From NCBI RefSeq assembly GCF_000015045.1, contig NC_008609.1, forward strand, positions 3,523,501 to 3,587,500: 64,000 nt of DNA, written 5' to 3'. Within the stretch, counting starts at the first letter, position 1. Every line of letters starts with the position of its first letter. The position numbers and the translations under genes are program-made. Below the pieces are notes generated by a model that saw only the letters and a program-made list of their open reading frames with translations, was not told the DNA's origin and ran no database searches. Source of the stretch: Pelobacter propionicus DSM 2379 (lineage in GTDB: Bacteria > Desulfobacterota > Desulfuromonadia > Geobacterales > Pseudopelobacteraceae). Positions 1-64,000 of the stretch are shown piece after piece.

Positions 1-48
1 CCGCATAACAATCAATCAAAACATTACATACGCACACCAGGACCCCCT

Positions 49-2364
<2,316 letters not shown>

Positions 2365-2367
2365 TCC

Positions 2368-3138
2368 ATGAACATCATCGTCGTCGACAGGGTGCTGATC
2401 CGCTTCTTCCACGGATTGCAGAGCTATTTCAGCCTGGGAGGGGGGATGCTGGCACGCATCTTCCGGCGCCCCTCCTACTACCGTGAATTCGTGGTGCAGT
2501 TCGACAAACTGGGCTTCGCCTCCCTGTTCATCTGCCTTTTGACCGGCCTTTTCTCCGGCATGGTCATGGCGCTGCAGGCCCTGATCCAGCTCAAACCGTT
2601 CGCCGCCACCAGCTATGTGGGCGGCATGGTTGCGGCCACCATGATCAAGGAACTGGGGCCGGTGCTGGCATCGCTGATGGTGGCCGGCAGGGGCGGGTCG
2701 GCCATCACCGCCGAACTGGGTACCATGGTTGTCACCGAACAGGTGGATGCCATGCGGGTGGAGGGGACCGACATCATCCAGCGCCTGGCAACCCCGCGCC
2801 TGAAGGCCATGCTGCTGGCCATGCCGCTTTTGACGGTGGCCACGGATGTTATCTCGCTGGTGGGGGGATACGTCATGTCGGCCGGGTACGGCATCAACCC
2901 GATCATGTACGTGAGCGGCCTCTCCCAGTTCATGGTCTTCCAGGACCTGATCGAGGGGCTGGTCAAACCGCTCTTCTTCGGGCTGATCATCGCCGTCACC
3001 GGCTGCTATGTCGGCCTGAACACCCGCGGCGGCGCCGAGGGTGTGGGGGCGGCGGCCAAGCAGGCGGTGGTGCTCTCATCGGTCACCATCCTGGTGTCAG
3101 ACTTCTTCATCTCCAAGATCTTCGTGGCGTTCAGGTAA
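2368..3138 (+). CDS. mlaE: MlaE-type phospholipid transporter permease
   Basis: Inner-membrane permease of the Mla/MCE ABC transporter, which moves phospholipids between inner and outer membrane. The 256-residue protein is the usual size for MlaE (PF02405). It has hydrophobic spans around residues 50-70, 90-115, 145-170, 195-215 and at the C-terminus, and the conserved family stretch KELGPVLASLMVAGRGGSA with the EL.TM sequence after it. It starts 3 bases after lon. Its expected partners mlaF and mlaD are not adjacent here: they begin at 5992 and 6769, beyond four unrelated genes. That split is unusual, because mlaE and mlaF normally adjoin. Confidence 0.92.
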   Translation: MNIIVVDRVLIRFFHGLQSYFSLGGGMLARIFRRPSYYREFVVQFDKLGFASLFICLLTGLFSGMVMALQALIQLKPFAATSYVGGMVAATMIKELGPVLASLMVAGRGGSAITAELGTMVVTEQVDAMRVEGTDIIQRLATPRLKAMLLAMPLLTVATDVISLVGGYVMSAGYGINPIMYVSGLSQFMVFQDLIEGLVKPLFFGLIIAVTGCYVGLNTRGGAEGVGAAAKQAVVLSSVTILVSDFFISKIFVAFR

Positions 3139-3172
3139 CCGTTTTTCCCGGATTACAAGGAGGCTTGAGACC

Positions 3173-3775
3173 ATGACCCTTCCCGCGGAGGAAAAAACGC
3201 AGCGCTTTTCGTGGAACGAGTACAAGCAGTGGCCGGAGGAGGAGCGCTGGCAGCTCATTGACGGTCAGGCTTTCCGCATGTCGGCAGCCCCGAACATCAG
3301 GCACCAGAGGGTGACCGGCAACCTGTATGCTGTGATTCGGGAGAAGTTGAAAGGCAGATCATGCATCTCTTTCATCGCCCCCACCGATGTGGTTTTTGAC
3401 GACTACAACATCGTTCAGCCCGATGTGCTGGTGGTCTGCGACAACAACAGGATCACCGACGCCAACATCCAGGGCGCGCCGGACCTGGTCATGGAGGTAC
3501 TCTCCCCTTCCAGCACCTTCATGGACAGGAAGCTGAAGCTGGAGCTGTACGAGCGTTTCGGTGTTCCGGAATATCTGCTGGTTGACCCGATGGGCGATCT
3601 GGTGGAGCGTTACCGCCTGGTGGAGGGGAGGTACGGCCGGGCGGATGTTTTCCCGTGGCACGGGGAACTACCGCTTGTATCCCTGCCAGGGGTACAGCTC
3701 AACCTGTGCGAGATATTCGAGCGGGATCTGGCGGAACTGAACGTGGTGAGGGAGGGGCCTAAGGGGTATAGCTGA
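3173..3775 (+). CDS. Uma2-family (DUF820) putative endonuclease
   Basis: A 200-residue protein of the Uma2/DUF820 family, a PD-(D/E)xK nuclease fold whose biological role is unknown. The nuclease core is visible: PDVLVV near residue 83, the acidic strand PDLVMEVLSPSS near 104-115, and the LKLELYERFGVPEYLLVDP block after it. The reading frame stays open further upstream, but the ATG at 3173 has a strong AAGGAGG 10 bases before it and begins immediately after mlaE, so I chose it. It carries no toxin or antitoxin signature and no partner gene is evident. It is the first of four genes separating mlaE from mlaF. Confidence 0.85.
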   Translation: MTLPAEEKTQRFSWNEYKQWPEEERWQLIDGQAFRMSAAPNIRHQRVTGNLYAVIREKLKGRSCISFIAPTDVVFDDYNIVQPDVLVVCDNNRITDANIQGAPDLVMEVLSPSSTFMDRKLKLELYERFGVPEYLLVDPMGDLVERYRLVEGRYGRADVFPWHGELPLVSLPGVQLNLCEIFERDLAELNVVREGPKGYS

Positions 3776-3946
3776 AGTATCGGCAGGGTTAAATGGAGAA
3801 ACAAAGTACGGGCAAGCATTGAAGATTTGAAAGTGATTCGTAAGTTCAAGCCTTCAATGCCTGACCCCGCCGCTTTCCCGACCTACCCGAAAATAAGGCA
3901 GGTCAAAGCCATGCCCGTTGGTCGTCGAAAACAGGTGAAAACACAT

Positions 3947-4531
3947 ATGAGCGATGAGGCGGAAAAGAGATACGTTGTTGATCAGGGTGGTTTGCCCGAG
4001 CTATATCCAACTCATTTGCATGAGGCAAAGTTCTGGGAAGCCCTTGGCCGAACCGTTGCCACGTTTGGGTTTCTAGAAGAGATACTGGGTAAGGCGATTT
4101 TTTCGTTTACCGCAACTAAGCCATACCGAGAAGACGAAATCGAAGAAGCTTATGCTAAGTGGTTTCCAACACTTGAACATGCTTTTACTGATCAACTTGG
4201 CAATTTAATCAAAAGCTACGACAAGGCCGTGCGAGAGCATCCTTCAACAACAATCTCCAACCTTGACGAATTGCTTCATGATCTACATGAGGTTTCAAAA
4301 ATTCGAAACGTCCTCTGTCATGGTTCATGGCGCTCGCCAGACGCTGCTGGTGCGTCAATTCCTTTCTTCGTAAATTGTCAAAAGAAAGTCTTTAAAACTG
4401 CTGTCGATATTAACTTCTTAAATCAAGTTCAGAGGCATACTGTTGGCTTGGTTTGCGCCGTTGTCGATTCAGTTACTCATATGGGTTGGCAATTTCCAGG
4501 TTCTTGCGGTCCAGGAAAATCGATTTCATAA
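3947..4531 (+). CDS. Hypothetical protein with HEPN-like R-N-x3-H motif
   Basis: A 194-residue soluble, largely helical protein that I do not recognise by name. It is clearly AT-richer in codon use than its neighbours, which suggests recent acquisition. Residues 118-126 read KIRNVLCHG, matching the R-N-x3-H active-site pattern of HEPN ribonucleases (R120, N121, H125), placed after a predicted helix as in that fold. The frame is open upstream to 3827, but the ATG at 3947 is where codon use becomes coherent. The ribosome-binding site (GGTGAAAA) is weak, so the start is uncertain. No nucleotidyltransferase (MNT) antitoxin lies beside it. The HEPN assignment rests on one motif. Confidence 0.6.
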   Translation: MSDEAEKRYVVDQGGLPELYPTHLHEAKFWEALGRTVATFGFLEEILGKAIFSFTATKPYREDEIEEAYAKWFPTLEHAFTDQLGNLIKSYDKAVREHPSTTISNLDELLHDLHEVSKIRNVLCHGSWRSPDAAGASIPFFVNCQKKVFKTAVDINFLNQVQRHTVGLVCAVVDSVTHMGWQFPGSCGPGKSIS

Positions 4532-4563
4532 TACGTAGTCCGCCATTGCAAAGACCATGGAGT

Positions 4564-4638
4564 AAGCCTCTGGCAGAGCCAAGGCTTAAACGGAAGGATG
4601 ATGCGCCAACCAAGCGTAACAGCGGTCTTGGCCGCTGT
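4564..4638. repeat. Two small hairpins downstream of the HEPN-like gene
   Basis: The sequence between the HEPN-like gene and the methyltransferase holds two inverted repeats: AAGCC/GGCTT (4564-4568 with 4583-4587) and ACAGCGG/CCGCTGT around a TCTTGG loop (4619-4638). Neither is followed by a T-run, so they are not convincing terminators. A near-palindrome CTCTAACGTTGGAG follows at about 4642. Confidence 0.35.
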
Positions 4639-4696
4639 ACTCTCTAACGTTGGAGCGTGACTGAATCCATTAACACCCCTAAGGAGATTTCCCGAA

Positions 4697-5443
4697 ATGG
4701 ACATCCCACGGATCTTTACCATCACCGAAAGCGCTCACCGCATCCATAACCCGTTCACATCCGAAAAGCTCGCCACCCTCGGCGAGGCGCTGCGTCTGGA
4801 AACAGGGACCCAGGTGCTCGACCTCGGCAGCGGTTCGGGGGAGATGCTCTGCACCTGGGCGCGCGATTACGGCATCATCGGCACCGGCATCGACATGAGC
4901 CCGTTGTTCACCGAGCAGGCGAAGCTCCGCGCTGAAGAACTCGGCGTTGCCCATCAGGTCAGGTTCATCCATGATGATGCCGCAGGCTACGTCTCGGACG
5001 ACAAGGTCGGTGTGGCAGCCTGTGTCGGCGCCACCTGGATCGGCGGGGGAGTCGCCGGAACCATCGAGCTTCTGGCGCGGAGCCTGGAGAGCGGAGGGAT
5101 CATCCTCATCGGCGAGCCCTACTGGCGGCAGGTACCGCCGACGGAAGAGGTTGCCAGGGGGTGCCTCGCCACCTCGATCTCCGACTTTCTCACGCTGCCG
5201 GAACTTATCGCGTCCTTCGGACGCCTCGGCTGCGACGTGGTTGAAATGGTTCTGGCCGACCAGGACGGCTGGGACAGATACGAAGCGGCCAAATGGCTCA
5301 CCATGCGCCGATGGCTTGCAGCCAATCCCGGCGACGAATTGTTCAGTGAGGTTCGAGCCCAATTGACCTCGGAACCCGTGCGCCATGCCACTTACACGAG
5401 AGAATACCTGGGCTGGGGTGTATTCGCGCTGATGTCGCGCTGA
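4697..5443 (+). CDS. Class I SAM-dependent methyltransferase
   Basis: A 248-residue Rossmann-fold methyltransferase. SAM-binding motif I is VLDLGSGSG (residues 40-48), followed by GTGIDMSPLF for motif II and a DDAAGYV acidic loop. The C-terminal half (SLESGGIILIGEPYW and onward) resembles SAM-dependent enzymes annotated as small-molecule methyltransferases. The substrate cannot be read from sequence. An AAGGAG lies 10 bases before the ATG. It belongs to the block inserted between mlaE and mlaF and shows the GC-rich codon use of the chromosome, unlike the HEPN-like gene before it. Confidence 0.85.
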   Translation: MDIPRIFTITESAHRIHNPFTSEKLATLGEALRLETGTQVLDLGSGSGEMLCTWARDYGIIGTGIDMSPLFTEQAKLRAEELGVAHQVRFIHDDAAGYVSDDKVGVAACVGATWIGGGVAGTIELLARSLESGGIILIGEPYWRQVPPTEEVARGCLATSISDFLTLPELIASFGRLGCDVVEMVLADQDGWDRYEAAKWLTMRRWLAANPGDELFSEVRAQLTSEPVRHATYTREYLGWGVFALMSR

Positions 5444-5524
5444 TGCGGCGGGCAGAAATTCCTCCCCCTTGAAGGGGGATGAACAAAGGCATGGGGACGC
5501 ATTACGAGCAGTAACGGGGAGCAG

Positions 5525-5995
5525 ATGAACTACTGGCTGTTTAAAACCGAACCGGGCTGTTTTTCGTTCGACAACCTGAAAAACCGCCCGAACATGACCG
5601 AGCCCTGGGACGGGGTGCGCAACTTCCAGGCCCGCAACTACCTGCGCGACACCGTCAAAGTCGGCGACCTGGTGTTGTTCTACCACAGCAATATCCCGCA
5701 ACCGGCCATCGTGGGTCTGGCCACCGTGGTGCGGGAGGGATACCCGGACACAACCGCCCTGGACCCCGAGGGAGAGCACTTCGACCCCAAATCATCTCCA
5801 GCCAATCCCATCTGGTACATGGTGGATGTCCGCTATCTCAAGGAGATGACGCGGCAGGTCAGCCTGGAGCAGATAAAGGCCAATCCGCTCCTGGAGGCCA
5901 TGCCGCTGGTCAACAGGAGCCGCCTCTCCATCCAGCCGGTGACGCCGGAGCAGGGGGAGATCATCCTGGCCATGGGGGGAACCTCACTCCCATGA
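5525..5995 (+). CDS. EVE-domain protein (thymocyte nuclear protein 1 type)
   Basis: A 156-residue protein made of one EVE domain, a PUA-like fold that recognises modified bases in nucleic acid. It begins MNYWLFKTEPGCFSF and contains WDGVRNFQARN and VKVGDLVLFYHSN, the hallmarks of the family, and is full length. Bacterial members are often linked to modified-base restriction, but there is no restriction gene here. Its stop overlaps the mlaF start (ATGA at 5992), so the two are translationally coupled. This places a base-reading domain at the head of the mlaF-mlaD transcript. A CCCCCTT/AAGGGGG hairpin lies upstream at about 5462. Confidence 0.9.
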   Translation: MNYWLFKTEPGCFSFDNLKNRPNMTEPWDGVRNFQARNYLRDTVKVGDLVLFYHSNIPQPAIVGLATVVREGYPDTTALDPEGEHFDPKSSPANPIWYMVDVRYLKEMTRQVSLEQIKANPLLEAMPLVNRSRLSIQPVTPEQGEIILAMGGTSLP

Positions 5996-6744
5996 GCTGC
6001 GCCGACTCCATCCGCATGGAAAAGCTCTGCTACTCCGTGGGGGGACGCACGATCCTGGAGGATTTCGACTTCCGGCTGGAACGGGGGGTCAACCGCACCA
6101 TCCTGGGGATCAGCGGCGCCGGCAAGACCACCATCCTCAAACTGCTGTTGGGGCTTCTGAAGCCCACCGCGGGCAGGGTCTTCATCGGCGATCAGTGCAT
6201 CACCGGCCTCCCCGAATCAAGCTACATGGAGCTGCGCAAATGCATCGCCATCGTCTTCCAGGGGGGCGCGCTGTTCGATTCCATGACCGTGGGGGAGAAC
6301 GTGGGCTACCGCCTGCTGGAGGAGGGACGCCTGAGCATGGCGGAGATCGAGCGGGTCGTGGTGGAAAAGCTCAGCTTCGTGGGAGTGGAGCAGGCCCTGA
6401 ACCTGTATCCGGCGGAACTCTCCGGCGGCATGAAGAAGCGGGTGGCCATCGCCCGGGCCCTGGCCGCCGACCCGGAATACATCTTCTTCGACGAGCCGAC
6501 CACCGGGCTGGACCCCATCGGGGTCTACAACATCCGCAACCTGATGCAGCGCTTGCAGGCCGAGGGCAAGACCACCCTGATGGTCACCCACGACCTGGCC
6601 ACCGCCTTCGCCACCTCGGACCGCTTCACCTTCCTGCACCAGGCGCGCATGCTGTTCGAGGGGAGCGAGGCCGAGATACGGGCCTGCGACATCGCGGAGG
6701 TGCGGGAATTCCTGGAGCCCACCGAGCAGTCGCTGTTCGCATGA
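5992..6744 (+). CDS. mlaF: MlaF-type phospholipid transporter ATPase
   Basis: ATP-binding subunit of the Mla phospholipid transporter. The 250-residue sequence has Walker A GISGAGKTT (about 38-46), Q-loop IVFQGGALFDSMTVGENV, ABC signature LSGGMKKRVAIARAL and Walker B YIFFDEPTTGLDP. The SGGMKKR signature and the GALFDSMTVGENV stretch are characteristic of the MlaF branch. The gene overlaps the EVE gene by 4 bases and is followed 24 bases later by mlaD. The cognate permease is at 2368. Confidence 0.93.
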   Translation: MSCADSIRMEKLCYSVGGRTILEDFDFRLERGVNRTILGISGAGKTTILKLLLGLLKPTAGRVFIGDQCITGLPESSYMELRKCIAIVFQGGALFDSMTVGENVGYRLLEEGRLSMAEIERVVVEKLSFVGVEQALNLYPAELSGGMKKRVAIARALAADPEYIFFDEPTTGLDPIGVYNIRNLMQRLQAEGKTTLMVTHDLATAFATSDRFTFLHQARMLFEGSEAEIRACDIAEVREFLEPTEQSLFA

Positions 6745-6768
6745 CACAAAAGAAGTACGGGATATGAT

Positions 6769-7851
6769 ATGGAACGAAGCAACAGAATAGGCTGGGCACA
6801 GGTGCGCGCCGGCGTCTTCATCTTCCTGGCGCTGCTGTTCATCGCAGGCGGCGTGCTGCTGATGGGGCAGAAGACCAAGATGTTCACCCCCAAGGGAAAG
6901 CTCAAGGTAATGATGGAGGACGTGGCCGGACTCAAGGACGGTGCGCCGGTCTGGCTGGCCGGGGTGGATGTGGGGGTTGTGACGGCGGTGGAGTTCGTCG
7001 ACCCGGAACGTTCCAACGAGGTGACCATCTTCATCGAGGCCGAACACGAGGCACTGCGCAAGATCGGCCCCGACTCCAGGATCACCATCAAGACCCGGGG
7101 CCTGATGGGGGAGAAGTATGTTGACATCATCCCTTCCCGCTTCTACTCCACCACCCCGCCGCAAATCTTGCGCGGCGCCCCCACGGCAAAGCTGGACGAC
7201 GTGGTGCAGAAGGCGGGAACCACCTTCGACCGGGTGAACACGATCGTGGACAGCATCACCCAGGGCAAGGGAACCTTGGGCAAACTGGCCAACGACCCGG
7301 CCCTGTACTCCAACATCGTCAAGCTGACCAGCGAACTGAGCGAGCTGACCATCACCATCAACCGGGGCCAGGGAACCCTGGGCAGACTCAACCGAGACCC
7401 TGAACCGTACAACCGTCTGGTCAGCATCCTGAACCGCGCCGACCAGACCCTGCAGGACATCCAGAAATCCGAGGGGACCCTGAACAAGCTGATCCACGAT
7501 GAAACCCTCTACGCCAAGCTGGTGCTCTTGGCCGACACCAGCGTGCAGGCCGCCGGCGACGTGCGCGAACTGAACCGCAAGCTCACCTCCCCGGAGGGGA
7601 CCATCGGCATGCTGGTCAGCGATCGCGAGCTGTACGACAGGGGACTCTCCCTGATCAACCGCGCCGACAGCTCGATCAAGACCATCGAGGAGATCACCGG
7701 CCGCATCAACAACGGCAGCGGCACACTGGGCAAGACCATCAACGAGAAGGAACTCTACGAGCGGGTCAACCGCATGGTGGATTCCGTGGAGCTGCTGATT
7801 AAAGACATCAAGCAGAACCCGGGCCGCTATGTGAAATTCTCGCTCTTCTAA
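6769..7851 (+). CDS. mlaD: MlaD/MCE-domain substrate-binding protein
   Basis: Periplasmic, membrane-anchored lipid-binding subunit of the Mla transporter. It has an N-terminal signal-anchor (residues 12-30, FIFLALLFIAGGVLLMG), one MCE domain (about 38-115, including GLKDGAPVWLAGVDVG) and a long helical C-terminal half. That half carries five recurring units built on GTLGKLxxDxxLYxxLV (GTLGKL near 167, GTLGRL near 202, GTLNKL near 241, GTIGML near 280, GTLGKT near 322). Such repeats are common in deltaproteobacterial MCE proteins and probably form the helical tunnel. At 360 residues it is longer than E. coli MlaD. Confidence 0.92.
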   Translation: MERSNRIGWAQVRAGVFIFLALLFIAGGVLLMGQKTKMFTPKGKLKVMMEDVAGLKDGAPVWLAGVDVGVVTAVEFVDPERSNEVTIFIEAEHEALRKIGPDSRITIKTRGLMGEKYVDIIPSRFYSTTPPQILRGAPTAKLDDVVQKAGTTFDRVNTIVDSITQGKGTLGKLANDPALYSNIVKLTSELSELTITINRGQGTLGRLNRDPEPYNRLVSILNRADQTLQDIQKSEGTLNKLIHDETLYAKLVLLADTSVQAAGDVRELNRKLTSPEGTIGMLVSDRELYDRGLSLINRADSSIKTIEEITGRINNGSGTLGKTINEKELYERVNRMVDSVELLIKDIKQNPGRYVKFSLF

Positions 7852-7878
7852 CCGACAGCGTTACTCGAGGAAGCATCC

Positions 7879-9411
7879 ATGCGTCTACTGATCGCCCTTT
7901 CAACCGCCCTCTGCCTGTTCACCGGCACGCTCCAGGCCGCGCCTCCGGCCGAGCCCACGAAAGCCGCTTCGACCGCCCCCCGCTCTCCCCTGGAGGAGAA
8001 GGTGGTGGAGCACCGCCTGAAGAACGGCATGAAGCTCTTGATGGTCGAGCGGCACACATCGCCCACCGTGGCTGCCTGGATACGCTTCCGGGTGGGGAGC
8101 GTGGACGAGAAGAGCGACGAGCGCGGCATCGCCCACCTGCTGGAGCACATGCTCTTCAAGGGGACCACCACCCTGGGAACCAAAGATTACGCCGCCGAGA
8201 AGCCGCTTCTGGACAGGATCGAGCAGACCGGCCAGGCCCTGATCGCCGAGAAGGCCAAGCAGAACAAGGGCGATGCGAAAAGGATTGACCAGCTGACGCG
8301 GCAACTGGCGGAGCTGGAGGCCGAGGCCGGAACGTACGCCATAAAGGATGAGTTTTTCGAGCTCTATTCCAAAAACGGTGGGGTGGGCTACAACGCCTTC
8401 ACCAGCCGCGACGGCACCACCTACCTGATCAGCCTCCCCTCCAACAAGCTGGAGTTGTGGGCGGCCATCGAATCGGACCGGATGCAAAACGCCGTGCTGC
8501 GCGAGTTCTACACCGAGCGGGCGGTGGTCATGGAGGAGCGCCGCCGCTCCTACGATGCCGACCCGGTGAGCAGGCTGTGGGAGACCTTCCTGGCCTCATC
8601 CTACCTGGCCCACCCCTACGGCCAGCCCACCATCGGCTGGATGTCGGACATCGAGAACCTGACCCGCGGCAAGGCGGAGCGATTCTTCCGCGACTACTAC
8701 GGCCCCCAGTCCGCCATCGTGGCCATCGTGGGCGACATCGACCCGCGGGCCACCATTGCCCTGGTGGAGCGCTATTTCGGCGCCATCTCACCGGGCAGCA
8801 ATCCTGCCCCGGTCACGACCCAAGAGCCGAAACAGGGGGGTGAACGGCGCATCGAGCTGATGGCAGACTCCCAGCCAACACTCATGGTCGGCTTCCACAA
8901 GCCGGCCATCGGCGCAGCCGATGACTACGTCTTCGACGTCATCGCCACGATCCTCGGCCATGGCCGCACCTCGCGGCTGTACCGGAAACTGGTCATCGAG
9001 GACCAGCTGGCCAGTGACGTGGCGGTGTTCGACGCCCCCGGGAGCCGCTATCCCAACCTGCTGGTGATCAACGCCGATCCCCGCGCCCCCCATACGGTCA
9101 ATGAGGTGGAGCAGGCCATCTTGGCCGAATTGGAACGCCTGAAGAACGAACCGGTCAGCGAGCGGGAACTCAAGCGCGTGCTCAACGGCATCGAGTTCGA
9201 GGAGGCACGGCGCATGGGCACCAACGGAGGGCTGGCACGCAACCTGACCGAATTCGAGGCCCTGACCGGGAGCTGGCGCTACATGAGCGCATACCGACAC
9301 AGGGTGGCGGCGGTCACTGCGGCCGACATCCGGCGGGTGGCCAACCATTACTTCAGCAGGGAGAACCGCATGGTCGGTTTCATCACCACACAGGGGGATG
9401 TAAAGAAATGA
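7879..9411 (+). CDS. M16-family zinc metallopeptidase, catalytic partner
   Basis: Secreted pitrilysin-type peptidase of 510 residues. A signal peptide (MRLLIALSTALCLFTGTLQA) precedes the M16 domain. The inverted zinc motif HLLEH is intact (His-86, Glu-89, His-90), and a second M16 domain with the C-terminal R/Y region follows. Between the zinc motif and the downstream acidic ligand is a charged helical insert around residues 112-150. The stop overlaps the start of the next gene by 4 bases. The downstream gene is a second M16 protein lacking the zinc motif, so the pair very likely forms a heterodimer, as known for bacterial two-subunit M16B enzymes. It lies 27 bases after mlaD. Confidence 0.93.
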   Translation: MRLLIALSTALCLFTGTLQAAPPAEPTKAASTAPRSPLEEKVVEHRLKNGMKLLMVERHTSPTVAAWIRFRVGSVDEKSDERGIAHLLEHMLFKGTTTLGTKDYAAEKPLLDRIEQTGQALIAEKAKQNKGDAKRIDQLTRQLAELEAEAGTYAIKDEFFELYSKNGGVGYNAFTSRDGTTYLISLPSNKLELWAAIESDRMQNAVLREFYTERAVVMEERRRSYDADPVSRLWETFLASSYLAHPYGQPTIGWMSDIENLTRGKAERFFRDYYGPQSAIVAIVGDIDPRATIALVERYFGAISPGSNPAPVTTQEPKQGGERRIELMADSQPTLMVGFHKPAIGAADDYVFDVIATILGHGRTSRLYRKLVIEDQLASDVAVFDAPGSRYPNLLVINADPRAPHTVNEVEQAILAELERLKNEPVSERELKRVLNGIEFEEARRMGTNGGLARNLTEFEALTGSWRYMSAYRHRVAAVTAADIRRVANHYFSRENRMVGFITTQGDVKK

Positions 9412-10838
9412 AACGAATTATCCTCGCCCTCTGCCTGTCGCTCTGCACGGTTGCAGTTGTCTTTGCCGCCGAAGGGGGGAAAGCCGATCCCCGCAGCATG
9501 AGCTTTCCGGAACTGCGCTTCCAGATACCCAGGGCTGAACGAATCGTCCTTACCTGCGGCATGCCGGTCTACCTGCTGGCCGACAGGGAACTGCCCATCA
9601 TCAGCATGACCGCGCTGGTGCGCACCGGCTCGGTCTACGACCCAGCCAACAGATCCGGCCTGGCCACGCTGACCGGCAGCGCCATGCGCAACGGCGGCGC
9701 CGCTGGCATGTCTGCGGAGAAGATGGACGACGAACTGGAGTTCATGGCTTCAACCGTTGAGAGCGCTATCGCCCAAGACATGGGGACGGTCTCCTTAAGC
9801 AGCCTGACCAGGAATTTCAACCAGACGCTGCGCATCTTCCGCGACGTGCTGCTGCATCCCGATTTCTGCGACAAGCGCCTGGAGCTGATCCGCAGGCAGA
9901 TGATCGAGGGGCTGCGCCGCCAGAACGACGATCCCAAGGAAATCGCCGATCGGGAGATTGCCAGGGCCATCTACGCCGGGCACCCCCTGGGGGCGGTGCC
10001 GAGCTTTGCATCGGTCACGGCCATCACCCGCCAGGAGGTGGTTGACTTTCACCGCCGTTTCTTTCGCGTGGACAACATGATCCTGGCCGTGTCCGGCGAC
10101 TTTGAGCGCACCGCCCTGATCCGCCAACTGAACGAGGTTTTCGGCCCGAGGCGCCCCACCGCTCCCCTGAGCGTGGATAAGATTCCCCAGCCCCCTGCCA
10201 TCTTCAGGCCGGAGGTTCTCCATGGCAAGAAATCGGTCAACCAGTCCGTGATCCGCATGGGACACCTGGGACCGACCAAGGACGATCCGGACATCCACGC
10301 CGTACGCATCCTGGATTACATCCTGGGGGGCAGTTTCACCTCGCGCCTGACCATGGAGATCCGCACCAACCGGGGGCTGGCCTACAGCGCCGGCAGCCAC
10401 TTCGACATCGGCCGCCGCTTCAGCGGCAGCTTCATCGCCGAAACCGAAACCAAGGCCGAGAGCACCGCAAAGGCAATCTCCCTGATGAGGGAGATCATCA
10501 CCACCATGACCCGGGAGGAGGTCAGCGACCAGGAGCTGAAGTCGGCGCAGGAGTACATCATCAACTCCTTCATGTTCGGTTTCACCTCCCCGGCGGCCGT
10601 GGCAATCCAGCGGGCCAGACTGGAGTATTACGGCTATCCGATCGACTACCTGGAGACCTACCGCGACAGCATCGCCCGGGTGACAAAGCGGGACGTGCTC
10701 TCCGCAGCCCGCACATACCTGAAACCGGAGGCGTTCAAGATCGTGGTGATTGGGGACGCGAAAAGCTTCGACAAACCGCTGACGACCTTCGGAGCGGTGC
10801 GGGAACTGGACCTGAGCCAGAGCGTTCCCGCCAACTGA
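9408..10838 (+). CDS. M16-family peptidase-like protein, non-catalytic partner
   Basis: A 476-residue M16 homologue with a signal peptide (about residues 1-21). At the position of the zinc motif it reads GLATLTGSAMRNGG, so the HxxEH ligands are missing and it should not be active alone. The C-terminal substrate-gripping part is present (NRGLAYSAGSHFD, near residue 322). In two-component M16B peptidases this type of subunit shapes the cavity while the partner supplies zinc. The ATG overlaps the stop of the catalytic gene (ATGA), supporting equal co-translation. Confidence 0.9.
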   Translation: MKRIILALCLSLCTVAVVFAAEGGKADPRSMSFPELRFQIPRAERIVLTCGMPVYLLADRELPIISMTALVRTGSVYDPANRSGLATLTGSAMRNGGAAGMSAEKMDDELEFMASTVESAIAQDMGTVSLSSLTRNFNQTLRIFRDVLLHPDFCDKRLELIRRQMIEGLRRQNDDPKEIADREIARAIYAGHPLGAVPSFASVTAITRQEVVDFHRRFFRVDNMILAVSGDFERTALIRQLNEVFGPRRPTAPLSVDKIPQPPAIFRPEVLHGKKSVNQSVIRMGHLGPTKDDPDIHAVRILDYILGGSFTSRLTMEIRTNRGLAYSAGSHFDIGRRFSGSFIAETETKAESTAKAISLMREIITTMTREEVSDQELKSAQEYIINSFMFGFTSPAAVAIQRARLEYYGYPIDYLETYRDSIARVTKRDVLSAARTYLKPEAFKIVVIGDAKSFDKPLTTFGAVRELDLSQSVPAN

Positions 10839-10960
10839 TCCCCGGGCGATGAACGCATCTGTCCGGCAAGAGACGCGGATTCGTTGTAAAGTTTGTCAGG
10901 GAAACTGTCGAAGGGAACTCAGAAGCACGAGACCATCCCAGTGGAGAGCGGGAACAGGCA

Positions 10961-11248
10961 ATGAAAATCGACAACACCCCCATTACCCCGGCAGGAACAC
11001 GGGAAACAGATCAGACGAAAACCGCCGCGCGCACATCCGGTCATTCCCCTGCTCCAGACAGGACGAATGAGACAGCTTTCAGCGTCGACATATCAGCAAC
11101 AGCCGGACAGATGAGTAGCGAGGTCGCCGACGAAGACCAGGCCCGCCGGGACAAGATCGCGGCAATCAGGGCACAGCTGGCCGCGGGCAGCTACAGCATC
11201 AGCGGCAGGGATGTGGCGGAAAAGATGCTTGAGACCATCAAGGGGTAA
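10961..11248 (+). CDS. flgM: FlgM-like anti-sigma-28 factor
   Basis: Negative regulator of flagellar sigma-28 (FliA). The 95-residue protein has a polar, unstructured N-terminal half and the conserved FlgM C-terminus: R.DKIAAIRAQLAAG followed by YSISGRDVAEKMLETIK, the helices that bind FliA. Length and layout fit FlgM well. A GGAGAG lies before the ATG. It stands alone: no flagellar structural gene is in the window, so its operon context gives no support. A 122-base gap separates it from the M16 pair. Confidence 0.88.
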   Translation: MKIDNTPITPAGTRETDQTKTAARTSGHSPAPDRTNETAFSVDISATAGQMSSEVADEDQARRDKIAAIRAQLAAGSYSISGRDVAEKMLETIKG

Positions 11249-11398
11249 AAAGGAGAGTCTCGGCCATCTTTTCAGCCACGTCCCTTGCACACATCACTAC
11301 CCCGCACGTCCACGCATCAGGCACAGGTATCCCCTCTCCTGCTCTCTCCGTGTTTCCCCCCCGCCGTCTCAAGCGTAGCTCCAATGCCAGACGTCCCT

Positions 11399-11518
11399 TC
11401 ACCGCCCCATGCCCCCAAGCCTGTATCTCCCGTGGCATTTCAGGCAGTCGGGGCACCATAGCGAGAGCACCAGGCTCTTTCGCCGTAATCAGCTGTTTTT
11501 CCAAAGTGTTTTCAGCAT
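11399..11518 (-). other. Short frame with in-frame TGA and CPDCLKC motif
   Basis: It begins with an ATG overlapping the previous stop and reads MLKTLWKNS, then TGA at 11489-11491. In the same frame it continues through LWCPDCLKCHGRYRLG to a TGA at 11399. A small hairpin (AGAGC/GCTCT) lies just after the internal TGA. Either the gene is broken, or the TGA could encode selenocysteine. I consider breakage more likely. Confidence 0.25.
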
Positions 11519-11697
11519 GCAGCCGCTTTTTCAAGGTTCAAACACTCTTCCGCTGGACAGGTATCCCATGGGGCCTGCGAACCTGACACTGTCTCCCGGT
11601 TTTCCGGACACCTGCAGTTCATACAGGTACGAATCGGGGCGAAGCCACAGATCAGGCGACTCGCGGCCAAGCGCAGGTCTGCTATAGTAGTAGGCAT
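11512..11697 (-). CDS. Possible small cysteine-rich protein
   Basis: A 61-residue minus-strand ORF starting MPTTIADLRLAASRL with GGAGAA 8 bases before the ATG. It holds eight or so cysteines grouped as CMNCRC, DTCPAEEC and a terminal AAAC, a spacing that could bind zinc or iron. I do not recognise the family. The stop overlaps the ATG of a second short frame (ATGCTGA), in which the Cys-x2-Cys-x2-Cys pattern WCPDCLKCH appears after an in-frame TGA. It could be a real small metal-binding protein, or the remains of a longer gene broken into frames. Confidence 0.4.
   Translation of the reverse strand: MPTTIADLRLAASRLICGFAPIRTCMNCRCPENRETVSGSQAPWDTCPAEECLNLEKAAAC
11680..11688 (+). promoter_or_regulatory. 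Candidate extended -10 promoter for the mrp operon
   Basis: TGCTATAGT matches an extended -10 (TG-n-TATAGT, 5 of 6 to TATAAT) about 120 bases before mrpA. No good -35 is visible 17 bases upstream, as is usual for extended -10 promoters. Confidence 0.4.
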
Positions 11698-11808
11698 TTG
11701 CTGTTCTCCACGCATCGGAATCCTCTCAGCCATTTTGACGAAACACCGCCCGGCACGACGCGAGCGAGGGTCGACAGCCTTGAACCACCAACACCGAGGG
11801 AGAACCTC

Positions 11809-14112
11809 ATGTCCATGCTGGCTGCTCTGCTGACATCTTTCGGGACGGCTCTTCTCGCCCCACTGCTGCATCAGCTCATCCCCCGTCGGGCCGGATGGCT
11901 GTGGGGGCTCCCGCCGCTGGCCCTGTTCTGCTTTTTCCTGGCTCGGACCGGACCAGCGGCATCGGGCGCGGTGCAGCAGGAGAGCTACGCCTGGATTCCC
12001 TCCTTGGGAGTCACCTGTATCCTGGCCATGGACAGCCTCAGCATCCTGTTCGCCTTGCTGATCAGCGGCATCGGCACCATTGTGCTGATCTATGCTTCTT
12101 CGTACCTGCGCCACCATCGCCATCTGGGCCGATTTTACGGCCTGATCCTGGCGTTCATGGCAGCCATGCTCGGAACCGTGCTGGCGGGAGACCTGCTGAC
12201 CCTCTTCATGTTCTGGGAACTGACCGGCTTCTGCTCTTTCATGCTGATCGGCTTCGAGCACGAAAACAGGGCTTCACGCGACGCCGCGCTCCAGGCACTG
12301 CTGGTCACCGGCGCCGGGGGACTGGCCCTGCTGGCAGGGATAGTCCTGATGGGGCGGGCCACGGGGAGCATGGATCTGAAAACCATTCTGGCCAGCGGAG
12401 ACGTGCTGCGAGCCCATCCCCATTACCTGGCCATGCTGCTGCTGATACTGAGCGGTGCGTTTACCAAGTCGGCCCAGTTCCCCTTCCATTTCTGGCTCCC
12501 GGGCGCCATGGCCGCACCTACCCCGGTCAGCGCCTATCTGCACTCGGCCACCATGGTCAAACTGGGAATCTATCTGCTGGCGCGCCTTGCGCCGGTAGTG
12601 GGCGGCACCAAAGAGTGGTTCGTCTGCCTGACCCTGGTCGGAGCCACGACCATGCTGCTGGGAGGGGCAACAGCCATTCTCCGCGACGACCTGAAGCAGA
12701 TCCTGGCCTGGTCCACCGTCAGCGCCCTGGGTACCCTGACCTTGCTGCTGGGATTGGGAACCCCGCTGGCCGTCACGACCGCCATGCTCCTGCTGCCGGT
12801 GCACGCCCTGTACAAAAGCGCCCTGTTTCTGGCTGCCGGGGCAGTAGACCATTCCGTCGGAAGCCGGGCCATATCCCGCCTGGGGGGACTGGCCGGAAGC
12901 ATCCCCTGGGTGGCGGCGGGCGCGCTCATTGCAGCACTGTCCATGGCCGGACTGCCCCCTCTGGCCGGTTTCATCGCCAAGGAGCTGCTCTATGAAACGA
13001 CGCTCCAAGCTCCCCTCTGGCCGGTGCTGACCACAGCTTTCATGACAACCGCAAACGCCCTGGCAATCGTGGCAGCGCTAATGGCCGGCTATGCCCCCTT
13101 TTTCGGCAAACGGAAAGAGCCGGGCCCGCCCCCCCACCGGGTGGAGGCGCATCTCTGGCTCCCCGTACTTGTCCCTGCCCTGGCCGGCCTTCTGATCGGG
13201 CTGTTTCCCGCTCCGTTCGGGCACTGGCTGGTGGCGCCGGCGGTGGAAACGACGCTCGCCACCCCTGTTCCCGTTGCACTGGCCCTCTGGCACGGAATCA
13301 ACCCGCCCCTCGTGCTCAGCCTGCTCACCCTGGTTGCGGGCCTTGCCATTGCCGTCGGCCGCATCCCGCTCATAAAACGGCTGCCGTCGCTGGACGGCAC
13401 CAAGCTGTGGGGACCGGAACAGCTGTACGCACGAATGCTCGAAGGCCTGCCCAGGCTCGCTGCTGTCCTGACAGCGTCTCTGCAGAACGGTCGTCTGCGT
13501 CACTACCTCATGACCGTAGTGGGGGGCGCGGTCGGCCTGATGTGCCTTGCACTCATCTCAGGGCCGGCCTCCCTGCCCACACCGCAACGTCCCGACGGCG
13601 GGCTCCACGAATGGCTGACCGCAGCCGTCATTCTGGGAGGCGCCCTGATGGCGGCCACCACAAGATCGCGCTTGGCCGCCGTGGCTGCCCTCGGCACGGT
13701 GGGGTACGGCGTAGCCCTGATCTACATCATCTTCGGAGCACCGGACTTGGCAATGACCCAGTTCTGCATCGAGACACTCTCTATCATCATGTTCGTACTG
13801 GTTCTGTACCGCTTGCCCCGCTTCACTCCCCTCTCTTCACCCCTGTCCCGCCTGCGGGATTTGCTGGTGTCCCTCTCCATCGGCTGCGCCATGGGCCTGC
13901 TGGTACTGATGGCGGTCTCCCGGCCGATGTTCCCCCACATCGGCGACTGGTTCCTCCGGCAAAGCTTGCCCGCTGGACATGGACGGAACGTGGTCAACGT
14001 CATCCTGGTGGATTTCCGTGCCCTGGATACGCTGGGAGAAATCACCGTCCTGGCGGTAGCGGCCCTGGGGGTATACGGATTGCTGAAGAAACGGTCCGGG
14101 GAGGATAGCTAA
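11809..14112 (+). CDS. mrpA: Mrp-type Na+/H+ antiporter subunit A
   Basis: Large membrane subunit of the multisubunit Mrp cation/proton antiporter, homologous to complex I NuoL. The 767-residue product from the ATG at 11809 (preceded by GAGGGAGAA) has the proton-translocation region [17 protein letters not shown] (about 235-251), many transmembrane spans, and the extra C-terminal MrpB-like part ([20 protein letters not shown] near 640, then [15 protein letters not shown]) that separates MrpA from MrpD. The reading frame is open 111 bases further upstream, but that stretch lacks membrane character. It is the first gene of a complete seven-gene mrp operon; mrpB starts 2 bases after the stop. 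Confidence 0.93.
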
Positions 14113-14114
14113 CC

Positions 14115-14522
14115 ATGTATTCCCTGATCCTTGCCACCGCCATACGGATCCTGCTACCACTGATGCTGCTGTTCTCCCTCTTCCTGCTGCTGCGGGGGCA
14201 CAACGAGCCTGGGGGGGGCTTCGCGGGAGGACTGGTGGCGGCGGCCGCCTTCGCGCTCTACAGTCTGGCCCACGGGGAGCAGGAGGGACGCCGGCTGCTG
14301 CGGGTGGATCCCCTCCGGCTGGTCGCAACGGGTCTGCTGATGGCGCTGGCGAGCGGACTGCTCTCGCTCCCCATGGGGCTTCCCTTTCTCACCGCCGCCT
14401 GGAGCAGCGTGCCGGTTCCGGGTATCGGCCACGTCGGCACACCGCTCCTGTTCGACGCAGGAGTGTATGTACTGGTCGTTGGGATTGCCCTTTTGATTAT
14501 CTTCACGCTGATGGAGGAGTGA
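14115..14522 (+). CDS. mrpB: Mrp-type Na+/H+ antiporter subunit B
   Basis: A 135-residue membrane protein of the MnhB family (PF04039). The family signature is the [14 protein letters not shown] loop after the first helix (residues 27-40), and four transmembrane spans are visible. Its ATG follows the mrpA stop by 2 bases, and its stop abuts the mrpC ATG. It forms part of the MrpA-side module. Confidence 0.93.
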
Positions 14523-14894
14523 ATGGAAAGCGTACTGGCGGTGGTCATTGCCGGACTGTACACCACGGGCATGTACCTGATGGTGCGGCGGAGCATCGTC
14601 AAGATGGTCTTCGGTCTGGCCCTGCTGGGAAACGCAGCCAACCTGCTGATTTTCACCGTGGGAAGACTGACCCGTGGCAGACCTCCCCATATTCCGCTGG
14701 AAGAAATTGCTCCGCTGACGCCCGTCGCCGACCCCGTTCCCCAGGCCCTGATCCTGACCGCCATCGTGATCGGCTTCGGGGTGCAGGCATTTGCTCTGGT
14801 ACTGATCAAACGGGTCTACCAGACGGTGGGAAGCGACGACCAGGACGAAATGATCACGGAAAACCGGGTGTCGGAGAAGAAGCTCCATGAATAA
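14523..14894 (+). CDS. mrpC: Mrp-type Na+/H+ antiporter subunit C
   Basis: A 123-residue NuoK-like subunit with three transmembrane helices. It has the family stretch [21 protein letters not shown] (reading from residue 21), and [20 protein letters not shown], which carries the NuoK-type PQALxLTAIVI signature. The start directly follows the mrpB stop codon. The end overlaps mrpD by 8 bases, so expression is coupled. Confidence 0.93.
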
Positions 14895-16389
14895 CCTGCT
14901 CTTTGTACCGCTGTTGATCCCGCTTGCCACCGCGACCGCGGGACTCCTGGCCTGGAGAAGGAGGAACCTGCAACGCATGCTGGGGGTCTGCGGAACGACA
15001 TCCCTGCTGGTGGCCGGCTTGTGCCTACTGACGCAGGTGCGCGGAAAGGGGATTCTGAGCGTCCAGGCGGGAAACTGGCCGGCTCCCTTCGGCATTACCC
15101 TGGTCGCCGACAGTTTCAGCGCCCTGATGATAGCCGCAACCGGCTTCATGGGACTGGCCGTATCGGTCTATTCGTTGACCGACGCGGATGCAGGCCAGGA
15201 ATCGCTCGGTTACCACCCCCTGCTGCAGGTCCTCCTGCTGGGGGTCTGCGGTTCGTTTCTCACCGCTGATCTCTTCAACCTCTATGTCTGGTTCGAGGTG
15301 CTGATGATCTCTTCCTTCGTGCTGCTGGCCCTGGGGGGGCGCAGGGAACAGATCGAGGGCGCCATCAAGTATGTAGCCCTCAACCTGACCGCTTCGGCCT
15401 TCTTTCTGGCAGGAATCGGCCTGCTCTACGGCGTAACCGGCACCCTCAACATGGCCCATGTGGCGGTTCAGTTGCGCGAAACGGAACATACTGGCACCGT
15501 ACCGATCATAGCGGCCCTGCTCTTCAGCGCCTTTGGCGTCAAGGCGGCGGTCTTTCCGTTTCATTTCTGGCTGCCCGCCTCCTACCACACCGCGCCGATT
15601 GCGGTGACGACCCTTTTCTCGGCGCTGCTTTCAAAAGTCGGTATCTATGTTCTGATCAGGATATTCACCCTGATCTTCGTTCAGGAGGCAATTGCCGGTC
15701 AGGCCATCATACTGACGGCAGCGGGCCTGACCATGCTGATCGGAGTTCTGGGCGCCATGGTTCAGTACGAGATGCGGCGCCTGCTGTCGTTTCATATCGT
15801 GAGCCAGATCGGGTACCTGCTGATGGGGCTGGGCCTCATGACACCGCTGGCTCTGGCCGGCACCATATTCTTCATGGCCCACATCATCGCCGCGAAATCC
15901 GCTCTCTTTTTGACAACGGGCATCGTGGCCCGCCTGACAGGCAGCAGCGAACTGCCCCGCTCCGGCGGCCTGTACCATCAGCGGCCGTTTCTGGCGGCGA
16001 TCTTCCTGCTGCCGGCGCTTTCCATGGCCGGATTGCCGCCGCTGTCCGGATTCTGGGCCAAACTGGCCCTGATAACGGCAAGCCTGGGCCATGGGCACTA
16101 CCTGCTGACCCTGGTGGCCCTGCTGGTAAGCCTCATGACGCTGTTCTCCATGACCAAGATCTGGAATGAGGCTTTCTGGAAGACACGTCCTCCCGGGGAG
16201 GAAACGGATCCGCGCCCCATGCCCGTTCTCTCCAGCGTGCAGTTGTACGCACCGGCCCTGGCATTGGCGCTGGTATCGGTGACGATGGGACTGGGCGCCG
16301 AACCGTTCTTCCGGCTGGCACTTGTTGCCGCCGGCCAGTTGCTGGAACCAGCCGGCTATATCACCGCCGTCCTGGGGGTGCGACCGTGA
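14887..16389 (+). CDS. mrpD: Mrp-type Na+/H+ antiporter subunit D
   Basis: A 500-residue NuoM/N-like proton-pumping subunit. The core motif [15 protein letters not shown] (about residues 219-233) precedes [16 protein letters not shown], containing the lysine of the proton path. About fourteen transmembrane spans are visible. Unlike mrpA it ends without the MrpB-like C-terminal extension, which identifies it as subunit D. It overlaps mrpC by 8 and mrpE by 4 bases. Confidence 0.94.
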
Positions 16390-16859
16390 CCGTTTTTCTG
16401 GCCAACATCCTGCTGGGGCTGGCCTGGATGGCCCTGACCGGCTCCTTCAGCGTCGGAGGGCTGTTTACCGGCCTCTGCTTCGGCCTGTGCGTACTCTGGA
16501 TCGGCCGTCAGGACCAGAATTCGGCGGACTACCGGAGGAAGCTGCTGGCAATTGCCGGCTTCGTTATTTTTTTCCTGCGCGAACTGGTAATCGCCAACCT
16601 GCGGGTGGCCCACGACGTGCTGACTCCGCGCCACCACATGACCCCCGGCATCGTGGCGGTCCCCCTCGACCTGGAGAGCGACCCGCAGATCACCCTGCTG
16701 GCGACCCTAATAACCCTGACGCCGGGGACCCTGAGCCTGAGCGTCTCAGACGACCGGCGGACGCTCTACGTGCACGCCATGTACGTCGATGATCCGGCAG
16801 ACCTGGTGAGAGAAATCAAAAACGGCTTTGAAAGGCGTGTTATGGAGGTATTCCGATGA
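16386..16859 (+). CDS. mrpE: Mrp-type Na+/H+ antiporter subunit E
   Basis: A 157-residue MnhE-family subunit (PF01899) with two N-terminal hydrophobic spans and a cytosolic C-terminal domain. Typical features are the ELVIANLRVAHDVL stretch (around 69-82) and the ITLTPGTLSLSVS strand. It starts with GTG overlapping the mrpD stop (GTGA) and ends with a 4-base overlap with mrpF. Confidence 0.92.
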   Translation: MTVFLANILLGLAWMALTGSFSVGGLFTGLCFGLCVLWIGRQDQNSADYRRKLLAIAGFVIFFLRELVIANLRVAHDVLTPRHHMTPGIVAVPLDLESDPQITLLATLITLTPGTLSLSVSDDRRTLYVHAMYVDDPADLVREIKNGFERRVMEVFR

Positions 16860-17131
16860 CCCTGAGCGACGGCGTCACCCTGATTATCCTGCCCCTGCTG
16901 GGGGCCGGGCTATTGATCTCCTTTTACCGGGTCGTCCGAGGTCCGAGTCTGCCGGACCGGGTAGTGGCCCTGGACCTGATGGCAACCGTCATCATTTCCA
17001 TCTCCGCCGTCTATTCCGTGGCAAGCAACGAGCCATCCTACCTGGACGCGGCAGTTGTGCTGGCCCTGATAACCTTCCTGGGAACCGTGGCATTCGCCTA
17101 CTATCTGAACAGGAGCAGCAGCAATGCATGA
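16856..17131 (+). CDS. mrpF: Mrp-type Na+/H+ antiporter subunit F
   Basis: A 91-residue MnhF-family subunit (PF04066) with three transmembrane helices. The recognised loop RGPSLPDRVVALDL (residues 30-43) follows the first helix. The ATG overlaps the mrpE stop (ATGA), and the last codons overlap mrpG by 8 bases. Confidence 0.92.
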   Translation: MTLSDGVTLIILPLLGAGLLISFYRVVRGPSLPDRVVALDLMATVIISISAVYSVASNEPSYLDAAVVLALITFLGTVAFAYYLNRSSSNA

Positions 17132-17501
17132 GAACATCGTCGTCTTTATAATGGGGGCGGGCACCTTTTTCATCCTGGTGGCAGCCATTGGGGTAGTCCG
17201 GATGCCTGACATCTACATGCGCCTCTCAGCCGCATCCAAGGCATCCACCCTGGGGGCGAGCTTCATCCTGGCGGCGGTCGCGCTTTTCTTTGACAGCACG
17301 CCCGTCTCGGGAAAAGTAATCGCCATCATTTCCTTCACCCTGCTGACCGCGCCGATCGCGGCCCACATGCTGGGGCGGGCAGCCTATCTCAGCGGCACAC
17401 CGCTCTGGGAAAAAAGCGTGTGCGACGAACTGGGAGCAGCAGGAGAATGGGACAGGAGGGTGAAGGAAGGGTGCTCGGCAAGCGGAGACAAACATGACTG
17501 A
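17124..17501 (+). CDS. mrpG: Mrp-type Na+/H+ antiporter subunit G
   Basis: A 125-residue MnhG-family subunit (PF03334). Its signature GVVRMPDIYMRLSAASKAST (residues 24-43) and three helices are clear. The C-terminal 25 residues are charged and extend past the conserved core. It overlaps mrpF and, unusually, also the following K+ channel gene by 8 bases, so the channel is read as an eighth gene of the operon. Confidence 0.92.
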   Translation: MHENIVVFIMGAGTFFILVAAIGVVRMPDIYMRLSAASKASTLGASFILAAVALFFDSTPVSGKVIAIISFTLLTAPIAAHMLGRAAYLSGTPLWEKSVCDELGAAGEWDRRVKEGCSASGDKHD

Positions 17502-18270
17502 CAAGTTCAGCGGAATACGCGAACAGCTCTACGTCATCATATTCGAGGCCGACACACGGGTAGGCAGGGCCTTTGACCTGACCCTGATCGTCTTCATCCT
17601 GCTGTCGGTACTGCTGGTGATGCTGGACAGCATACCGGAACTGCACCAGCAATGGGGTTCCTGGTTTTGGGGGGGAGAACTGCTGATTACCGTCCTCTTC
17701 AGCATCGAGTACCTGCTCAGGCTCTACTGCGCCCGCCGACCCGCACGCTATGCCTTGAGTTTCTACGGCATGGTTGACCTGCTGGCCATCATCCCCGGCT
17801 ACGCCAGCCTCTTCCTTCCCGGCCTGCACTTGCTCAGCACGGTGCGTATCCTTCGTGTGCTGCGCATCTTCCGGGTTCTCAAGATGGTCCAGTTCATGGG
17901 AGAGGGGAGCAACCTCTGGCTGGCGCTGAAACGCAGCCGCTACAAGATCACGGTCTTCCTGACCACGGTGGTGACCATCGTGGTATTCGTGGGCAGCCTG
18001 ATGTATCTGATCGAGGGGTCAGAGGGCGGTTTTACCAGCATCCCCAAAAGCATCTATTGGGCTATCGTCACCATGACCACCGTCGGCTACGGCGACATAG
18101 CTCCCAGAACGTCCTTGGGGCAGATGGTAGCATCACTGCTGATGGTGATCGGCTACGGCATTATCGCCGTACCCACCGGTATCGTCACCACCGAGATGAT
18201 GCGCCCCCCGCCCGTCGGCGGGGTATGCCCCTGCTGCGGCAGAAAGGTGGACAGGGCGGAAGAGCGGTAG
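17494..18270 (+). CDS. Voltage-gated-type potassium channel
   Basis: A 258-residue six-helix ion channel subunit. S1-S3 spans are followed by an S4-like voltage sensor with regularly spaced arginines (VRILRVLRIFRVLKMVQ, about 120-136). The pore loop TMTTVGYGD (about 194-202) contains the K+ selectivity filter, and S6 (MVASLLMVIGYGIIAVP) follows. The short cytosolic tail ends with CPCCGRK, a possible metal-binding knuckle. The start overlaps mrpG by 8 bases. Co-translation with a Na+/H+ antiporter suggests that K+ flux balances charge during antiport; this is inferred from position only. Confidence 0.9.
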   Translation: MTDKFSGIREQLYVIIFEADTRVGRAFDLTLIVFILLSVLLVMLDSIPELHQQWGSWFWGGELLITVLFSIEYLLRLYCARRPARYALSFYGMVDLLAIIPGYASLFLPGLHLLSTVRILRVLRIFRVLKMVQFMGEGSNLWLALKRSRYKITVFLTTVVTIVVFVGSLMYLIEGSEGGFTSIPKSIYWAIVTMTTVGYGDIAPRTSLGQMVASLLMVIGYGIIAVPTGIVTTEMMRPPPVGGVCPCCGRKVDRAEER

Positions 18271-18281
18271 GAAGGGAGCCA

Positions 18282-18290
18282 TGGTATACT
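18282..18290 (+). promoter_or_regulatory. Candidate extended -10 promoter before the P-type ATPase
   Basis: TGGTATACT is an extended -10 (TG-n-TATACT, 5 of 6) 12 bases after the channel stop and about 60 bases before the ATPase start. No clear -35 is seen. It would let the ATPase be expressed apart from the mrp operon. Confidence 0.4.
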
Positions 18291-18352
18291 TACCCCCTTA
18301 AGTCATCGAACAGGCCGCAACGACACCATGCGTGCGAAAGAGGAGTACAACC

Positions 18353-21067
18353 GTGAAAGAGATCCTGGAGGAGCACTGGCACCATCTGCCGGAAACGGAA
18401 CTATTCGAGTTTCTCAAAACCTCTCCGGAAAAGGGGCTGGACAGCTTCGAGGTTGCCCACCGCCTGGAACAGTTCGGCCCCAACCGGATCACCCAGAAAA
18501 AGGGCACCAGCCCGCTGGTGCTGTTTCTCTTGCAGTTTCACCAGCCGCTGGTCTATATCCTGCTGGCTGCCGCCCTGATTACCAGTTTTCTCCGGGAATG
18601 GGTCGATGCGGGGGTCATCTTCGGGGTGGTTATCGTCAATGCGGTTATCGGCTTCATTCAGGAGGCAAAGGCGGTTAAGGCCATCGAAGCCCTTTCCCGT
18701 TCCCTGACCAGCGCCGCGACCGTTGTGCGGAGCGGGGAGCGGCGCCAGGTTCCGGCAGCGGAACTGGTTCCGGGGGATATCGTCCTGTTGCAGTCCGGCG
18801 ACAAAGTCCCCGCGGACCTGCGGCTGATCAGCACCAGGGAGCTGCAGATTGATGAATCGACCCTGACCGGAGAATCGGTCCCGGTGCACAAGCAGAGCGG
18901 CGTGCTGACCCACGACACGCTGCTGGCCGACCGCAGCAACATGGCCTACTCATCCACCCTGGTCACCTATGGTGTCGCCACCGGAACGGTCATCGCCACC
19001 GGCAACCAGACCGAAATCGGCCGCATCAACGAACTGATCGCCTCCGCCGATGTACTGGCCACCCCGCTTACCCGCAAGATCGCGCGCTTCAGCGGCCTGC
19101 TCCTATACGTCATCCTGGGCCTGGCGGCGGTCACCTTTGTTGTAGGAGTGTTACGGGGTGAATCATGGCTTGACATGTTCATGGCCGTGGTTGCCCTGGC
19201 GGTGGGAGCCATACCCGAGGGGCTTCCGGCGGCGGTCACCATCACCCTGGCCATCGGTGTTTCCAAGATGGCCAAACGCAACGCCATCATCCGCAAACTC
19301 CCCGCGGTGGAGACACTGGGGAGCACGACGGTGATCTGCTCCGACAAGACCGGAACCCTGACCCAGAACCAGATGACGGTCCAGGAAATCCACGCCGGCG
19401 GCGAACTGTATCTGGTCTCCGGCAGCGGCTACGAACCGGAGGGGGCCTTTAGCCGCAATGGCGAGCAGGTTTCTCCCGAGCAGTGCCAGGCCCTGCGGGA
19501 GTGCCTGCTGGCCGGACTGCTCTGCAACGATGCCGTTCTGGTGAGGGCGGACGGGGAATGGAAAGTGGAGGGCGACCCCACGGAGGCAGCCCTGGTGGTT
19601 TCCGCAGGAAAGTCGGGGCTGGAGCGGGAAGTGATGACCCAGAAGCTCCCCCGCCGTGACGCCATCCCCTTCGAGTCACAGTACCAGTACATGGCAACCC
19701 TGCATGGTGACGGGGAACGAAACGTCGTCTATCTGAAGGGAGCCATAGAGAGCCTGCTCCCGCGCTGCAGTCAGGCCCTGTCCGCCTCGGGGGAGACGAT
19801 ACGGCTTGATGTTGACCAGTGCCACCGCCGGGCCGAGGAGATGGCGGGCAAAGGGCTGCGGGTGCTGGCCTTTGCCCGACTGGAACCGACTGGGGGCGTC
19901 CGGCAGCTACGGCACGATGATGTGAGCACTGGCTTGACCTTCCTTGGCCTTCAGGGGATGATCGATCCGCCCAGGGATGAGGCCATTGCGGCGGTGAGGA
20001 TCTGTCAGGCCGCCGGGATCAGGGTCAAGATGATTACCGGCGACCACGCCATAACCGCCGCAGCCATTGCCCGCCAGATAGGGCTGAACGGCGGGGGTGA
20101 CGGCGCTGCCCAGCCTCCGGCCCTGAACGGCGGCGAGCTGGCGCACCTTTCCGACGCGGAGCTGATCGTTGCCGCGGAGCGGACAGCGGTCTTCGCCCGG
20201 GTTGCGCCGGAGCAGAAACTGCGCCTGGTGGAGGCTCTGCAGGCCAGCGGCCAGGTTGTTGCCATGACCGGAGACGGGGTCAATGATGCACCGGCGCTGC
20301 GCCAGGCAAACATCGGCGTGGCCATGGGGATAACCGGCACCGAAGTCTCCAAGGAGGCGGCGGACATGGTGCTGACGGACGACAACTTCTCCTCCATCGA
20401 GGCGGCGGTGGAAGAGGGGCGCGGCGTTTTCGACAACCTGGTCAAGTTCATCACCTGGACCCTGCCCACAAACCTGGGCGAAGGACTGGTGATTCTGGCT
20501 GCGGTGTTTGCCGGGGTCCAGCTGCCGATCCTGCCGGTGCAGATCCTCTGGATCAACATGACCACGGCGGTGCTGCTGGGGCTCATGCTGGCGTTCGAAC
20601 CGAAGGAGCCGGGGATCATGCAGCGCCCCCCCCTGGACCCGGCCAAGCCGCTCCTGACCGCTGAACTGGGCCTGAGAATCGCCATTGTCGGGGTGCTCTT
20701 GCTTGCAGGGTCGTTCGGACTGTTCGAGTGGCAACTGTCCGCGGGGAGCAGCCTTGGGAAGGCCCGCACCTGCGCGGTCAACGTCTTTGTGTTCGGCGAG
20801 CTGTTCTACCTGTTCAACTGCCGCTCGCTGCGCCACTCTCTCTTCAGTATCGGCATGTTCAGCAACCGCTGGCTGCTGTGGGGGGTGGGACTGATGATCA
20901 TTCTGCAGTTCCTGTTCACCTACCTGCCGGCGATGAACATGGCCTTCCACAGCCAGCCCATAGGGCTTGGGGAATGGGGTGTCATCATCGCCGCTTCCCT
21001 GATCATCTATATCGTTATCGAGGTTGAGAAATGGATTCGGCGGCGCACTAAACCGGGTACCCCGTAG
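18353..21067 (+). CDS. P2-type cation-transporting ATPase
   Basis: A 904-residue P-type ATPase of the Ca2+/Na+-pump class. An N-terminal cation ATPase domain is followed by the actuator motif LTGES, M4 AIPEGLP, the phosphorylation site CSDKTGTLTQ (Asp-331), the nucleotide domain, the hinge TGDGVNDAPALR and six C-terminal helices. I chose the GTG at 18353 because AAAGAGGAG lies just before it; a GTG at 18332 is also in frame. In M5 the ion ligands Asn and Glu (TNLGEG) are kept. M6 reads INMTTAVLLG, lacking the Asp that SERCA uses for Ca2+. The transported ion is therefore uncertain; Na+, Ca2+ or another cation are possible. Confidence 0.9.
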   Translation: MKEILEEHWHHLPETELFEFLKTSPEKGLDSFEVAHRLEQFGPNRITQKKGTSPLVLFLLQFHQPLVYILLAAALITSFLREWVDAGVIFGVVIVNAVIGFIQEAKAVKAIEALSRSLTSAATVVRSGERRQVPAAELVPGDIVLLQSGDKVPADLRLISTRELQIDESTLTGESVPVHKQSGVLTHDTLLADRSNMAYSSTLVTYGVATGTVIATGNQTEIGRINELIASADVLATPLTRKIARFSGLLLYVILGLAAVTFVVGVLRGESWLDMFMAVVALAVGAIPEGLPAAVTITLAIGVSKMAKRNAIIRKLPAVETLGSTTVICSDKTGTLTQNQMTVQEIHAGGELYLVSGSGYEPEGAFSRNGEQVSPEQCQALRECLLAGLLCNDAVLVRADGEWKVEGDPTEAALVVSAGKSGLEREVMTQKLPRRDAIPFESQYQYMATLHGDGERNVVYLKGAIESLLPRCSQALSASGETIRLDVDQCHRRAEEMAGKGLRVLAFARLEPTGGVRQLRHDDVSTGLTFLGLQGMIDPPRDEAIAAVRICQAAGIRVKMITGDHAITAAAIARQIGLNGGGDGAAQPPALNGGELAHLSDAELIVAAERTAVFARVAPEQKLRLVEALQASGQVVAMTGDGVNDAPALRQANIGVAMGITGTEVSKEAADMVLTDDNFSSIEAAVEEGRGVFDNLVKFITWTLPTNLGEGLVILAAVFAGVQLPILPVQILWINMTTAVLLGLMLAFEPKEPGIMQRPPLDPAKPLLTAELGLRIAIVGVLLLAGSFGLFEWQLSAGSSLGKARTCAVNVFVFGELFYLFNCRSLRHSLFSIGMFSNRWLLWGVGLMIILQFLFTYLPAMNMAFHSQPIGLGEWGVIIAASLIIYIVIEVEKWIRRRTKPGTP

Positions 21068-21108
21068 CTCCGGCGTTAAATCAACCAACAGCTACGGCCC
21101 GGTTGCGG

Positions 21109-22128
21109 CTAGGTGACGCACAGGGAGGTTTCCCCCTCCCTGAATCCGGCCCGGAAGGCCGACTGGCGCACGACGCTCCGGGCGCCCCGTGCGCCCACGG
21201 TCATAAGCATCTTGATCCTGCCAGGTGTCACCTGGTCCATGGCGAGGACAGGAGCGCCGTGCAACGTACGCCCCAGCTTGCGCGGATCGACGTCAATCCA
21301 GCAGGAAACCCGCACCCCCGCGACATGCAGCATCCGGTACCAGGCCCGCCCCTCCCGCCCGGCGCCGGCCAGAATCACCTCATGCTCTCCCTTCAGGAAA
21401 CCGTCCTTCAGGTGGTGCAGCTTGCAGAGCCGGAACGCCTCGGGCGAATAGGCGCCGCTGGTCCTGGTGGTCCGGTCCGGCCGCTCCCGCCAGAAGAACA
21501 TCGTCCTTGCCAGGCGGGCAAACCTGGTCCCGGCAGCGGCAAGGCGCAGCCAGAGGTCATAATCCTCCGCCCAGCCCCTGTCCCGGTAGCCGCCCACCTC
21601 CCGCACCGATTGTGTGCGAAACATGACGCTGGGATGCACGAAGGGCGATTCCACGAACAGGTCGGCCATGATCGCCTCGTGGGTCAGCAGGCTGTTCTGC
21701 CACCGCTCGTATCCCGCCATGCCCATGCCCACCTGCTGGCGGGGGAAATGGCGGAACGAGCAGGCCACCAGCCCCACATCAGCGTTTACCGCCATGTAGG
21801 CGACCTGCTCCCCTAGCCGGTGGGGGTGGGCGACATCGTCACCATCCATGCGGGCCACCAGCGGTGCCCGGCACTCTGCCAACCCCCTGTTCAGCGCAGG
21901 CACCAGCCCCTCACCACCGCTGCCGAGCACCCGGATGCGCCGGTCGCTGCCAGCCGCCTCGGCAAGGAGACGGGGGGTAGCATCGGTTGAGCCGTCATCC
22001 ACCACCACCAGCTCCCACTCCCTAAACGTCTGGGCGAGCAGTGAACGCAGGGCCATGGCCAGGAAGCGTTCCTCGTTCCTCACCGGCATCAGTATGGAAA
22101 CCAGCGGCCAGGCATCACGCTTCAGCAT
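21109..22128 (-). CDS. Family 2 glycosyltransferase
   Basis: A 339-residue GT-A glycosyltransferase, cytosolic and probably acting in surface polysaccharide synthesis. It has VSILMPVRNEERFL at the N-terminus, VVVDDGSTDATP (nucleotide-sugar binding) and the metal-binding RMDGDD near residue 95. The C-terminal 100 residues form a separate NAD-like region (EVILAGAGREGRAW) of unknown role. I place the start at 22128, where AGGAGG sits just upstream. A longer frame runs to 22173, but its first 15 codons come from the inserted IS end. The IS element begins 13 bases before the start, so the native promoter has been moved about 1.7 kb away. Confidence 0.87.
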   Translation of the reverse strand: MLKRDAWPLVSILMPVRNEERFLAMALRSLLAQTFREWELVVVDDGSTDATPRLLAEAAGSDRRIRVLGSGGEGLVPALNRGLAECRAPLVARMDGDDVAHPHRLGEQVAYMAVNADVGLVACSFRHFPRQQVGMGMAGYERWQNSLLTHEAIMADLFVESPFVHPSVMFRTQSVREVGGYRDRGWAEDYDLWLRLAAAGTRFARLARTMFFWRERPDRTTRTSGAYSPEAFRLCKLHHLKDGFLKGEHEVILAGAGREGRAWYRMLHVAGVRVSCWIDVDPRKLGRTLHGAPVLAMDQVTPGRIKMLMTVGARGARSVVRQSAFRAGFREGETSLCVT

Positions 22129-22136
22129 CCGTCCTC

Positions 22137-22140
22137 CTAG
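22137..22140. repeat. CTAG target-site duplication, left copy
   Basis: CTAG directly precedes the left inverted repeat of the IS element. The same four bases follow the right repeat at 23818-23821. This copy is also the first part of the glycosyltransferase ribosome-binding site when read on the minus strand. Confidence 0.85.
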
Positions 22141-22155
22141 GAGTCTGTCGGGCTT
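22141..22155 (+). repeat. Left terminal inverted repeat of the IS element
   Basis: GAGTCTGTCGGGCTT, matching the inverted right end base for base; the next base differs (A against G). Confidence 0.9.
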
Positions 22156-22302
22156 AACGCATTCAGCCGTCATCTCCAGGGCGTTTTCAATTGGTTAACC
22201 TGCTGTATTTATTGAATAAGTCGTCAGCTTTAGCTTGCGTTTTCTTGGTGTATCCCGTATATTTGTCCGGTAATATCAACTGGTTAGGTATCGGGGTTGA
22301 CT

Positions 22303-23661
22303 ATGAAATCAAAGTTTATTGAAGTTGACCGGGAAACACCCTATCTGCTCCCGCCATCGCTGCAGGATTGGCTACCAGAAAAGCACTTGGCCCGGTTTGT
22401 GGTCGAAATTGTCGAACAGCTCGACCTGCGCTCTTTGAAAGCTACCTATGCCGGCCGAGGCTCGCAGCCCTATAACCCTGAGATGCTGGTAGCATTGTTG
22501 TTTTACGGTTATGCGACAGGCGTATTCTCCAGCCGGAAGCTTGAGCGCAGCACCTACGACTCCGTGGCATTCCGGTTCATAGCGGCAAACAGTCATCCTG
22601 ACCACGATACCATTGCCACCTTCCGCCGGCGTTTTCTGCCGCAACTGAACAAGCTGTTTGCCCAGATTCTGCTGATCGCTCATCAGATGGAGGTGCTGAA
22701 ACTGGGCAACGTTAGTTTGGATGGCAGCAAAATCAAGGCGAACGCCTCCAAGCACAAGGCGCTGAGCTATGAGCATGCCTGCAAGCTTGAAGAGCAGATC
22801 AAGGCTGAGGTTGGCGAACTGCTCAAAAAGGCCGAGGCAGCGGACCGTGCCGATATTCCGGACGGCATGAACATCCCCGAAGAACTGGAACGTCGGGAAA
22901 AGCGTCTTTCCGCCATTGCCGCAGCCAAGGTCGAGATCGAAAAACGAGCCGCTGAGCGCCATGCTCGTGAACAGGCCGCTTATGAGAAGAAAGTCGCCGA
23001 ACGGGCCAAGAAGGAGCAGGCAACGGGCAAGAAGGCCAAGGGGAAAGAGCCGAAACCGCCCAAATCCGGCCCCACTGCCAAAGATCAGGTCAATCTGACC
23101 GATGAAGAGTCGCGGATCATGCCGACCTCCGGTGGCGGATTCGAGCAGACTTACAACGCCCAGGCCGGTGTGGATACAGCATCAAAGCTCATCGTTTCGG
23201 CCCATGTTACCCAGAATCCCAATGACAAACAGGAGCTGACACCGACCCTGGAGAACCTGGCGGCGCTGCCTGAGAAGCTTGGCAAGGCAACCGATCTGGT
23301 AGCTGACAGTGGCTACTTCAGCGAAACCAATGTAACTGCCTGTGAGGAGAACGGGATAACTCCCTACATTGCCGTAGACCGGCAGAGTCACAACGTGCCA
23401 CTGATGGAGCGCTTTGCCGAACCGCCGCCGTTACCCGAAGATGCCGATTCCGTGGCCAGAATGAAGCATCGCCTGAAGACACCTTCCGGCAAGGCGATCT
23501 ACGCCCAGCGAAAAGTCACCTCGGAACCGGTCTTCGGCATCATCAAGGCGGTCATGGGATTCAGAAGCTTTCTTCTTCGTGGCTTTGAAGCAGTAAAAGG
23601 CGAATGGAACCTCGTCTGCATGGCCTACAACATCAAACGGCTGCATGTCTTGGCCGGATAG
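22303..23661 (+). CDS. IS1182-family DDE transposase
   Basis: A 452-residue transposase that moves the surrounding IS. The N-terminal domain has the family stretch NSHPDHDTIATFRRRF (about residues 100-115). The DDE catalytic acids fall in VSLDGSKIKANAS, VADSGYFSE and TSEPVFGIIK. A lysine- and alanine-rich charged linker (about 205-255) sits between the first Asp and the rest, typical of IS1182 proteins. I chose the ATG at 22303 over the TTG two codons earlier. The frame is uninterrupted. Confidence 0.94.
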   Translation: MKSKFIEVDRETPYLLPPSLQDWLPEKHLARFVVEIVEQLDLRSLKATYAGRGSQPYNPEMLVALLFYGYATGVFSSRKLERSTYDSVAFRFIAANSHPDHDTIATFRRRFLPQLNKLFAQILLIAHQMEVLKLGNVSLDGSKIKANASKHKALSYEHACKLEEQIKAEVGELLKKAEAADRADIPDGMNIPEELERREKRLSAIAAAKVEIEKRAAERHAREQAAYEKKVAERAKKEQATGKKAKGKEPKPPKSGPTAKDQVNLTDEESRIMPTSGGGFEQTYNAQAGVDTASKLIVSAHVTQNPNDKQELTPTLENLAALPEKLGKATDLVADSGYFSETNVTACEENGITPYIAVDRQSHNVPLMERFAEPPPLPEDADSVARMKHRLKTPSGKAIYAQRKVTSEPVFGIIKAVMGFRSFLLRGFEAVKGEWNLVCMAYNIKRLHVLAG

Positions 23662-23802
23662 AATGAGAAATAGCGAAAATCAGCCTGTAATAACCGCAGT
23701 CATCGCTGAAAGGGCTGAATTAACCAGGTTGCCGGTGGGAAGACGAACACATACGGAACTTTTTTAATCGGCTTGGCCACAAAAGAGGGCGCCCCTGAGG
23801 TC

Positions 23803-23817
23803 AAGCCCGACAGACTC
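23803..23817 (-). repeat. Right terminal inverted repeat of the IS element
   Basis: Reverse complement of the left end over 15 bases, followed directly by the second CTAG at 23818-23821. Confidence 0.9.
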
Positions 23818-23937
23818 CTAGTTTTCTGGCTTCAGTTTGAAGAGTAAATCAGGGCGGCGAGGGAAGGGACGGCGTACGATGAGCGTGCAGGAGATCCAGG
23901 GGCGATGCCAACGAGAGGAGCGTTTCAATAGTGACAT
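23818..23937 (-). CDS. Possible 39-codon ORF next to the IS
   Basis: A short arginine-rich frame (MSLLKRSSRWHRPW and onward) whose TAG stop falls inside the right-hand CTAG. Before the IS inserted, this stop would have lain 10 bases ahead of the glycosyltransferase ATG, an operon-like spacing. It has no good ribosome-binding site and no recognisable family, so it may be chance. The rest of the 23822-23958 stretch shows nothing else. Confidence 0.2.
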   Translation of the reverse strand: MSLLKRSSRWHRPWISCTLIVRRPFPRRPDLLFKLKPEN

Positions 23938-23958
23938 GCATACCGTGTGACCGACAAC

Positions 23959-24981
23959 TCATTCAGATCCCGGGCTCGAAGTCGCCATGTCCACCGCCAT
24001 GGCTATGGCGGCCAGCATGCTGCGACTGGACGCCCTGCCGGTTCCCGCCAGGTCGTAGGCCGTGCCATGGTCCACCGAGGTGCGGATAATCGGCAGCCCC
24101 AGGGTGATGTTGACCCCGTCGTCGAAGTGCAGCAGTTTCAGCGGTATCAGCCCCTGGTCGTGGTACATGGCCACCACCCCGTCGTACTCCCCCTGGCGGG
24201 CGAAGTGGAAGAGGGTGTCGGCGGAAAGCGGCCCCCGGGCGTCGATCCCCTCGTCCCGCGCCGCCCGGATGGCAGGGGCGATGACGCTCGCCTCCTCGTC
24301 GCCGAACATGCCCCCCTCGCCGCAGTGGGGATTGAGGGCCAGCACCGCCAGGCGCGGGCGTTCCTTTCCGGTCAGGAGCCGAACCCCTTCATGGGTCACC
24401 CGGATGGTGGTCAGCACCCGCTCCCGGCTTATCAGGGAGGGGACATGGCGCAGCGCCTCGTGGATCGTCACCAGGCTGACCCGCAGCTGATCGCCGGCCA
24501 GCATCATCACGTAGCTGTCGGTGCCGCACAGTTCGGCCAGAAGTTCCGTATGCCCCGGATAATGGTGGCCGGCCCGGTTCATGGCCTCCTTGCTGATAGG
24601 CGCCGTGACCATGGCCGCCAGCCTGCCCTGGAGACAGAGCTCGGTGGCGCAGCGGATGTAGTCGTATACCGCGGTTCCGGCTGCCAGGCCAGGATGGCCA
24701 TAGCGCAGCTCATCTTCCGTCAAGCGGGACAGGGTCAGCAGGGGGATAGCACCGTTTTCAACCCGACGCGCCTCCTCCACCGATTCGACCACCCGGATTG
24801 GCAGAGCCGAGCCACAGACACGAACGGCACGCTCCAGCGCCGCCGGATCGCCGATCACCAGCGGCACGCAGTGCGCCCGGACCTGGGGGTCGGCCAGGGC
24901 GGTCACGATGATCTCCGGGCCGACCCCGCAGGGATCGCCCATGGTGATGCCGATCAACGGCCTGGCCGTGGAATCAGGCAT
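23959..24981 (-). CDS. pdxA: 4-hydroxythreonine-4-phosphate dehydrogenase (PdxA)
   Basis: NAD-dependent enzyme that oxidises and decarboxylates 4-phosphohydroxy-L-threonine in pyridoxal phosphate synthesis. The 340-residue product has the N-terminal GITMGDPCGVGPEI, metal-binding histidines in HYPGHTELL and AMYHDQGLIPLK, and a C-terminus DHGTAYDLAGTG, all typical of PdxA. The start at 24981 has GGAGGAGAG before it. The start overlaps the end of cbiG by 8 bases. Coupling to cobalamin genes is notable, as some PdxA-family members act on other C4 phosphates, so a role outside vitamin B6 cannot be excluded. Confidence 0.92.
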   Translation of the reverse strand: MPDSTARPLIGITMGDPCGVGPEIIVTALADPQVRAHCVPLVIGDPAALERAVRVCGSALPIRVVESVEEARRVENGAIPLLTLSRLTEDELRYGHPGLAAGTAVYDYIRCATELCLQGRLAAMVTAPISKEAMNRAGHHYPGHTELLAELCGTDSYVMMLAGDQLRVSLVTIHEALRHVPSLISRERVLTTIRVTHEGVRLLTGKERPRLAVLALNPHCGEGGMFGDEEASVIAPAIRAARDEGIDARGPLSADTLFHFARQGEYDGVVAMYHDQGLIPLKLLHFDDGVNITLGLPIIRTSVDHGTAYDLAGTGRASSRSMLAAIAMAVDMATSSPGSE

Positions 24982-26047
24982 GCTCTCCTCCGGGAATCTC
25001 CGCCACCGCCAGGGTGACGTTGGGGGATTTGACCTTCTGCAACAGCAGGCGCCCCCCGCCCGAAGCCAGGAGCGCAGCCGGCTCGGCCACGCCGATGGCG
25101 CCGATGGCGGCCATGGCATGCTTCGACGGTCGGGAGGGAACAGCCACACGGTTCAGCTCTTGACTGTCGTAGAAGCAGATCTCCAGGCCGTGGCGCTGGG
25201 CAAAGGCCAGAAGCCCCGGCTCATCGCGCTTAGCCGTGGCCGTGGCGATACGGAGGACGCTCTTCAGGGAGAGAAAGATGCGGCGCAGCTGGGTGGTGAC
25301 AAACTCGTCGATCTCCTCCAGGGGGGTGGTGCGGTTGCAACCAATGCCCAGCACCAGGTTGCGGGGGCGCAGGACCAGCAGGTTGTCCGGCCGGCTCTGG
25401 GGGGGGAGATGGCGGTTGGTGACAAAGAGGAAGCCGTGGGCGCTGCCTGCCAGGGCCTGGGAAAAGGTGTCGTGAAAGCTGAGTTTACCCCGGCCGTGGA
25501 ACCAGCTACGGGTCTGGCCGCCGTGATCCACCACGGCGATCTCCTCACCATCCAGCAGCAGCCTGTTCAGGGTCTTGACGCCGGAGAGGTTGTCGATCAG
25601 CCACCCCTGCTCCTTGGCCAGCATGTCGAAGGAGGGGAGCCGGTTCACATCGGTGGCGGTGGTGATCACCGGCCGGGCGCCGCTGATGAAGGCGCAGCGC
25701 TCGGCCAGCTCGTTGGCTCCCCCCAGATGGCCGGAGAGGAGGGAGATGGCGAAGGTGCCGGCATCGTCCATGACCACCACGGCCGGATCGCTTTCCTTTG
25801 ACTTCACAAGCGGCGCAATGGTGCGTACCACGATGCCGGTGGCCATGACACAGACCAGGGCGTCATGTTCCTGCCAGAGGGATGAAACCAGTTCCTTCAG
25901 GTCGGCGGGGTCGAAGGGCTTGGCAGGGGCTCCCCCCTGTCCGGCATAGCGCCGGGAGAGATGCAGCTCCGCACCGGCCAGCCCCTGCACCAGTTTCTGT
26001 CCCAGCAGGCCGCCATTGCGGGTTATGGCAATAACGGCCACACGCAT
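24974..26047 (-). CDS. cbiG: Cobalt-precorrin-5A hydrolase (CbiG)
   Basis: Opens the delta-lactone of cobalt-precorrin-5A, releasing acetaldehyde, in the anaerobic cobalamin pathway. The 357-residue protein has the CbiG N-terminal domain (MRVAVIAITRNG), the central signature LLSGHLGGANELAERC (about residues 100-115) followed by TTATDVNRLPSFDMLA, and the C-terminal domain with VLGIGCNRTTPLEEI. The start at 26047 lies one base after the cobM stop; an in-frame ATG 33 bases upstream would overlap cobM. It sits between cobM and pdxA. The remaining cobalamin genes are not in this window. Confidence 0.93.
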   Translation of the reverse strand: MRVAVIAITRNGGLLGQKLVQGLAGAELHLSRRYAGQGGAPAKPFDPADLKELVSSLWQEHDALVCVMATGIVVRTIAPLVKSKESDPAVVVMDDAGTFAISLLSGHLGGANELAERCAFISGARPVITTATDVNRLPSFDMLAKEQGWLIDNLSGVKTLNRLLLDGEEIAVVDHGGQTRSWFHGRGKLSFHDTFSQALAGSAHGFLFVTNRHLPPQSRPDNLLVLRPRNLVLGIGCNRTTPLEEIDEFVTTQLRRIFLSLKSVLRIATATAKRDEPGLLAFAQRHGLEICFYDSQELNRVAVPSRPSKHAMAAIGAIGVAEPAALLASGGGRLLLQKVKSPNVTLAVAEIPGGEHA

Positions 26048-26048
26048 G

Positions 26049-26825
26049 TCAGGCAACAACCCCGCGATAGCCATGGGCAAAACCGCCGTCGTACAGCAGC
26101 GACTTGGCTTTCAGCCCCTCGCGCCGCGCTGCCAGCACATCCCCCACCACGATCAGGGCCTGGCGGTCGATGCCTGCCTGGCGCACCAGGTCGGCGATAT
26201 CGGCCAGGGTCCCCTGGATGATCTGCTCATCCTCCCAGGAGGCGCGGCAGACGATGGCCGCCGGGGTCTCCGGCGTGTAAGCCCCCTCCAGGAGCTGTGC
26301 CACCACCTTCTCGATCATCCCCACCGAGAGGTAGATCACCATGGTGGCTCCCAGGCGGGCGATCTGGCCCAGCTGTTCCCGCTCCGGGACCGGCGTGCGC
26401 CCCTCCACGCGGGTGAAGATGACGGTCTGGGAGACCTCCGGCAGGGTCAGTTCCTGCTTCAGGGCGGCTGCGGCGGCAAAGGCACTGGTGACGCCGGGAA
26501 CCACCTGGTACTCCACCCCCATCCGGTCCAGCGCCTCCATCTGCTCCTGGATGGCCCCGTAGATGGCCGGGTCGCCGGTGTGCAGGCGGACCACGCTTTT
26601 GCCGCTTGCGATGGAATCCATCATCACGGTGATGACCTCGCTCAGGGTCATGCCGGCTGAATCGTAAATATCAGCCGTAACGGCATAGCGTTTGACTAGT
26701 TGCAGATCCACCAGGCTGCCGGCATAGATGATAACGTCGGCGTGGCGCAAGAGACGCGCCCCCCGGACGGTGATCAGGTCGGCTGCTCCGGGTCCCGCTC
26801 CGACGAATGAAACCTGTGGTGCCAT
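26049..26825 (-). CDS. cobM: Precorrin-4 C11-methyltransferase
   Basis: SAM-dependent tetrapyrrole methyltransferase (CobM/CbiF) that methylates C11 of (cobalt-)precorrin-4, the step before CbiG. The 258-residue sequence contains SFVGAGPGAADLITVRG at the N-terminus, HTGDPAIYGA near residue 83, VVPGVTSAFAAAAAL near 105, and CRASWEDE near 205. The start at 26825 gives the usual N-terminus MAPQVSFVGAGPG and has GGAGA upstream; the 18 codons before it are not family-like. CbiG next to it argues for the anaerobic (CbiF) reaction. No cobalamin riboswitch was recognised upstream. Confidence 0.94.
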   Translation of the reverse strand: MAPQVSFVGAGPGAADLITVRGARLLRHADVIIYAGSLVDLQLVKRYAVTADIYDSAGMTLSEVITVMMDSIASGKSVVRLHTGDPAIYGAIQEQMEALDRMGVEYQVVPGVTSAFAAAAALKQELTLPEVSQTVIFTRVEGRTPVPEREQLGQIARLGATMVIYLSVGMIEKVVAQLLEGAYTPETPAAIVCRASWEDEQIIQGTLADIADLVRQAGIDRQALIVVGDVLAARREGLKAKSLLYDGGFAHGYRGVVA

Positions 26826-27598
26826 GTATCTTCTCCGTGAAAAAATAATCGTTTCCGCCTGTAATCCAGCCGACGGCATTGGTTCTTGTAGTCCGAAACC
26901 GCCGGCATGTCAAGGCGATCGGTCCCGGGCTTGGCATCGGTCGAGCCGGTGAGCAATGATCTTCGGCCAGGACGGTATTTACGCGACTATCTCCTGCATT
27001 TGCAGATTGCTACCTTGATTGACGTATCAACCGTTTTCCCACCAGCGCGAATCTATACCGTCCTAAGTGCTGATTTTTGATGCTATTTTCAACCTGATGT
27101 GATACATGAACTTGATTCTGCTTCTAGGTGAACCACAGAAGTGAGAATGCAGATTACTGGAGTAGTACCGGCATCAGACTTCACCCGCGAGTCGGGCACG
27201 TGCCTGCCACTAATAACCCGATTTCATGACGCCTCACTACCTCCGCTTGCATGAAAGACTCTGACCTGGGCGTGTTCGGCGGCATGGGACGGTTCGGCGG
27301 AGACTCATCCGGACGGACAGTTGCAGCGTCGGTAGCGGCAGTGTGGCCCCGGCTCTTTCAGGCTCGCAGATCTCCGGCATCACGGATGCAGGACTCAGGA
27401 AAGAACGTGCGTTTACCCCCAGCACTCTCCCCCACAGCTGCTCTGTATGGAGTCATGAACATCGCGTCGTTTCACCGCAAACCCGGTCAACAAACAGGAA
27501 CCTGGCCAGAGGTCATGCTGTGCTATCATGCGCTTGTGGTATATGCATTTGCTGGTCATGTTCCCGAACCACCCAATTTACGTTCACGAGGAGGAGTT
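26826..27598. other. Long gene-free stretch between cobM and the OMP gene
   Basis: About 770 bases between divergent genes. The middle (roughly 26990-27140) is AT-richer. There is a GGCACGTGCC palindrome near 27196. The OMP frame is open back to 27251, but those 116 codons lack protein-like character and precede a clear AGGAGG and signal peptide. I looked for a cobalamin riboswitch on the minus strand and saw no B12-box-like element. Confidence 0.5.
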
Positions 27599-28291
27599 AT
27601 GAAAATGAATTTTATCGGATTGGTCGTGCTTGGATTAATCGCCCTGGCAGTCCCCTCACTGGCTGCGGACAATGCACCGCATAACTGGACAGGATTTTAT
27701 GCCGGCATAAACGGCGGTTACGGCTGGGGCGAAACACAGTGGGATTATGTCGGCTCAACGGGAAAGGCAGACCACCATATCAACGGGGGGCTGATCGGGG
27801 GAACCATGGGGGCAAACTTGCAGTTTTTTGCCTATCAGGGTGGAATACCCGCTGTCGTGGGGGGGGTTGAGTCCGATTTCGACTGGGCGGACCTGGGTGA
27901 CGACGGCCCCTGTCCCAACCCCCGTTTCCGCGCCAAATCGAGCATTGATGCCTTGGCAACCGTGCGCGGTCGCCTGGGGCTTGCCTTCGACCGTCTCTTT
28001 ATCTTCGGCACTGGTGGTCTTGCAGTGGCCAAAACAGATGTCGAGACTGTCGATACATGGGGTACGTCCGTCCCTCCGAGCGGGACCGCGAAAAACGGCG
28101 AAGGCAAGTGGAAGACCGGGTATGTGGTGGGTGTTGGCGCCGAATATGCCGTCTGGAAGAACCTTTCGTTCAAGGTCGAGTACCAGTATTATGACCTGGG
28201 CAGGAGCACGTACCGTGTCGACAACGATATCCCGGTCAAGGCCGGTGTGCGCGGCGACATTATCCGTACCGGTATCAACTATACATTCTGA
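27599..28291 (+). CDS. Outer-membrane beta-barrel protein
   Basis: A 230-residue Omp25/Omp31-like eight-strand barrel protein (PF13505 type). It has a signal peptide with cleavage after SLAAD or so, then NWTGFYAGINGGYGWGE, the classic first strand of this family. Alternating glycine and aromatic strands and the terminal GINYTF, ending in Phe, suit BAM recognition. GAGGAGG lies 5 bases before the ATG. It is a single-gene unit closed by a strong terminator at 28316-28345. The function is probably structural or adhesive; it cannot be made more specific. Confidence 0.88.
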   Translation: MKMNFIGLVVLGLIALAVPSLAADNAPHNWTGFYAGINGGYGWGETQWDYVGSTGKADHHINGGLIGGTMGANLQFFAYQGGIPAVVGGVESDFDWADLGDDGPCPNPRFRAKSSIDALATVRGRLGLAFDRLFIFGTGGLAVAKTDVETVDTWGTSVPPSGTAKNGEGKWKTGYVVGVGAEYAVWKNLSFKVEYQYYDLGRSTYRVDNDIPVKAGVRGDIIRTGINYTF

Positions 28292-28315
28292 TTCGTCACC
28301 GGGCGCATGTTTTCA

Positions 28316-28345
28316 GAAAAGCCCCGCGGCAGTGCGGGGCTTTTC
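28316..28345 (+). terminator. Rho-independent terminator after the OMP gene
   Basis: GCCCCGC/GCGGGGC stem (28321-28340) with a 6-base loop, preceded by AAAA and followed by TTTTCTC. Confidence 0.88.
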
Positions 28346-28615
28346 TCGTTCATGCTCCAGACAACATCCCGATATGAATACATCAGGAGACTCTTCTCGA
28401 CCGCTTCGAGGCAGCCTAAACCGACTCTCGTATCTTCGACCATCGAGCTGCGTAAGGCTCTTCCCGGAGAGAAACCAGACTCCGGAACCGGCCATCGAAA
28501 TCCAAACAGCTAAAATGCAACGGAACGTGGAAGCACACGTCACCAGGCGGCTGTTTCACGGAAAGAAACGAGAACAGACGACAGGGCACAACAGCATGAT
28601 CTCCACAAAAAACCT
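28346..28615. other. No gene seen between the OMP terminator and the leader promoter
   Basis: About 270 bases with short open frames on both strands, none with a ribosome-binding site or a recognisable product. Confidence 0.5.
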
Positions 28616-28643
28616 TTGACAAATACCCAAATCGTATTAAGAT
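28616..28643 (+). promoter_or_regulatory. Candidate sigma-70 promoter of the 24-codon leader
   Basis: A perfect TTGACA (28616-28621) and TAAGAT (28638-28643) are separated by 16 bases. The leader ATG follows at 28689. This is the best-looking -35 in the window. Confidence 0.6.
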
Positions 28644-28688
28644 AAAAACCATCCTGTTACACCTCAATCAACGAAAGGAGACCCGAAC

Positions 28689-28763
28689 ATGTGGACTGCA
28701 CACTTTAGGATTCGCCCGGTATCCCACTGCAAAGAGGGTTGCCATAGCTGGCCCGCCGCATGA
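28689..28763 (+). CDS. 24-residue peptide, candidate leader of the efflux operon
   Basis: A short ORF beginning MWTAHFRIRPVSHCKEG and ending SWPAA. It has AAAGGAGA 8 bases before the ATG and a good promoter 46 bases further upstream, and is followed by two hairpins, the second a T-run terminator. The Arg-Ile-Arg at residues 7-9 resembles the Arg/Lys-x-Arg/Lys motif at which macrolide-bound ribosomes arrest on leader peptides such as ErmDL. The next gene cluster is a MacAB-type exporter. Alternatives are a stand-alone small protein or a chance frame. I know of no named homologue. Confidence 0.5.
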   Translation: MWTAHFRIRPVSHCKEGCHSWPAA

Positions 28764-28818
28764 CCGCGGCGGGCGTTCCCGGAAAAGCCCCGGTCCTTGG
28801 ACATGGGGCTTTTTTTTT
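28751..28818 (+). terminator. Tandem hairpins with T-run, possible attenuator
   Basis: Hairpin 1 pairs GCCCGCCGC (28751-28759) with GCGGCGGGC (28766-28774), with the leader stop codon in its loop. Hairpin 2 pairs AAAGCCCC with GGGGCTTT (about 28784-28812) and runs into a T-run to about 28818, an intrinsic terminator. CGCCCG at leader codons 9-10 (28713-28718) can pair with CGGGCG in the 3' arm of hairpin 1 (28770-28775), offering an alternative fold. The unit lies 57 bases ahead of the MacA-like gene. Confidence 0.65.
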
Positions 28819-28874
28819 GAAACTTTTCTGTTATCATCCCCGTCTGCACTGGAGAGCCACGGGAGAGACATTCC

Positions 28875-30092
28875 ATGAGAAAAACCGCGCTGATAGCCCT
28901 AGCGCTCCTGCTGGTAGCGGGAATCGCCATTTCCACCTACCTGAGACGGGCGCCGGAAATCACCTACAGGACCGCCAGAATCCAACGGGGCACCATCGTC
29001 TCCGGCGTCTCCGCCACCGGAAACGTCAGCGCCGTGACCACGGTCCAGGTGGGAACCCAGGTTTCCGGCACGATCCACAAGCTGTACGTGGACTACAACT
29101 CCCCGGTCAAAAAGGGGCAGCCCATCGCGGAGATCGACCCCTCCCTGTTCAGGGCGGCGGTGGAGCAGTCCCGGGGCAACAATCTGGTTGCCAGGGCCAA
29201 CCTGCAGAAGGCCAGGGTAGTGCTGGTGGACGCCGAGCGTACCATGAAACGCAACAGCACGCTCCTGAAGGAGGGGGTCATCTCCCAGGGTGATTTCGAC
29301 ACGGCGGAAACCGCCTACCAGTCAGCCAGGGCGGCGGTGGAGGCGGCCCAGGGGACGGTGGCCCAGACAGAGGGGGCGCTCATGCAGGCCCGCACCAACC
29401 TGAACTACTCCATCATCCGCTCGCCGGTGGACGGCATCGTCATCTCCCGGGCAGTGGACGTGGGCCAGACCGTGGCGGCCTCCTTCCAGACCCCCACCCT
29501 CTTCACCATCGCTCAGGACCTGACCAAGATGCAGATCGAGGTCAGCGTTGACGAGGCGGACATAAGCAGCATTAGGCAGAGCCAGACTGTGACCTTCAGC
29601 GTCGACTCCTACCCGGAGCAATCCTTCAGGGGGAGGGTGACCCAGATCCGCAACGCGCCGATCATCACCCAGAACGTGGTCACCTATGTGGTTCTGGTAA
29701 CCGTGGACAACAGCGACCTGAAGCTGAAACCGGGCATGACCGCCAACGTGACCATCGAGGTGGCCCGCAAGGCTTCCGTGCTCAGGCTTCCCCTGGCCGC
29801 CCTGCGCTTCAGGCCCAGGTCCGCGACGGACGCGGGCACGACTCCGCGGCCCAGGAACAGCACCGCCACCCGCCCTCCCCAGCAGGCCACAGGCGAGCAG
29901 CGGGTCCACATCCTCAGGGAGGGCAAGCCGGTGGCAATCGGCATCAGGACCGGCATCGCCGACGACAGCGCCATCGAGCTGACCGGAGGAGCGCTCAAAG
30001 AGGGGGATCTGGTCGTCATCGAACAGATCGGCGGCACCGGAAAGAAGAAGGCCAACGCAGCGGGCGGTTCCCCCATGGGTCCGCGCTTCTAG
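28875..30092 (+). CDS. macA: MacA-like periplasmic adaptor of an efflux transporter
   Basis: A 405-residue HlyD/MacA-type membrane fusion protein. It has an N-terminal signal-anchor (residues 1-22), a split biotinyl-lipoyl domain (VQVGTQVSGTIHKL; later RSPVDGIVISRAVDVGQTV), an alpha-hairpin coiled coil between them (about 95-170), a beta-barrel domain and a membrane-proximal domain. A Pro/Thr/Arg-rich insertion around residues 315-340 is not typical. It links the inner-membrane MacB-type ABC transporter to a TolC-like channel. No tolC gene is present. It lies 57 bases after the putative attenuator and 2 bases before the ATPase gene. The substrate is unknown; the macA name indicates family only. 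Confidence 0.87.
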   Translation: MRKTALIALALLLVAGIAISTYLRRAPEITYRTARIQRGTIVSGVSATGNVSAVTTVQVGTQVSGTIHKLYVDYNSPVKKGQPIAEIDPSLFRAAVEQSRGNNLVARANLQKARVVLVDAERTMKRNSTLLKEGVISQGDFDTAETAYQSARAAVEAAQGTVAQTEGALMQARTNLNYSIIRSPVDGIVISRAVDVGQTVAASFQTPTLFTIAQDLTKMQIEVSVDEADISSIRQSQTVTFSVDSYPEQSFRGRVTQIRNAPIITQNVVTYVVLVTVDNSDLKLKPGMTANVTIEVARKASVLRLPLAALRFRPRSATDAGTTPRPRNSTATRPPQQATGEQRVHILREGKPVAIGIRTGIADDSAIELTGGALKEGDLVVIEQIGGTGKKKANAAGGSPMGPRF

Positions 30093-30094
30093 CC

Positions 30095-30778
30095 ATGGCA
30101 GAGGTCATCTCGCTCAGCGACATACGCCGCGTCTTCATCATGGGGGAGCAGCAGTTCGAGGCGCTCAGGGGGATCTCCTTCTCCATCGCCGCCGGGGAGT
30201 TCGTGGCCATCATGGGCGCATCGGGCAGCGGAAAATCCACCTGCATGAACATCCTGGGCTGCCTGGACCTCCCCACCAGCGGCACCTACCTCTTGGACGG
30301 TCTGGACGTGGGGAGCATGGACGCTAACCGGCTGGCCGGCATCCGCAACCGCAAGCTCGGCTTCGTGTTCCAAGGGTTCAACCTGCTTCCCCGCACGCCG
30401 GCCGTTGAAAACGTGGAACTCCCCCTGGTCTATGCCGGCGTTTCCTCCCGGGAGCGGCGGGCGCGGGCCCTGGCGGCGCTGGAGCAGGTGGGGCTGGCCG
30501 GCAAGGAGAACAACCACCCCAGCCAGCTCTCCGGCGGCCAGCAGCAGCGCATCGCCATTGCCCGGGCCCTGGTCAACGATCCGGCGGTGATCCTGGCGGA
30601 CGAGCCCACCGGCAACCTGGACAGCGTCACCACCGAAGAGATCATGAGGCTCTTCACCGACCTGAACCGGCAGGGGATCACCATCATTATGGTCACCCAC
30701 GAGAGCGACGTGGCCGCCCATGCTGGCCGCAGGATAACCTTCCGTGACGGCAGGATCATCGCCGATACGAGGGGCTAG
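30095..30778 (+). CDS. MacB/LolD-type ABC transporter ATPase
   Basis: A 227-residue stand-alone ABC ATPase of the MacB/LolD/FtsE class. Walker A is GASGSGKST (about 43-51), the signature is LSGGQQQRIAIARAL, and Walker B is VILADEPTGNLDS. The PTGNLD sequence is diagnostic of this class. The ATPase and permease are separate proteins here, unlike the fused E. coli MacB. It starts 2 bases after the adaptor gene and ends 3 bases before the permease gene. Confidence 0.93.
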   Translation: MAEVISLSDIRRVFIMGEQQFEALRGISFSIAAGEFVAIMGASGSGKSTCMNILGCLDLPTSGTYLLDGLDVGSMDANRLAGIRNRKLGFVFQGFNLLPRTPAVENVELPLVYAGVSSRERRARALAALEQVGLAGKENNHPSQLSGGQQQRIAIARALVNDPAVILADEPTGNLDSVTTEEIMRLFTDLNRQGITIIMVTHESDVAAHAGRRITFRDGRIIADTRG

Positions 30779-30781
30779 TGC

Positions 30782-32008
30782 ATGAACTTCCCCCAAACCC
30801 TGAGAATAGCCCTGAGGGCGTTGCGCACCAACAAGATGCGCTCATTTTTGACCATGCTCGGCATCATCATCGGCATCGCCGCCGTAATCGCCATGATGGC
30901 CGTGGGGTCGGGGGCCAGCTACGTCATTTCCCAGCAGATCGCCAGCATCGGCAGCAACATCATCCTGGTCATCCCCGGCTCCACCACCAGCGGTGGCCTG
31001 CGCAGCGGCAGCGGCGGAGCCCAGAGCCTGACCAGCGACGACGCCAAAGCCATCATCAACGAATGTCCCTCGGTGGAGACCGCCGCTCCCACGGTGCGCA
31101 GCTCCGGCCTGGTGGTCTACGGCAACATGAACTGGTCGACCATCATCATGGGCGCCTCCCCGGAACTGTTCGACATCCGCGAATGGTGGACCAGCAGCGG
31201 TCGCGGCATCACCCGGCAGGACGTGGACGGCGCCGCCAAGGTCTGCCTGCTGGGTCAGACGGTGGCCGACAACCTGTTCGGCTCCGACGATCCCTTGGGC
31301 AAGATCGTGCGCATCAAGAAGATCCCTTTCACGGTGGTGGGCGTCCTGGAACGCAAGGGGCAGTCGCCCCAGGGGACCGACCAGGACGACACCGTCTTCG
31401 TCCCGCTGCGCACGGCCCAACGCAACCTGGTTCGCTCCCCCTTTCCCAACACGGTGGGGGCGCTGCTGGTCAAGGCCAAGAGCGAGGATCTGCTGGAGCA
31501 GGCCGAAGAGGAGGTTAACAGCCTGCTCAACCAGCGCCACCGCATCACCGGCGCCAAGGAACCTGACTTCTCCACCCGCAACCTGTCAGAAATCCTGGCA
31601 GTGGCCGAGCAGTCGTCGCGGGCCATGTCGCTGCTCCTGGGTACGGTGGCCTCCATCTCCCTGGTGGTGGGAGGGATCGGCATCATGAACATCATGCTGG
31701 TCTCGGTAACGGAACGGACACGGGAGATCGGCATCCGCATGGCCATCGGCGCCAGAAAGAGCGATATCCTGCTGCAGTTCATGACCGAGGCGGTACTTCT
31801 GACCATGATCGGCGGCATCGTCGGCATCATGCTGGGCGCCGGCGGGGCCATGGTCGTCTCGCGCATCCTCTCCTGGCCCACGCTGATCTCCACCGGCTCC
31901 ATCACCGTCGCCTTCCTCTTCTCGGGAGCCGTGGGGATCTTCTTCGGCTTCTACCCGGCCAGGAAGGCGGCCGGACTCAACCCCATCGAGGCACTCAGGT
32001 ATGAATAG
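30782..32008 (+). CDS. MacB-type ABC transporter permease
   Basis: A 408-residue type VII ABC permease. It has an N-terminal helix (FLTMLGIIIGIAAVIAMMAVG, from residue 22), a large periplasmic MacB core domain (about 45-270), and three C-terminal helices in an FtsX domain (GGIGIMNIMLVSVTERTREIG from about 298). It completes a split MacAB-type tripartite exporter. The stop overlaps the next gene, a thioesterase, by 8 bases. Confidence 0.93.
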   Translation: MNFPQTLRIALRALRTNKMRSFLTMLGIIIGIAAVIAMMAVGSGASYVISQQIASIGSNIILVIPGSTTSGGLRSGSGGAQSLTSDDAKAIINECPSVETAAPTVRSSGLVVYGNMNWSTIIMGASPELFDIREWWTSSGRGITRQDVDGAAKVCLLGQTVADNLFGSDDPLGKIVRIKKIPFTVVGVLERKGQSPQGTDQDDTVFVPLRTAQRNLVRSPFPNTVGALLVKAKSEDLLEQAEEEVNSLLNQRHRITGAKEPDFSTRNLSEILAVAEQSSRAMSLLLGTVASISLVVGGIGIMNIMLVSVTERTREIGIRMAIGARKSDILLQFMTEAVLLTMIGGIVGIMLGAGGAMVVSRILSWPTLISTGSITVAFLFSGAVGIFFGFYPARKAAGLNPIEALRYE

Positions 32009-32768
32009 CAGGCAGCAGGCGCCGGGGACGGCCATTTTCGAGCGCGAGTTCCCGGTGCTCTTTCACGAACTGGATTTCAACGGCACCCTGGGGCCGGTGA
32101 CCCTGCTCAACCTGATGCAGACCACGGCCAGCATGCACACCCTGGAGCTGGGTGTCTCGGCCGGGGACCTGAAGCCCCGGGGCTTCACCTGGGTGATCTC
32201 CCGCATCCACCTGGTGATCAACCGCAACCCGCGGGCCAGGGAGGTGGTCCACCTGCGCACCTGGCCGTCGCTGCGCGAAGGTATCTTCACCTGCCGCGAA
32301 TTCCAGCTGTTCGACGGCGGGGGAGAGCCCCTGGGCCGGGCCAGCAGTTCCTGGGCCATGATCGGCATCGAGACCCGCCGCCCGGTCAGACTGGAGGGGA
32401 ACCTGCCCCCCTACCCGCTGCTGGAGCAGAGAGCAGTGGAGGACGGCTTCGCGCCGCTGCCGCAGTTTCCCGGCCCCACCGTTCCGGAACTGACCTTTCG
32501 GGTGCTGCGCGCCAACCTGGACCTGAATCACCACGTCAACAACACCGTCTTTGCCGGCTGGGCCCTGGAGAGCGTGCCGGACGAGATCGCTGCGGGCAGC
32601 CTGACGGAGCTGGAGATATCCTTCCGCGCCGAGGTGCTCTACGGAGAGACGGTCGTCTCCCGCTGCGCCGTGCTGGAGCCGGGCGCCACCTCCTGCTGCC
32701 TGCACCAGATCGTCAACCAGCGCGACGGCAAGGAGCTGGCCCGGCTGCGGACACGCTGGCGCTGCTGA
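32001..32768 (+). CDS. Acyl-ACP thioesterase
   Basis: A 255-residue double hot-dog acyl-ACP thioesterase (PF01643; FatA/FatB-like), which releases free fatty acids from acyl carrier protein. The first hot-dog starts around FHELDFNGTLGPVTLLNLMQ. The second contains ANLDLNHHVNNTVFAGW (about 170-186), with the catalytic Asp-x-Asn-x-His region. The first codons overlap the permease stop by 8 bases (ATGAATAG), so it is translated as part of the exporter operon. A link between fatty acid release and export is suggested only by position. Confidence 0.88.
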   Translation: MNSRQQAPGTAIFEREFPVLFHELDFNGTLGPVTLLNLMQTTASMHTLELGVSAGDLKPRGFTWVISRIHLVINRNPRAREVVHLRTWPSLREGIFTCREFQLFDGGGEPLGRASSSWAMIGIETRRPVRLEGNLPPYPLLEQRAVEDGFAPLPQFPGPTVPELTFRVLRANLDLNHHVNNTVFAGWALESVPDEIAAGSLTELEISFRAEVLYGETVVSRCAVLEPGATSCCLHQIVNQRDGKELARLRTRWRC

Positions 32769-32844
32769 CGGTACCCCCCGTGACTCGTGACTCGTCACCA
32801 GTCACCGTTTTTGCTCACATTCCACCATCTGCGAAGAAGGAACC

Positions 32845-33264
32845 ATGACCAGACACGAATGTACCATGTGCAACCGCTGGAACAACGATAGCGACCTGCG
32901 CATCATCCCGCTCAAGCACTCCTTCGTCACCCTCAACCGCGACCAGTTCTTCCCCGGCTACGTGCTGCTCTTCACCAGGGAGCATGTCACCGAGCTCTTC
33001 CACCTGAAGCCCCGCATGCGCGGCGAGCTGATGGAGGAGGTCAGTCGCATGGCCCAGGCCCTGCAGACCGCCTTCCAGCCGGACAAGATCAACTACGAGC
33101 TCTTGGGCAACATGGTGCCGCACATGCACTGGCACCTGGTGCCGCGCTTCGCCACCGATCCGCTCTGGCCGCGCCCCATCTGGTCGGAAGCGCACGGGGA
33201 ACTGCTGCTGACGCCGGAGGAGTACCAGAACCGCATCGAACTGATACGAAAGGCACTGGCATGA
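32845..33264 (+). CDS. HIT-family protein
   Basis: A 139-residue histidine-triad nucleotide hydrolase or transferase. The triad reads HMHWHLVPRF (about residues 93-102). The N-terminal CTMCNRW holds a CxxC pair that may bind zinc, as in several HIT branches. The natural substrate is unknown; the family cleaves nucleoside phosphoramidates or dinucleoside polyphosphates. The stop overlaps the next M16 gene by 4 bases. Confidence 0.9.
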   Translation: MTRHECTMCNRWNNDSDLRIIPLKHSFVTLNRDQFFPGYVLLFTREHVTELFHLKPRMRGELMEEVSRMAQALQTAFQPDKINYELLGNMVPHMHWHLVPRFATDPLWPRPIWSEAHGELLLTPEEYQNRIELIRKALA

Positions 33265-34556
33265 TCAGACCCCACACCCATACCCTGGCTAACGGCCTGC
33301 GCGTGGTCTGCGTGGAGATGCCGCACCTGCACTCGGCGGAACTGGCCCTCTACCTGAAGGTGGGGGGACGCAACGACCCGGCCGGCAGGGAGGGACTCTC
33401 CCACTTCCTGGAGCACATCCTGTTCCGCGGAACGGAGGAATTTTCCTCCTCCCAGGAGATCGAGAACGCCTTCGAGGCCATCGGCGGCGCCCCCAACGCA
33501 TCCACCGACGCCGACTCCACCTGCTACTACTCCCGTATCCACCCCGGCCACTACCGGCGCGGCATGGAGATCTTCGCCTCCATGCTCATGCGGCCGCTGC
33601 TGGAGGGGATCGAAATCGAGAAGCGGATCATCACCGAGGAGGCGCGGGAGGACCTGAACGAACAGGGGGAGGAGATCAACGCCGACACCATCGTCAGCCG
33701 CCTGCTCTGGCCGCGCCACCCCCTGGGCATGCCGACCATCGGTACCCTGAAGAGCATCGTCGCCATCACCCGCGCCGACCTGGAGAATCACCTGGCCAGC
33801 TTCTACATCCCCTCCCAGACGGTGCTGGTCGTTGCCGGTCCGGTGTTCTGCGACAGCGTCTTCAACGCCGCGGCGGAAGTATTCGGCCAGTGGCGCGCAC
33901 GAGAGGCCCGCCCCCTCCAGAGGGTGACCAGGCGCTCCAACGCACCACGGATTCGTTTCGTTCAGGATTCCGACAGCCAGATGACCATGCAGCTGGCCTT
34001 TCTGGGACTGCGTCGGGGTGACCCGCGTTTCATGGCCCTGCGCCTGCTGCGGCGCATCCTGGCCGGCGGGGGAAGTTCGCGTCTGCACCTGCGCCTGCGG
34101 GAAGAGCTTGGCATCGTCTACTCGGTGGAGGCCGCCATCGGCGCCTATGACGAAACCGGCTGCCTGGCCATCGACCTTTCCACCGCGCCGGAGACACTGA
34201 TCCAGGCCGTGGAGGTCACCTTGGGCGAGATCGGCCGCATTATCAACCGGCCGGTCCCCCAGGCGGAACTGGAGCGGGTGCGGCAGTCGTACATCTTCGA
34301 TCTGGAGTACAGTCGTGATTCGGCCTACGAGATCGGCGGGCGCTACGGCTGGGGGGAACTGATGGGGGTGGTGCGCGGCATCGAGGAGGATCAGCGGGAG
34401 GCGGCCGGGGTGACCTGCAAGGACATCCAACAGACCGCCCGGACGATCTTCACGCCAGCCAACCTGCGCCTGGTGGCCGTGGGTCCCTGGACCAGCGGGA
34501 TGCGCAGGCAGGCCGGCAGGCTGGTGAGAACCTTCGCCGAAGCCTGGGAAATCTGA
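33261..34556 (+). CDS. M16-family zinc metallopeptidase (single, cytosolic type)
   Basis: A 431-residue M16B peptidase of the processing-peptidase-like group. The zinc motif HFLEH (His-48, Glu-51, His-52) is intact, followed about 75 residues later by EEAREDLNEQGE, which holds the third ligand. The GGGSSRLHLRLREELGIVYSV stretch (from about residue 270) is typical. There is no signal peptide, in contrast to the M16 pair at 7.9-10.8 kb. It overlaps the HIT gene by 4 bases. The downstream terminator is at 34585. Confidence 0.92.
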   Translation: MIRPHTHTLANGLRVVCVEMPHLHSAELALYLKVGGRNDPAGREGLSHFLEHILFRGTEEFSSSQEIENAFEAIGGAPNASTDADSTCYYSRIHPGHYRRGMEIFASMLMRPLLEGIEIEKRIITEEAREDLNEQGEEINADTIVSRLLWPRHPLGMPTIGTLKSIVAITRADLENHLASFYIPSQTVLVVAGPVFCDSVFNAAAEVFGQWRAREARPLQRVTRRSNAPRIRFVQDSDSQMTMQLAFLGLRRGDPRFMALRLLRRILAGGGSSRLHLRLREELGIVYSVEAAIGAYDETGCLAIDLSTAPETLIQAVEVTLGEIGRIINRPVPQAELERVRQSYIFDLEYSRDSAYEIGGRYGWGELMGVVRGIEEDQREAAGVTCKDIQQTARTIFTPANLRLVAVGPWTSGMRRQAGRLVRTFAEAWEI

Positions 34557-34584
34557 CGGTTTTCAGGGGAGGCGCCAGACGTGC

Positions 34585-34622
34585 GAAAGGGGAACAAGCG
34601 GCTACGCGTGCTCCCCTTTCTT
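34585..34622. terminator. Bidirectional terminator between convergent genes
   Basis: GAAAGGGGA/TCCCCTTTC stem around a 15-20 base loop, followed by TTG on the plus strand. It closes the M16 transcript and lies about 100 bases beyond the minus-strand PilZ gene. Confidence 0.6.
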
Positions 34623-34720
34623 GATTCAGCAAACAGTGGCCAGACAGCGGGATGAAGGCGCCGCACGGCCTGAGATGCAGACAGGCCAGAGCCCGCTCCC
34701 CGCTACCCCGCACGGGGCGG

Positions 34721-35416
34721 TCAGGCAACCAGCCTGTCGCGGTCGAACTCCCTGCGGGTCTTGAGGATACCGGCCAGCGCCGTTTCCAGATCCTGGTCCA
34801 TCTCCTGGAAGCTGACACCGATTCCGGGCGGATCATCCATCCCCCAGGGCACCACCCGGCGAATAACCGCCCGGGCAGCGCCGCCATAGCGCGGAAAGCG
34901 GACTTCCACCGATTCTCCCGCCTGAAAGCGCTCGGCCTGGGTATCCATGATAAAGGCGCCCCCCCAGGAGATGTTAAGGGTCACCCCCCGCAGTTCCTCT
35001 CCCCGGTAGACCAGCAGAGTCAGGGCGCAGATGGCATGCCTGCGGTGGGCACGGAGCGCGCGCGGAACAAACGTCGGACAGCTTCTGGTCAGAAATTCGT
35101 TCAGGCTCCTGTCCTGCTTCGAGCTCCCCGGCATGGCCATGGGAATCAGGGCATTGCCAATCGCCTTCACCCGCAGGGTGGGATAGAAATTGGCCAGGGT
35201 GCAGGCGACGATCTTCTCCTCCCCCTTGGCCCTGACCATGGAGGGCAGATCCACCAGCAGCCCGTTGTGCAGGCCGTGCAGGGCATGCTCTTCGGCGACG
35301 CAGAAGCTTGAGCAGGCAACCGCCGAGACATCGTAGCTTTTCAGCGTGGCCACCAGGGCGTCCCTGATATCGTCACTGTAGGAGACAACAAGTATGGACA
35401 GCCCCGGGCTGGCCAT
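34721..35416 (-). CDS. PilZ-domain protein with degenerate receiver-like N-terminus
   Basis: A 231-residue predicted c-di-GMP effector. Residues 1-120 look like a receiver fold (LSILVVSYSDDIRDALV and onward) without the normal phospho-acceptor pattern. The PilZ domain begins RALRAHRRHAI, holding the R-x3-R c-di-GMP loop, and continues to LNISWGGAFI, the (D/N)-x-S-x2-G motif. The ATG lies 2 bases after the stop of the transglutaminase gene, with GGAGG 12 bases upstream, so translation is likely coupled. The role is probably motility or surface control; the target is unknown. Confidence 0.88.
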   Translation of the reverse strand: MASPGLSILVVSYSDDIRDALVATLKSYDVSAVACSSFCVAEEHALHGLHNGLLVDLPSMVRAKGEEKIVACTLANFYPTLRVKAIGNALIPMAMPGSSKQDRSLNEFLTRSCPTFVPRALRAHRRHAICALTLLVYRGEELRGVTLNISWGGAFIMDTQAERFQAGESVEVRFPRYGGAARAVIRRVVPWGMDDPPGIGVSFQEMDQDLETALAGILKTRREFDRDRLVA

Positions 35417-35418
35417 TG

Positions 35419-36897
35419 TCAGTACTTTGCCTCCAGCACCTTGATGCCGATCCTGCCGATAATGGCGATCAGCGGCGTCATATCCGCCGGAGTATGCCCC
35501 TCGAAGAACTTGAGGTGGGTGGGATCGGCCGGAAGCTGGTTATAGGTGGGGTCCACGCTGACCCAGCGCCCGTCCAGCCAGCTCTCGGCCCAGCTGTGGT
35601 AGAGGAAGCCCTTCCCCTCCAGGGAGACCAGCCCGGACACGAAGCGGGTGGGAATGCCGGCCGCGCGGGCCAGGGCGGTGTAGAGCCGGGCATGGGTCTG
35701 GCAGTTGCCGCTACGGGACTTCATGCTGGCCAGGGCGCTGCCGCCGTCATCCCGACTGTCCTTCAGCCAGTCGGCAGTCCAACTGGCCAGGGCGCGGGCG
35801 ATTTCCGTCTGCCCCGCCTTGCCTTCAGCCAGATTCCTGGCCTGGACCTTCATCTCCGGGGCAGCGGACTCGATCATGTCGGCCGGTTTCAGATACTTCT
35901 CCCGGATAGCGTCCGAATCGACCGCCCCCCCCTGCTGCTGCACGGGAAGCGCGGAACCGGTCCTGACAATGATGCGCCCCTCCCCCGACTTTTCCACGAC
36001 CTGCCCACCCTCCTGCAGCAGCGCCAGACTATCGTTCCAGCCGTTGATCTCCACGGACAGACCGGTGAGCCTGGCCTGGTTTTTCAGGGGCGGTTCGGCC
36101 CGCACCAGGCTGAAGTCATGGATCAGGTCCTTGCGATTGATGGCCAGCATGCCCACGAATGCGCCCAGCGTCCTGCTGTCCTCGGCCCTGGTCATAACCA
36201 GGCCATCGCGCACAGATTCCAGGATCGTGTTGCCCTGGGCATCCACCCAGATGTCGTTGCTCACAAAGGGGTAGAGGTCGTTGCGCAGCTTCAGGCCGGT
36301 CTGGCCGTCAGGGGTCTGTTCCTCACCCAGAACGGTGATCTTGACTTCCTTTACCTTGACCTCCTCCGGGTCGAACGTCAGGACCTGGTAGCTCTTGCCG
36401 GCGGTCACGCCCTGCATCAGCGGATAGATGTTGAGTGCCGGGCCGGGGTAGATCTCCCCCTTGAAGCGGAACATCCTCTCCCTGCTCTTTCCGTTGCTCT
36501 CGCTCCGCACGCGCAGCAGGGAGCCACCGGCCTTGCCCGAAAGACGGGTAAACGTGCCGTTGATGTTCTGTTCGATCTCGAAGGAGCGCAGATTGAGCAT
36601 CTTGCTTACCTGGTAGATTTCCCGGGCACTGGCCTCCTTGGAGAAGCCCATCACCTTCAGGCTGACACTGCCGTCACCTTCCATGCGGTATCCGTCCGCG
36701 GTTTCCGTGATCTTCTGGTGGTAGAAGCCGACCCGCTCGTTATCAACAAAGATGCCGAACCAGCGTTCCGACAGGGGGGGCTGGTTCAGCTTTGTGACCT
36801 GAGCGGCCCGGGACGGGACAGAGGCGACAACGGTCAGGACAAAAGCACACAGCAGACAAGCGGCATATTTCAATAGTGACACTTTTTTCACAGGCAT
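35419..36897 (-). CDS. Transglutaminase-like domain protein, exported
   Basis: A 492-residue protein with a signal peptide (about residues 1-31, ending near PSRAA) and a long N-terminal region of unknown fold. The C-terminal transglutaminase-like core has Cys in GNCQTHARLYTALARAAGI, His in YHSWAESWLDG and Asp in VDPTYNQ, the complete Cys-His-Asp triad. It is probably a periplasmic peptidase or cross-linker; bacterial family members are mostly proteases or amidases. The start at 36897 (GGGGAGA before it) gives a good signal peptide. The 46 codons upstream in the same frame are not protein-like. It is operonic with the PilZ gene. Confidence 0.85.
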   Translation of the reverse strand: MPVKKVSLLKYAACLLCAFVLTVVASVPSRAAQVTKLNQPPLSERWFGIFVDNERVGFYHQKITETADGYRMEGDGSVSLKVMGFSKEASAREIYQVSKMLNLRSFEIEQNINGTFTRLSGKAGGSLLRVRSESNGKSRERMFRFKGEIYPGPALNIYPLMQGVTAGKSYQVLTFDPEEVKVKEVKITVLGEEQTPDGQTGLKLRNDLYPFVSNDIWVDAQGNTILESVRDGLVMTRAEDSRTLGAFVGMLAINRKDLIHDFSLVRAEPPLKNQARLTGLSVEINGWNDSLALLQEGGQVVEKSGEGRIIVRTGSALPVQQQGGAVDSDAIREKYLKPADMIESAAPEMKVQARNLAEGKAGQTEIARALASWTADWLKDSRDDGGSALASMKSRSGNCQTHARLYTALARAAGIPTRFVSGLVSLEGKGFLYHSWAESWLDGRWVSVDPTYNQLPADPTHLKFFEGHTPADMTPLIAIIGRIGIKVLEAKY

Positions 36898-37330
36898 TTC
36901 TCCCCGGGCCCGCGGCCCGTTCGTATGGAATAAAAAAACGCCACTCCGGCGCCCGGGGACAGGAAGGGGGCGAATGGGAAGTGGCGCAGATGCACCATGC
37001 GTGGCATCTGGTGTGGCAATGGTTCTACCCGACACGAGACGGCGCTATCACAGCTCCGTGCAGCATCCTGCGGTCGGCCATGGAGCGACGTCGACCGCGT
37101 GCGCGCTCTCCGCGGCACACGGATTCCGGAAAAGAGTTTCCCGTAACGGGGGGGAACGGTGCTTTCAGATCGGCCTGAGCAGCCGGTGACCGTCATGGCG
37201 GGCAAAAGGTGCATACACGCTTGTATCCCAATTCACCGCCAAACACAATTTCAAAATCAGCCCCAACGCCGGGAACACCCCCTGGAGAGCCGGTATCGAG
37301 ACGGCGCAACCCGTCGTCGCAGAAAACAAT
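36898..37330. other. Gene-free stretch upstream of the transglutaminase gene
   Basis: About 430 bases, presumably the promoter and leader of the minus-strand transglutaminase-PilZ unit. Near 36927-36950 the minus strand shows GCGCC/GGCG(T) followed by seven T residues, a weak terminator-like hairpin inside the leader. No c-di-GMP (GEMM) riboswitch consensus was recognised. No gene was seen. Confidence 0.4.
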
Positions 37331-37996
37331 TTACAAAAGCGGTTCCCGGGCCAGACGCTTCATCTCGGCAATGGTAGCACCGTAGTCCTGGCTGCCGAAG
37401 ACCGCACTGCCGGCCACGAACACGTCCGCGCCGGCATGGGACACCTGGGCGATGTTGGAGATCTTGACCCCGCCGTCCACCTCCAATTCAGCCTCGCAAC
37501 CGCGGCGGTCCAGCATGGCCCGCAGGGCGTGGATCTTGGGCAGGCAGCCGTCGATGAAGCTCTGTCCGCCGAAACCGGGGTTAACCGTCATCAGCAGTAC
37601 CAGATCAAGGTCGTCCAGCACATACTCGAGGCACTGCAGCGGCGTGGCCGGATTGAGGGCAACGCCGGGACGCTTGCCCAGGGATCTGATCAGCTGCACG
37701 GTGCGGTGCAGATGGTATACCGCCTCGGCGTGCACCACGATGATATCGGCGCCCGCGGCGGCAAAGTCCGGGATGTAGCGATCGGGGTTCTCGATCATCA
37801 GATGCACGTCCAGCGGCAGGTCGGTCACCCGGCGGGCAGCCTCCACCACCAGCGGGCCGATGGTGATATTGGGAACGAAATGGCCGTCCATGACGTCCAC
37901 ATGGACATAGTCGGCGCCTGCTGCCTCCAGGCTGCGGATCTCTTCGCCCAGCCGGGAAAAATCGGCGGAGAGGATCGAAGGGGCTATCTTCTTCAT
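37331..37996 (-). CDS. rpe: Ribulose-phosphate 3-epimerase
   Basis: TIM-barrel enzyme interconverting ribulose-5-phosphate and xylulose-5-phosphate in the pentose phosphate pathway. The 221-residue product begins [17 protein letters not shown], has the metal-binding [13 protein letters not shown] and [13 protein letters not shown], and VDGGVKISN near residue 175: all metal and catalytic residues are in place. The start at 37996 fits the family N-terminus. It is the third gene of htpX-rsmB-rpe, 35 bases after rsmB. Confidence 0.96.
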
Positions 37997-38031
37997 GGGT
38001 GCAATACTCCCTGATGTGTAGTTGGTGGTAC

Positions 38032-39390
38032 TTAGCGCTTGATGAGCCTGGCGGCGAAGAAGCCGTCCATGCCATGACAATGGGGCCAGGAACGCAGCAT
38101 CCCCTCCCGGGTGAACAGTTCGCTCCAGCAGGGGTAGACCTGGTTCAGGTCTTCCAGAATCACGCCATCCTGGCGGGAGAGGAAAGCGTGCAGCACGGCC
38201 TCATTCTCCTCCCGGCTGGTGGAGCAGGTGGAATAGACCAGCCTGCCGCCCGGCTTGAGCATTCTGACCGCGTTGGCGAACATGCGCCGTTGGGTCTCGG
38301 CCAAACGGGTGAGATCCTCCGGCCGGAGCCGCCATTTGGCCTCGGGATTGCGGCGGATGACTCCCAGGCCGGAGCAGGGGGCGTCCAGCAGGACCCTGTC
38401 GAAGGAGTCGACGGGAAACGCCGCGCTGTTGAGCAGGTCGGCCCTGCGGGTACGGATGATGCTGATTCCCAGCCGGTGGGCGCTCTCCTGGATCAGGGGG
38501 AGTTTGACGCCGGAGACGTCCATGGCCAGCAGCTCGCCGCGATCATTCATCAGCTGGGCCAAGTGGGTGGCCTTGCCCCCCGGCGCGGCGCAGGCATCCA
38601 GTATCCGCTCCCCCGGACGCGGGTCCAGAAGCAGTCCCGCCATCTGGGAGGCCTCGTCCTGAACAGCGAAGAGCCCCTCGTGAAAGCCGGGCAGGGAGGT
38701 AATCTGGTGCCGGCCCTCCACCAGGATGCCGTGGGGAGAGAAGCGACAGGGAGTGGCCTGGATGCCGTTGGTGGAAAACTTCACCAGCAGGTCGTCCCGA
38801 CTGATGGCCAGCGTGTTGGCGCGCAGGGCCAGGGGCGCCTGGCGCGACGAGGCCTCTGCCAGAGCCTCGGCCTCCTCAACGCCCAACTGGTCGATCCACT
38901 GCCTCACCAGCCAGAGAGGATGGGAATGGCGGGCGGCGATGGATTCGGCAGGCATCGCCAGCGGATCGGGGAAAGGGATGTCATCCCCGCGGCGTAGGTA
39001 ATTGCGCAGCACGGCGTTCACCAGCCCGCTGGCGCGGGGCAGGGTTTTCTTGGCCAGATTGACCGACTCGTTAACCGCCGCTGATTCGGGGATTCGGTCC
39101 AGGTAGACCAGCTGGTACAGCCCCACCCGCAAGAGGATCAGCGCCTGCGGTTCCAGCCGGGAGAGCGGCTGGGTGAGCAGGCTGGAGAGGATGTGGTCCA
39201 GGGTTCCCTGGCGACGTAGCGCGCCGAAGACCAGTTCGGCGAACAGGCCCCGGTCAGGGCCGGTAAGCCCGCCGGACTCCAGTTCGCGGTCCATGAGCTG
39301 GTCGGCATAGCATCCCTCTCGCTGGATCCGCAGCAGGACCGAGCAGGCCGACTGGCGCGGGTTGGAGCGCTTCAGGTCGGGGGCGCTCAC
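38032..39390 (-). CDS. rsmB: 16S rRNA m5C967 methyltransferase RsmB
   Basis: SAM-dependent enzyme that methylates C967 of 16S rRNA. The 452-residue protein has an N-terminal NusB-like RNA-binding domain (about 1-140) and a catalytic domain with [16 protein letters not shown] (SAM site, about 258-273), DAPCSGLGV (about 318-326, first Cys) and [12 protein letters not shown] (about 386-397, catalytic Cys). GTG start overlapping the htpX stop (GTGA). Confidence 0.95.
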
Positions 39391-40235
39391 GAGCGGCCCA
39401 TCCGGGCCATCTCCTGCAGACGCGCGATGCGCTCCTGCATGGGGGGATGGGTGGAGAAGAGCGTCATCAGGCCACCACCGGTCAGGGGGTTTACGATGAA
39501 CATGTGCGCCGTGGCGGCATTGGCATGCATGGGAATCTGGCGGTTGCCCATCTCCAGCTTTGCCAGGGCATTGGCCAGGGAGAGCGGATTACCGCAGATG
39601 CTGGCTCCACCTGCATCGGCACCGTACTCGCGGGAGCGGGAGATGGCCATCTGCACCAGCATGGCGGCCAGAGGTGCCAGGATGGCCATCACCAGCGCAC
39701 CCATGCCCCCACCGTCGTCATCATCGCCCCGGCCGCCGAACATGGCGCCCCACTGGGCCATGTGGGCCATGTAGGTGATGGCGCCGGCAAAGGTGGCTGC
39801 AATGGTCTGGATCAGGATGTCGCGGTTCTTGACGTGGGCCAGTTCGTGGGCCATGACCCCGGCCAACTCCTCTTCGCTGAGGATGCGCAGGATGCCGCTG
39901 GTGGCCGCCACCGCGGCGTGCTCGGGATTACGACCCGTGGCAAAGGCATTGGGGGTATCGGAATCGATCACATACACCTTGGGCATGGGCAGGCCGGCCC
40001 GCTGGGCCAGGCGGCGCACCAGGCCGTAGAAGCGCGGATCGTCCCGCTCGCTGATCTCATGCGCCCCATACATGGAGAGCACCATCTTGTCCGAAAACCA
40101 GTAGGAGAAGAAGTTCATACCGGCAGCCATGACAAAAGCCAGGGTCATGCCGTTCCTGCCCCCCAGCGCCCCCCCCAGCATGACCATCATGACCGTAAGC
40201 AGCGCCATCAGGAAAGTCGTCTTCAGTGTGTTCAT
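39387..40235 (-). CDS. htpX: HtpX-type membrane zinc protease
   Basis: Inner-membrane M48 metalloprotease in membrane protein quality control. The 282-residue sequence has two N-terminal helices (from residues 4 and 32), the zinc motif [12 protein letters not shown] (about 133-144), two further helices, and the third ligand region [11 protein letters not shown]. The start at 40235, with GAGGAA upstream, matches the family. A longer frame (26 codons) upstream is low in protein-like character. The gene heads the htpX-rsmB-rpe operon, divergent from ndk. Confidence 0.95.
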
Positions 40236-40362
40236 AGTCGGTTCCTCACTTCGTGCGGGTGTTGATGCCGTTCCGGTTCCCGTAATAGTAATGATTGTGG
40301 TCGCAAAGCGCAAGGGCGGGGGAGAAGATAGGACCCGGCTGCTCCGCGGGGAGGCAAAACCC

Positions 40363-40392
40363 TTGACAGTTGCGGAAGCGGGGTGGTATCCG
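40363..40392 (+). promoter_or_regulatory. Candidate promoter of ndk
   Basis: A perfect TTGACA (40363-40368), an 18-base spacer, then TATCCG in a TG-n context (TGGTATCC). The -10 is poor; the ndk start is about 35 bases downstream. Confidence 0.4.
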
Positions 40393-40426
40393 GTGACTCT
40401 GCCATTACAGAATCAGGGGAGGAACC

Positions 40427-40840
40427 ATGGAACGGACATTCGCCATCATCAAGCCGGATGCGGTGGAACGCAGGCTGGCCGGCACGGTCATCGACCGCAT
40501 CGAGGCCAACGGCTTCACCATCGTCGGCATGAAGAAGATCAAACTAAGCAAGGAGCAGGCCGGAGGTTTCTACTGCGTCCACCGGGAACGACCCTTCTTC
40601 GGTGAACTGTGCGACTTCATGTCCCGCAGCCCGGTGATCGTGCTCTGCCTGGAGAAGGAAAACGCCATCGCCGACTGGCGAAAGCTGATGGGGGCCACCA
40701 ATCCGGCCAACGCCGAACCGGGCACCATCCGCAGGGATTTCGCCCTCAGCCTGAGCGAGAACTCGGCCCACGGCTCCGACGCCCCGGAAACCGCCGCCTT
40801 CGAGATCGCCTACTTCTTCAACGCCCTGGAGTTGGTCTGA
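40427..40840 (+). CDS. ndk: Nucleoside diphosphate kinase
   Basis: Transfers the gamma phosphate among nucleoside triphosphates. The 137-residue protein has the family N-terminus [33 protein letters not shown] (near 85-101), and the active-site histidine in SENSAHGSD (about 110-118). AGGGGAGG is upstream of the ATG. It is a single-gene unit between divergent htpX and convergent miaA. About 210 bases after it contain no gene. Confidence 0.97.
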
Positions 40841-41051
40841 TCTTTCTGCTTTACGCAGCAATGCACTAAACCCAAAATTCGGCAGATGAGGCGGTCCTTC
40901 GTTCGCTCCAGATCCCTGATCCTGTGGTTCCACGGCTCATTCCGCGACAGCCGGAAACTCGCCCTCCGGGCTCAGACAGTCCGGCTGCCTTCCGCTGCAT
41001 TTCGCCGGGAACCACGACGGATCATGGATAAGTCGCTCGCTACGGACAGCC

Positions 41052-41993
41052 TCACCTGCCGGTTGCAAGATGGTAGCTGTTGTCCAGAATCACCCGCCGT
41101 GCCTCGCTCAGGGGACCTCCCCCACCGTCGACCCAGTTGATCGCCACCCCGTTGCGCTCCATCCTGCGGAACCAGGTCTCCTGGCGCTTGGCGAAGTCAT
41201 GGATGGCGCTGTTCAGCTTCTGGAACAGGTCGTTGCGGCTAAGTTCATCCCGCAGATACATCCCCACGAAGCGGTACTCCAGGCCGTAGTAGTCCAGCCG
41301 CTCCCAGGGCACCCCCCCGTCGTTCAGCCGCCGCACCTCCTCGATCATTCCGCTCTCCAGGCGCTGGCGCAGCCGCTCCGTAATCCTGCGGCGCAGTTCG
41401 GCCCGCTCCCAGCGGATGCCGATCACCAGGGGGCGCAGATCGGGAAACGGTTCGTCATCCCCTGCGCAGTCCGCCTGGAAGCGGGCTATCTCCAGGGCGC
41501 GGATGGTGCGTTGCCGGTCCACGAGGTCGGTGCTGTTGTGCAGCCCGGGGCGGAATTCACGCAGGCGGGACGCCAACTCCCCGTCGCCGACCCCCTCCAG
41601 AGAAGCCCGCCACTCCCGGTCCTCGGGGACCTCATGCATGCGGTAACGCCTGAGCGCCGCGTCCAGGTACATGCCGGTGCCGCCGCAGAGGAGCGGCAAG
41701 CGCCCCCGACCGCAAATATCCCCCACAGCCTCAAGGAACAGCCGCTGGAAGGCGAACACGCTGAACTCCTCCCCCGGCTCCAGGATGTCGATCAGGTGGT
41801 GGTGGACCTCGCCGTACTCGTGCAGGTCCTTGCCGGTGCCGATGTCCATGCGCCGGAAAACCTGGCGGGAGTCGGCGGAGATGATCTCCCCCCCCAGTTC
41901 CCGGGCCAGATTAACGGCCAGCCGGGTCTTGCCCGAGGCGGTGGGACCAAGGATGGTCAGCAGGTTGAAGCGGGGGGCGTTGGACACGTTCAA
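41052..41993 (-). CDS. miaA: tRNA dimethylallyltransferase MiaA
   Basis: Adds a dimethylallyl group to A37 of tRNAs reading UNN codons. The 313-residue protein has the P-loop ILGPTASGKTRLAV (near 14-27), SADSRQVFRRMDIGTGKDL (near 39-57), the DLVDRQRTIRALEIARF helix, and the tRNA-binding ETWFR near the C-terminus. The DSRQVF and GTGKDLHEYGEV sequences deviate from the commonest DSxQVY/GTAKP form, suggesting a divergent branch. It starts with TTG overlapping the mscS stop (TTGA); an in-frame GTG is two codons later. Confidence 0.92.
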   Translation of the reverse strand: MNVSNAPRFNLLTILGPTASGKTRLAVNLARELGGEIISADSRQVFRRMDIGTGKDLHEYGEVHHHLIDILEPGEEFSVFAFQRLFLEAVGDICGRGRLPLLCGGTGMYLDAALRRYRMHEVPEDREWRASLEGVGDGELASRLREFRPGLHNSTDLVDRQRTIRALEIARFQADCAGDDEPFPDLRPLVIGIRWERAELRRRITERLRQRLESGMIEEVRRLNDGGVPWERLDYYGLEYRFVGMYLRDELSRNDLFQKLNSAIHDFAKRQETWFRRMERNGVAINWVDGGGGPLSEARRVILDNSYHLATGR

Positions 41994-43135
41994 TTCGTTT
42001 CTGCCTCACGGGGGAGTTGCCCTGTCTCCGGTTCAAACCGATCTTCACCGCCACGGATATAGATGCTGCGGCTGGGGAAGGCGATCTCCAGGCCGAGGCC
42101 GTCCAGGATCTCCATGATCCTGAGGCTGACATCCTGGCGGGTCTCCAGGTATTCGCCCCAGACCACGCTCCTGGTGAAACAGTAGACCATGATGTCCAGG
42201 GAGGAGGCGCCGAAGTCGGTGAAGTTGACCAGGAAGAAATCCTGATCGATGGCCGGATGTTCGCGCAGCATGGTACGGATCTGGTTGACCGCCTGCCTCA
42301 TCTGCTTCGGTTTCGTCTCGTAGGTTACGCCGACGGTGATATTGATGCGCCGGTTCGGTCTGCGGCTGATGTTGTCCACTGCCAGGTTGGCGATCACGTT
42401 GTTCGGCACGGTGATCTGGGTTTTCTCGAAGGTACGTATCTTGGTTGAGCGAAACCCCACCTCTTCCACGATCCCCTCCAGGTCACCCGCCTTGATCCAG
42501 TCCCCCACATGGAAGGGGCGGTCGAGCAGGATCATCAGCGAGCCGAAGATGTTGGAGAGGGTGTCCTTTGCGGCCAGGGCCACCGCCAGGCCACCGATGC
42601 CGAAGGAGGCCAGCAGGCCGGAGATGGAGTAGCCCAGGTTCTGGATGGTCATGATGAAGGCAAGGAAGACGACGAACGCCCGGATGCTCTTGCGCACGAA
42701 GGGGAGCAGGTGGTCGTCCAGGGTCGATTCGGTCTTGCGGACCCACCCCTCCAGGAAGGTTTCCACCAGCCCCACCAGGTTGTACAGCGCCCAGGCCAAG
42801 TCGAAGGTCACCAGCACCTTGAACAGGGATATGGCTCCCCCTTTCAGGTCCATCGGCTGGGACGGCAGGCGCAGCACGTGGATCGCTACAATGAAGCCGA
42901 TGATCACCAGCAGCCACTCGGCCGGCTGGCGGATTGCCTGGAAGAACAGGTCGTCGTAGCGGCTCCTGGTCTTCTCTGCCAGGGGAAAGACAACCTTGAA
43001 AAACAGGTGGTTGAGGATCTTCTTCAGGATAAATGACAGAAACAGTACGAGAAAGGCCCCGGCGAAGCGGCTCAGGCTGATGCCGAGGAAGGTCTGTCGC
43101 AGAATGGATTCCGCGGTGCTGTACAACTCTCTCAT
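41990..43135 (-). CDS. MscS-family mechanosensitive channel (small)
   Basis: A 381-residue inner-membrane channel opened by membrane tension. Several N-terminal helices precede the pore helix IGGLAVALAAKDTLSNIFGSLMILLDRPF (from about residue 180), then the beta domain (GDWIKAGDLEGIVEEVGFR) and the alpha-beta C-terminal domain. GGGAGG lies upstream of the chosen ATG at 43135. The longer frame to 43195 lacks a ribosome-binding site. It is coupled to miaA by a 4-base overlap. A second, larger MscS homologue lies at 56.2-57.9 kb. Confidence 0.92.
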   Translation of the reverse strand: MRELYSTAESILRQTFLGISLSRFAGAFLVLFLSFILKKILNHLFFKVVFPLAEKTRSRYDDLFFQAIRQPAEWLLVIIGFIVAIHVLRLPSQPMDLKGGAISLFKVLVTFDLAWALYNLVGLVETFLEGWVRKTESTLDDHLLPFVRKSIRAFVVFLAFIMTIQNLGYSISGLLASFGIGGLAVALAAKDTLSNIFGSLMILLDRPFHVGDWIKAGDLEGIVEEVGFRSTKIRTFEKTQITVPNNVIANLAVDNISRRPNRRINITVGVTYETKPKQMRQAVNQIRTMLREHPAIDQDFFLVNFTDFGASSLDIMVYCFTRSVVWGEYLETRQDVSLRIMEILDGLGLEIAFPSRSIYIRGGEDRFEPETGQLPREAETN

Positions 43136-43324
43136 ATCGACACCTCCCTGGGATTCAGGAAGGTATCCTTTACCAGATGGAGAACGGGATTGCAAGGGTG
43201 CCGGGCGTCGGAACGGCTATTTTTTTCCTTGTAAAACGTTGCGTTATCGGTTTTGTGGGGGCACATAACAAGGGGGCCGCAGCGTGCGGCGAGGCAGTCA
43301 GCGACGCGTCGGGGAGGGGGGAAC

Positions 43325-43852
43325 ATGGAACAGAGCAGCTATCGCATCGTCCTTTTGGGTGTCGCTTCCGGCACCGACCCCCTGGTGGTGAGGCAGCAGT
43401 TGGCCCGCGCCTTTCGCGCCTCGCCGGAGAAGGTCGGGCAGGCGCTGGAACGGGTTCCGTTGGTGGTGAAGTCGGGGCTGGATCAAGGCTCAGCCCATGC
43501 GTTCCGGGATCTCATCGAGGGGGCGGCGGGAGCTTGCAGGGTTGAGGCGGTGCCTTTGGAGACGGCTGTTTCTTCTCCGGTATCCCCGGCAACGGAGAAA
43601 ACCGTGAACTGCCCCAACTGCGGCTATGCGGCACGCGGTCCCGACGATCCCCTGGTGACGGCCCATGGAGGTCAGGGGGAGTGCCCTGCATGCGGCATCA
43701 TCGTCTCCAATTTATGCCAGGAGCAAAGCGTCCTGAAACGGCCGGGAGACGATACCGCCGGCAACGCGGGGTGTCCGGAATCCCGTCAGGCGCGGGAGAC
43801 CTTTCAGGCCAGGCTCACAATTGGCCAGTATACGCGTACAAAAATAATTTAA
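43325..43852 (+). CDS. Hypothetical protein with zinc-ribbon motif
   Basis: A 175-residue protein of unknown function. Residues 1-75 (MEQSSYRIVLLGVASG and onward) resemble an alpha-beta ligand-binding fold often seen in Geobacter-type proteins. A two-knuckle zinc ribbon follows: CPNCGY, about 25 residues, CPACGI. The start has GGGGAGG upstream; the open frame before it is not protein-like. The last 20 residues are low-complexity. It is divergent from mscS and convergent with uvrC. Confidence 0.65.
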   Translation: MEQSSYRIVLLGVASGTDPLVVRQQLARAFRASPEKVGQALERVPLVVKSGLDQGSAHAFRDLIEGAAGACRVEAVPLETAVSSPVSPATEKTVNCPNCGYAARGPDDPLVTAHGGQGECPACGIIVSNLCQEQSVLKRPGDDTAGNAGCPESRQARETFQARLTIGQYTRTKII

Positions 43853-44043
43853 ACAGACTGTTTTTTCCGCATCGGGGCAGCTATAGTTCAACCATAGGGA
43901 TGAAAAAGCCACAATCAAAAGGAGGTTTTATCTGTTACATGGAAGACTCTCCACCCGACTCGATGCACACATAGGCGGTAACCACGATCCGATCAGAGCA
44001 TGAATCGGATAGATGCCCGAAAAGGGAATAACACTCACAAACG
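43853..44043. other. No firm gene; short ORF behind AAAGGAGG
   Basis: The stretch holds AAAAGGAGG near 43917 and an 11-codon frame (MEDSPPDSMHT) starting 13 bases later at about 43939, followed by a strong terminator. TATAGT lies near 43881. It may be a small transcript, but the peptide is too short to judge. Confidence 0.3.
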
Positions 44044-44075
44044 AAGCCCACCTGATTGACCAGGTGGGCTTTTTC
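44044..44075. terminator. Rho-independent terminator before uvrC end
   Basis: AAGCCCACCTG/CAGGTGGGCTT, an 11-base-pair perfect stem with an ATTGAC loop, followed by TTTT on the plus strand. On the minus strand the stem is followed by CGTTTG, so it may also serve uvrC. Confidence 0.9.
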
Positions 44076-44107
44076 ATGCCCGGAATGCCGAGTAGTTCTT
44101 GCGGGCC

Positions 44108-45952
44108 TCACTCCTCACCTTTCTCTCCGTGCAACCAGTCGAAGACGGCTTCCGCCGTTGTCCGGCTCATTCCTTCAACCGCGACGATCTCCTCCAGGCT
44201 GGCCTGCTTCAGCAACTGCAGACTGCCGAAGCGCTTCAAAAGCGCGGCGCGCCGCTTTGAACCTATACCAGCTACGCCCTCGATGGCCGAGGCGATCCCC
44301 TCCTTGCCCCGCAGGGTGCGGTGGTAGCCGATGGCGAAGCGGTGCGCCTCGTCGCGGATGGCTGCCAGGAGCAGAAGCGGGCCCGAGTTCTGGCGCAGCA
44401 CCACAGGATTCCTACGCCCCGGCAGGAAGACCCGTTCGTCGCTCTTGCGCAGCTCCTCCGCCTCCGCATCCCGCTCCACCCGGCTTTTGGCCAGCGAAAC
44501 CAGATCAATGCGCCCTTCCAGCCCCAGCTCAGCTATTATCTGGGCAACGGCGTTCAGCTGGCCGATGCCGCCGTCAACAACCACCAGGTCGGGCAGCGGC
44601 TCCGCCTCCAGTTTCTCCGGCCTGAAGCGGCGCGAAAAGACTTCCGCCAGCATGGCGAAGTCGTTCTGCCCCTCCACATGGCGGATGCGGTAGCGCCGGT
44701 AGTGGGGCTTGTCGGGGCGGCCCTCGCTGAAGACCACTCCGCTCCCCACGGAGAAGCGCCCCTGGATGGTGGAGATGTCATAGCACTCGATGCGCCGCGG
44801 CAGGCGCGTCAGCTTCAGCCGTTGCCGCAGCGCCTCCAGCACGGCATCAGCCGCGGCCTGTTTCTCGTCCCGCTCCCTAAGCTGGGTGGCGGCATTCTTG
44901 CCGGCCAGCTCCACCAGCTCGCGCTTGACGCCCCGCAGCGGCCGGGCTATGACGACCCTCTTCCCCCTGGACTCGGACAGCAGTTCGGCCAGGGGCGCCC
45001 CGTCCTCGATCTCCAGCGGCAGATGGATCTCATCCGGAATGAAGGTCCCCTCCCGGTAGTACTGGCGCAGGAAGGAGGCGATCCCCTCGGCGTCATCCAG
45101 CTCCCAGTTCAGGCTGAACTGGCGGCTCCCGGTGAGCACGCCGCCACGGATGAAGAGCAGCGCCAGCTGCAGCCGCGGGCCATCACGGTGGAAACCGAGC
45201 ACATCACAGTCCCCGCCACGGGTAACCATCTTCTGCTTCTCCACGGTGACCTGGATGGAGCGCAGCAGGTTGCGCCAGCGGGCGGCCTCCTCGAAGCGCA
45301 GCTGGTCGGAAGCCTCCAGCATGCGGCGCTTGAACTCCGCCACCAGCTGCTTGCTCTTCCCCTCCAGAAAGAGCATGGCCCCCTCCACCAGCGTGGCGTA
45401 GTCAGCGGCGGTGACCAGGCCGGCGCAGGGGGCGCTGCACTGGCCGATCTGGTGGTACAGGCAGGGGCGCTTGCGGGCCATGCAGCGGGTCAGGGGATAG
45501 TGGCGAAGGGGGAACATGCGCAGGAGCTGGCGCAGCACGTCCCGGGCCGCCGAAGCCGAGGCATAGGGACCGAAATAGCGGGCCGAGTCACGGGGAATCT
45601 TGCGCACCAGGGTGAAGCGGGGGAACGGCTCGGCCGGGTCCAAGCGCAGGGAGAAGTAGGTCTTGTCATCCTTCAGGTCCAGGTTGTAGCGAGGGCGGTG
45701 CTGCTTGATCAGCGTATTCTCCAGCAGCAGGGCCTCCTTCTCCGTATCGGTCAGCACGATGTCGATGTCGACGCACCTGGCCATCAGGAACCTGACCTGA
45801 TAACGGGAATCGGCTGACGCGCCGAAGTAGGAGCGCACGCGCTGGCGCAGGCTGCGCGCCTTGCCAACGTACAGTATCTCGCCCCCGGCATCGCGCATAA
45901 TGTACACGCCCGGCGCGGCCGGCAGTTGCCGTATCTTGTCCTCAAGAGCCAT
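44108..45952 (-). CDS. uvrC: UvrABC excinuclease subunit C
   Basis: Makes both incisions in nucleotide excision repair. The 614-residue product has the N-terminal GIY-YIG nuclease ([19 protein letters not shown]), a cysteine cluster [20 protein letters not shown] (about 149-168), the UVR domain (about 198-235), the RNase H-like 5' nuclease ([24 protein letters not shown]-like region) and C-terminal helix-hairpin-helix repeats. I start at ATG 45952 ([11 protein letters not shown]); an ATG three codons earlier is equally possible, and both have weak ribosome-binding sites. The frame extends further upstream without family resemblance. Confidence 0.95.
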
Positions 45953-46252
45953 GGGCCACATACTAGCCGGTTGTGCGCGGAATGAAAAGCCCGCCGTGGG
46001 TCCAGCGCCGGACCACGCCTCTCTGGGGCGAGCAGGCAGGCGTCTAACGCCTGGGCAACGCCACGACGGTGCTGCCTGTTTTTTCGGCGCGACGCCCAAT
46101 ATCAGTGCAGAGCCGATGCGATTCGATCCATCTTCCCGCCGGTCGTGACAAGGCCGTTGCGCAAAAAAACGAGTTGGCCCTCATTTTGCTTAATCACCCC
46201 CCGGCATGCCCAAAGAAGGGCATATATTCACGAGATACCAACGGGGGTATGT

Positions 46253-47473
46253 ATGGAGACCATGTCGACGATGACGGGCCTGAAAAGCAGCGCCGATGTC
46301 CTGTTTCTGATGCTGGGGGCGGCCATGGTGTTTGCCATGCACGCCGGCTTCGCCTTTCTGGAGGTGGGCACGGTGCGCAAGAAGAACCAGGTCAACGCCT
46401 TTGTCAAGATCCTCACCGACTGGGCGGTTTCGACAGTCGTCTACTTCCTGATCGGCTTCCCCATCTCCTACGGCATATCCTTCCTGAAACCGGCCAGCGA
46501 TCTCATGGGGCCGAACCAGGGCTACGACCTGGTGCACTACTTCTTCCTGCTCTGCTTCGCCGCCTGCATTCCCGCCATCATCTCCGGCGGCATCGCCGAG
46601 CGGGCCAAGTTCTGGCCCCAGGTCATTGCCGGCGCCATCTTCGCCGGCCTCTGCTACCCGCTGTTCGAGTCCTTGATCTGGGGCCAGAACGCCTCGATGC
46701 TGCAAGGGTTCTTCAAGTCCCTGGGGGGAGCGGAATTTCACGATTACGCCGGATCGGTGGTGGTGCACTCCATAGGCGGCTGGATCGCCCTGCCGGCGGT
46801 GTTGATCCTGGCCCCCCGCATGGGGCGCTACGTGCGCGGCAAATCCCACCCCATCCCGGTCAGCAATATCCCCTTCCTGGCCCTGGGCTCCTGGATCCTG
46901 GCGGTGGGGTGGTTCGGCTTCAACGTCATGAGCGCCGGCAACCTGGAAAAGATCTCTGGCCTGGTGGCGGTCAATTCCCTCTTGGCCATGGTGGGGGGCA
47001 TACTGGCCGCCCTGGTGGCAGGCAGGAACGACCCCGGCTTTGTGCACAATGGCGCCCTGGCCGGCCTGATCGCCGTCTGCGCCGGCAGCGACATCATGCA
47101 CCCCCTGGCATCCCTGGTGGTGGGGATGATCGCCTCGCTGATCTTCGTCTACGGTTTCCACCTGGAGCAGGAGGTGCTGAAGATCGATGACGTTCTGGGG
47201 GTCTGGCCGCTGCACGGCGTGATCGGCTCCTGGGGCGGCATTACCGCCGGCATCTTCGGCCAGAAGGCCCTGGGTGGAATGGGGGGGGTCAGCTTCGTCT
47301 CCCAACTGGCAGGCTCCCTGTCGGCCATCCTCTTCGCCCTGGCCAGCGGCTTCATCGTCTACGGCATCCTCAACAAGACGGTGGGCATCAGGTTGAGCGA
47401 AGACGAGGAATTCGCCGGCGCCGACCTCTCCATCCACTCCATCGGCGCCTATCCGGAGGAGCACGTGCGCTGA
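46253..47473 (+). CDS. amt: Ammonium transporter (Amt family)
   Basis: A 406-residue inner-membrane ammonium channel with eleven transmembrane spans. Family motifs are AMHAGFAFLEVGTVRKKN near the N-terminus, DYAGSVVVHSIGGWIALPAV with the first pore histidine, WFGFNVMSAG, and GVWPLHGVIGSWGG with the second pore histidine. The start at 46253 has GGGGG a few bases upstream. The 36 codons before it are not protein-like. No glnK/glnB gene adjoins, although amt is usually paired with it. A strong terminator follows. Confidence 0.94.
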   Translation: METMSTMTGLKSSADVLFLMLGAAMVFAMHAGFAFLEVGTVRKKNQVNAFVKILTDWAVSTVVYFLIGFPISYGISFLKPASDLMGPNQGYDLVHYFFLLCFAACIPAIISGGIAERAKFWPQVIAGAIFAGLCYPLFESLIWGQNASMLQGFFKSLGGAEFHDYAGSVVVHSIGGWIALPAVLILAPRMGRYVRGKSHPIPVSNIPFLALGSWILAVGWFGFNVMSAGNLEKISGLVAVNSLLAMVGGILAALVAGRNDPGFVHNGALAGLIAVCAGSDIMHPLASLVVGMIASLIFVYGFHLEQEVLKIDDVLGVWPLHGVIGSWGGITAGIFGQKALGGMGGVSFVSQLAGSLSAILFALASGFIVYGILNKTVGIRLSEDEEFAGADLSIHSIGAYPEEHVR

Positions 47474-47500
47474 GTATCCGGCATCGGTAGAACCTTTTGC

Positions 47501-47539
47501 AGAGGGGGTGACGCCATGTGATGCGTCACCCCCTCTTTA
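47501..47539 (+). terminator. Strong terminator after amt
   Basis: AGAGGGGGTGACGC/GCGTCACCCCCTCT, a 14-base-pair perfect stem with a short loop, followed by TTTAT. Confidence 0.92.
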
Positions 47540-47723
47540 TTCCGTCCCATCCAGAGCCTGTGCAAGTCTCTCCATGAAATCATTAGAAAATTTGACCACC
47601 ATCCTCATCACGTGTAGATTGTTGAGAAAGTCACGGGGCAGAAAAACATTCAGATATGTTTTTCGAAAAATAGTTTAAAGTCAACTGTGACTCGAATGAG
47701 GCTACTTTTGGCGGAGATTGTTT

Positions 47724-48944
47724 ATGACTGAACAGGAACTTCGGGATAGCCTGGATGAGCATTTTACGCCAGCACGTCCTGCAATTCATAATTACGTTGA
47801 ACGAGATAGGGTTGATACTAATTTTCGGGATGCCTTGCATGAGCCTGGCTTCCAAGTAATGGTTTATGGGCCAACAGGTGTAGGTAAGTCTTCACTGGTC
47901 TGGTCAACGCTCGACAAATTAGGCTTGACCTATTATCGGTTTGGGTTTGATGATGGTATTACTGAAAGCAATCTTTTTCCAAAGATAATGCAAAAGCTTG
48001 GTTTTGAAAAAGTAACAACAGATAAGAAGACTTATGAATCTGGCACATCTGTGTTGACATCTGCTGGAGTTAAGATATGGAACCTAATAACATTTAAAGG
48101 CGCTTTCGGTGCAAATAGTAAAAAAATAGATGAACAAGTTTTTGTGCCATATCACAATGACGCTGATGTTGATGCAGTAGCAGAAGCATTGATGAAACTT
48201 GACTGTGTTTTGTTTCTTGACGATCTTGAAAAGATAAAGAATGATGACATTAAGAAGCTTCTTGCTCACCTAGGCAAAAAAATGTCTGATTTGTCTGGCT
48301 CGTTAAAAACAAATTCAAAAATAATCTATGCTGGAATAAGCCAAGAAGTTTCAAAATTGATTTCGTTGGATCAGTCATTACGTGACAGGCTCGCGGATCA
48401 AATGTTGGAAAAACTACACGATTCAGAAGTAAAACAGATATTTACCAAGGGTTGGTCAGCTGTAGGGTTTGACTATTCAGAAATTGATCTCGATCACATT
48501 GCATCACTTTGCTGCGGATATGCACGTTATGCACACTGGATTGGAAAACAGTCAGTGTTGCATGCCTTTAGGGCAAGTCGACATCGATTGGAAAGCAGTG
48601 ATATAAATGATGCAATTGAATTTATAATTACAAGATACAGAGATGACTATCAGACTAGAATAGATAAAGCAACTGGGCATAAGGGTGGGCATAGAATCAG
48701 GGAAGCTATTTTATATGCTATGGCAGAATGTAACGAAATTGAAGTTAGTTTTGACTATATTGTCAACAACGCATCTAAAATAAGAAATATCGATTTTAAA
48801 AAGACACAGATCAGTGGGCCGCTAGGTGAACTCAAAAAACCTGCCCGAGGAAGTTTGCTAGAAGATGGAAGAATGACAGGATATCACAGGTTCACCGACT
48901 TGATGTTAAAACCATACATAAGGATGTTGAGACTCGGTTACTGA
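47724..48944 (+). CDS. Orphan P-loop (AAA/STAND-like) ATPase, probably acquired
   Basis: A 406-residue protein not recognisable beyond its ATPase core. Walker A is GPTGVGKSS (49-57), Walker B is VLFLDDLE (about 162-169), a sensor-like strand IIYAGISQE lies near 202, and LRDRLADQ near 219 could supply an arginine finger. This layout is like Orc/Cdc6-type or STAND ATPases, with a helical or winged-helix C-terminal region of unknown fold. Base composition is far more AT-rich than any other long gene here, so recent transfer is likely. The start at 47724 has GGAG upstream. It stands alone between the amt terminator and a convergent Nudix gene; single-gene defence or phage-derived functions are possible but unproven. 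Confidence 0.75.
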   Translation: MTEQELRDSLDEHFTPARPAIHNYVERDRVDTNFRDALHEPGFQVMVYGPTGVGKSSLVWSTLDKLGLTYYRFGFDDGITESNLFPKIMQKLGFEKVTTDKKTYESGTSVLTSAGVKIWNLITFKGAFGANSKKIDEQVFVPYHNDADVDAVAEALMKLDCVLFLDDLEKIKNDDIKKLLAHLGKKMSDLSGSLKTNSKIIYAGISQEVSKLISLDQSLRDRLADQMLEKLHDSEVKQIFTKGWSAVGFDYSEIDLDHIASLCCGYARYAHWIGKQSVLHAFRASRHRLESSDINDAIEFIITRYRDDYQTRIDKATGHKGGHRIREAILYAMAECNEIEVSFDYIVNNASKIRNIDFKKTQISGPLGELKKPARGSLLEDGRMTGYHRFTDLMLKPYIRMLRLGY

Positions 48945-49041
48945 CCTTTGCCAGGGAAAGCTGGCGGGACGTTGCTTGCTAATCAATTAGATCGCACTCT
49001 GGGGGCTTCCGTGCCGTCATGATCAAGCCGAAGGCCTGCCA

Positions 49042-49578
49042 TCATGGAAGCCCGACACCGGCCCGCTCCCCCAACAACTTCTCCTTCCGCAACAAATCCG
49101 CCTCCCGATTGAAGTTTGGCGTGGTCTCGCCAGTGGCGATCAGGTCATCGATTTCCGTGATATCAAGGAAACGCACCTCGTCTATCTCCTCTTCCTGAAT
49201 ACGGAACGGGCCATCATGGGTACAGGCGTAGGAGTAGACGTACTCGCGCTCTATCTCCGATTCGAACAGGTAGCGGCCGAGCGGCCGCAGGCGCGCCGGA
49301 TCGATCTCTATCCCGATCTCTTCCAGCACCTCCCGTTGTATGGCGTCCTCCAACAACTCACCGGACTGGATGTGCCCGCCGACGGAGGTGTCCCATTTGC
49401 CGGGCTGGATGTCCTTGGTGAGCTTCCGCTTCTGCAGCAGCAGCTTGCCCCCGGAGTTAAAGACGTGCACGTGCACCACCGGGTGCAGCAGCTTCGAGCC
49501 GTCGTGACAGCGGGCTCGGGTCGCCCTGTCGAGGGCAGTTCCGTTTTCATCAACAATATCAAACCATTCAACTGTCAT
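49042..49578 (-). CDS. Nudix hydrolase
   Basis: A 178-residue Nudix enzyme of the isopentenyl-diphosphate isomerase-like/YfcD group. The Nudix box GHIQSGELLEDAIQREVLEEIGI fits G-x5-E-x7-R-E-U-x-E-E-x-G-U with all acidic residues present (quoted in parts: GHIQSGELLED, then REVLEEIGI). It begins TVEWFDIVDENG, as in that group. The substrate is unknown. The stop lies inside an inverted repeat GGGCTTCC/GGAAGCCC (49003-49053) shared with the convergent ATPase gene. Confidence 0.9.
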   Translation of the reverse strand: MTVEWFDIVDENGTALDRATRARCHDGSKLLHPVVHVHVFNSGGKLLLQKRKLTKDIQPGKWDTSVGGHIQSGELLEDAIQREVLEEIGIEIDPARLRPLGRYLFESEIEREYVYSYACTHDGPFRIQEEEIDEVRFLDITEIDDLIATGETTPNFNREADLLRKEKLLGERAGVGLP

Positions 49579-49693
49579 CGTGACATTCCTCTTTCCCAGG
49601 AGAACTGCGCAGCCAGGTCAGCCTTTCTGCTATTATTGGGACCCCGCATGTGAGGTGGTCGCGGTTCCTATGGCACTGATTGCTGGATACACA

Positions 49694-49727
49694 AAGGAGC
49701 GGCATCAACACTGACACCGCTCCTTGA
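49694..49727 (-). terminator. Hairpin after the receiver-like gene
   Basis: AAGGAGCGG/CCGCTCCTT, 9 base pairs, about 25 bases past the stop of the minus-strand gene at 49751. The T-run is weak on the minus strand. Confidence 0.5.
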
Positions 49728-49750
49728 TTTGTCCGCCGTATTTCGCCTTC

Positions 49751-51130
49751 CTACTGCCAGGTTACCACAAAGGCGCGCAAGCCGCCCCCCTGGGCATCGC
49801 GGTAGAAAACCGCGTTGAGATTGGCTGCCAACCGCCCCCGCTGGATCTGGTAGCCGTCCCTCTTCTCCGAGGAGTCCTGGACAAAGGGGGAGTTCCCTGC
49901 CAACTGAGCCAGCGCCGATTTCATGAAGCCTTCCGGGATGCCCCGGCCACCCTTGTCGATGACCTGAATGGCCTTGATGGCCGTACCCTCGCGAAACACC
50001 TTGAACTCGGTCACCAGCCCCATGTACCGCTCCCAACCGGGATTGGCGGCGCCATACTTCTTGTCCAGGCCGTCACGGGGAACAAAGGAGGGGAGAGTGG
50101 TGAGCCGCGGCGCAACGAAAGGAGGAGGAGCCTGCCCCTTGGCCTGGTCGATGGAGGAAACATGCGCCCGGGCAGCAGCGGACGCGTCAGCCCCGGCCAT
50201 GGGCTGTTTCGTCGCTGGGGCAGGGGCCTTCGCCGCTTCGCCGGGCAGGGCCGGGGCGAGGGGAGCCACATCGACGACCTTTGGCTGCGAGCCGCGATGC
50301 TGCAGCAGGGTGACTGCCAGCACCACGACCACCAGCGGAACGAACCAGAGCAGGAAGCGGGCATACCTGGGACGGGGGGGGCGCGTTTCGATGCCGATGG
50401 CATCATCCTGCCGGCTGTCCCGGAGAGATGGCTGCTCCGCCGGCAATTCCCTGGGCAGCTCCGTGGGGCGGGCATCGCTGACAGCGTTCTCCAGGGAACT
50501 GGTGAACTCGGAATACACCGACAGGCGGGGCCTGGCCGCATACGCGCTCCCCTGTTCCACAGGGGGCGGTTCAGCCGGTTCGGCCGCGGCAGCCGAAAGT
50601 GACTCTGCGTACTGGGGAGAGAAGGCGGAGGGCGAAATCTGGAAATCCACGCGGTCCACTGCGAGCGGTTCCTGGAGCGCAGGTTCTTTGGGAGCTTGGG
50701 GAACGGCATCGGCCACGGGGGCGGCATCGGCCGGCTCGGCAACCGCTGCGGCGCGCTTTTTACCCTTGACGGCCAGGGTGGCGATCGCATCATGGACCGC
50801 ATTCAGCAGCTGGAAATCGTCCTGCGACGTATCCAAACTACTGTGATAGAGTTTGAGGACAGCGTCGTTGACCTGATCGGGTGGCGCAAGCAACACGAAT
50901 CGGGTGCGCCGCCTGCCGAGCCGCTTCTTCAAGTGCATCAGCAGGATATCCGCCGAAAGGCCGGAAACATGGGTCTGCACGAACACCATGGCCGGCTTGT
51001 CGGCGGCGATCTCCTCGCCCCCCTGCTCAAGGCTGCTGGCCACGCGCAGGCGCAGGTTCGGGTCGTCGGCCAGCCGCATGAACAACTGTCTCAGGCGTGG
51101 TATGTCGGTTATCAAAAGCAGGTCAACCAC
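49751..51130 (-). CDS. Receiver-like, single-span membrane protein of unknown function
   Basis: A 459-residue protein. The N-terminal 120 residues resemble a response-regulator receiver fold (VVDLLLITDIPRLRQLF; FVLLAPPDQVNDAVL). A long Ala/Pro-rich linker follows (about 125-260), then one transmembrane helix (FLLWFVPLVVVVLAVTLL, near 265), a second Pro/Ala-rich segment, and a folded extracytoplasmic C-terminal domain of about 120 residues. I chose the GTG at 51130 because AAGGAG lies 8 bases upstream; there is no ATG nearby. It is divergent from glcD. The architecture suggests a signalling or envelope-spanning role, not a classical regulator. Confidence 0.65.
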   Translation of the reverse strand: MVDLLLITDIPRLRQLFMRLADDPNLRLRVASSLEQGGEEIAADKPAMVFVQTHVSGLSADILLMHLKKRLGRRRTRFVLLAPPDQVNDAVLKLYHSSLDTSQDDFQLLNAVHDAIATLAVKGKKRAAAVAEPADAAPVADAVPQAPKEPALQEPLAVDRVDFQISPSAFSPQYAESLSAAAAEPAEPPPVEQGSAYAARPRLSVYSEFTSSLENAVSDARPTELPRELPAEQPSLRDSRQDDAIGIETRPPRPRYARFLLWFVPLVVVVLAVTLLQHRGSQPKVVDVAPLAPALPGEAAKAPAPATKQPMAGADASAAARAHVSSIDQAKGQAPPPFVAPRLTTLPSFVPRDGLDKKYGAANPGWERYMGLVTEFKVFREGTAIKAIQVIDKGGRGIPEGFMKSALAQLAGNSPFVQDSSEKRDGYQIQRGRLAANLNAVFYRDAQGGGLRAFVVTWQ

Positions 51131-51285
51131 GACACATTCTCCTTGCAAAAAGGGGTATTGTACGGCATGCACCACCCGTTATCAACCGCTTTGTTGGCCA
51201 GTTAGCCCAAAACGGCCTTGCGCGTGGCAGCCACTATCATGTATCGTAGCAGGTCCGAATGCAATCGTCACAGGAGAGAGAGAGT

Positions 51286-52665
51286 ATGTTGAAACAGGAA
51301 GTACTCCAAGAGCTTGCCACCATTGTGGGCAGGGACAACATCGCCACCGAGCGCCAGGACCTGCTCTGCTACTCCTATGACGCAACCCAGATGGAGTTCC
51401 TCCCGGACGCGGTCGTCCATCCCGCCAACACCGAAGAGGTGGCCGCAATCATGCGCCTGGCCAACAGCGCCGGCTTTCCGGTCTTTCCACGGGGCGCGGG
51501 GAGCGGATTCAGCGGCGGCGCCCTGCCCAAGACCGGAGGCATCGTGCTGGTCACCACCCGCATGAACCGCATCCTGCGCATCGACACCGAAAACCTGATC
51601 GCCGAGGTGGAGCCGGGCGTGGTCACGGAGCAGTTCCAGCAGGAGGTGGAGAAGCTGGGGCTCTTCTACCCGCCTGATCCGGCCTCGCTGAAGTTTTCCA
51701 CCCTGGGGGGGAACGTGGCCGAGAACGCCGGCGGCCCCCGTGCGGTGAAGTACGGCTGCACCAAGGATTTCGTCATGGGACTGGAGGTGGTGCTCCCCAC
51801 CGGCGCCATCATCCGCACCGGCGGCGAGACCTACAAGGGGGTGGTGGGGTACGACATGACCAAGCTGCTCTGCGGCAGCGAGGGGACCCTGGGCATCATC
51901 ACCAAGATCGTCTTCAAACTGCTCCCCTACCCGGACGCCAAGAAAACCATGCTGACCATCTTCGACTCCATCGACGGGGCAGCCAAGGCGGTTTCGTCCA
52001 TCATCGGCGGGAAGATCATCCCCACCACCCTGGAGTTCATGGATTACGCCACCCTGCAGTGCGTGGACCGACGCTTCAACCTGGGCATACCGTCGGAAGG
52101 GAGGGCGGTGCTGCTGATCGAGGTGGACGGCGACCGGGACCTGATCGAGAAGCAGGCCAGCCAGATCCACGACATCATCAGGCCCCTGGGACTGGTGCAG
52201 TTCCGGGCGGCGAAGGACAAGGCCGAATCGGAGCAGCTCTGGCAGGTCCGGCGGCTGGTCTCACCGTCGCTTCGGGACGTGAACCCGGACAAGTTCAACG
52301 AGGACATCGTGGTGCCGCGCAGCAGGGTGCCAGACGTTATCCGCCGCATCGAGGCGATCAGACAGCGCCACGACATCCCCATCGTCAACTTCGGCCATGC
52401 CGGTGACGGCAACATCCACGTCAACATCATGGTGGACAAGAAGATTGCCGGCATGGAGGAGAAGGCCCACCAGGCGATTCGCGAGGTATTCCAGGCCGCC
52501 CTGGAGCTGGGCGGCACCATGTCGGGCGAGCACGGCGTCGGCCTCTCCAAGGCGCCTTTCATCGAACTGGAACTGACCCCGGACCAGATCGCGGCCATGA
52601 AGGCGATCAAGCAGGCCCTGGACCCCAACAACATCCTCAACCCCGGCAAGATGTTTCCCTGGTAA
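51286..52665 (+). CDS. glcD: FAD-linked 2-hydroxy acid dehydrogenase (GlcD-like)
   Basis: A 459-residue flavoprotein of the glycolate oxidase/D-lactate dehydrogenase family. It has the PCMH-type FAD domain (PRGAGSGFSGGALP near 75-88; GGNVAENAGGPRAVKYG near 140-156) and a C-terminal catalytic cap with FGHAGDGNIHVNI (near 377-389) and SGEHGVGLSK. AGGAGAGA precedes the ATG. No glcE or iron-sulfur glcF subunit is adjacent. D-lactate or glycolate are the likely substrates; sequence alone does not decide. Confidence 0.9.
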   Translation: MLKQEVLQELATIVGRDNIATERQDLLCYSYDATQMEFLPDAVVHPANTEEVAAIMRLANSAGFPVFPRGAGSGFSGGALPKTGGIVLVTTRMNRILRIDTENLIAEVEPGVVTEQFQQEVEKLGLFYPPDPASLKFSTLGGNVAENAGGPRAVKYGCTKDFVMGLEVVLPTGAIIRTGGETYKGVVGYDMTKLLCGSEGTLGIITKIVFKLLPYPDAKKTMLTIFDSIDGAAKAVSSIIGGKIIPTTLEFMDYATLQCVDRRFNLGIPSEGRAVLLIEVDGDRDLIEKQASQIHDIIRPLGLVQFRAAKDKAESEQLWQVRRLVSPSLRDVNPDKFNEDIVVPRSRVPDVIRRIEAIRQRHDIPIVNFGHAGDGNIHVNIMVDKKIAGMEEKAHQAIREVFQAALELGGTMSGEHGVGLSKAPFIELELTPDQIAAMKAIKQALDPNNILNPGKMFPW

Positions 52666-52699
52666 TTCCGAACAGGGCGCGTTCCCACGGAGGCCCGCC

Positions 52700-52909
52700 A
52701 TGGATACCAACAAACAGCATCAGGAAGCCTCGCTGATCGGCATGTTGCTCTCCCTGGAAGTTCTGCTGACGCTGATGGGGGTGGCATCGCTCTTCTACGG
52801 CATCATCAACGCAGTACCGCTGAACATCTTCCTCGGGCTCCTGATCATCCCCGGGGTGCTGCTGGCGGTCAGGGTGCGCCGTGCTCGCCGCCGCAAGCAA
52901 CAAACATGA
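52700..52909 (+). CDS. Small two-helix membrane protein
   Basis: A 69-residue hypothetical protein with two hydrophobic spans (about residues 12-33 and 38-57) and a basic C-terminus RVRRARRRKQQT, which favours a cytosolic tail. GGAGG lies about 10 bases before the ATG. It starts 34 bases after glcD and may be in its operon. I do not recognise the family. Confidence 0.6.
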   Translation: MDTNKQHQEASLIGMLLSLEVLLTLMGVASLFYGIINAVPLNIFLGLLIIPGVLLAVRVRRARRRKQQT

Positions 52910-53065
52910 AAAGCAGTCGTCTCGCACAGAGACACGAACGGCACAAGGAAAACGTTCAGCCCACAAGCTGACACCCTCCCTAACAGGCTCTATCTTCGCC
53001 GTGCCTTCGTGCGAGAACAGCCGTTTCCGATCCACTCACTTCAGCCAACACAGGATACCCAACCC

Positions 53066-53650
53066 ATGCCCCACGCAACCGCACCCATCGTACTTGCCTC
53101 AGCTTCGCCCCGCCGCTCGGAACTCATGGCCCTGGCAGGCATCACCTGTGACGTCGTCCCGGCGGACATCTGCGAAGATCCGCTCCCCGGCGAGCAGCCG
53201 GACGAGCATGTCATGCGCCTCTCCCGGGAAAAAGCCCTGGCCGCCTCGGCCCTGACCGCCGGCCGCTTCTTCGTGGGCGCCGATACGGTGGTGGTGCTGG
53301 AGGAGCGGATCATGGGCAAACCGGTGGACGAGGAGCAGGCCCGGGAGATGCTGGAATCCCTCTCCGGCCGTACCCATCGGGTGATCACCGGCATCACGGT
53401 TTTCGACCGCGACACCGAAACCTGCCAGACCAAAAGCGTCACTACCCAGGTGATCTTCAAAGAGCTCAGCAAACGGGAGATCCGCGACTACATCGCCACC
53501 GGCTGCCCCATGGACAAGGCCGGCGCCTATGCCATCCAGGGGGGGGCGGTGCACTTCATCCGCTCCATCAACGGCTCTTACACCAACGTGATCGGCCTGC
53601 CCATGACCGAACTGTACGAACTCCTGCAGAGCGCCCGTGCGCTGCTCTGA
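53066..53650 (+). CDS. maf: Maf-family nucleoside triphosphate pyrophosphatase
   Basis: A 194-residue Maf/Ham1-fold enzyme that hydrolyses noncanonical or modified nucleotides (dTTP/UTP class) and has been linked to septum formation. It has the N-terminal loop LASASPRRSELM, VGADTVVVLEERIMGKP, and the C-terminal DKAGAYAIQG. All key Arg, Glu, Asp and Lys positions of the family are visible. The frame is open further upstream, but the product matches only from this ATG. Confidence 0.94.
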   Translation: MPHATAPIVLASASPRRSELMALAGITCDVVPADICEDPLPGEQPDEHVMRLSREKALAASALTAGRFFVGADTVVVLEERIMGKPVDEEQAREMLESLSGRTHRVITGITVFDRDTETCQTKSVTTQVIFKELSKREIRDYIATGCPMDKAGAYAIQGGAVHFIRSINGSYTNVIGLPMTELYELLQSARALL

Positions 53651-53734
53651 CAGGGGATCAATGCTTACCCTAAGTCCGTTGGCGCCTTCCGGACGGCAGG
53701 TATTCAGAGCAAAATGAGTCGAATGGAGTTTGTT

Positions 53735-54421
53735 ATGTCCATAGCCGAACGACTGGCAGAGGTGAGGGAGGAGATCCGGACCGCGGCGCTGGCCGCCGGC
53801 CGCGATCCGGAAGGGGTACGGCTGGTGGCGGTGTCCAAGACCCGTCCCGCGGCCGATGTTATCGATGCTTTCCGGGCCGGGCAGATCATCTTCGGCGAGA
53901 ACTACGTCCAGGAGTTGCGGGCCAAGGCGCCTGAGGTGAAGAAGTCGGTGGAGTGGCATTTCATCGGCCATTTGCAGAGCAACAAGGTCAGGCAGATCGC
54001 CGGCCTGGTGAGCATGATCCACTCCGTCGACCGCCTCTCCCTGGCCGAGGAGATCAGCCGCCAATGGGGTCGTCTCTCCCTGAGCTGCGACATACTGGTG
54101 CAGGTCAACATCAGCGGCGAGATCACCAAGTCGGGCACGACAGCCGAAAACGCCCTGCAGCTGGTGCGCGACATCGCGGTGCTGCCCAACCTGCGCATCA
54201 GGGGACTGATGACCATGCCCCCCTTCTTCGACGATCCCGAGGCCGCACGCCCCTTCTTCGCCGGCCTGCGCCAACTGGCCGAACTGATCGACAGCGAGGA
54301 TATCCCGGGGGTGGAGATGAAAGAACTCTCCATGGGCATGTCGGGAGACTTCGAGGCCGCCATCGGTGAGGGCGCCACCCTGGTGCGGGTCGGAACCGCC
54401 ATCTTCGGCGAGCGTCGGTAG
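53735..54421 (+). CDS. YggS-family pyridoxal phosphate homeostasis protein
   Basis: A 228-residue PLP-binding protein of the YggS/PROSC family (fold-type III), involved in PLP and amino acid balance. The PLP lysine is in LVAVSKTRPA (about residue 38). Other marks are FGENYVQEL, WHFIGHLQSNKV and the C-terminal ELSMGMSGDFEAAI with GATLVRVGTAIFG. I chose ATG 53735 for its GGAG at good spacing; an in-frame ATG 7 codons earlier lacks one. No partner proC or sepF gene is seen nearby. Confidence 0.93.
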   Translation: MSIAERLAEVREEIRTAALAAGRDPEGVRLVAVSKTRPAADVIDAFRAGQIIFGENYVQELRAKAPEVKKSVEWHFIGHLQSNKVRQIAGLVSMIHSVDRLSLAEEISRQWGRLSLSCDILVQVNISGEITKSGTTAENALQLVRDIAVLPNLRIRGLMTMPPFFDDPEAARPFFAGLRQLAELIDSEDIPGVEMKELSMGMSGDFEAAIGEGATLVRVGTAIFGERR

Positions 54422-54551
54422 TACAGAGGCGCAGCATTCAAAAAAACGGCAGGCGGGCGGTTACCAGACAGCAACGGACCAGCTTCCGAAGCGAATAACC
54501 GGACAGCCTTGCCAGCCGCGTCCTGCCTGAATCCCTTCCCGATCGGAACTC

Positions 54552-56171
54552 CTACCTCCTGAAGCGTACCCTGATCGTTTCCTCTTTTCCCGCCACAACC
54601 GTTATCCGTTCCGCCGCTATCCCCAGCTCCTCGACCAGGTGGCTTTTCAGGCGGGCGACCCGCCGTCTCGTCCTTGCCACGCTGTTCCGCGTATCAGGCG
54701 GAATCTCCAGCTGCACCCCATACTCAGGGAGGCGCGCGGCACTACGCCCCAACAGCGCCAGTGAGTCGCGGCTGGCCTTGTCCAGATCGTCTTTTTCGGT
54801 AAAGCCGGGCGGCGGCAGCAGCGGAAGCGTTTCAACCCTGAGATCGATATTCTCCTGGAGTTTTTTCTCCAGCGCCGTCCTGATCCAGCGCTGTTCCTGG
54901 GGTCCGGGCTGGTCGTCGCGGAGCATGCTGACCTGCACGCCGATGGGTCGTTCACCGTCGGAGAAGGTGATGGTGCAGCCGGCCACCCTGAAGGGGGCGA
55001 TGTAGGTATCGACCTCCCGGCACCCCTCCCTCAGACGCGCCATGCTCTTCTCACGCAGGGTGGCCAGGGTCTCTGGCTGCGCGGCAACGGAGGAAACCGG
55101 CTGCCGCAGCGGGGAGGGAGGATCCACCGCGCCGGAACGGACGATGACCTGCTCCAGTTCCAGGACAACCGGCCTGCCGATGCGGACGGCAAGCTGCTCT
55201 TCGATCCTGGCGCGAACGGCACTGTCCAGATAGGCGACCGTATTGACCGACGCCAGCACGGTCAACTTCGCCCCGGAGCTGTCGATGGACACGCCGGTCA
55301 GGCGGGAGTGGTGCTGACGGTTGAGCTGGCTCTTCAGCACGTTCTCCGTGCGACGGGAGAGGTTCACCTTTCGGATGTCCGTGACAAGCGTAACAGCCAA
55401 CGGTATGGACACAAACGCCAGCACGCCGCCCATGATCTGCAGACGGCGCCGGAGCGGGTAGGCGCTCTCGGCGGCCATGCTGCCCCGGAAGCGGTAGAAG
55501 TAGAAGACCGCGTCGGAGCTGATCACGATCGCCACCAGGTTGGTGAAGAAGAGCAGGAAACCACCCGCGGCGATACCCAACTGCCAGGTACCCAGACCGT
55601 AGCCGACCACGCTCAAGGGGGGGATGACCGCCGTGGCAACGGCCACGCCGGTGGTGGTGAAGAGGTAGTTCTTGCGGGTGCAGAGCGCCAGGGCTCCTGC
55701 GGTTCCGGCGAAGACCGCTATCAGCAGGTCGTAGACGTTGGGCCGGGTGCGGGCCAGGATCTCCTGGGTTACCCCCTTGAGGGGGGAGAGCAGGGTGAAC
55801 AGCGCGGCCACCACCACCGTCAAGAGGATACTGGAGACGATGGTGCGCAGGGCCCGGCGAGAGAGGACCAGATCACCCATGGTGAAGGCCAGCCCTAGGG
55901 AGAAGATCGGTCCCATCAGCGGCGAGATCAGCATGGCGCCGATCACCACCGCCACGCTGTTGGTCAGAAGCCCCAAAAGCGCGATCAGGTTGGCAAGCAG
56001 GATGGAGGAGAGATACCCCTCGGTCATTGCCGAGCGATGCACCAATTCCGAGATCACCTCCCGGTGGTTGATGCTGCCCGTCTTTTTATCGATATAGCCC
56101 GACAGCTTCACCGACAGCCGCTGCCACACAAGCCTCGCGAACGCCGCCGCCTCTCCCCCCTGTCCGTTCAC
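54552..56171 (-). CDS. DUF389 / TIGR00341-family membrane protein
   Basis: A 539-residue protein. The N-terminal half is a DUF389 membrane domain of about six helices with the signature AVVIGAMLISPLMGPI (about 78-93) and GVAVATAVIPPLSVVGYGLG. The C-terminal half (about 270-539) is soluble, with two repeated alpha-beta units beginning near LTVLASVNTVAYLD and TITFSDGERPIG. The function of the family is unknown; transport or osmotic roles have been proposed. GTG start overlapping the stop of the MscS gene (GTGA). Confidence 0.88.
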   Translation of the reverse strand: MNGQGGEAAAFARLVWQRLSVKLSGYIDKKTGSINHREVISELVHRSAMTEGYLSSILLANLIALLGLLTNSVAVVIGAMLISPLMGPIFSLGLAFTMGDLVLSRRALRTIVSSILLTVVVAALFTLLSPLKGVTQEILARTRPNVYDLLIAVFAGTAGALALCTRKNYLFTTTGVAVATAVIPPLSVVGYGLGTWQLGIAAGGFLLFFTNLVAIVISSDAVFYFYRFRGSMAAESAYPLRRRLQIMGGVLAFVSIPLAVTLVTDIRKVNLSRRTENVLKSQLNRQHHSRLTGVSIDSSGAKLTVLASVNTVAYLDSAVRARIEEQLAVRIGRPVVLELEQVIVRSGAVDPPSPLRQPVSSVAAQPETLATLREKSMARLREGCREVDTYIAPFRVAGCTITFSDGERPIGVQVSMLRDDQPGPQEQRWIRTALEKKLQENIDLRVETLPLLPPPGFTEKDDLDKASRDSLALLGRSAARLPEYGVQLEIPPDTRNSVARTRRRVARLKSHLVEELGIAAERITVVAGKEETIRVRFRR

Positions 56172-57916
56172 CCGCGCACCCCCTTTCCTTCCGTGGCCCG
56201 GGATTCCCCACCCCGTTCTCCAGCCACCCTTGTAACACGAAAAGAGGGCTCCCGGTAGTCCTTGGCCAGGTAGGCATCGGGGATGGTGGTCCGGTTGCCG
56301 TCGCGCAGCGTGGAGTAGTGCGGCGACATGATCTCGACCCCCGCCTCGTTGAAGGCGTCCTGGATGTTCTGGTGCAGTTCGGAATAGGTGCGCGCCATGA
56401 CCGACGGCTTGTCGGTGTAGGCGTTGATCTCGTAGCTGACATAGAAGTCGTTGAGGGCGGTCTGAAGCACGAAGGGGGCCGGCAGTTCCAGTATGTTTCC
56501 GGTGGCTCGTGCGGCGGAGATCAGCAGTTCGTGGACTTGGCGCCAGGGGGCGTCGTAGCCGATGGTTATCGTGGTGTTGAGGATCAGGCCGTAGTTTTGG
56601 GATGACGAGCTGTAGTTGACGACATGGCTCCCCAGCACCATGGCGTTGGGGATGGTGATATCCACGTTCTTGATCGTGCGCACGCGGGTCACCAGCAGGT
56701 TCTTCTCCACCACGTCACCCATGGTGTCGGCGATCTTGACCCGGTCACCCAGCTTGAAGGCGCGCATGTAGGTCAGGATTACCCCTGCCACCACGTTGGC
56801 CACGGCCGATGTCGATCCCAGGGAGAAGAGCACCCCCAGAAAGACCGATACCCCCCTGAATGCCGGCGATCCGGAACCGGGCAGGTAGGGGAAGGCCACC
56901 ACGGCCGCGAAGGCCAGGATCAAAAAGCGGGTTATCTTGAAGCTGGGATCGGCCCACTCCGGGAAAAAACCGGGGATGCTGATGGTCTGCTTCTCGATCT
57001 CGGAAAATATGAAGCGGGTGAGCCGGATAGTGTAGTGGGCGATAGCCAGGATGACCAGCAGGAAGAAGATGTTGGGCAGGTAGGAGACGGCAGCGTGAAA
57101 CAGCTTCTCCAGGGGGGTCAGAATGTAGTCGAAGAGCTTCGAGGCCATACCCCGTGTCCAGGGGAAGAAGCTCAGCACCAGGGGGATGTAGAGGTAGAAC
57201 AGCCCCAGCAGGAGCAGCAGCCGGATGCTACGCAGGATCGAGGTGATCAGCGCGACTATCCGCTCTTCATTAAGCACCTCGATGGACTGGATGCGTATGG
57301 AGCGGATGTAGCTGCCGCGCCAGGAGTGGATGTTGGCGATCAGGCGGGGAAAGAAGCGGCGGATCAGGGAGAGGGTGGCAATCAGCACCAGGGTGGACAG
57401 CAGCGTGTACAGCGCGCCGAACAGCAGGCTGCGGGTACTGTACTCCCGGTTGCGTGCCTCCATCGCGGCGCGGATCTTCCCGGCGAACTCCCGGGCCAGC
57501 TGGGGACGCGGCTTCCCCTCGGCCAGGGCATCGGCCTCGCTGACGCTCATGATAATCAGGTCGTCTGAAACGATATCGCTGGTGATGTCGTTGTCAACGA
57601 CCTTCAGGGAATCCAGGTGGAACAGGGGGTTTTTGACCAGCCTGAGCAGCCGTATCGATATGGTTTTGGCCCGTTCCTCCGGCAGCAGGGAGAGGACTTT
57701 GGTCTTGATGGGGAACAGCGGCTTGCCGTCAAGCTCGACCTGGGCCTCGGGAACGGGCACCGGAACGGCCTGGATCGCTGGCGACTCCTTATCGACGGTT
57801 TTTTTCTGTGCCGGTGCGGCGATTGCAGTTGTCACGGTGACGAGCAGAATCATGCATGCGGTGGAGAAGAGCATGACAAGCTGCTTCAGCCTCGGCCTTC
57901 CGGTGATGCTATTCAT
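56168..57916 (-). CDS. Large MscS-family mechanosensitive channel, exported N-terminus
   Basis: A 582-residue channel with a signal peptide (MNSITGRPRLKQLV, cleavage near IAAPAQ) and a periplasmic N-terminal domain (about 35-150). Several helices follow, then the MscS pore and beta domain: LGSTSAVANVVAGVILTYM and FKLGDRVKIADTMGDVVEKN, which match VxxFPN-type motifs. The start at 57916 has GAGGAGT upstream. The same frame runs upstream into the out-of-frame reading of the decayed antiporter, so only the part after 57916 is a real product. It is coupled with the DUF389 gene, whose expression probably depends on it. Confidence 0.88.
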   Translation of the reverse strand: MNSITGRPRLKQLVMLFSTACMILLVTVTTAIAAPAQKKTVDKESPAIQAVPVPVPEAQVELDGKPLFPIKTKVLSLLPEERAKTISIRLLRLVKNPLFHLDSLKVVDNDITSDIVSDDLIIMSVSEADALAEGKPRPQLAREFAGKIRAAMEARNREYSTRSLLFGALYTLLSTLVLIATLSLIRRFFPRLIANIHSWRGSYIRSIRIQSIEVLNEERIVALITSILRSIRLLLLLGLFYLYIPLVLSFFPWTRGMASKLFDYILTPLEKLFHAAVSYLPNIFFLLVILAIAHYTIRLTRFIFSEIEKQTISIPGFFPEWADPSFKITRFLILAFAAVVAFPYLPGSGSPAFRGVSVFLGVLFSLGSTSAVANVVAGVILTYMRAFKLGDRVKIADTMGDVVEKNLLVTRVRTIKNVDITIPNAMVLGSHVVNYSSSSQNYGLILNTTITIGYDAPWRQVHELLISAARATGNILELPAPFVLQTALNDFYVSYEINAYTDKPSVMARTYSELHQNIQDAFNEAGVEIMSPHYSTLRDGNRTTIPDAYLAKDYREPSFRVTRVAGERGGESRATEGKGVRG

Positions 57917-57972
57917 ATCCGGACTCCTCTGTGCCCCTGTTTTGAGCGGCAGCTGCCGGCTCAGCCTCATGT

Positions 57973-58720
57973 TCAGTCTCCGTACGACTCTCCCGGTATA
58001 TCGGGATAGATGCGGTTCACCAGGCTCCCCAGGGTCATCCCCTGCAGGATGATGGAAAAGACCCCGATCACCAGCCCCAGCAGCGCTCCTCCCAGGGCCT
58101 CCTTGGCAAAGAGCAGCGCCACCTTGGCGGCGGCAACCTCCCCTCCTCCCAGGGCCAGCTCCAGGATGATCAGGAAGACCACCACGCCGATGCCGTCGTT
58201 GAAGAGCGATTCCCCGGCGATCTTGGTCTCCAGACTCTTGGGAACCCCGGCAGTCTTGAGGATACCGATCACCGCCACCGGATCGGTGGGGGAGATCAGC
58301 GCCCCGAACAGCAGGCAGTAGATGAACGAGGCGGGAATCTGGAGCAGGGAGAGCCCCCCCCAGGTGAGTCCCCCCACGATGAAGGTGGAGGCGACTACCC
58401 CAACTGTGGCCAGCGCGGTAATGGCCCACTTCTGGCTGCGCAGGTCCTTCCCGTTTGATGTGCATGGAGCCAGCGAAGAGTAGGAAGGAGAGCATGCCGT
58501 GCAGCAGGGCCTGGTTGAAGTCGATGGTCTCGAGGACCCGGGAGAGCTCCGACAGACCCTGCTCGATCCCCAGCCTACCCAGGACGATGGCCCCCAAGGA
58601 GAACAGCAGGGAGACGAACATGACCCCGATGGTGGTCGGCATGCGCAGCACGCGGTGGTTGATGAACCCGAACAGTACCGTCAGCACCATCAGTACGGTA
58701 ATGATTTCTAATATATTCAC
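57973..58720 (-). pseudogene. Decayed CPA1-type Na+/H+ antiporter
   Basis: Remnant of an NhaP-like monovalent cation/proton antiporter. The N-terminal part (GTG at 58720; [26 protein letters not shown]) is in one frame to about 58447, where an extra G shifts the frame. The rest continues in the next frame with [11 protein letters not shown], the family core [15 protein letters not shown] and [14 protein letters not shown]. After LLGLVIG the sequence jumps directly to [15 protein letters not shown], which is the last helix of full-length relatives. So an internal part of roughly 150 residues has been deleted. Repaired, the product would be only about 248 residues. Both lesions would inactivate it. 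Confidence 0.85.
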
Positions 58721-58841
58721 TGGTTGATCACTCTCTCTTCTGAGCCGTCTGTTGGTTCGTCATACGCACATCGAATACAGGAGTTTCTACCAGATGGAAT
58801 GTGTTTGATGCAAGAGACACCATGCCGCCACTTGCATCTAG

Positions 58842-59090
58842 GTGGTTCACGTGTACGAACGGGAGGAGGATATCCCGCCGGAGCTGGCCCAGCATCTGAA
58901 GACCATCGACCGAATGTATCCCACGATGAAGATCAACTTCGTGGCGGTCAAAGGGGGGCTTCGGCCCCGAGCTGATCGAGCGGCTCTCCCGGCGTCTGGG
59001 GGTTCCCAAGAACTACATGTTCATCGGCACCCCGGCGACCGTTTCCCCCACGAGATCGAGGCTCTGGGTGGGGTGCGCCTGATCCTCTGA
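58842..59090 (+). pseudogene. Decayed small conserved protein, two frameshifts
   Basis: Frame from GTG 58842 reads VVHVYEREEDIPPEL and KINFVAVKG. An extra G in the G-run at 58953-58958 then shifts it. The next frame carries GPELIERLSRRLGVPKNYM and FIGTPG. A missing G near 59034 restores the first frame for DRFPHEIEALGGVRLIL and the stop. With both bases corrected it is a continuous protein of about 82 residues. It resembles short conserved proteins of this bacterial group, but I know no function. There is no ATG or ribosome-binding site at the 5' end, and a stop codon directly precedes the GTG. Confidence 0.65.
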
Positions 59091-59128
59091 GTCGGGAAGG
59101 CGTCTCCGCCCGGAGTGCCCGGCTGCGT

Positions 59129-59956
59129 TCAGTCGATCACCATGAACTCCGCCCCGTTCCTTCCCTTTTCCCGGGCTGCGTCCAGCATGGTGGCGGCCCG
59201 GTCCAGAAGCGCGTCGTAGGTCTCGACCCCCTTCTCGCAGCTGACCACGCCGATGCTGGCGGTAACCTGCCAGCCGGAGCGGCTGGTCATCATGTCCAGC
59301 GCCATGAGCAGTTTCTCGATTGCGCAGCGTGCCTGCTGTCCGCTCGTTTCCGGAAAGAGCACCGTGAACTCGTCGCCACCGATGCGGCCGGCGATGTCGG
59401 TCTTCCGTATGCACTGGACGATGGCTTCGCCGGTGTCCTGCAGCAGCCTGTCCCCGCGGGAGGTGCCCCGGGTCTCGTTGATCTGCTGGAATTCGTCCAG
59501 GTCGATCAGGGCCAGTGAAAAGTGGTGGCCGTAGCGTCGGGAGCGCTCCATCTCCTCTTCCACCCGCTCCCGGAAGGCTGTCCCGTTGAGCAGGCCGGTC
59601 AGGCGATCGGTGCCGCTTTTGTGGGACTCCCGTTCCAAGGCACTTTTCAGCCGTGACTGCGACGATGCGGCTGAGGCGATCAGCAGGAAGATGGCCAGGC
59701 GGCTGAAGGCGTTCCAGGAGAATATGAGGTTCCCCTCCCCCGGAGGCTGCTGGAGCCTGTTGGCCACCAACCAACTGGCGGTCGCGGCCATCGCAACGAT
59801 TATCCCCCCCACCCTGCCGCAGTACCAGCCGGACAGCAGCACGGCGGCGGCATAGAGCAGCAGCATGGATACGTGCCCGTCGGCAAGAAAATCGCCGCAG
59901 CCAGCCGCCCCGACCAGAACCAGGGAGATGCCAAACAGGAAACGACGCGTTATCAC
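59129..59956 (-). CDS. Membrane-bound diguanylate cyclase (GGDEF)
   Basis: A 275-residue c-di-GMP synthase. Three or four N-terminal helices (about 5-90) form a membrane sensor. The GGDEF domain follows, with DRLTGLLNGTAF at its start, the active site GRIGGDEFTVLF and an RxxD inhibitory site (RKTD) five residues before GGDEF. All catalytic residues are present. I chose the GTG at 59956, since GAGGAGGA lies 7 bases upstream; the frame is also open to a GTG six codons earlier. It could feed the PilZ effector at 34.7 kb. Confidence 0.92.
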   Translation of the reverse strand: MITRRFLFGISLVLVGAAGCGDFLADGHVSMLLLYAAAVLLSGWYCGRVGGIIVAMAATASWLVANRLQQPPGEGNLIFSWNAFSRLAIFLLIASAASSQSRLKSALERESHKSGTDRLTGLLNGTAFRERVEEEMERSRRYGHHFSLALIDLDEFQQINETRGTSRGDRLLQDTGEAIVQCIRKTDIAGRIGGDEFTVLFPETSGQQARCAIEKLLMALDMMTSRSGWQVTASIGVVSCEKGVETYDALLDRAATMLDAAREKGRNGAEFMVID

Positions 59957-60044
59957 GATCAGGTCCTCCTCCACGCTGTCCCGCGCCCCCCCTGTGCGGG
60001 GACGCGGGAATCGCCGGCTGCGGAACCGGGGCGGAACGAAGAAT

Positions 60045-60800
60045 CTAGCCGCCCAGGTTGAAATAGGGGATCATCAGGTCTTCCATGCCGTACAGGCCAG
60101 CCTCCTGCTCGATGACGTGCCGTGCCGCGAAGAGCACGCCGTTGCCGAAAGCCTCACGGGTGATGGATTCATGCTTGAGGCGCACGGTCTGGTAAGGGAA
60201 TCCAAACAGTATCTCATGGATGCCGATGATCCCGCCGGCCCGGATGGTCTTGATCGCCCCCTCCGGCAGACCAAGGGCCAAGGCGATCTTTCTGGCAGTC
60301 CCCGAGACCTCCGGTTTCCCCTTGAAATGCTCCTCGACGATCTCAATGTCCGTGTAGGGAGCGATGTTCTTCAGGACCTTGGCCGCGATCATCAGGAAGT
60401 TGATCCCGATGGTGATGTTGGGTGACCAGACCACCCTGGTCTCCTCGGCCAGATACTTCAGATACTCCCGTTTCTCGGGTGAGTACTCAGAGATGGCGCT
60501 GACCACGGCTATCTTCCGTCCGCGCGCCTCTTCACCGTAGTAGTCGACCCCCTGTTCCGAGGAGAAGTCGATGATCACATCCACCGGAAGCCGGTCCAGG
60601 AGCTGCTGCGCCGTATACTCCTCGAAGGAGTAGATCATCCCCGGATCCCTGGCGTTGATGCCCAAAAATTCTGGGACCGACCTGTGCTCCAGGTTGTGCG
60701 ACCTCCGCACGACCCACTGGAGCTTCACCTCGTCACTCTGCAGCAGGACCGATGCCACAGCCTTGCCCGTCTTGCCAAATCCCATCAGACCAACTTTCAT
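60045..60800 (-). CDS. DapB-like reductase (dihydrodipicolinate reductase family)
   Basis: A 251-residue Rossmann-fold protein of the DapB family. The N-terminal nucleotide-binding motif is VGLMGFGKTGKAVA (residues 3-16); the C-terminal DapB domain follows (SPNITIGINFLM, then EEHFKGKPEVSGTA). True DapB has E-x-HH-x3-K-x-DAPSGTA at this place. Here the second His is Phe and DAPSGTA is replaced by PEVSGTA, so lysine-pathway activity is doubtful. It may be a paralogue with another substrate. AGGAGAA is upstream of the ATG. It lies downstream of treS on the same strand with only 37 bases between. Confidence 0.75.
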   Translation of the reverse strand: MKVGLMGFGKTGKAVASVLLQSDEVKLQWVVRRSHNLEHRSVPEFLGINARDPGMIYSFEEYTAQQLLDRLPVDVIIDFSSEQGVDYYGEEARGRKIAVVSAISEYSPEKREYLKYLAEETRVVWSPNITIGINFLMIAAKVLKNIAPYTDIEIVEEHFKGKPEVSGTARKIALALGLPEGAIKTIRAGGIIGIHEILFGFPYQTVRLKHESITREAFGNGVLFAARHVIEQEAGLYGMEDLMIPYFNLGG

Positions 60801-60837
60801 ATATCGCTCATTCTCCTTTCGAACTTTTCCTTCAAAA

Positions 60838-63800
60838 TCAAGCTTTACATGGAGTGCGGCACTCCCGCAGCAGCATCTCCATCCCCCGCAGGATCAGATC
60901 GATCCCGCCCGTGCGGTTGTACAGCTCCCGCCCCAGATCATGCACCACCTTCTGAATCAGAAAGCAGCTCAAGAGAATGGTCAGCTCCTCCCTGTCGGCG
61001 GGCAGCAGGGGGGAGTTCTTCATGGCCTGCAGATAGCCCTTCAGGTAGGCACCGCCCACGTAGACCGACCACGCGTCCAGCCAGGGTTCCAGCAGGGCGG
61101 CATCGTCGGGGTTGCTGGCCACATGGTGGGTCAGCATGCTCATGGCGGCGAAATGGAATGAGTGGATCATCCCGGCCACATCCCGCAAGGGGGAGCGTTT
61201 CAGCCGCCGCTCGCTCAGGGAATGGAACGGCTCCCCCTCGAAATCGATGAAGGCAAAATCCTTGCCGGTGAACAGCGCCTGGCCCAGGTGGAAGTCACCG
61301 TGAATCCGGCTCTTCATGGTGGAAAAGCGCCGCAGGGTTATAGTGCGCAGACAGGCGATCAGCTCTTCCTCGCTGCCCAGGACCCGCTCGGCCCGCGCTT
61401 GAACCTGCGGCGGAAGCGACTGCAGGCTTTGCGTCAACAGCAGGAAATTTCGGCGCAAAAGGCCGCGCATGGCCTGGAACAGAGAGCGCTGATAGAGGGT
61501 GGAGAAGGGTTCCATGCTCCACTCATCATCCCCTGAAGTGCCTGCCAGAGCCAGGTGCATCTCCGCGGTGCGGCGGCCGAGCAGCACCGCCATCTCCAGG
61601 TGCAGTCCGCGCACCAGGTCCCGGTACTGCTCCGGAATGCCACCGTCCGCCACCTCCAGGAGCGAGGGGAGCTGGGCCGGCAGCTTTGGCAGATCGTGGC
61701 GATGGGACAGCAGGTGCTCCATGAACTGGGACAGGCTGGTCAGGGTGTTGCGCCAGCCATCGCCATGGCAGGCGATATAGGTCTGCAGAATGCCCAGGTC
61801 ATAGGTTTTTCCCCCCTCGGTGCGGTACTCGATCATGCCGGCATAAAGCGGCACGTTGCGGAACTTCTTCCTCCCCGCCAGATGGCGCAGGATTTCCGGC
61901 TCGGGGTTGTTGCCCGACTCCAGCTTGCGATACATCTTGAACAGCAGCCGGTCGCCGTAGAGGATGCTGGTGTTGCTCTGTTCCACCGAGGCCACCCTGC
62001 TGGGAAACAGCTCCGTCCTGCAGGGGTTGTTCCTGGTCAGGCAGCCGCCGCGCAGTCCGCTCAGCAGGGAACCGCTGGCGCCGTGCAGCGTCGCGCGGGA
62101 GCTCATCAGGCCGAGCAGCAGTTGGCGGAATTCCTCGAAATAGACGGCATCGCACAGCACCCCCTCCACATCTCCCAGCATGAGCGGGCAGATAACGAGA
62201 AGCGGATGGCGGTCGGTTAAAGACTGCACCCGTTCGTGGGAGAGCCAGGTCAGGGGAATCTGGTAAACCTCGGGCACCCCCTCGGTGTAGCTGACCTGGA
62301 CAAAGGCCAGCAGAAACAGCTCGTCGTCCTGTTTGAGCTGGCAGGTATCGATCACGCTGATCTGGCTGATCACCCGTCCCTTGCCGAAGAACCAGCAGAC
62401 CCGCTGCAGGTAGCGGGGGATGATCGCAGTGCAGAACCGCTCCCCGGCCTTGCCCTTGAGCACGTCCCACCAGGGGCGCCCCTCGCGCAGGCGGAGCCTC
62501 TGAACCTCTTCGCCGGTTTCGCCCCGGGGTTCGGCGCCACGCAGCACGAACCAGAAATGATCGTGGGGACCGGCGGTGAAGTGGTAGCGGGTCTCCTGGA
62601 TCACGGGGAAGCGGTTGCGGCTGAACAGCTCTTCGGGGACCATGCCCGCATGACGCGACAGGTCCACTGAAACAGTCTGGGAGAAGCGCGACAGGTTGAT
62701 CACCACCAGGATCTTCTCATCCTCGTAACAGCGGGTGAAGGTCAGCATCTTGGGGTTGTCCGAGGCCAGCATCTCCAGGCTGCCGCAGCCGAAGGCCTTG
62801 TAGCGCTTGCGCATGGCGATGGTGCGGCGCATCCACCAGAGCAGGGAGGTGGGGTTGCGCTCCTGGTTCTCCACGTTTATGGACTCGAAGTTGTATTCCG
62901 GCTCGATGATCACCGGCAGGTAGAGCTGCTGGGGGCTGGCAATGGAGAATCCGGCGTTTCTGTCCGGGTTCCACTGCATGGGGGTGCGCACGCCGTTGCG
63001 GTCGCCCAGGAAGTAGTTGTCGCCCATGCCCAGCTCATCGCCGTAATAGATAATGGGGGTGCCGGGCAGGGAGAAGAGCAGGATGTTCATCAGCTCGATC
63101 TTGCGGCGGTTGTTGCCCATGAGCGGCGCCAGGCGGCGACGGATGCCCAGGTTGATGCGCGCCCGCGGGTCCGAGGCATACACCCGGTACATGTAGTCCC
63201 GTTCCTCGTCGGTCACCATCTCCAGGGTCAGCTCGTCGTGGTTGCGCAGGAAGATGGCCCACTGACAGCCTTCGGGGATGGCCGGGGTCTGGTCCAGGAT
63301 GTCCATGATGGGAAAGCGGTCCTCCATCTCGATGGCCATGAACATGCGCGGCATGAGCGGAAAATGGAAGGCCATGTTGCTCTCGTCCCCGGCGCCGAAA
63401 TAGGCGGCGGCATCCTCCGGCCACTGGTTGGCCTCGGAGAGCAGCATGCGGTTTTTGAAGCAGTCATCCAGATGGGCGCGCAGCTTCTTCAGGAAGGCGT
63501 GGGTCTGGGGGAGGTTCTCGCAGTTGGTCCCCTCCCGCTCGAACAGGTAGGGGACCGCGTCCAGCCTGACCCCGTCAACCCCCAGCCGCATCCAGAAGTC
63601 GATCACCTTGAGCATCTCCGCCTGCACCCGGGGGTTGTCGAAGTTCAGGTCAGGCTGGTGGGAGTAGAAACGGTGCCAGTAATAGGCCTTGGCCAGGGGG
63701 TCCCAGGTCCAGTTGGAGGCCTCGAAGTCCTGGAAGATGATCCGCGCCTCGGCGTACTTCTCCGGGGTGTCGCTCCAGACGTAGAAGTCGCGGTGGGCCG

Positions 63801-64000
63801 ATCCCGGGGGGGCGCGGCGGGCGCGCTGGAACCAGGGGTGCTGGTCCGAGGTGTGGTTGAGCACCAGCTCGGTGATCACCCTGAGGCCGCGGGCGTGGGC
63901 CGCGCGCAGAAGCTGCTTGAACTCCCGCAGGCTGTTGTAGCTGGGATTGACGGTGTAGTAGTCGGAAATGTCGTAGCCGTCATCCCGCAAGGGGGATGGA
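60838..64000 (-). CDS. treS: Trehalose synthase / maltokinase fusion (5' end outside window)
   Basis: Partial gene of at least 1053 codons running off the window end. The N-terminal half is a GH13 trehalose synthase: YDISDYYTVNPSYNSL, ELVLNHTSDQHPWF, the nucleophile in GVDGVRLDAVPYL, acid/base in LLSEANQWPED and the third Asp in FLRNHDELTLEM. The C-terminal half is a maltokinase (aminoglycoside kinase-like fold), with IHGDFHLGQAL and FAFIDFEGEP as catalytic loop and metal site. The fusion interconverts maltose and trehalose and phosphorylates maltose for GlgE. The frame continues past 63990 (…SPLRDDGYD), so the TTG there is not the start. The glgE gene is not in view. Confidence 0.95.
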   Translation of the reverse strand, partial: PSPLRDDGYDISDYYTVNPSYNSLREFKQLLRAAHARGLRVITELVLNHTSDQHPWFQRARRAPPGSAHRDFYVWSDTPEKYAEARIIFQDFEASNWTWDPLAKAYYWHRFYSHQPDLNFDNPRVQAEMLKVIDFWMRLGVDGVRLDAVPYLFEREGTNCENLPQTHAFLKKLRAHLDDCFKNRMLLSEANQWPEDAAAYFGAGDESNMAFHFPLMPRMFMAIEMEDRFPIMDILDQTPAIPEGCQWAIFLRNHDELTLEMVTDEERDYMYRVYASDPRARINLGIRRRLAPLMGNNRRKIELMNILLFSLPGTPIIYYGDELGMGDNYFLGDRNGVRTPMQWNPDRNAGFSIASPQQLYLPVIIEPEYNFESINVENQERNPTSLLWWMRRTIAMRKRYKAFGCGSLEMLASDNPKMLTFTRCYEDEKILVVINLSRFSQTVSVDLSRHAGMVPEELFSRNRFPVIQETRYHFTAGPHDHFWFVLRGAEPRGETGEEVQRLRLREGRPWWDVLKGKAGERFCTAIIPRYLQRVCWFFGKGRVISQISVIDTCQLKQDDELFLLAFVQVSYTEGVPEVYQIPLTWLSHERVQSLTDRHPLLVICPLMLGDVEGVLCDAVYFEEFRQLLLGLMSSRATLHGASGSLLSGLRGGCLTRNNPCRTELFPSRVASVEQSNTSILYGDRLLFKMYRKLESGNNPEPEILRHLAGRKKFRNVPLYAGMIEYRTEGGKTYDLGILQTYIACHGDGWRNTLTSLSQFMEHLLSHRHDLPKLPAQLPSLLEVADGGIPEQYRDLVRGLHLEMAVLLGRRTAEMHLALAGTSGDDEWSMEPFSTLYQRSLFQAMRGLLRRNFLLLTQSLQSLPPQVQARAERVLGSEEELIACLRTITLRRFSTMKSRIHGDFHLGQALFTGKDFAFIDFEGEPFHSLSERRLKRSPLRDVAGMIHSFHFAAMSMLTHHVASNPDDAALLEPWLDAWSVYVGGAYLKGYLQAMKNSPLLPADREELTILLSCFLIQKVVHDLGRELYNRTGGIDLILRGMEMLLRECRTPCKA

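Follow-up and report, generated by a model that had tools for sequence, protein, structure and literature searches.

A 24-codon open reading frame, followed by a hairpin and an intrinsic terminator, lies upstream of a MacAB-like operon in Pelobacter propionicus DSM 2379, and raises the question of what so short a leader might sense and whether it acts on the exporter genes beside it. A first-pass annotation had proposed a macrolide-sensing attenuator of macAB. The window, the whole stretch of DNA analysed here, is 64,000 nucleotides long (contig NC_008609.1, positions 3,523,501 to 3,587,500, forward strand), and coordinates below are positions within it.

The leader cassette and the MacAB-like operon

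The promoter, the strong ribosome binding site, the 24-codon ORF, the GC hairpin across its stop codon and the terminator are all present where the first-pass annotation had placed them, and residues 7-9 of the peptide are indeed Arg-Ile-Arg. The features of the locus are as follows.

28616..28643, + strand: sigma-70-type promoter TTGACA-N16-TAAGAT, from a promoter scan
28639..28655, no strand assigned: imperfect dyad AAGAT..ATCCT over the -10 and transcription start, an inferred possible operator
28674..28681, + strand: Shine-Dalgarno sequence AAAGGAGA
28689..28763, + strand: leader peptide ORF MWTAHFRIRPVSHCKEGCHSWPAA, 24 codons plus TGA stop, ATG at 28689
28701..28742, + strand: conserved 14-residue peptide core HFRIRPVSHCKEGC
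28743..28750, + strand: 8-nt spacer between the last core codon and the RNA structure
28751..28774, + strand: GC hairpin, in the place held by a pseudoknot in other phyla
28784..28818, + strand: intrinsic terminator, stem 28784-28812, run of nine T to 28818, -16.5 kcal/mol
28828..28837, + strand: extended -10-like element CTGTTATCAT (TGTTATCAT at 28829-28837), a possible macA promoter
28875..30092, + strand: MacA-like periplasmic adaptor (NCBIfam MacA 181 bits, cut-off 342; RND_mfp subfamily 164 bits, cut-off 94.9)
30095..30778, + strand: MacB-like ATPase (MacB 273.5 bits, below the cut-off of 966 of the full-length model)
30782..32008, + strand: MacB-like permease (MacB 298.5 bits, below cut-off)

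The three genes of the operon thus have MacA and MacB as their best NCBIfam matches, all under the equivalog cut-offs, and the adaptor matches the RND_mfp subfamily above its cut-off. The GC hairpin has 9 bp over the stop codon (arms 28751-28759 and 28766-28774; -22.6 kcal/mol), and the local fold of 28650-28830 is better than 200 of 200 shuffles (z -2.6). Across 1.5 kb the scan returned one promoter-like site where shuffles predict 0.4, and two terminator-like sites, a number not above the 1.5 expected from shuffles. A separate terminator-like sequence, AAAAGCCCCGC..GCGGGGCTTTT, is present at 28318-28345 after an outer-membrane-type reading frame ending at 28291, and minus-strand ORFs at 23959-26879 are, from their translations, presumably related to pdxA, cbiG and cobM/cbiF.

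These signals recur among the 204 loci compared, 80 of which carry a Geobacterales-type core. A TTGAC-N16-19-TA...T match lies 5' of the ORF in 70/80 Geobacterales-type loci (11/1600 shuffles) and in 42 of the 124 others; a Shine-Dalgarno-like match is found in 79/80 and 116/124 respectively, and a run of five or more T occurs 24-110 nt past the core in 74 of the 80. By eye, a fuller dyad, AGGATAA..TTATCCT, covers the -10 and start in some Geobacterales loci (e.g. L025), and others have AAAAAGACC-n-GGTCTTTTT-like repeats 5' of the -35. These dyads and upstream repeats are possible candidates for regulator operators at the Geobacterales leader promoters.

A widespread family of short Cys/His peptides

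On its sequence, the window ORF is a member of a widespread family of short Cys/His leader peptides, mostly 16-27 residues in length, with a core consensus of approximately [RKH][FYW][MR][LI]RPV[AST]HC[KS]EG[CH] and variable tails after the core. Members are found in the Geobacterales and their phylum, in Bacillota, in Omnitrophota and elsewhere, sometimes with several copies in a genome; at E<1e-4 one is present in 53 of a set of 57 genomes made up of the window's and those of relatives. A DNA-pattern scan of named genomes returned at least 118 stretches (80 listed), many of them from MAGs, with records from Geomonas, Trichlorobacter, Oryzomonas, Pelotalea, Omnitrophota, Selenomonadales, Thermoanaerobacteraceae and others. 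Profile searches found the peptide in 35/345 genomes of the window's phylum (E<=0.01), in 34/199 genomes (E<=0.001; 28/149 in an overlapping draw) of the phylum of a Thermoanaerobacteraceae MAG (Bacillota), and in 45/145 (E<=0.001) of the phylum of an Omnitrophota MAG; a decoy profile of reversed peptides found none in 141 genomes of the last phylum at the same threshold. The phylum of a Spirochaetes MAG yielded 4/100, two of them weak (E ~1e-4, with cores ending in S or A). A mobile-element origin was considered and dropped: a search of 72,556 plasmid and 50,697 phage records with one 20-residue peptide gave nothing at E<=1.

The core is conserved as protein. Because the DNA scan pattern fixes PV-S/T (or similar)-HCKEGC, core conservation among the loci that it selected (L031-L148) is partly by construction, and codon-position counts were redone on the 135 loci not picked by DNA pattern; in residues 5-14 of the core, the first, second and third codon positions differ in 0.188, 0.158 and 0.571 of comparisons. 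Residue 10 is Cys in all 203 scored loci, His9 is kept in 199 and Gly13 in 202, and the last core residue is C in 187, H in 11, S in three and A in two, so that the HCxxxC/H pattern is nearly invariant; metal binding is a prediction from it. Exchange of C for H at the last position fits metal coordination and speaks against a disulfide. The loci were de-duplicated on 80 nt only, such that related genomes still weigh in, and ORF calling was mechanical.

A short Cys-containing peptide that is sometimes multicopy could also be the precursor of a RiPP or signalling peptide, with HCxEGC as its core and the remainder as its leader. This is very improbable given that the last Cys is replaceable by His, that the neighbour families listed include no common maturase, and that the peptide is held in a conserved register with an RNA structure.

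An RNA structure in fixed register with the core

The RNA following the core is conserved in a different way. Among the 124 loci without a Geobacterales-type core, 95 fit the pattern [GUC]CY[GGGCA]N[GAC]nnUAAAC[UGCCC], an H-type pseudoknot, and Geobacterales have a plain GC hairpin in its place; the other 29 comprise 16 with a hairpin of the Geobacterales kind and 13 in which the spacing is altered, the structure is incomplete or no structure could be recognised. In a gapless alignment of 89 of the 95 candidates (86 distinct rows; six dropped for indels, an inserted hairpin or shifted columns), pairing is preserved in 96.7% of 688 cells and in 28-45% for slid controls, with compensatory changes on both sides in six of the eight pseudoknot pairs. 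An earlier gapless alignment, of 59 of 65 candidates (three near-duplicates and three with indels dropped), gave 96.0% of 472 cells. All 80 Geobacterales-type loci lie outside both alignments. Stem 1 is GUC/GAC, with GCC/GGC in three rows and CUC/GAG in three. The region shows no coding periodicity, codon positions differing in 0.383, 0.325 and 0.295 of comparisons (108 loci).

Three side observations concern this region. L292, outside the alignment, appears by eye to have a long hairpin inserted in loop 3, with the stem-2 arm after the insert. The spacer often begins NNTAG or NNTAT (e.g. CCTAG, AGTAT); pairing of its UAG/UAU with loop 3 was considered and dropped as inconsistent by eye. In L249 (G440:C28) a pseudoknot match lies just after a reading frame, and the 110 nt upstream contain no core peptide.

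The structure begins exactly 8 nt past the core in 64/78 pseudoknot-class and 81/96 hairpin-class loci, and in 113 of the 135 unselected loci; the window, with its core ending at 28742 and its hairpin starting at 28751, fits this register. The stop codon moves freely by comparison, the first in-frame stop past the core falling at offset 0 (26 loci), 6 (77), 18 (57), 24 (30) or elsewhere (13; n=203). The register is tied to the last core codon and not to the stop codon, and two unlike structures, pseudoknot and plain hairpin, occupy one position relative to the core. The association also holds in the other direction: of the 36 sites picked out by a pseudoknot model across 199 Bacillota genomes, 33 are at peptide matches and three lie away from any (G440:C28, G463:C3 and G491:C20). 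The chief reason to favour a ribosome-mediated mechanism is that a protein-level and an RNA-level signal are locked at a distance suited to a ribosome whose P site is occupied by the last core codon.

For a ribosome so positioned the structure begins 5 nt past the A-site codon, much as in recoding stimulators, and both shifted frames are open by eye across the consensus pseudoknot; the cassette might on these grounds be a programmed frameshift or readthrough site. Yet the wobble positions in the core are variable, which leaves no fixed slippery sequence; downstream genes in the Omnitrophota-type set described below share no single frame with respect to the core; and a standalone locus has no gene with which it could be fused. 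We regard recoding as highly improbable.

Linkage to macA and the macrolide hypothesis

Family-wide association with MacAB is not supported, since a macA homologue follows in only 49/204 loci, 47 of them among the 80 with a Geobacterales-type core. Of the 49 macA-linked loci 27, that of the window among them, have an element matching TGnTAT[GC]AT 55-150 nt past the core, compared with 6/155 others and 3/980 shuffles, and in the printed macA-linked sequences it is placed 3' of the U-run. With an extended -10-like element after the U-run, macA in these 27 loci need not depend on read-through, and in the lineage carrying the element macA probably has its own promoter, as judged from the motif and its position. 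The element is missing from 22 of the 49, about half of which are Trichlorobacter-like; near variants such as TGCTATTAT were seen by eye in several of those that are not. In the Trichlorobacter-like clade the element is absent and macA starts ~20 nt past the U-run, an arrangement in which attenuation of macA by the terminator is possible. The earlier proposal of terminator read-through into macA therefore retains a possible place in that clade, and is countered by the promoter-like element in the 27.

Macrolide sensing fares worse. The Arg-Ile-Arg of the window peptide, the linkage to macA in Geobacterales-type loci and the terminator between leader and macA all agree with a macrolide-sensing attenuator of macAB, as the first-pass annotation had it. 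Against this, the +x+ motif is lineage-specific, with 78/95 Geobacterales-type loci carrying it and 0/108 of the remainder; most loci are without macA; and a promoter-like element stands between terminator and macA in 27 of 49. The annotation had further noted that the Arg-9 and Pro-10 codons are complementary to the 3' arm of the hairpin, and suggested that a stalled ribosome could change the fold. The complementarity of CGCCCG at 28713 to CGGGCG at 28770 is real, but when the reverse complement was sought in the 40 nt after the core of the 80 Geobacterales-type loci it was retained in only four. We consider a macrolide-sensing attenuator extremely improbable. What survives comparison with relatives is the leader-type reading itself: the peptide is strongly conserved, as is the RNA structure behind it, and Geobacterales have a terminator as well. 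The RIR-type motif and macA linkage do not characterise the family as a whole.

Neighbouring genes and promoter operators

Of 174 unique loci, 111 have their next downstream ORF on the same strand and 53 on the opposite strand; the other 10 have none. With so many standalone-looking loci, control of a neighbour in cis is not a general property, and the product may act in trans. Loci L270-L302, the Omnitrophota-type set, are more uniform: of these 33, among which four come from the Spirochaetes MAG's phylum, 32 have a same-strand downstream ORF, and Rrf2 regulators make up 16 of 30 such genes. By tblastn, an rrf2 start lies 74-170 nt past the core start on the same strand in 21/204 loci, and hcp (prismane) is found further on in eight of these; in one additional locus, L038, hcp comes immediately after the cassette. 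The end of the pseudoknot is 11 nt from the rrf2 ATG in L275 and 8 nt in L290; this closeness, with no Shine-Dalgarno sequence visible, suggests translational coupling.

Neighbour families were tallied with Pfam, each tally listing at most 25 families. The 68 downstream same-strand genes include HMA (4), CusB-like HlyD (4), Rrf2 (4), ferritin (3), P-type ATPase (3) and hemerythrin (3), and the 30 downstream genes of the Omnitrophota-type set include one each of desulfoferrodoxin, flavodiiron-type domains, rubrerythrin and YHS, together with two cellulases and three methyltransferases. Upstream, the 81 same-strand genes include a DUF362 iron-sulfur protein (12), Metal_resist (4) and YHS (3), and the 27 of the Omnitrophota-type set a CitMHS/ArsB-type permease (4), YHS (2) and prismane (1). 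The DUF362 4Fe-4S gene ends ~110-130 nt before the core in the Geobacterales loci L034, L083 and L152. Among 98 distant control genes from the same loci HMA and prismane each occur twice, and Rrf2 is missing from the families listed, each of which has at least two members. The two prismane genes may belong to rrf2-hcp operons. Rrf2 is clearly enriched downstream and HMA weakly so (4/68 vs 2/98). The neighbour families are mixed and many are unconnected with stress, and loci that are orthologous do not count as independent.

CsoR-like TACC..GGTA operators were observed at the mini-gene promoter in seven Bacillota loci (L198, L203, L208, L210, L211, L212 and L219). The pattern, chosen after reading the sequences, matches 7/40 Bacillota loci vs 25/1268 control windows; a second pattern matches 8/40 vs 10/1268, and the first, stricter one 3/40 vs 3/1268. 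Outside Bacillota the CsoR-like pattern occurs in 3/134 loci, against 60/7377 in controls. Being post hoc and not general, the pattern gives only a hint of CsoR control.

Six of the seven CsoR-operator loci precede an opposite-strand ORF, and they belong with the main rival to a leader function, namely that the product is a stress-induced standalone micropeptide which binds metal through His-Cys-x-x-Gly-Cys/His or acts in trans, the RNA serving only its expression or 3' end. The 53 of 174 loci with an opposite-strand ORF next downstream, the promoter-like match of its own in 70/80 Geobacterales-type loci and the Cys/His exchange at the last core residue are all in keeping with such a peptide, and nothing speaks more strongly against a role in cis alone than the standalone copies. 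A released peptide alone, however, leaves the fixed 8-nt register between core and structure unexplained; the tails after the core vary and the stop positions differ, and the Omnitrophota cassette sits close in front of rrf2. We judge a standalone micropeptide unlikely, though it has to be weighed seriously.

A model for ribosome-mediated regulation

We consider it on balance probable that the family is a leader-peptide cassette acting through the ribosome, with nascent peptide and RNA roadblock forming a switch. A ribosome translating the mini-ORF would come to the final codon of the core, which encodes Cys or in certain lineages His, and at that point its leading edge would meet the stable RNA structure starting 8 nt on. 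The nascent peptide in the exit tunnel and the roadblock would jointly set whether the ribosome pauses or progresses, and downstream expression would depend on the outcome, coupled at translation to rrf2 in Omnitrophota and in other groups governed by read-through of the terminator or by the fate of the mRNA. A peptide that senses metal or thiol/NO-type stress is suggested by its invariant Cys, the His next to it and the Cys/His at the end of the core. What the sequences show is conservation at the peptide and RNA levels, the fixed register and the neighbours; the pause, its reliance on the nascent peptide, the ligand and the way in which expression responds are inferred.

The cassette is probably metal- or thiol/NO-responsive rather than an antibiotic sensor. 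This inducer is the weakest step of the model, its basis being the His-Cys/Cys-His pattern, the neighbours and the CsoR-like operators at 7/40 Bacillota loci. With 16-27 residues the chain would barely protrude from the tunnel, so that any ligand would have to be bound within it. Further evidence against the model comes from the five loci whose core ends in S or A and the 13 without a standard structure, and cis control in the window itself is called into question by the extended -10-like element, which may drive macA separately.

A broader possibility, which we advance tentatively, is that of a phylum-spanning riboregulator, in which a micropeptide of ~18 residues would bind metal or react with NO or thiol stress inside the ribosome and, with a pseudoknot registered to its last Cys/His codon, control redox, NO and metal-stress genes including rrf2-hcp.

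If the ribosome-mediated model is correct, a widespread leader-peptide family joins the few known that are metal- or stress-responsive, and points to a chromosomal regulator common to Geobacterales, Bacillota and uncultured Omnitrophota. A regulator whose gene has mostly 16-27 codons is easily missed. The joint signature of a protein-level core, a fixed 8-nt gap and an RNA-level pseudoknot is unusual, and makes ribosome coupling directly testable.

Comparison with known systems

Neither part of the cassette was assigned to a known family. Three of the peptides had no Pfam or NCBIfam match at E<=1, and in a comparison of the window and 29 loci with Rfam 15 no cassette scored at gathering threshold (only two tRNAs, in L071), the sub-threshold matches in the region giving 14.7-18.1 bits vs cut-offs of 39-80. 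Literature searches with exact core strings returned no paper, and none of the titles or abstract openings retrieved by topic describes the peptide family.

Several types of regulator resemble it in part. Macrolide leaders of the ErmDL type have a short leader peptide with a +x+ motif and hairpins. The present family has the short peptide and hairpins, with +x+ in its Geobacterales members, but the motif is not family-wide and the structure is registered to a codon nine residues further on. TrpL-type amino-acid attenuators combine a leader peptide, hairpins and a terminator with a run of one amino-acid codon. Leader peptide, hairpins and terminator are all present in Geobacterales; unlike TrpL, the structure is in fixed register and the peptide sequence is conserved, and no run of one amino-acid codon was found in the peptide alignments. 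The preQ1-I riboswitch is a small, compact H-type pseudoknot with an A-containing loop 3. The pseudoknot described here shares its compactness and A-containing loop 3, but differs in lacking an Rfam match, in being substituted by a plain hairpin in Geobacterales and in being tied to a peptide core.

The nearest described systems found are the copper-sensing upstream ORFs CutF and CruR, as far as the portions of the two accounts drawn on here describe them. CutF of Rhodobacter capsulatus is encoded by an upstream ORF and has a CxxxC copper-binding motif and a stalling-like C terminus, and an mRNA stem-loop controls the next gene; CutF-like proteins often precede heavy-metal detoxification genes (PMC9973294). 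CutF is exported, with a signal sequence, a mature part of 90 residues and a proline-rich C terminus (PMC9973294), whereas the present peptide is mostly 16-27 residues long, has no signal sequence or proline-rich end and is followed by an RNA structure 8 nt past its core. CruR, a DUF2946 protein of Bordetella, is the product of a uORF that senses copper through Cys residues (CxxC) by translation arrest; it has 145 residues and a RAPP arrest motif, and acts through Rho-dependent termination (PMC9426467). The three present peptides compared with Pfam have no match, DUF2946 included, and no RAPP motif is found. On these partial accounts CutF and CruR are larger exported proteins with other arrest motifs, which places the present family outside both; in its working principle it may be similar to them.
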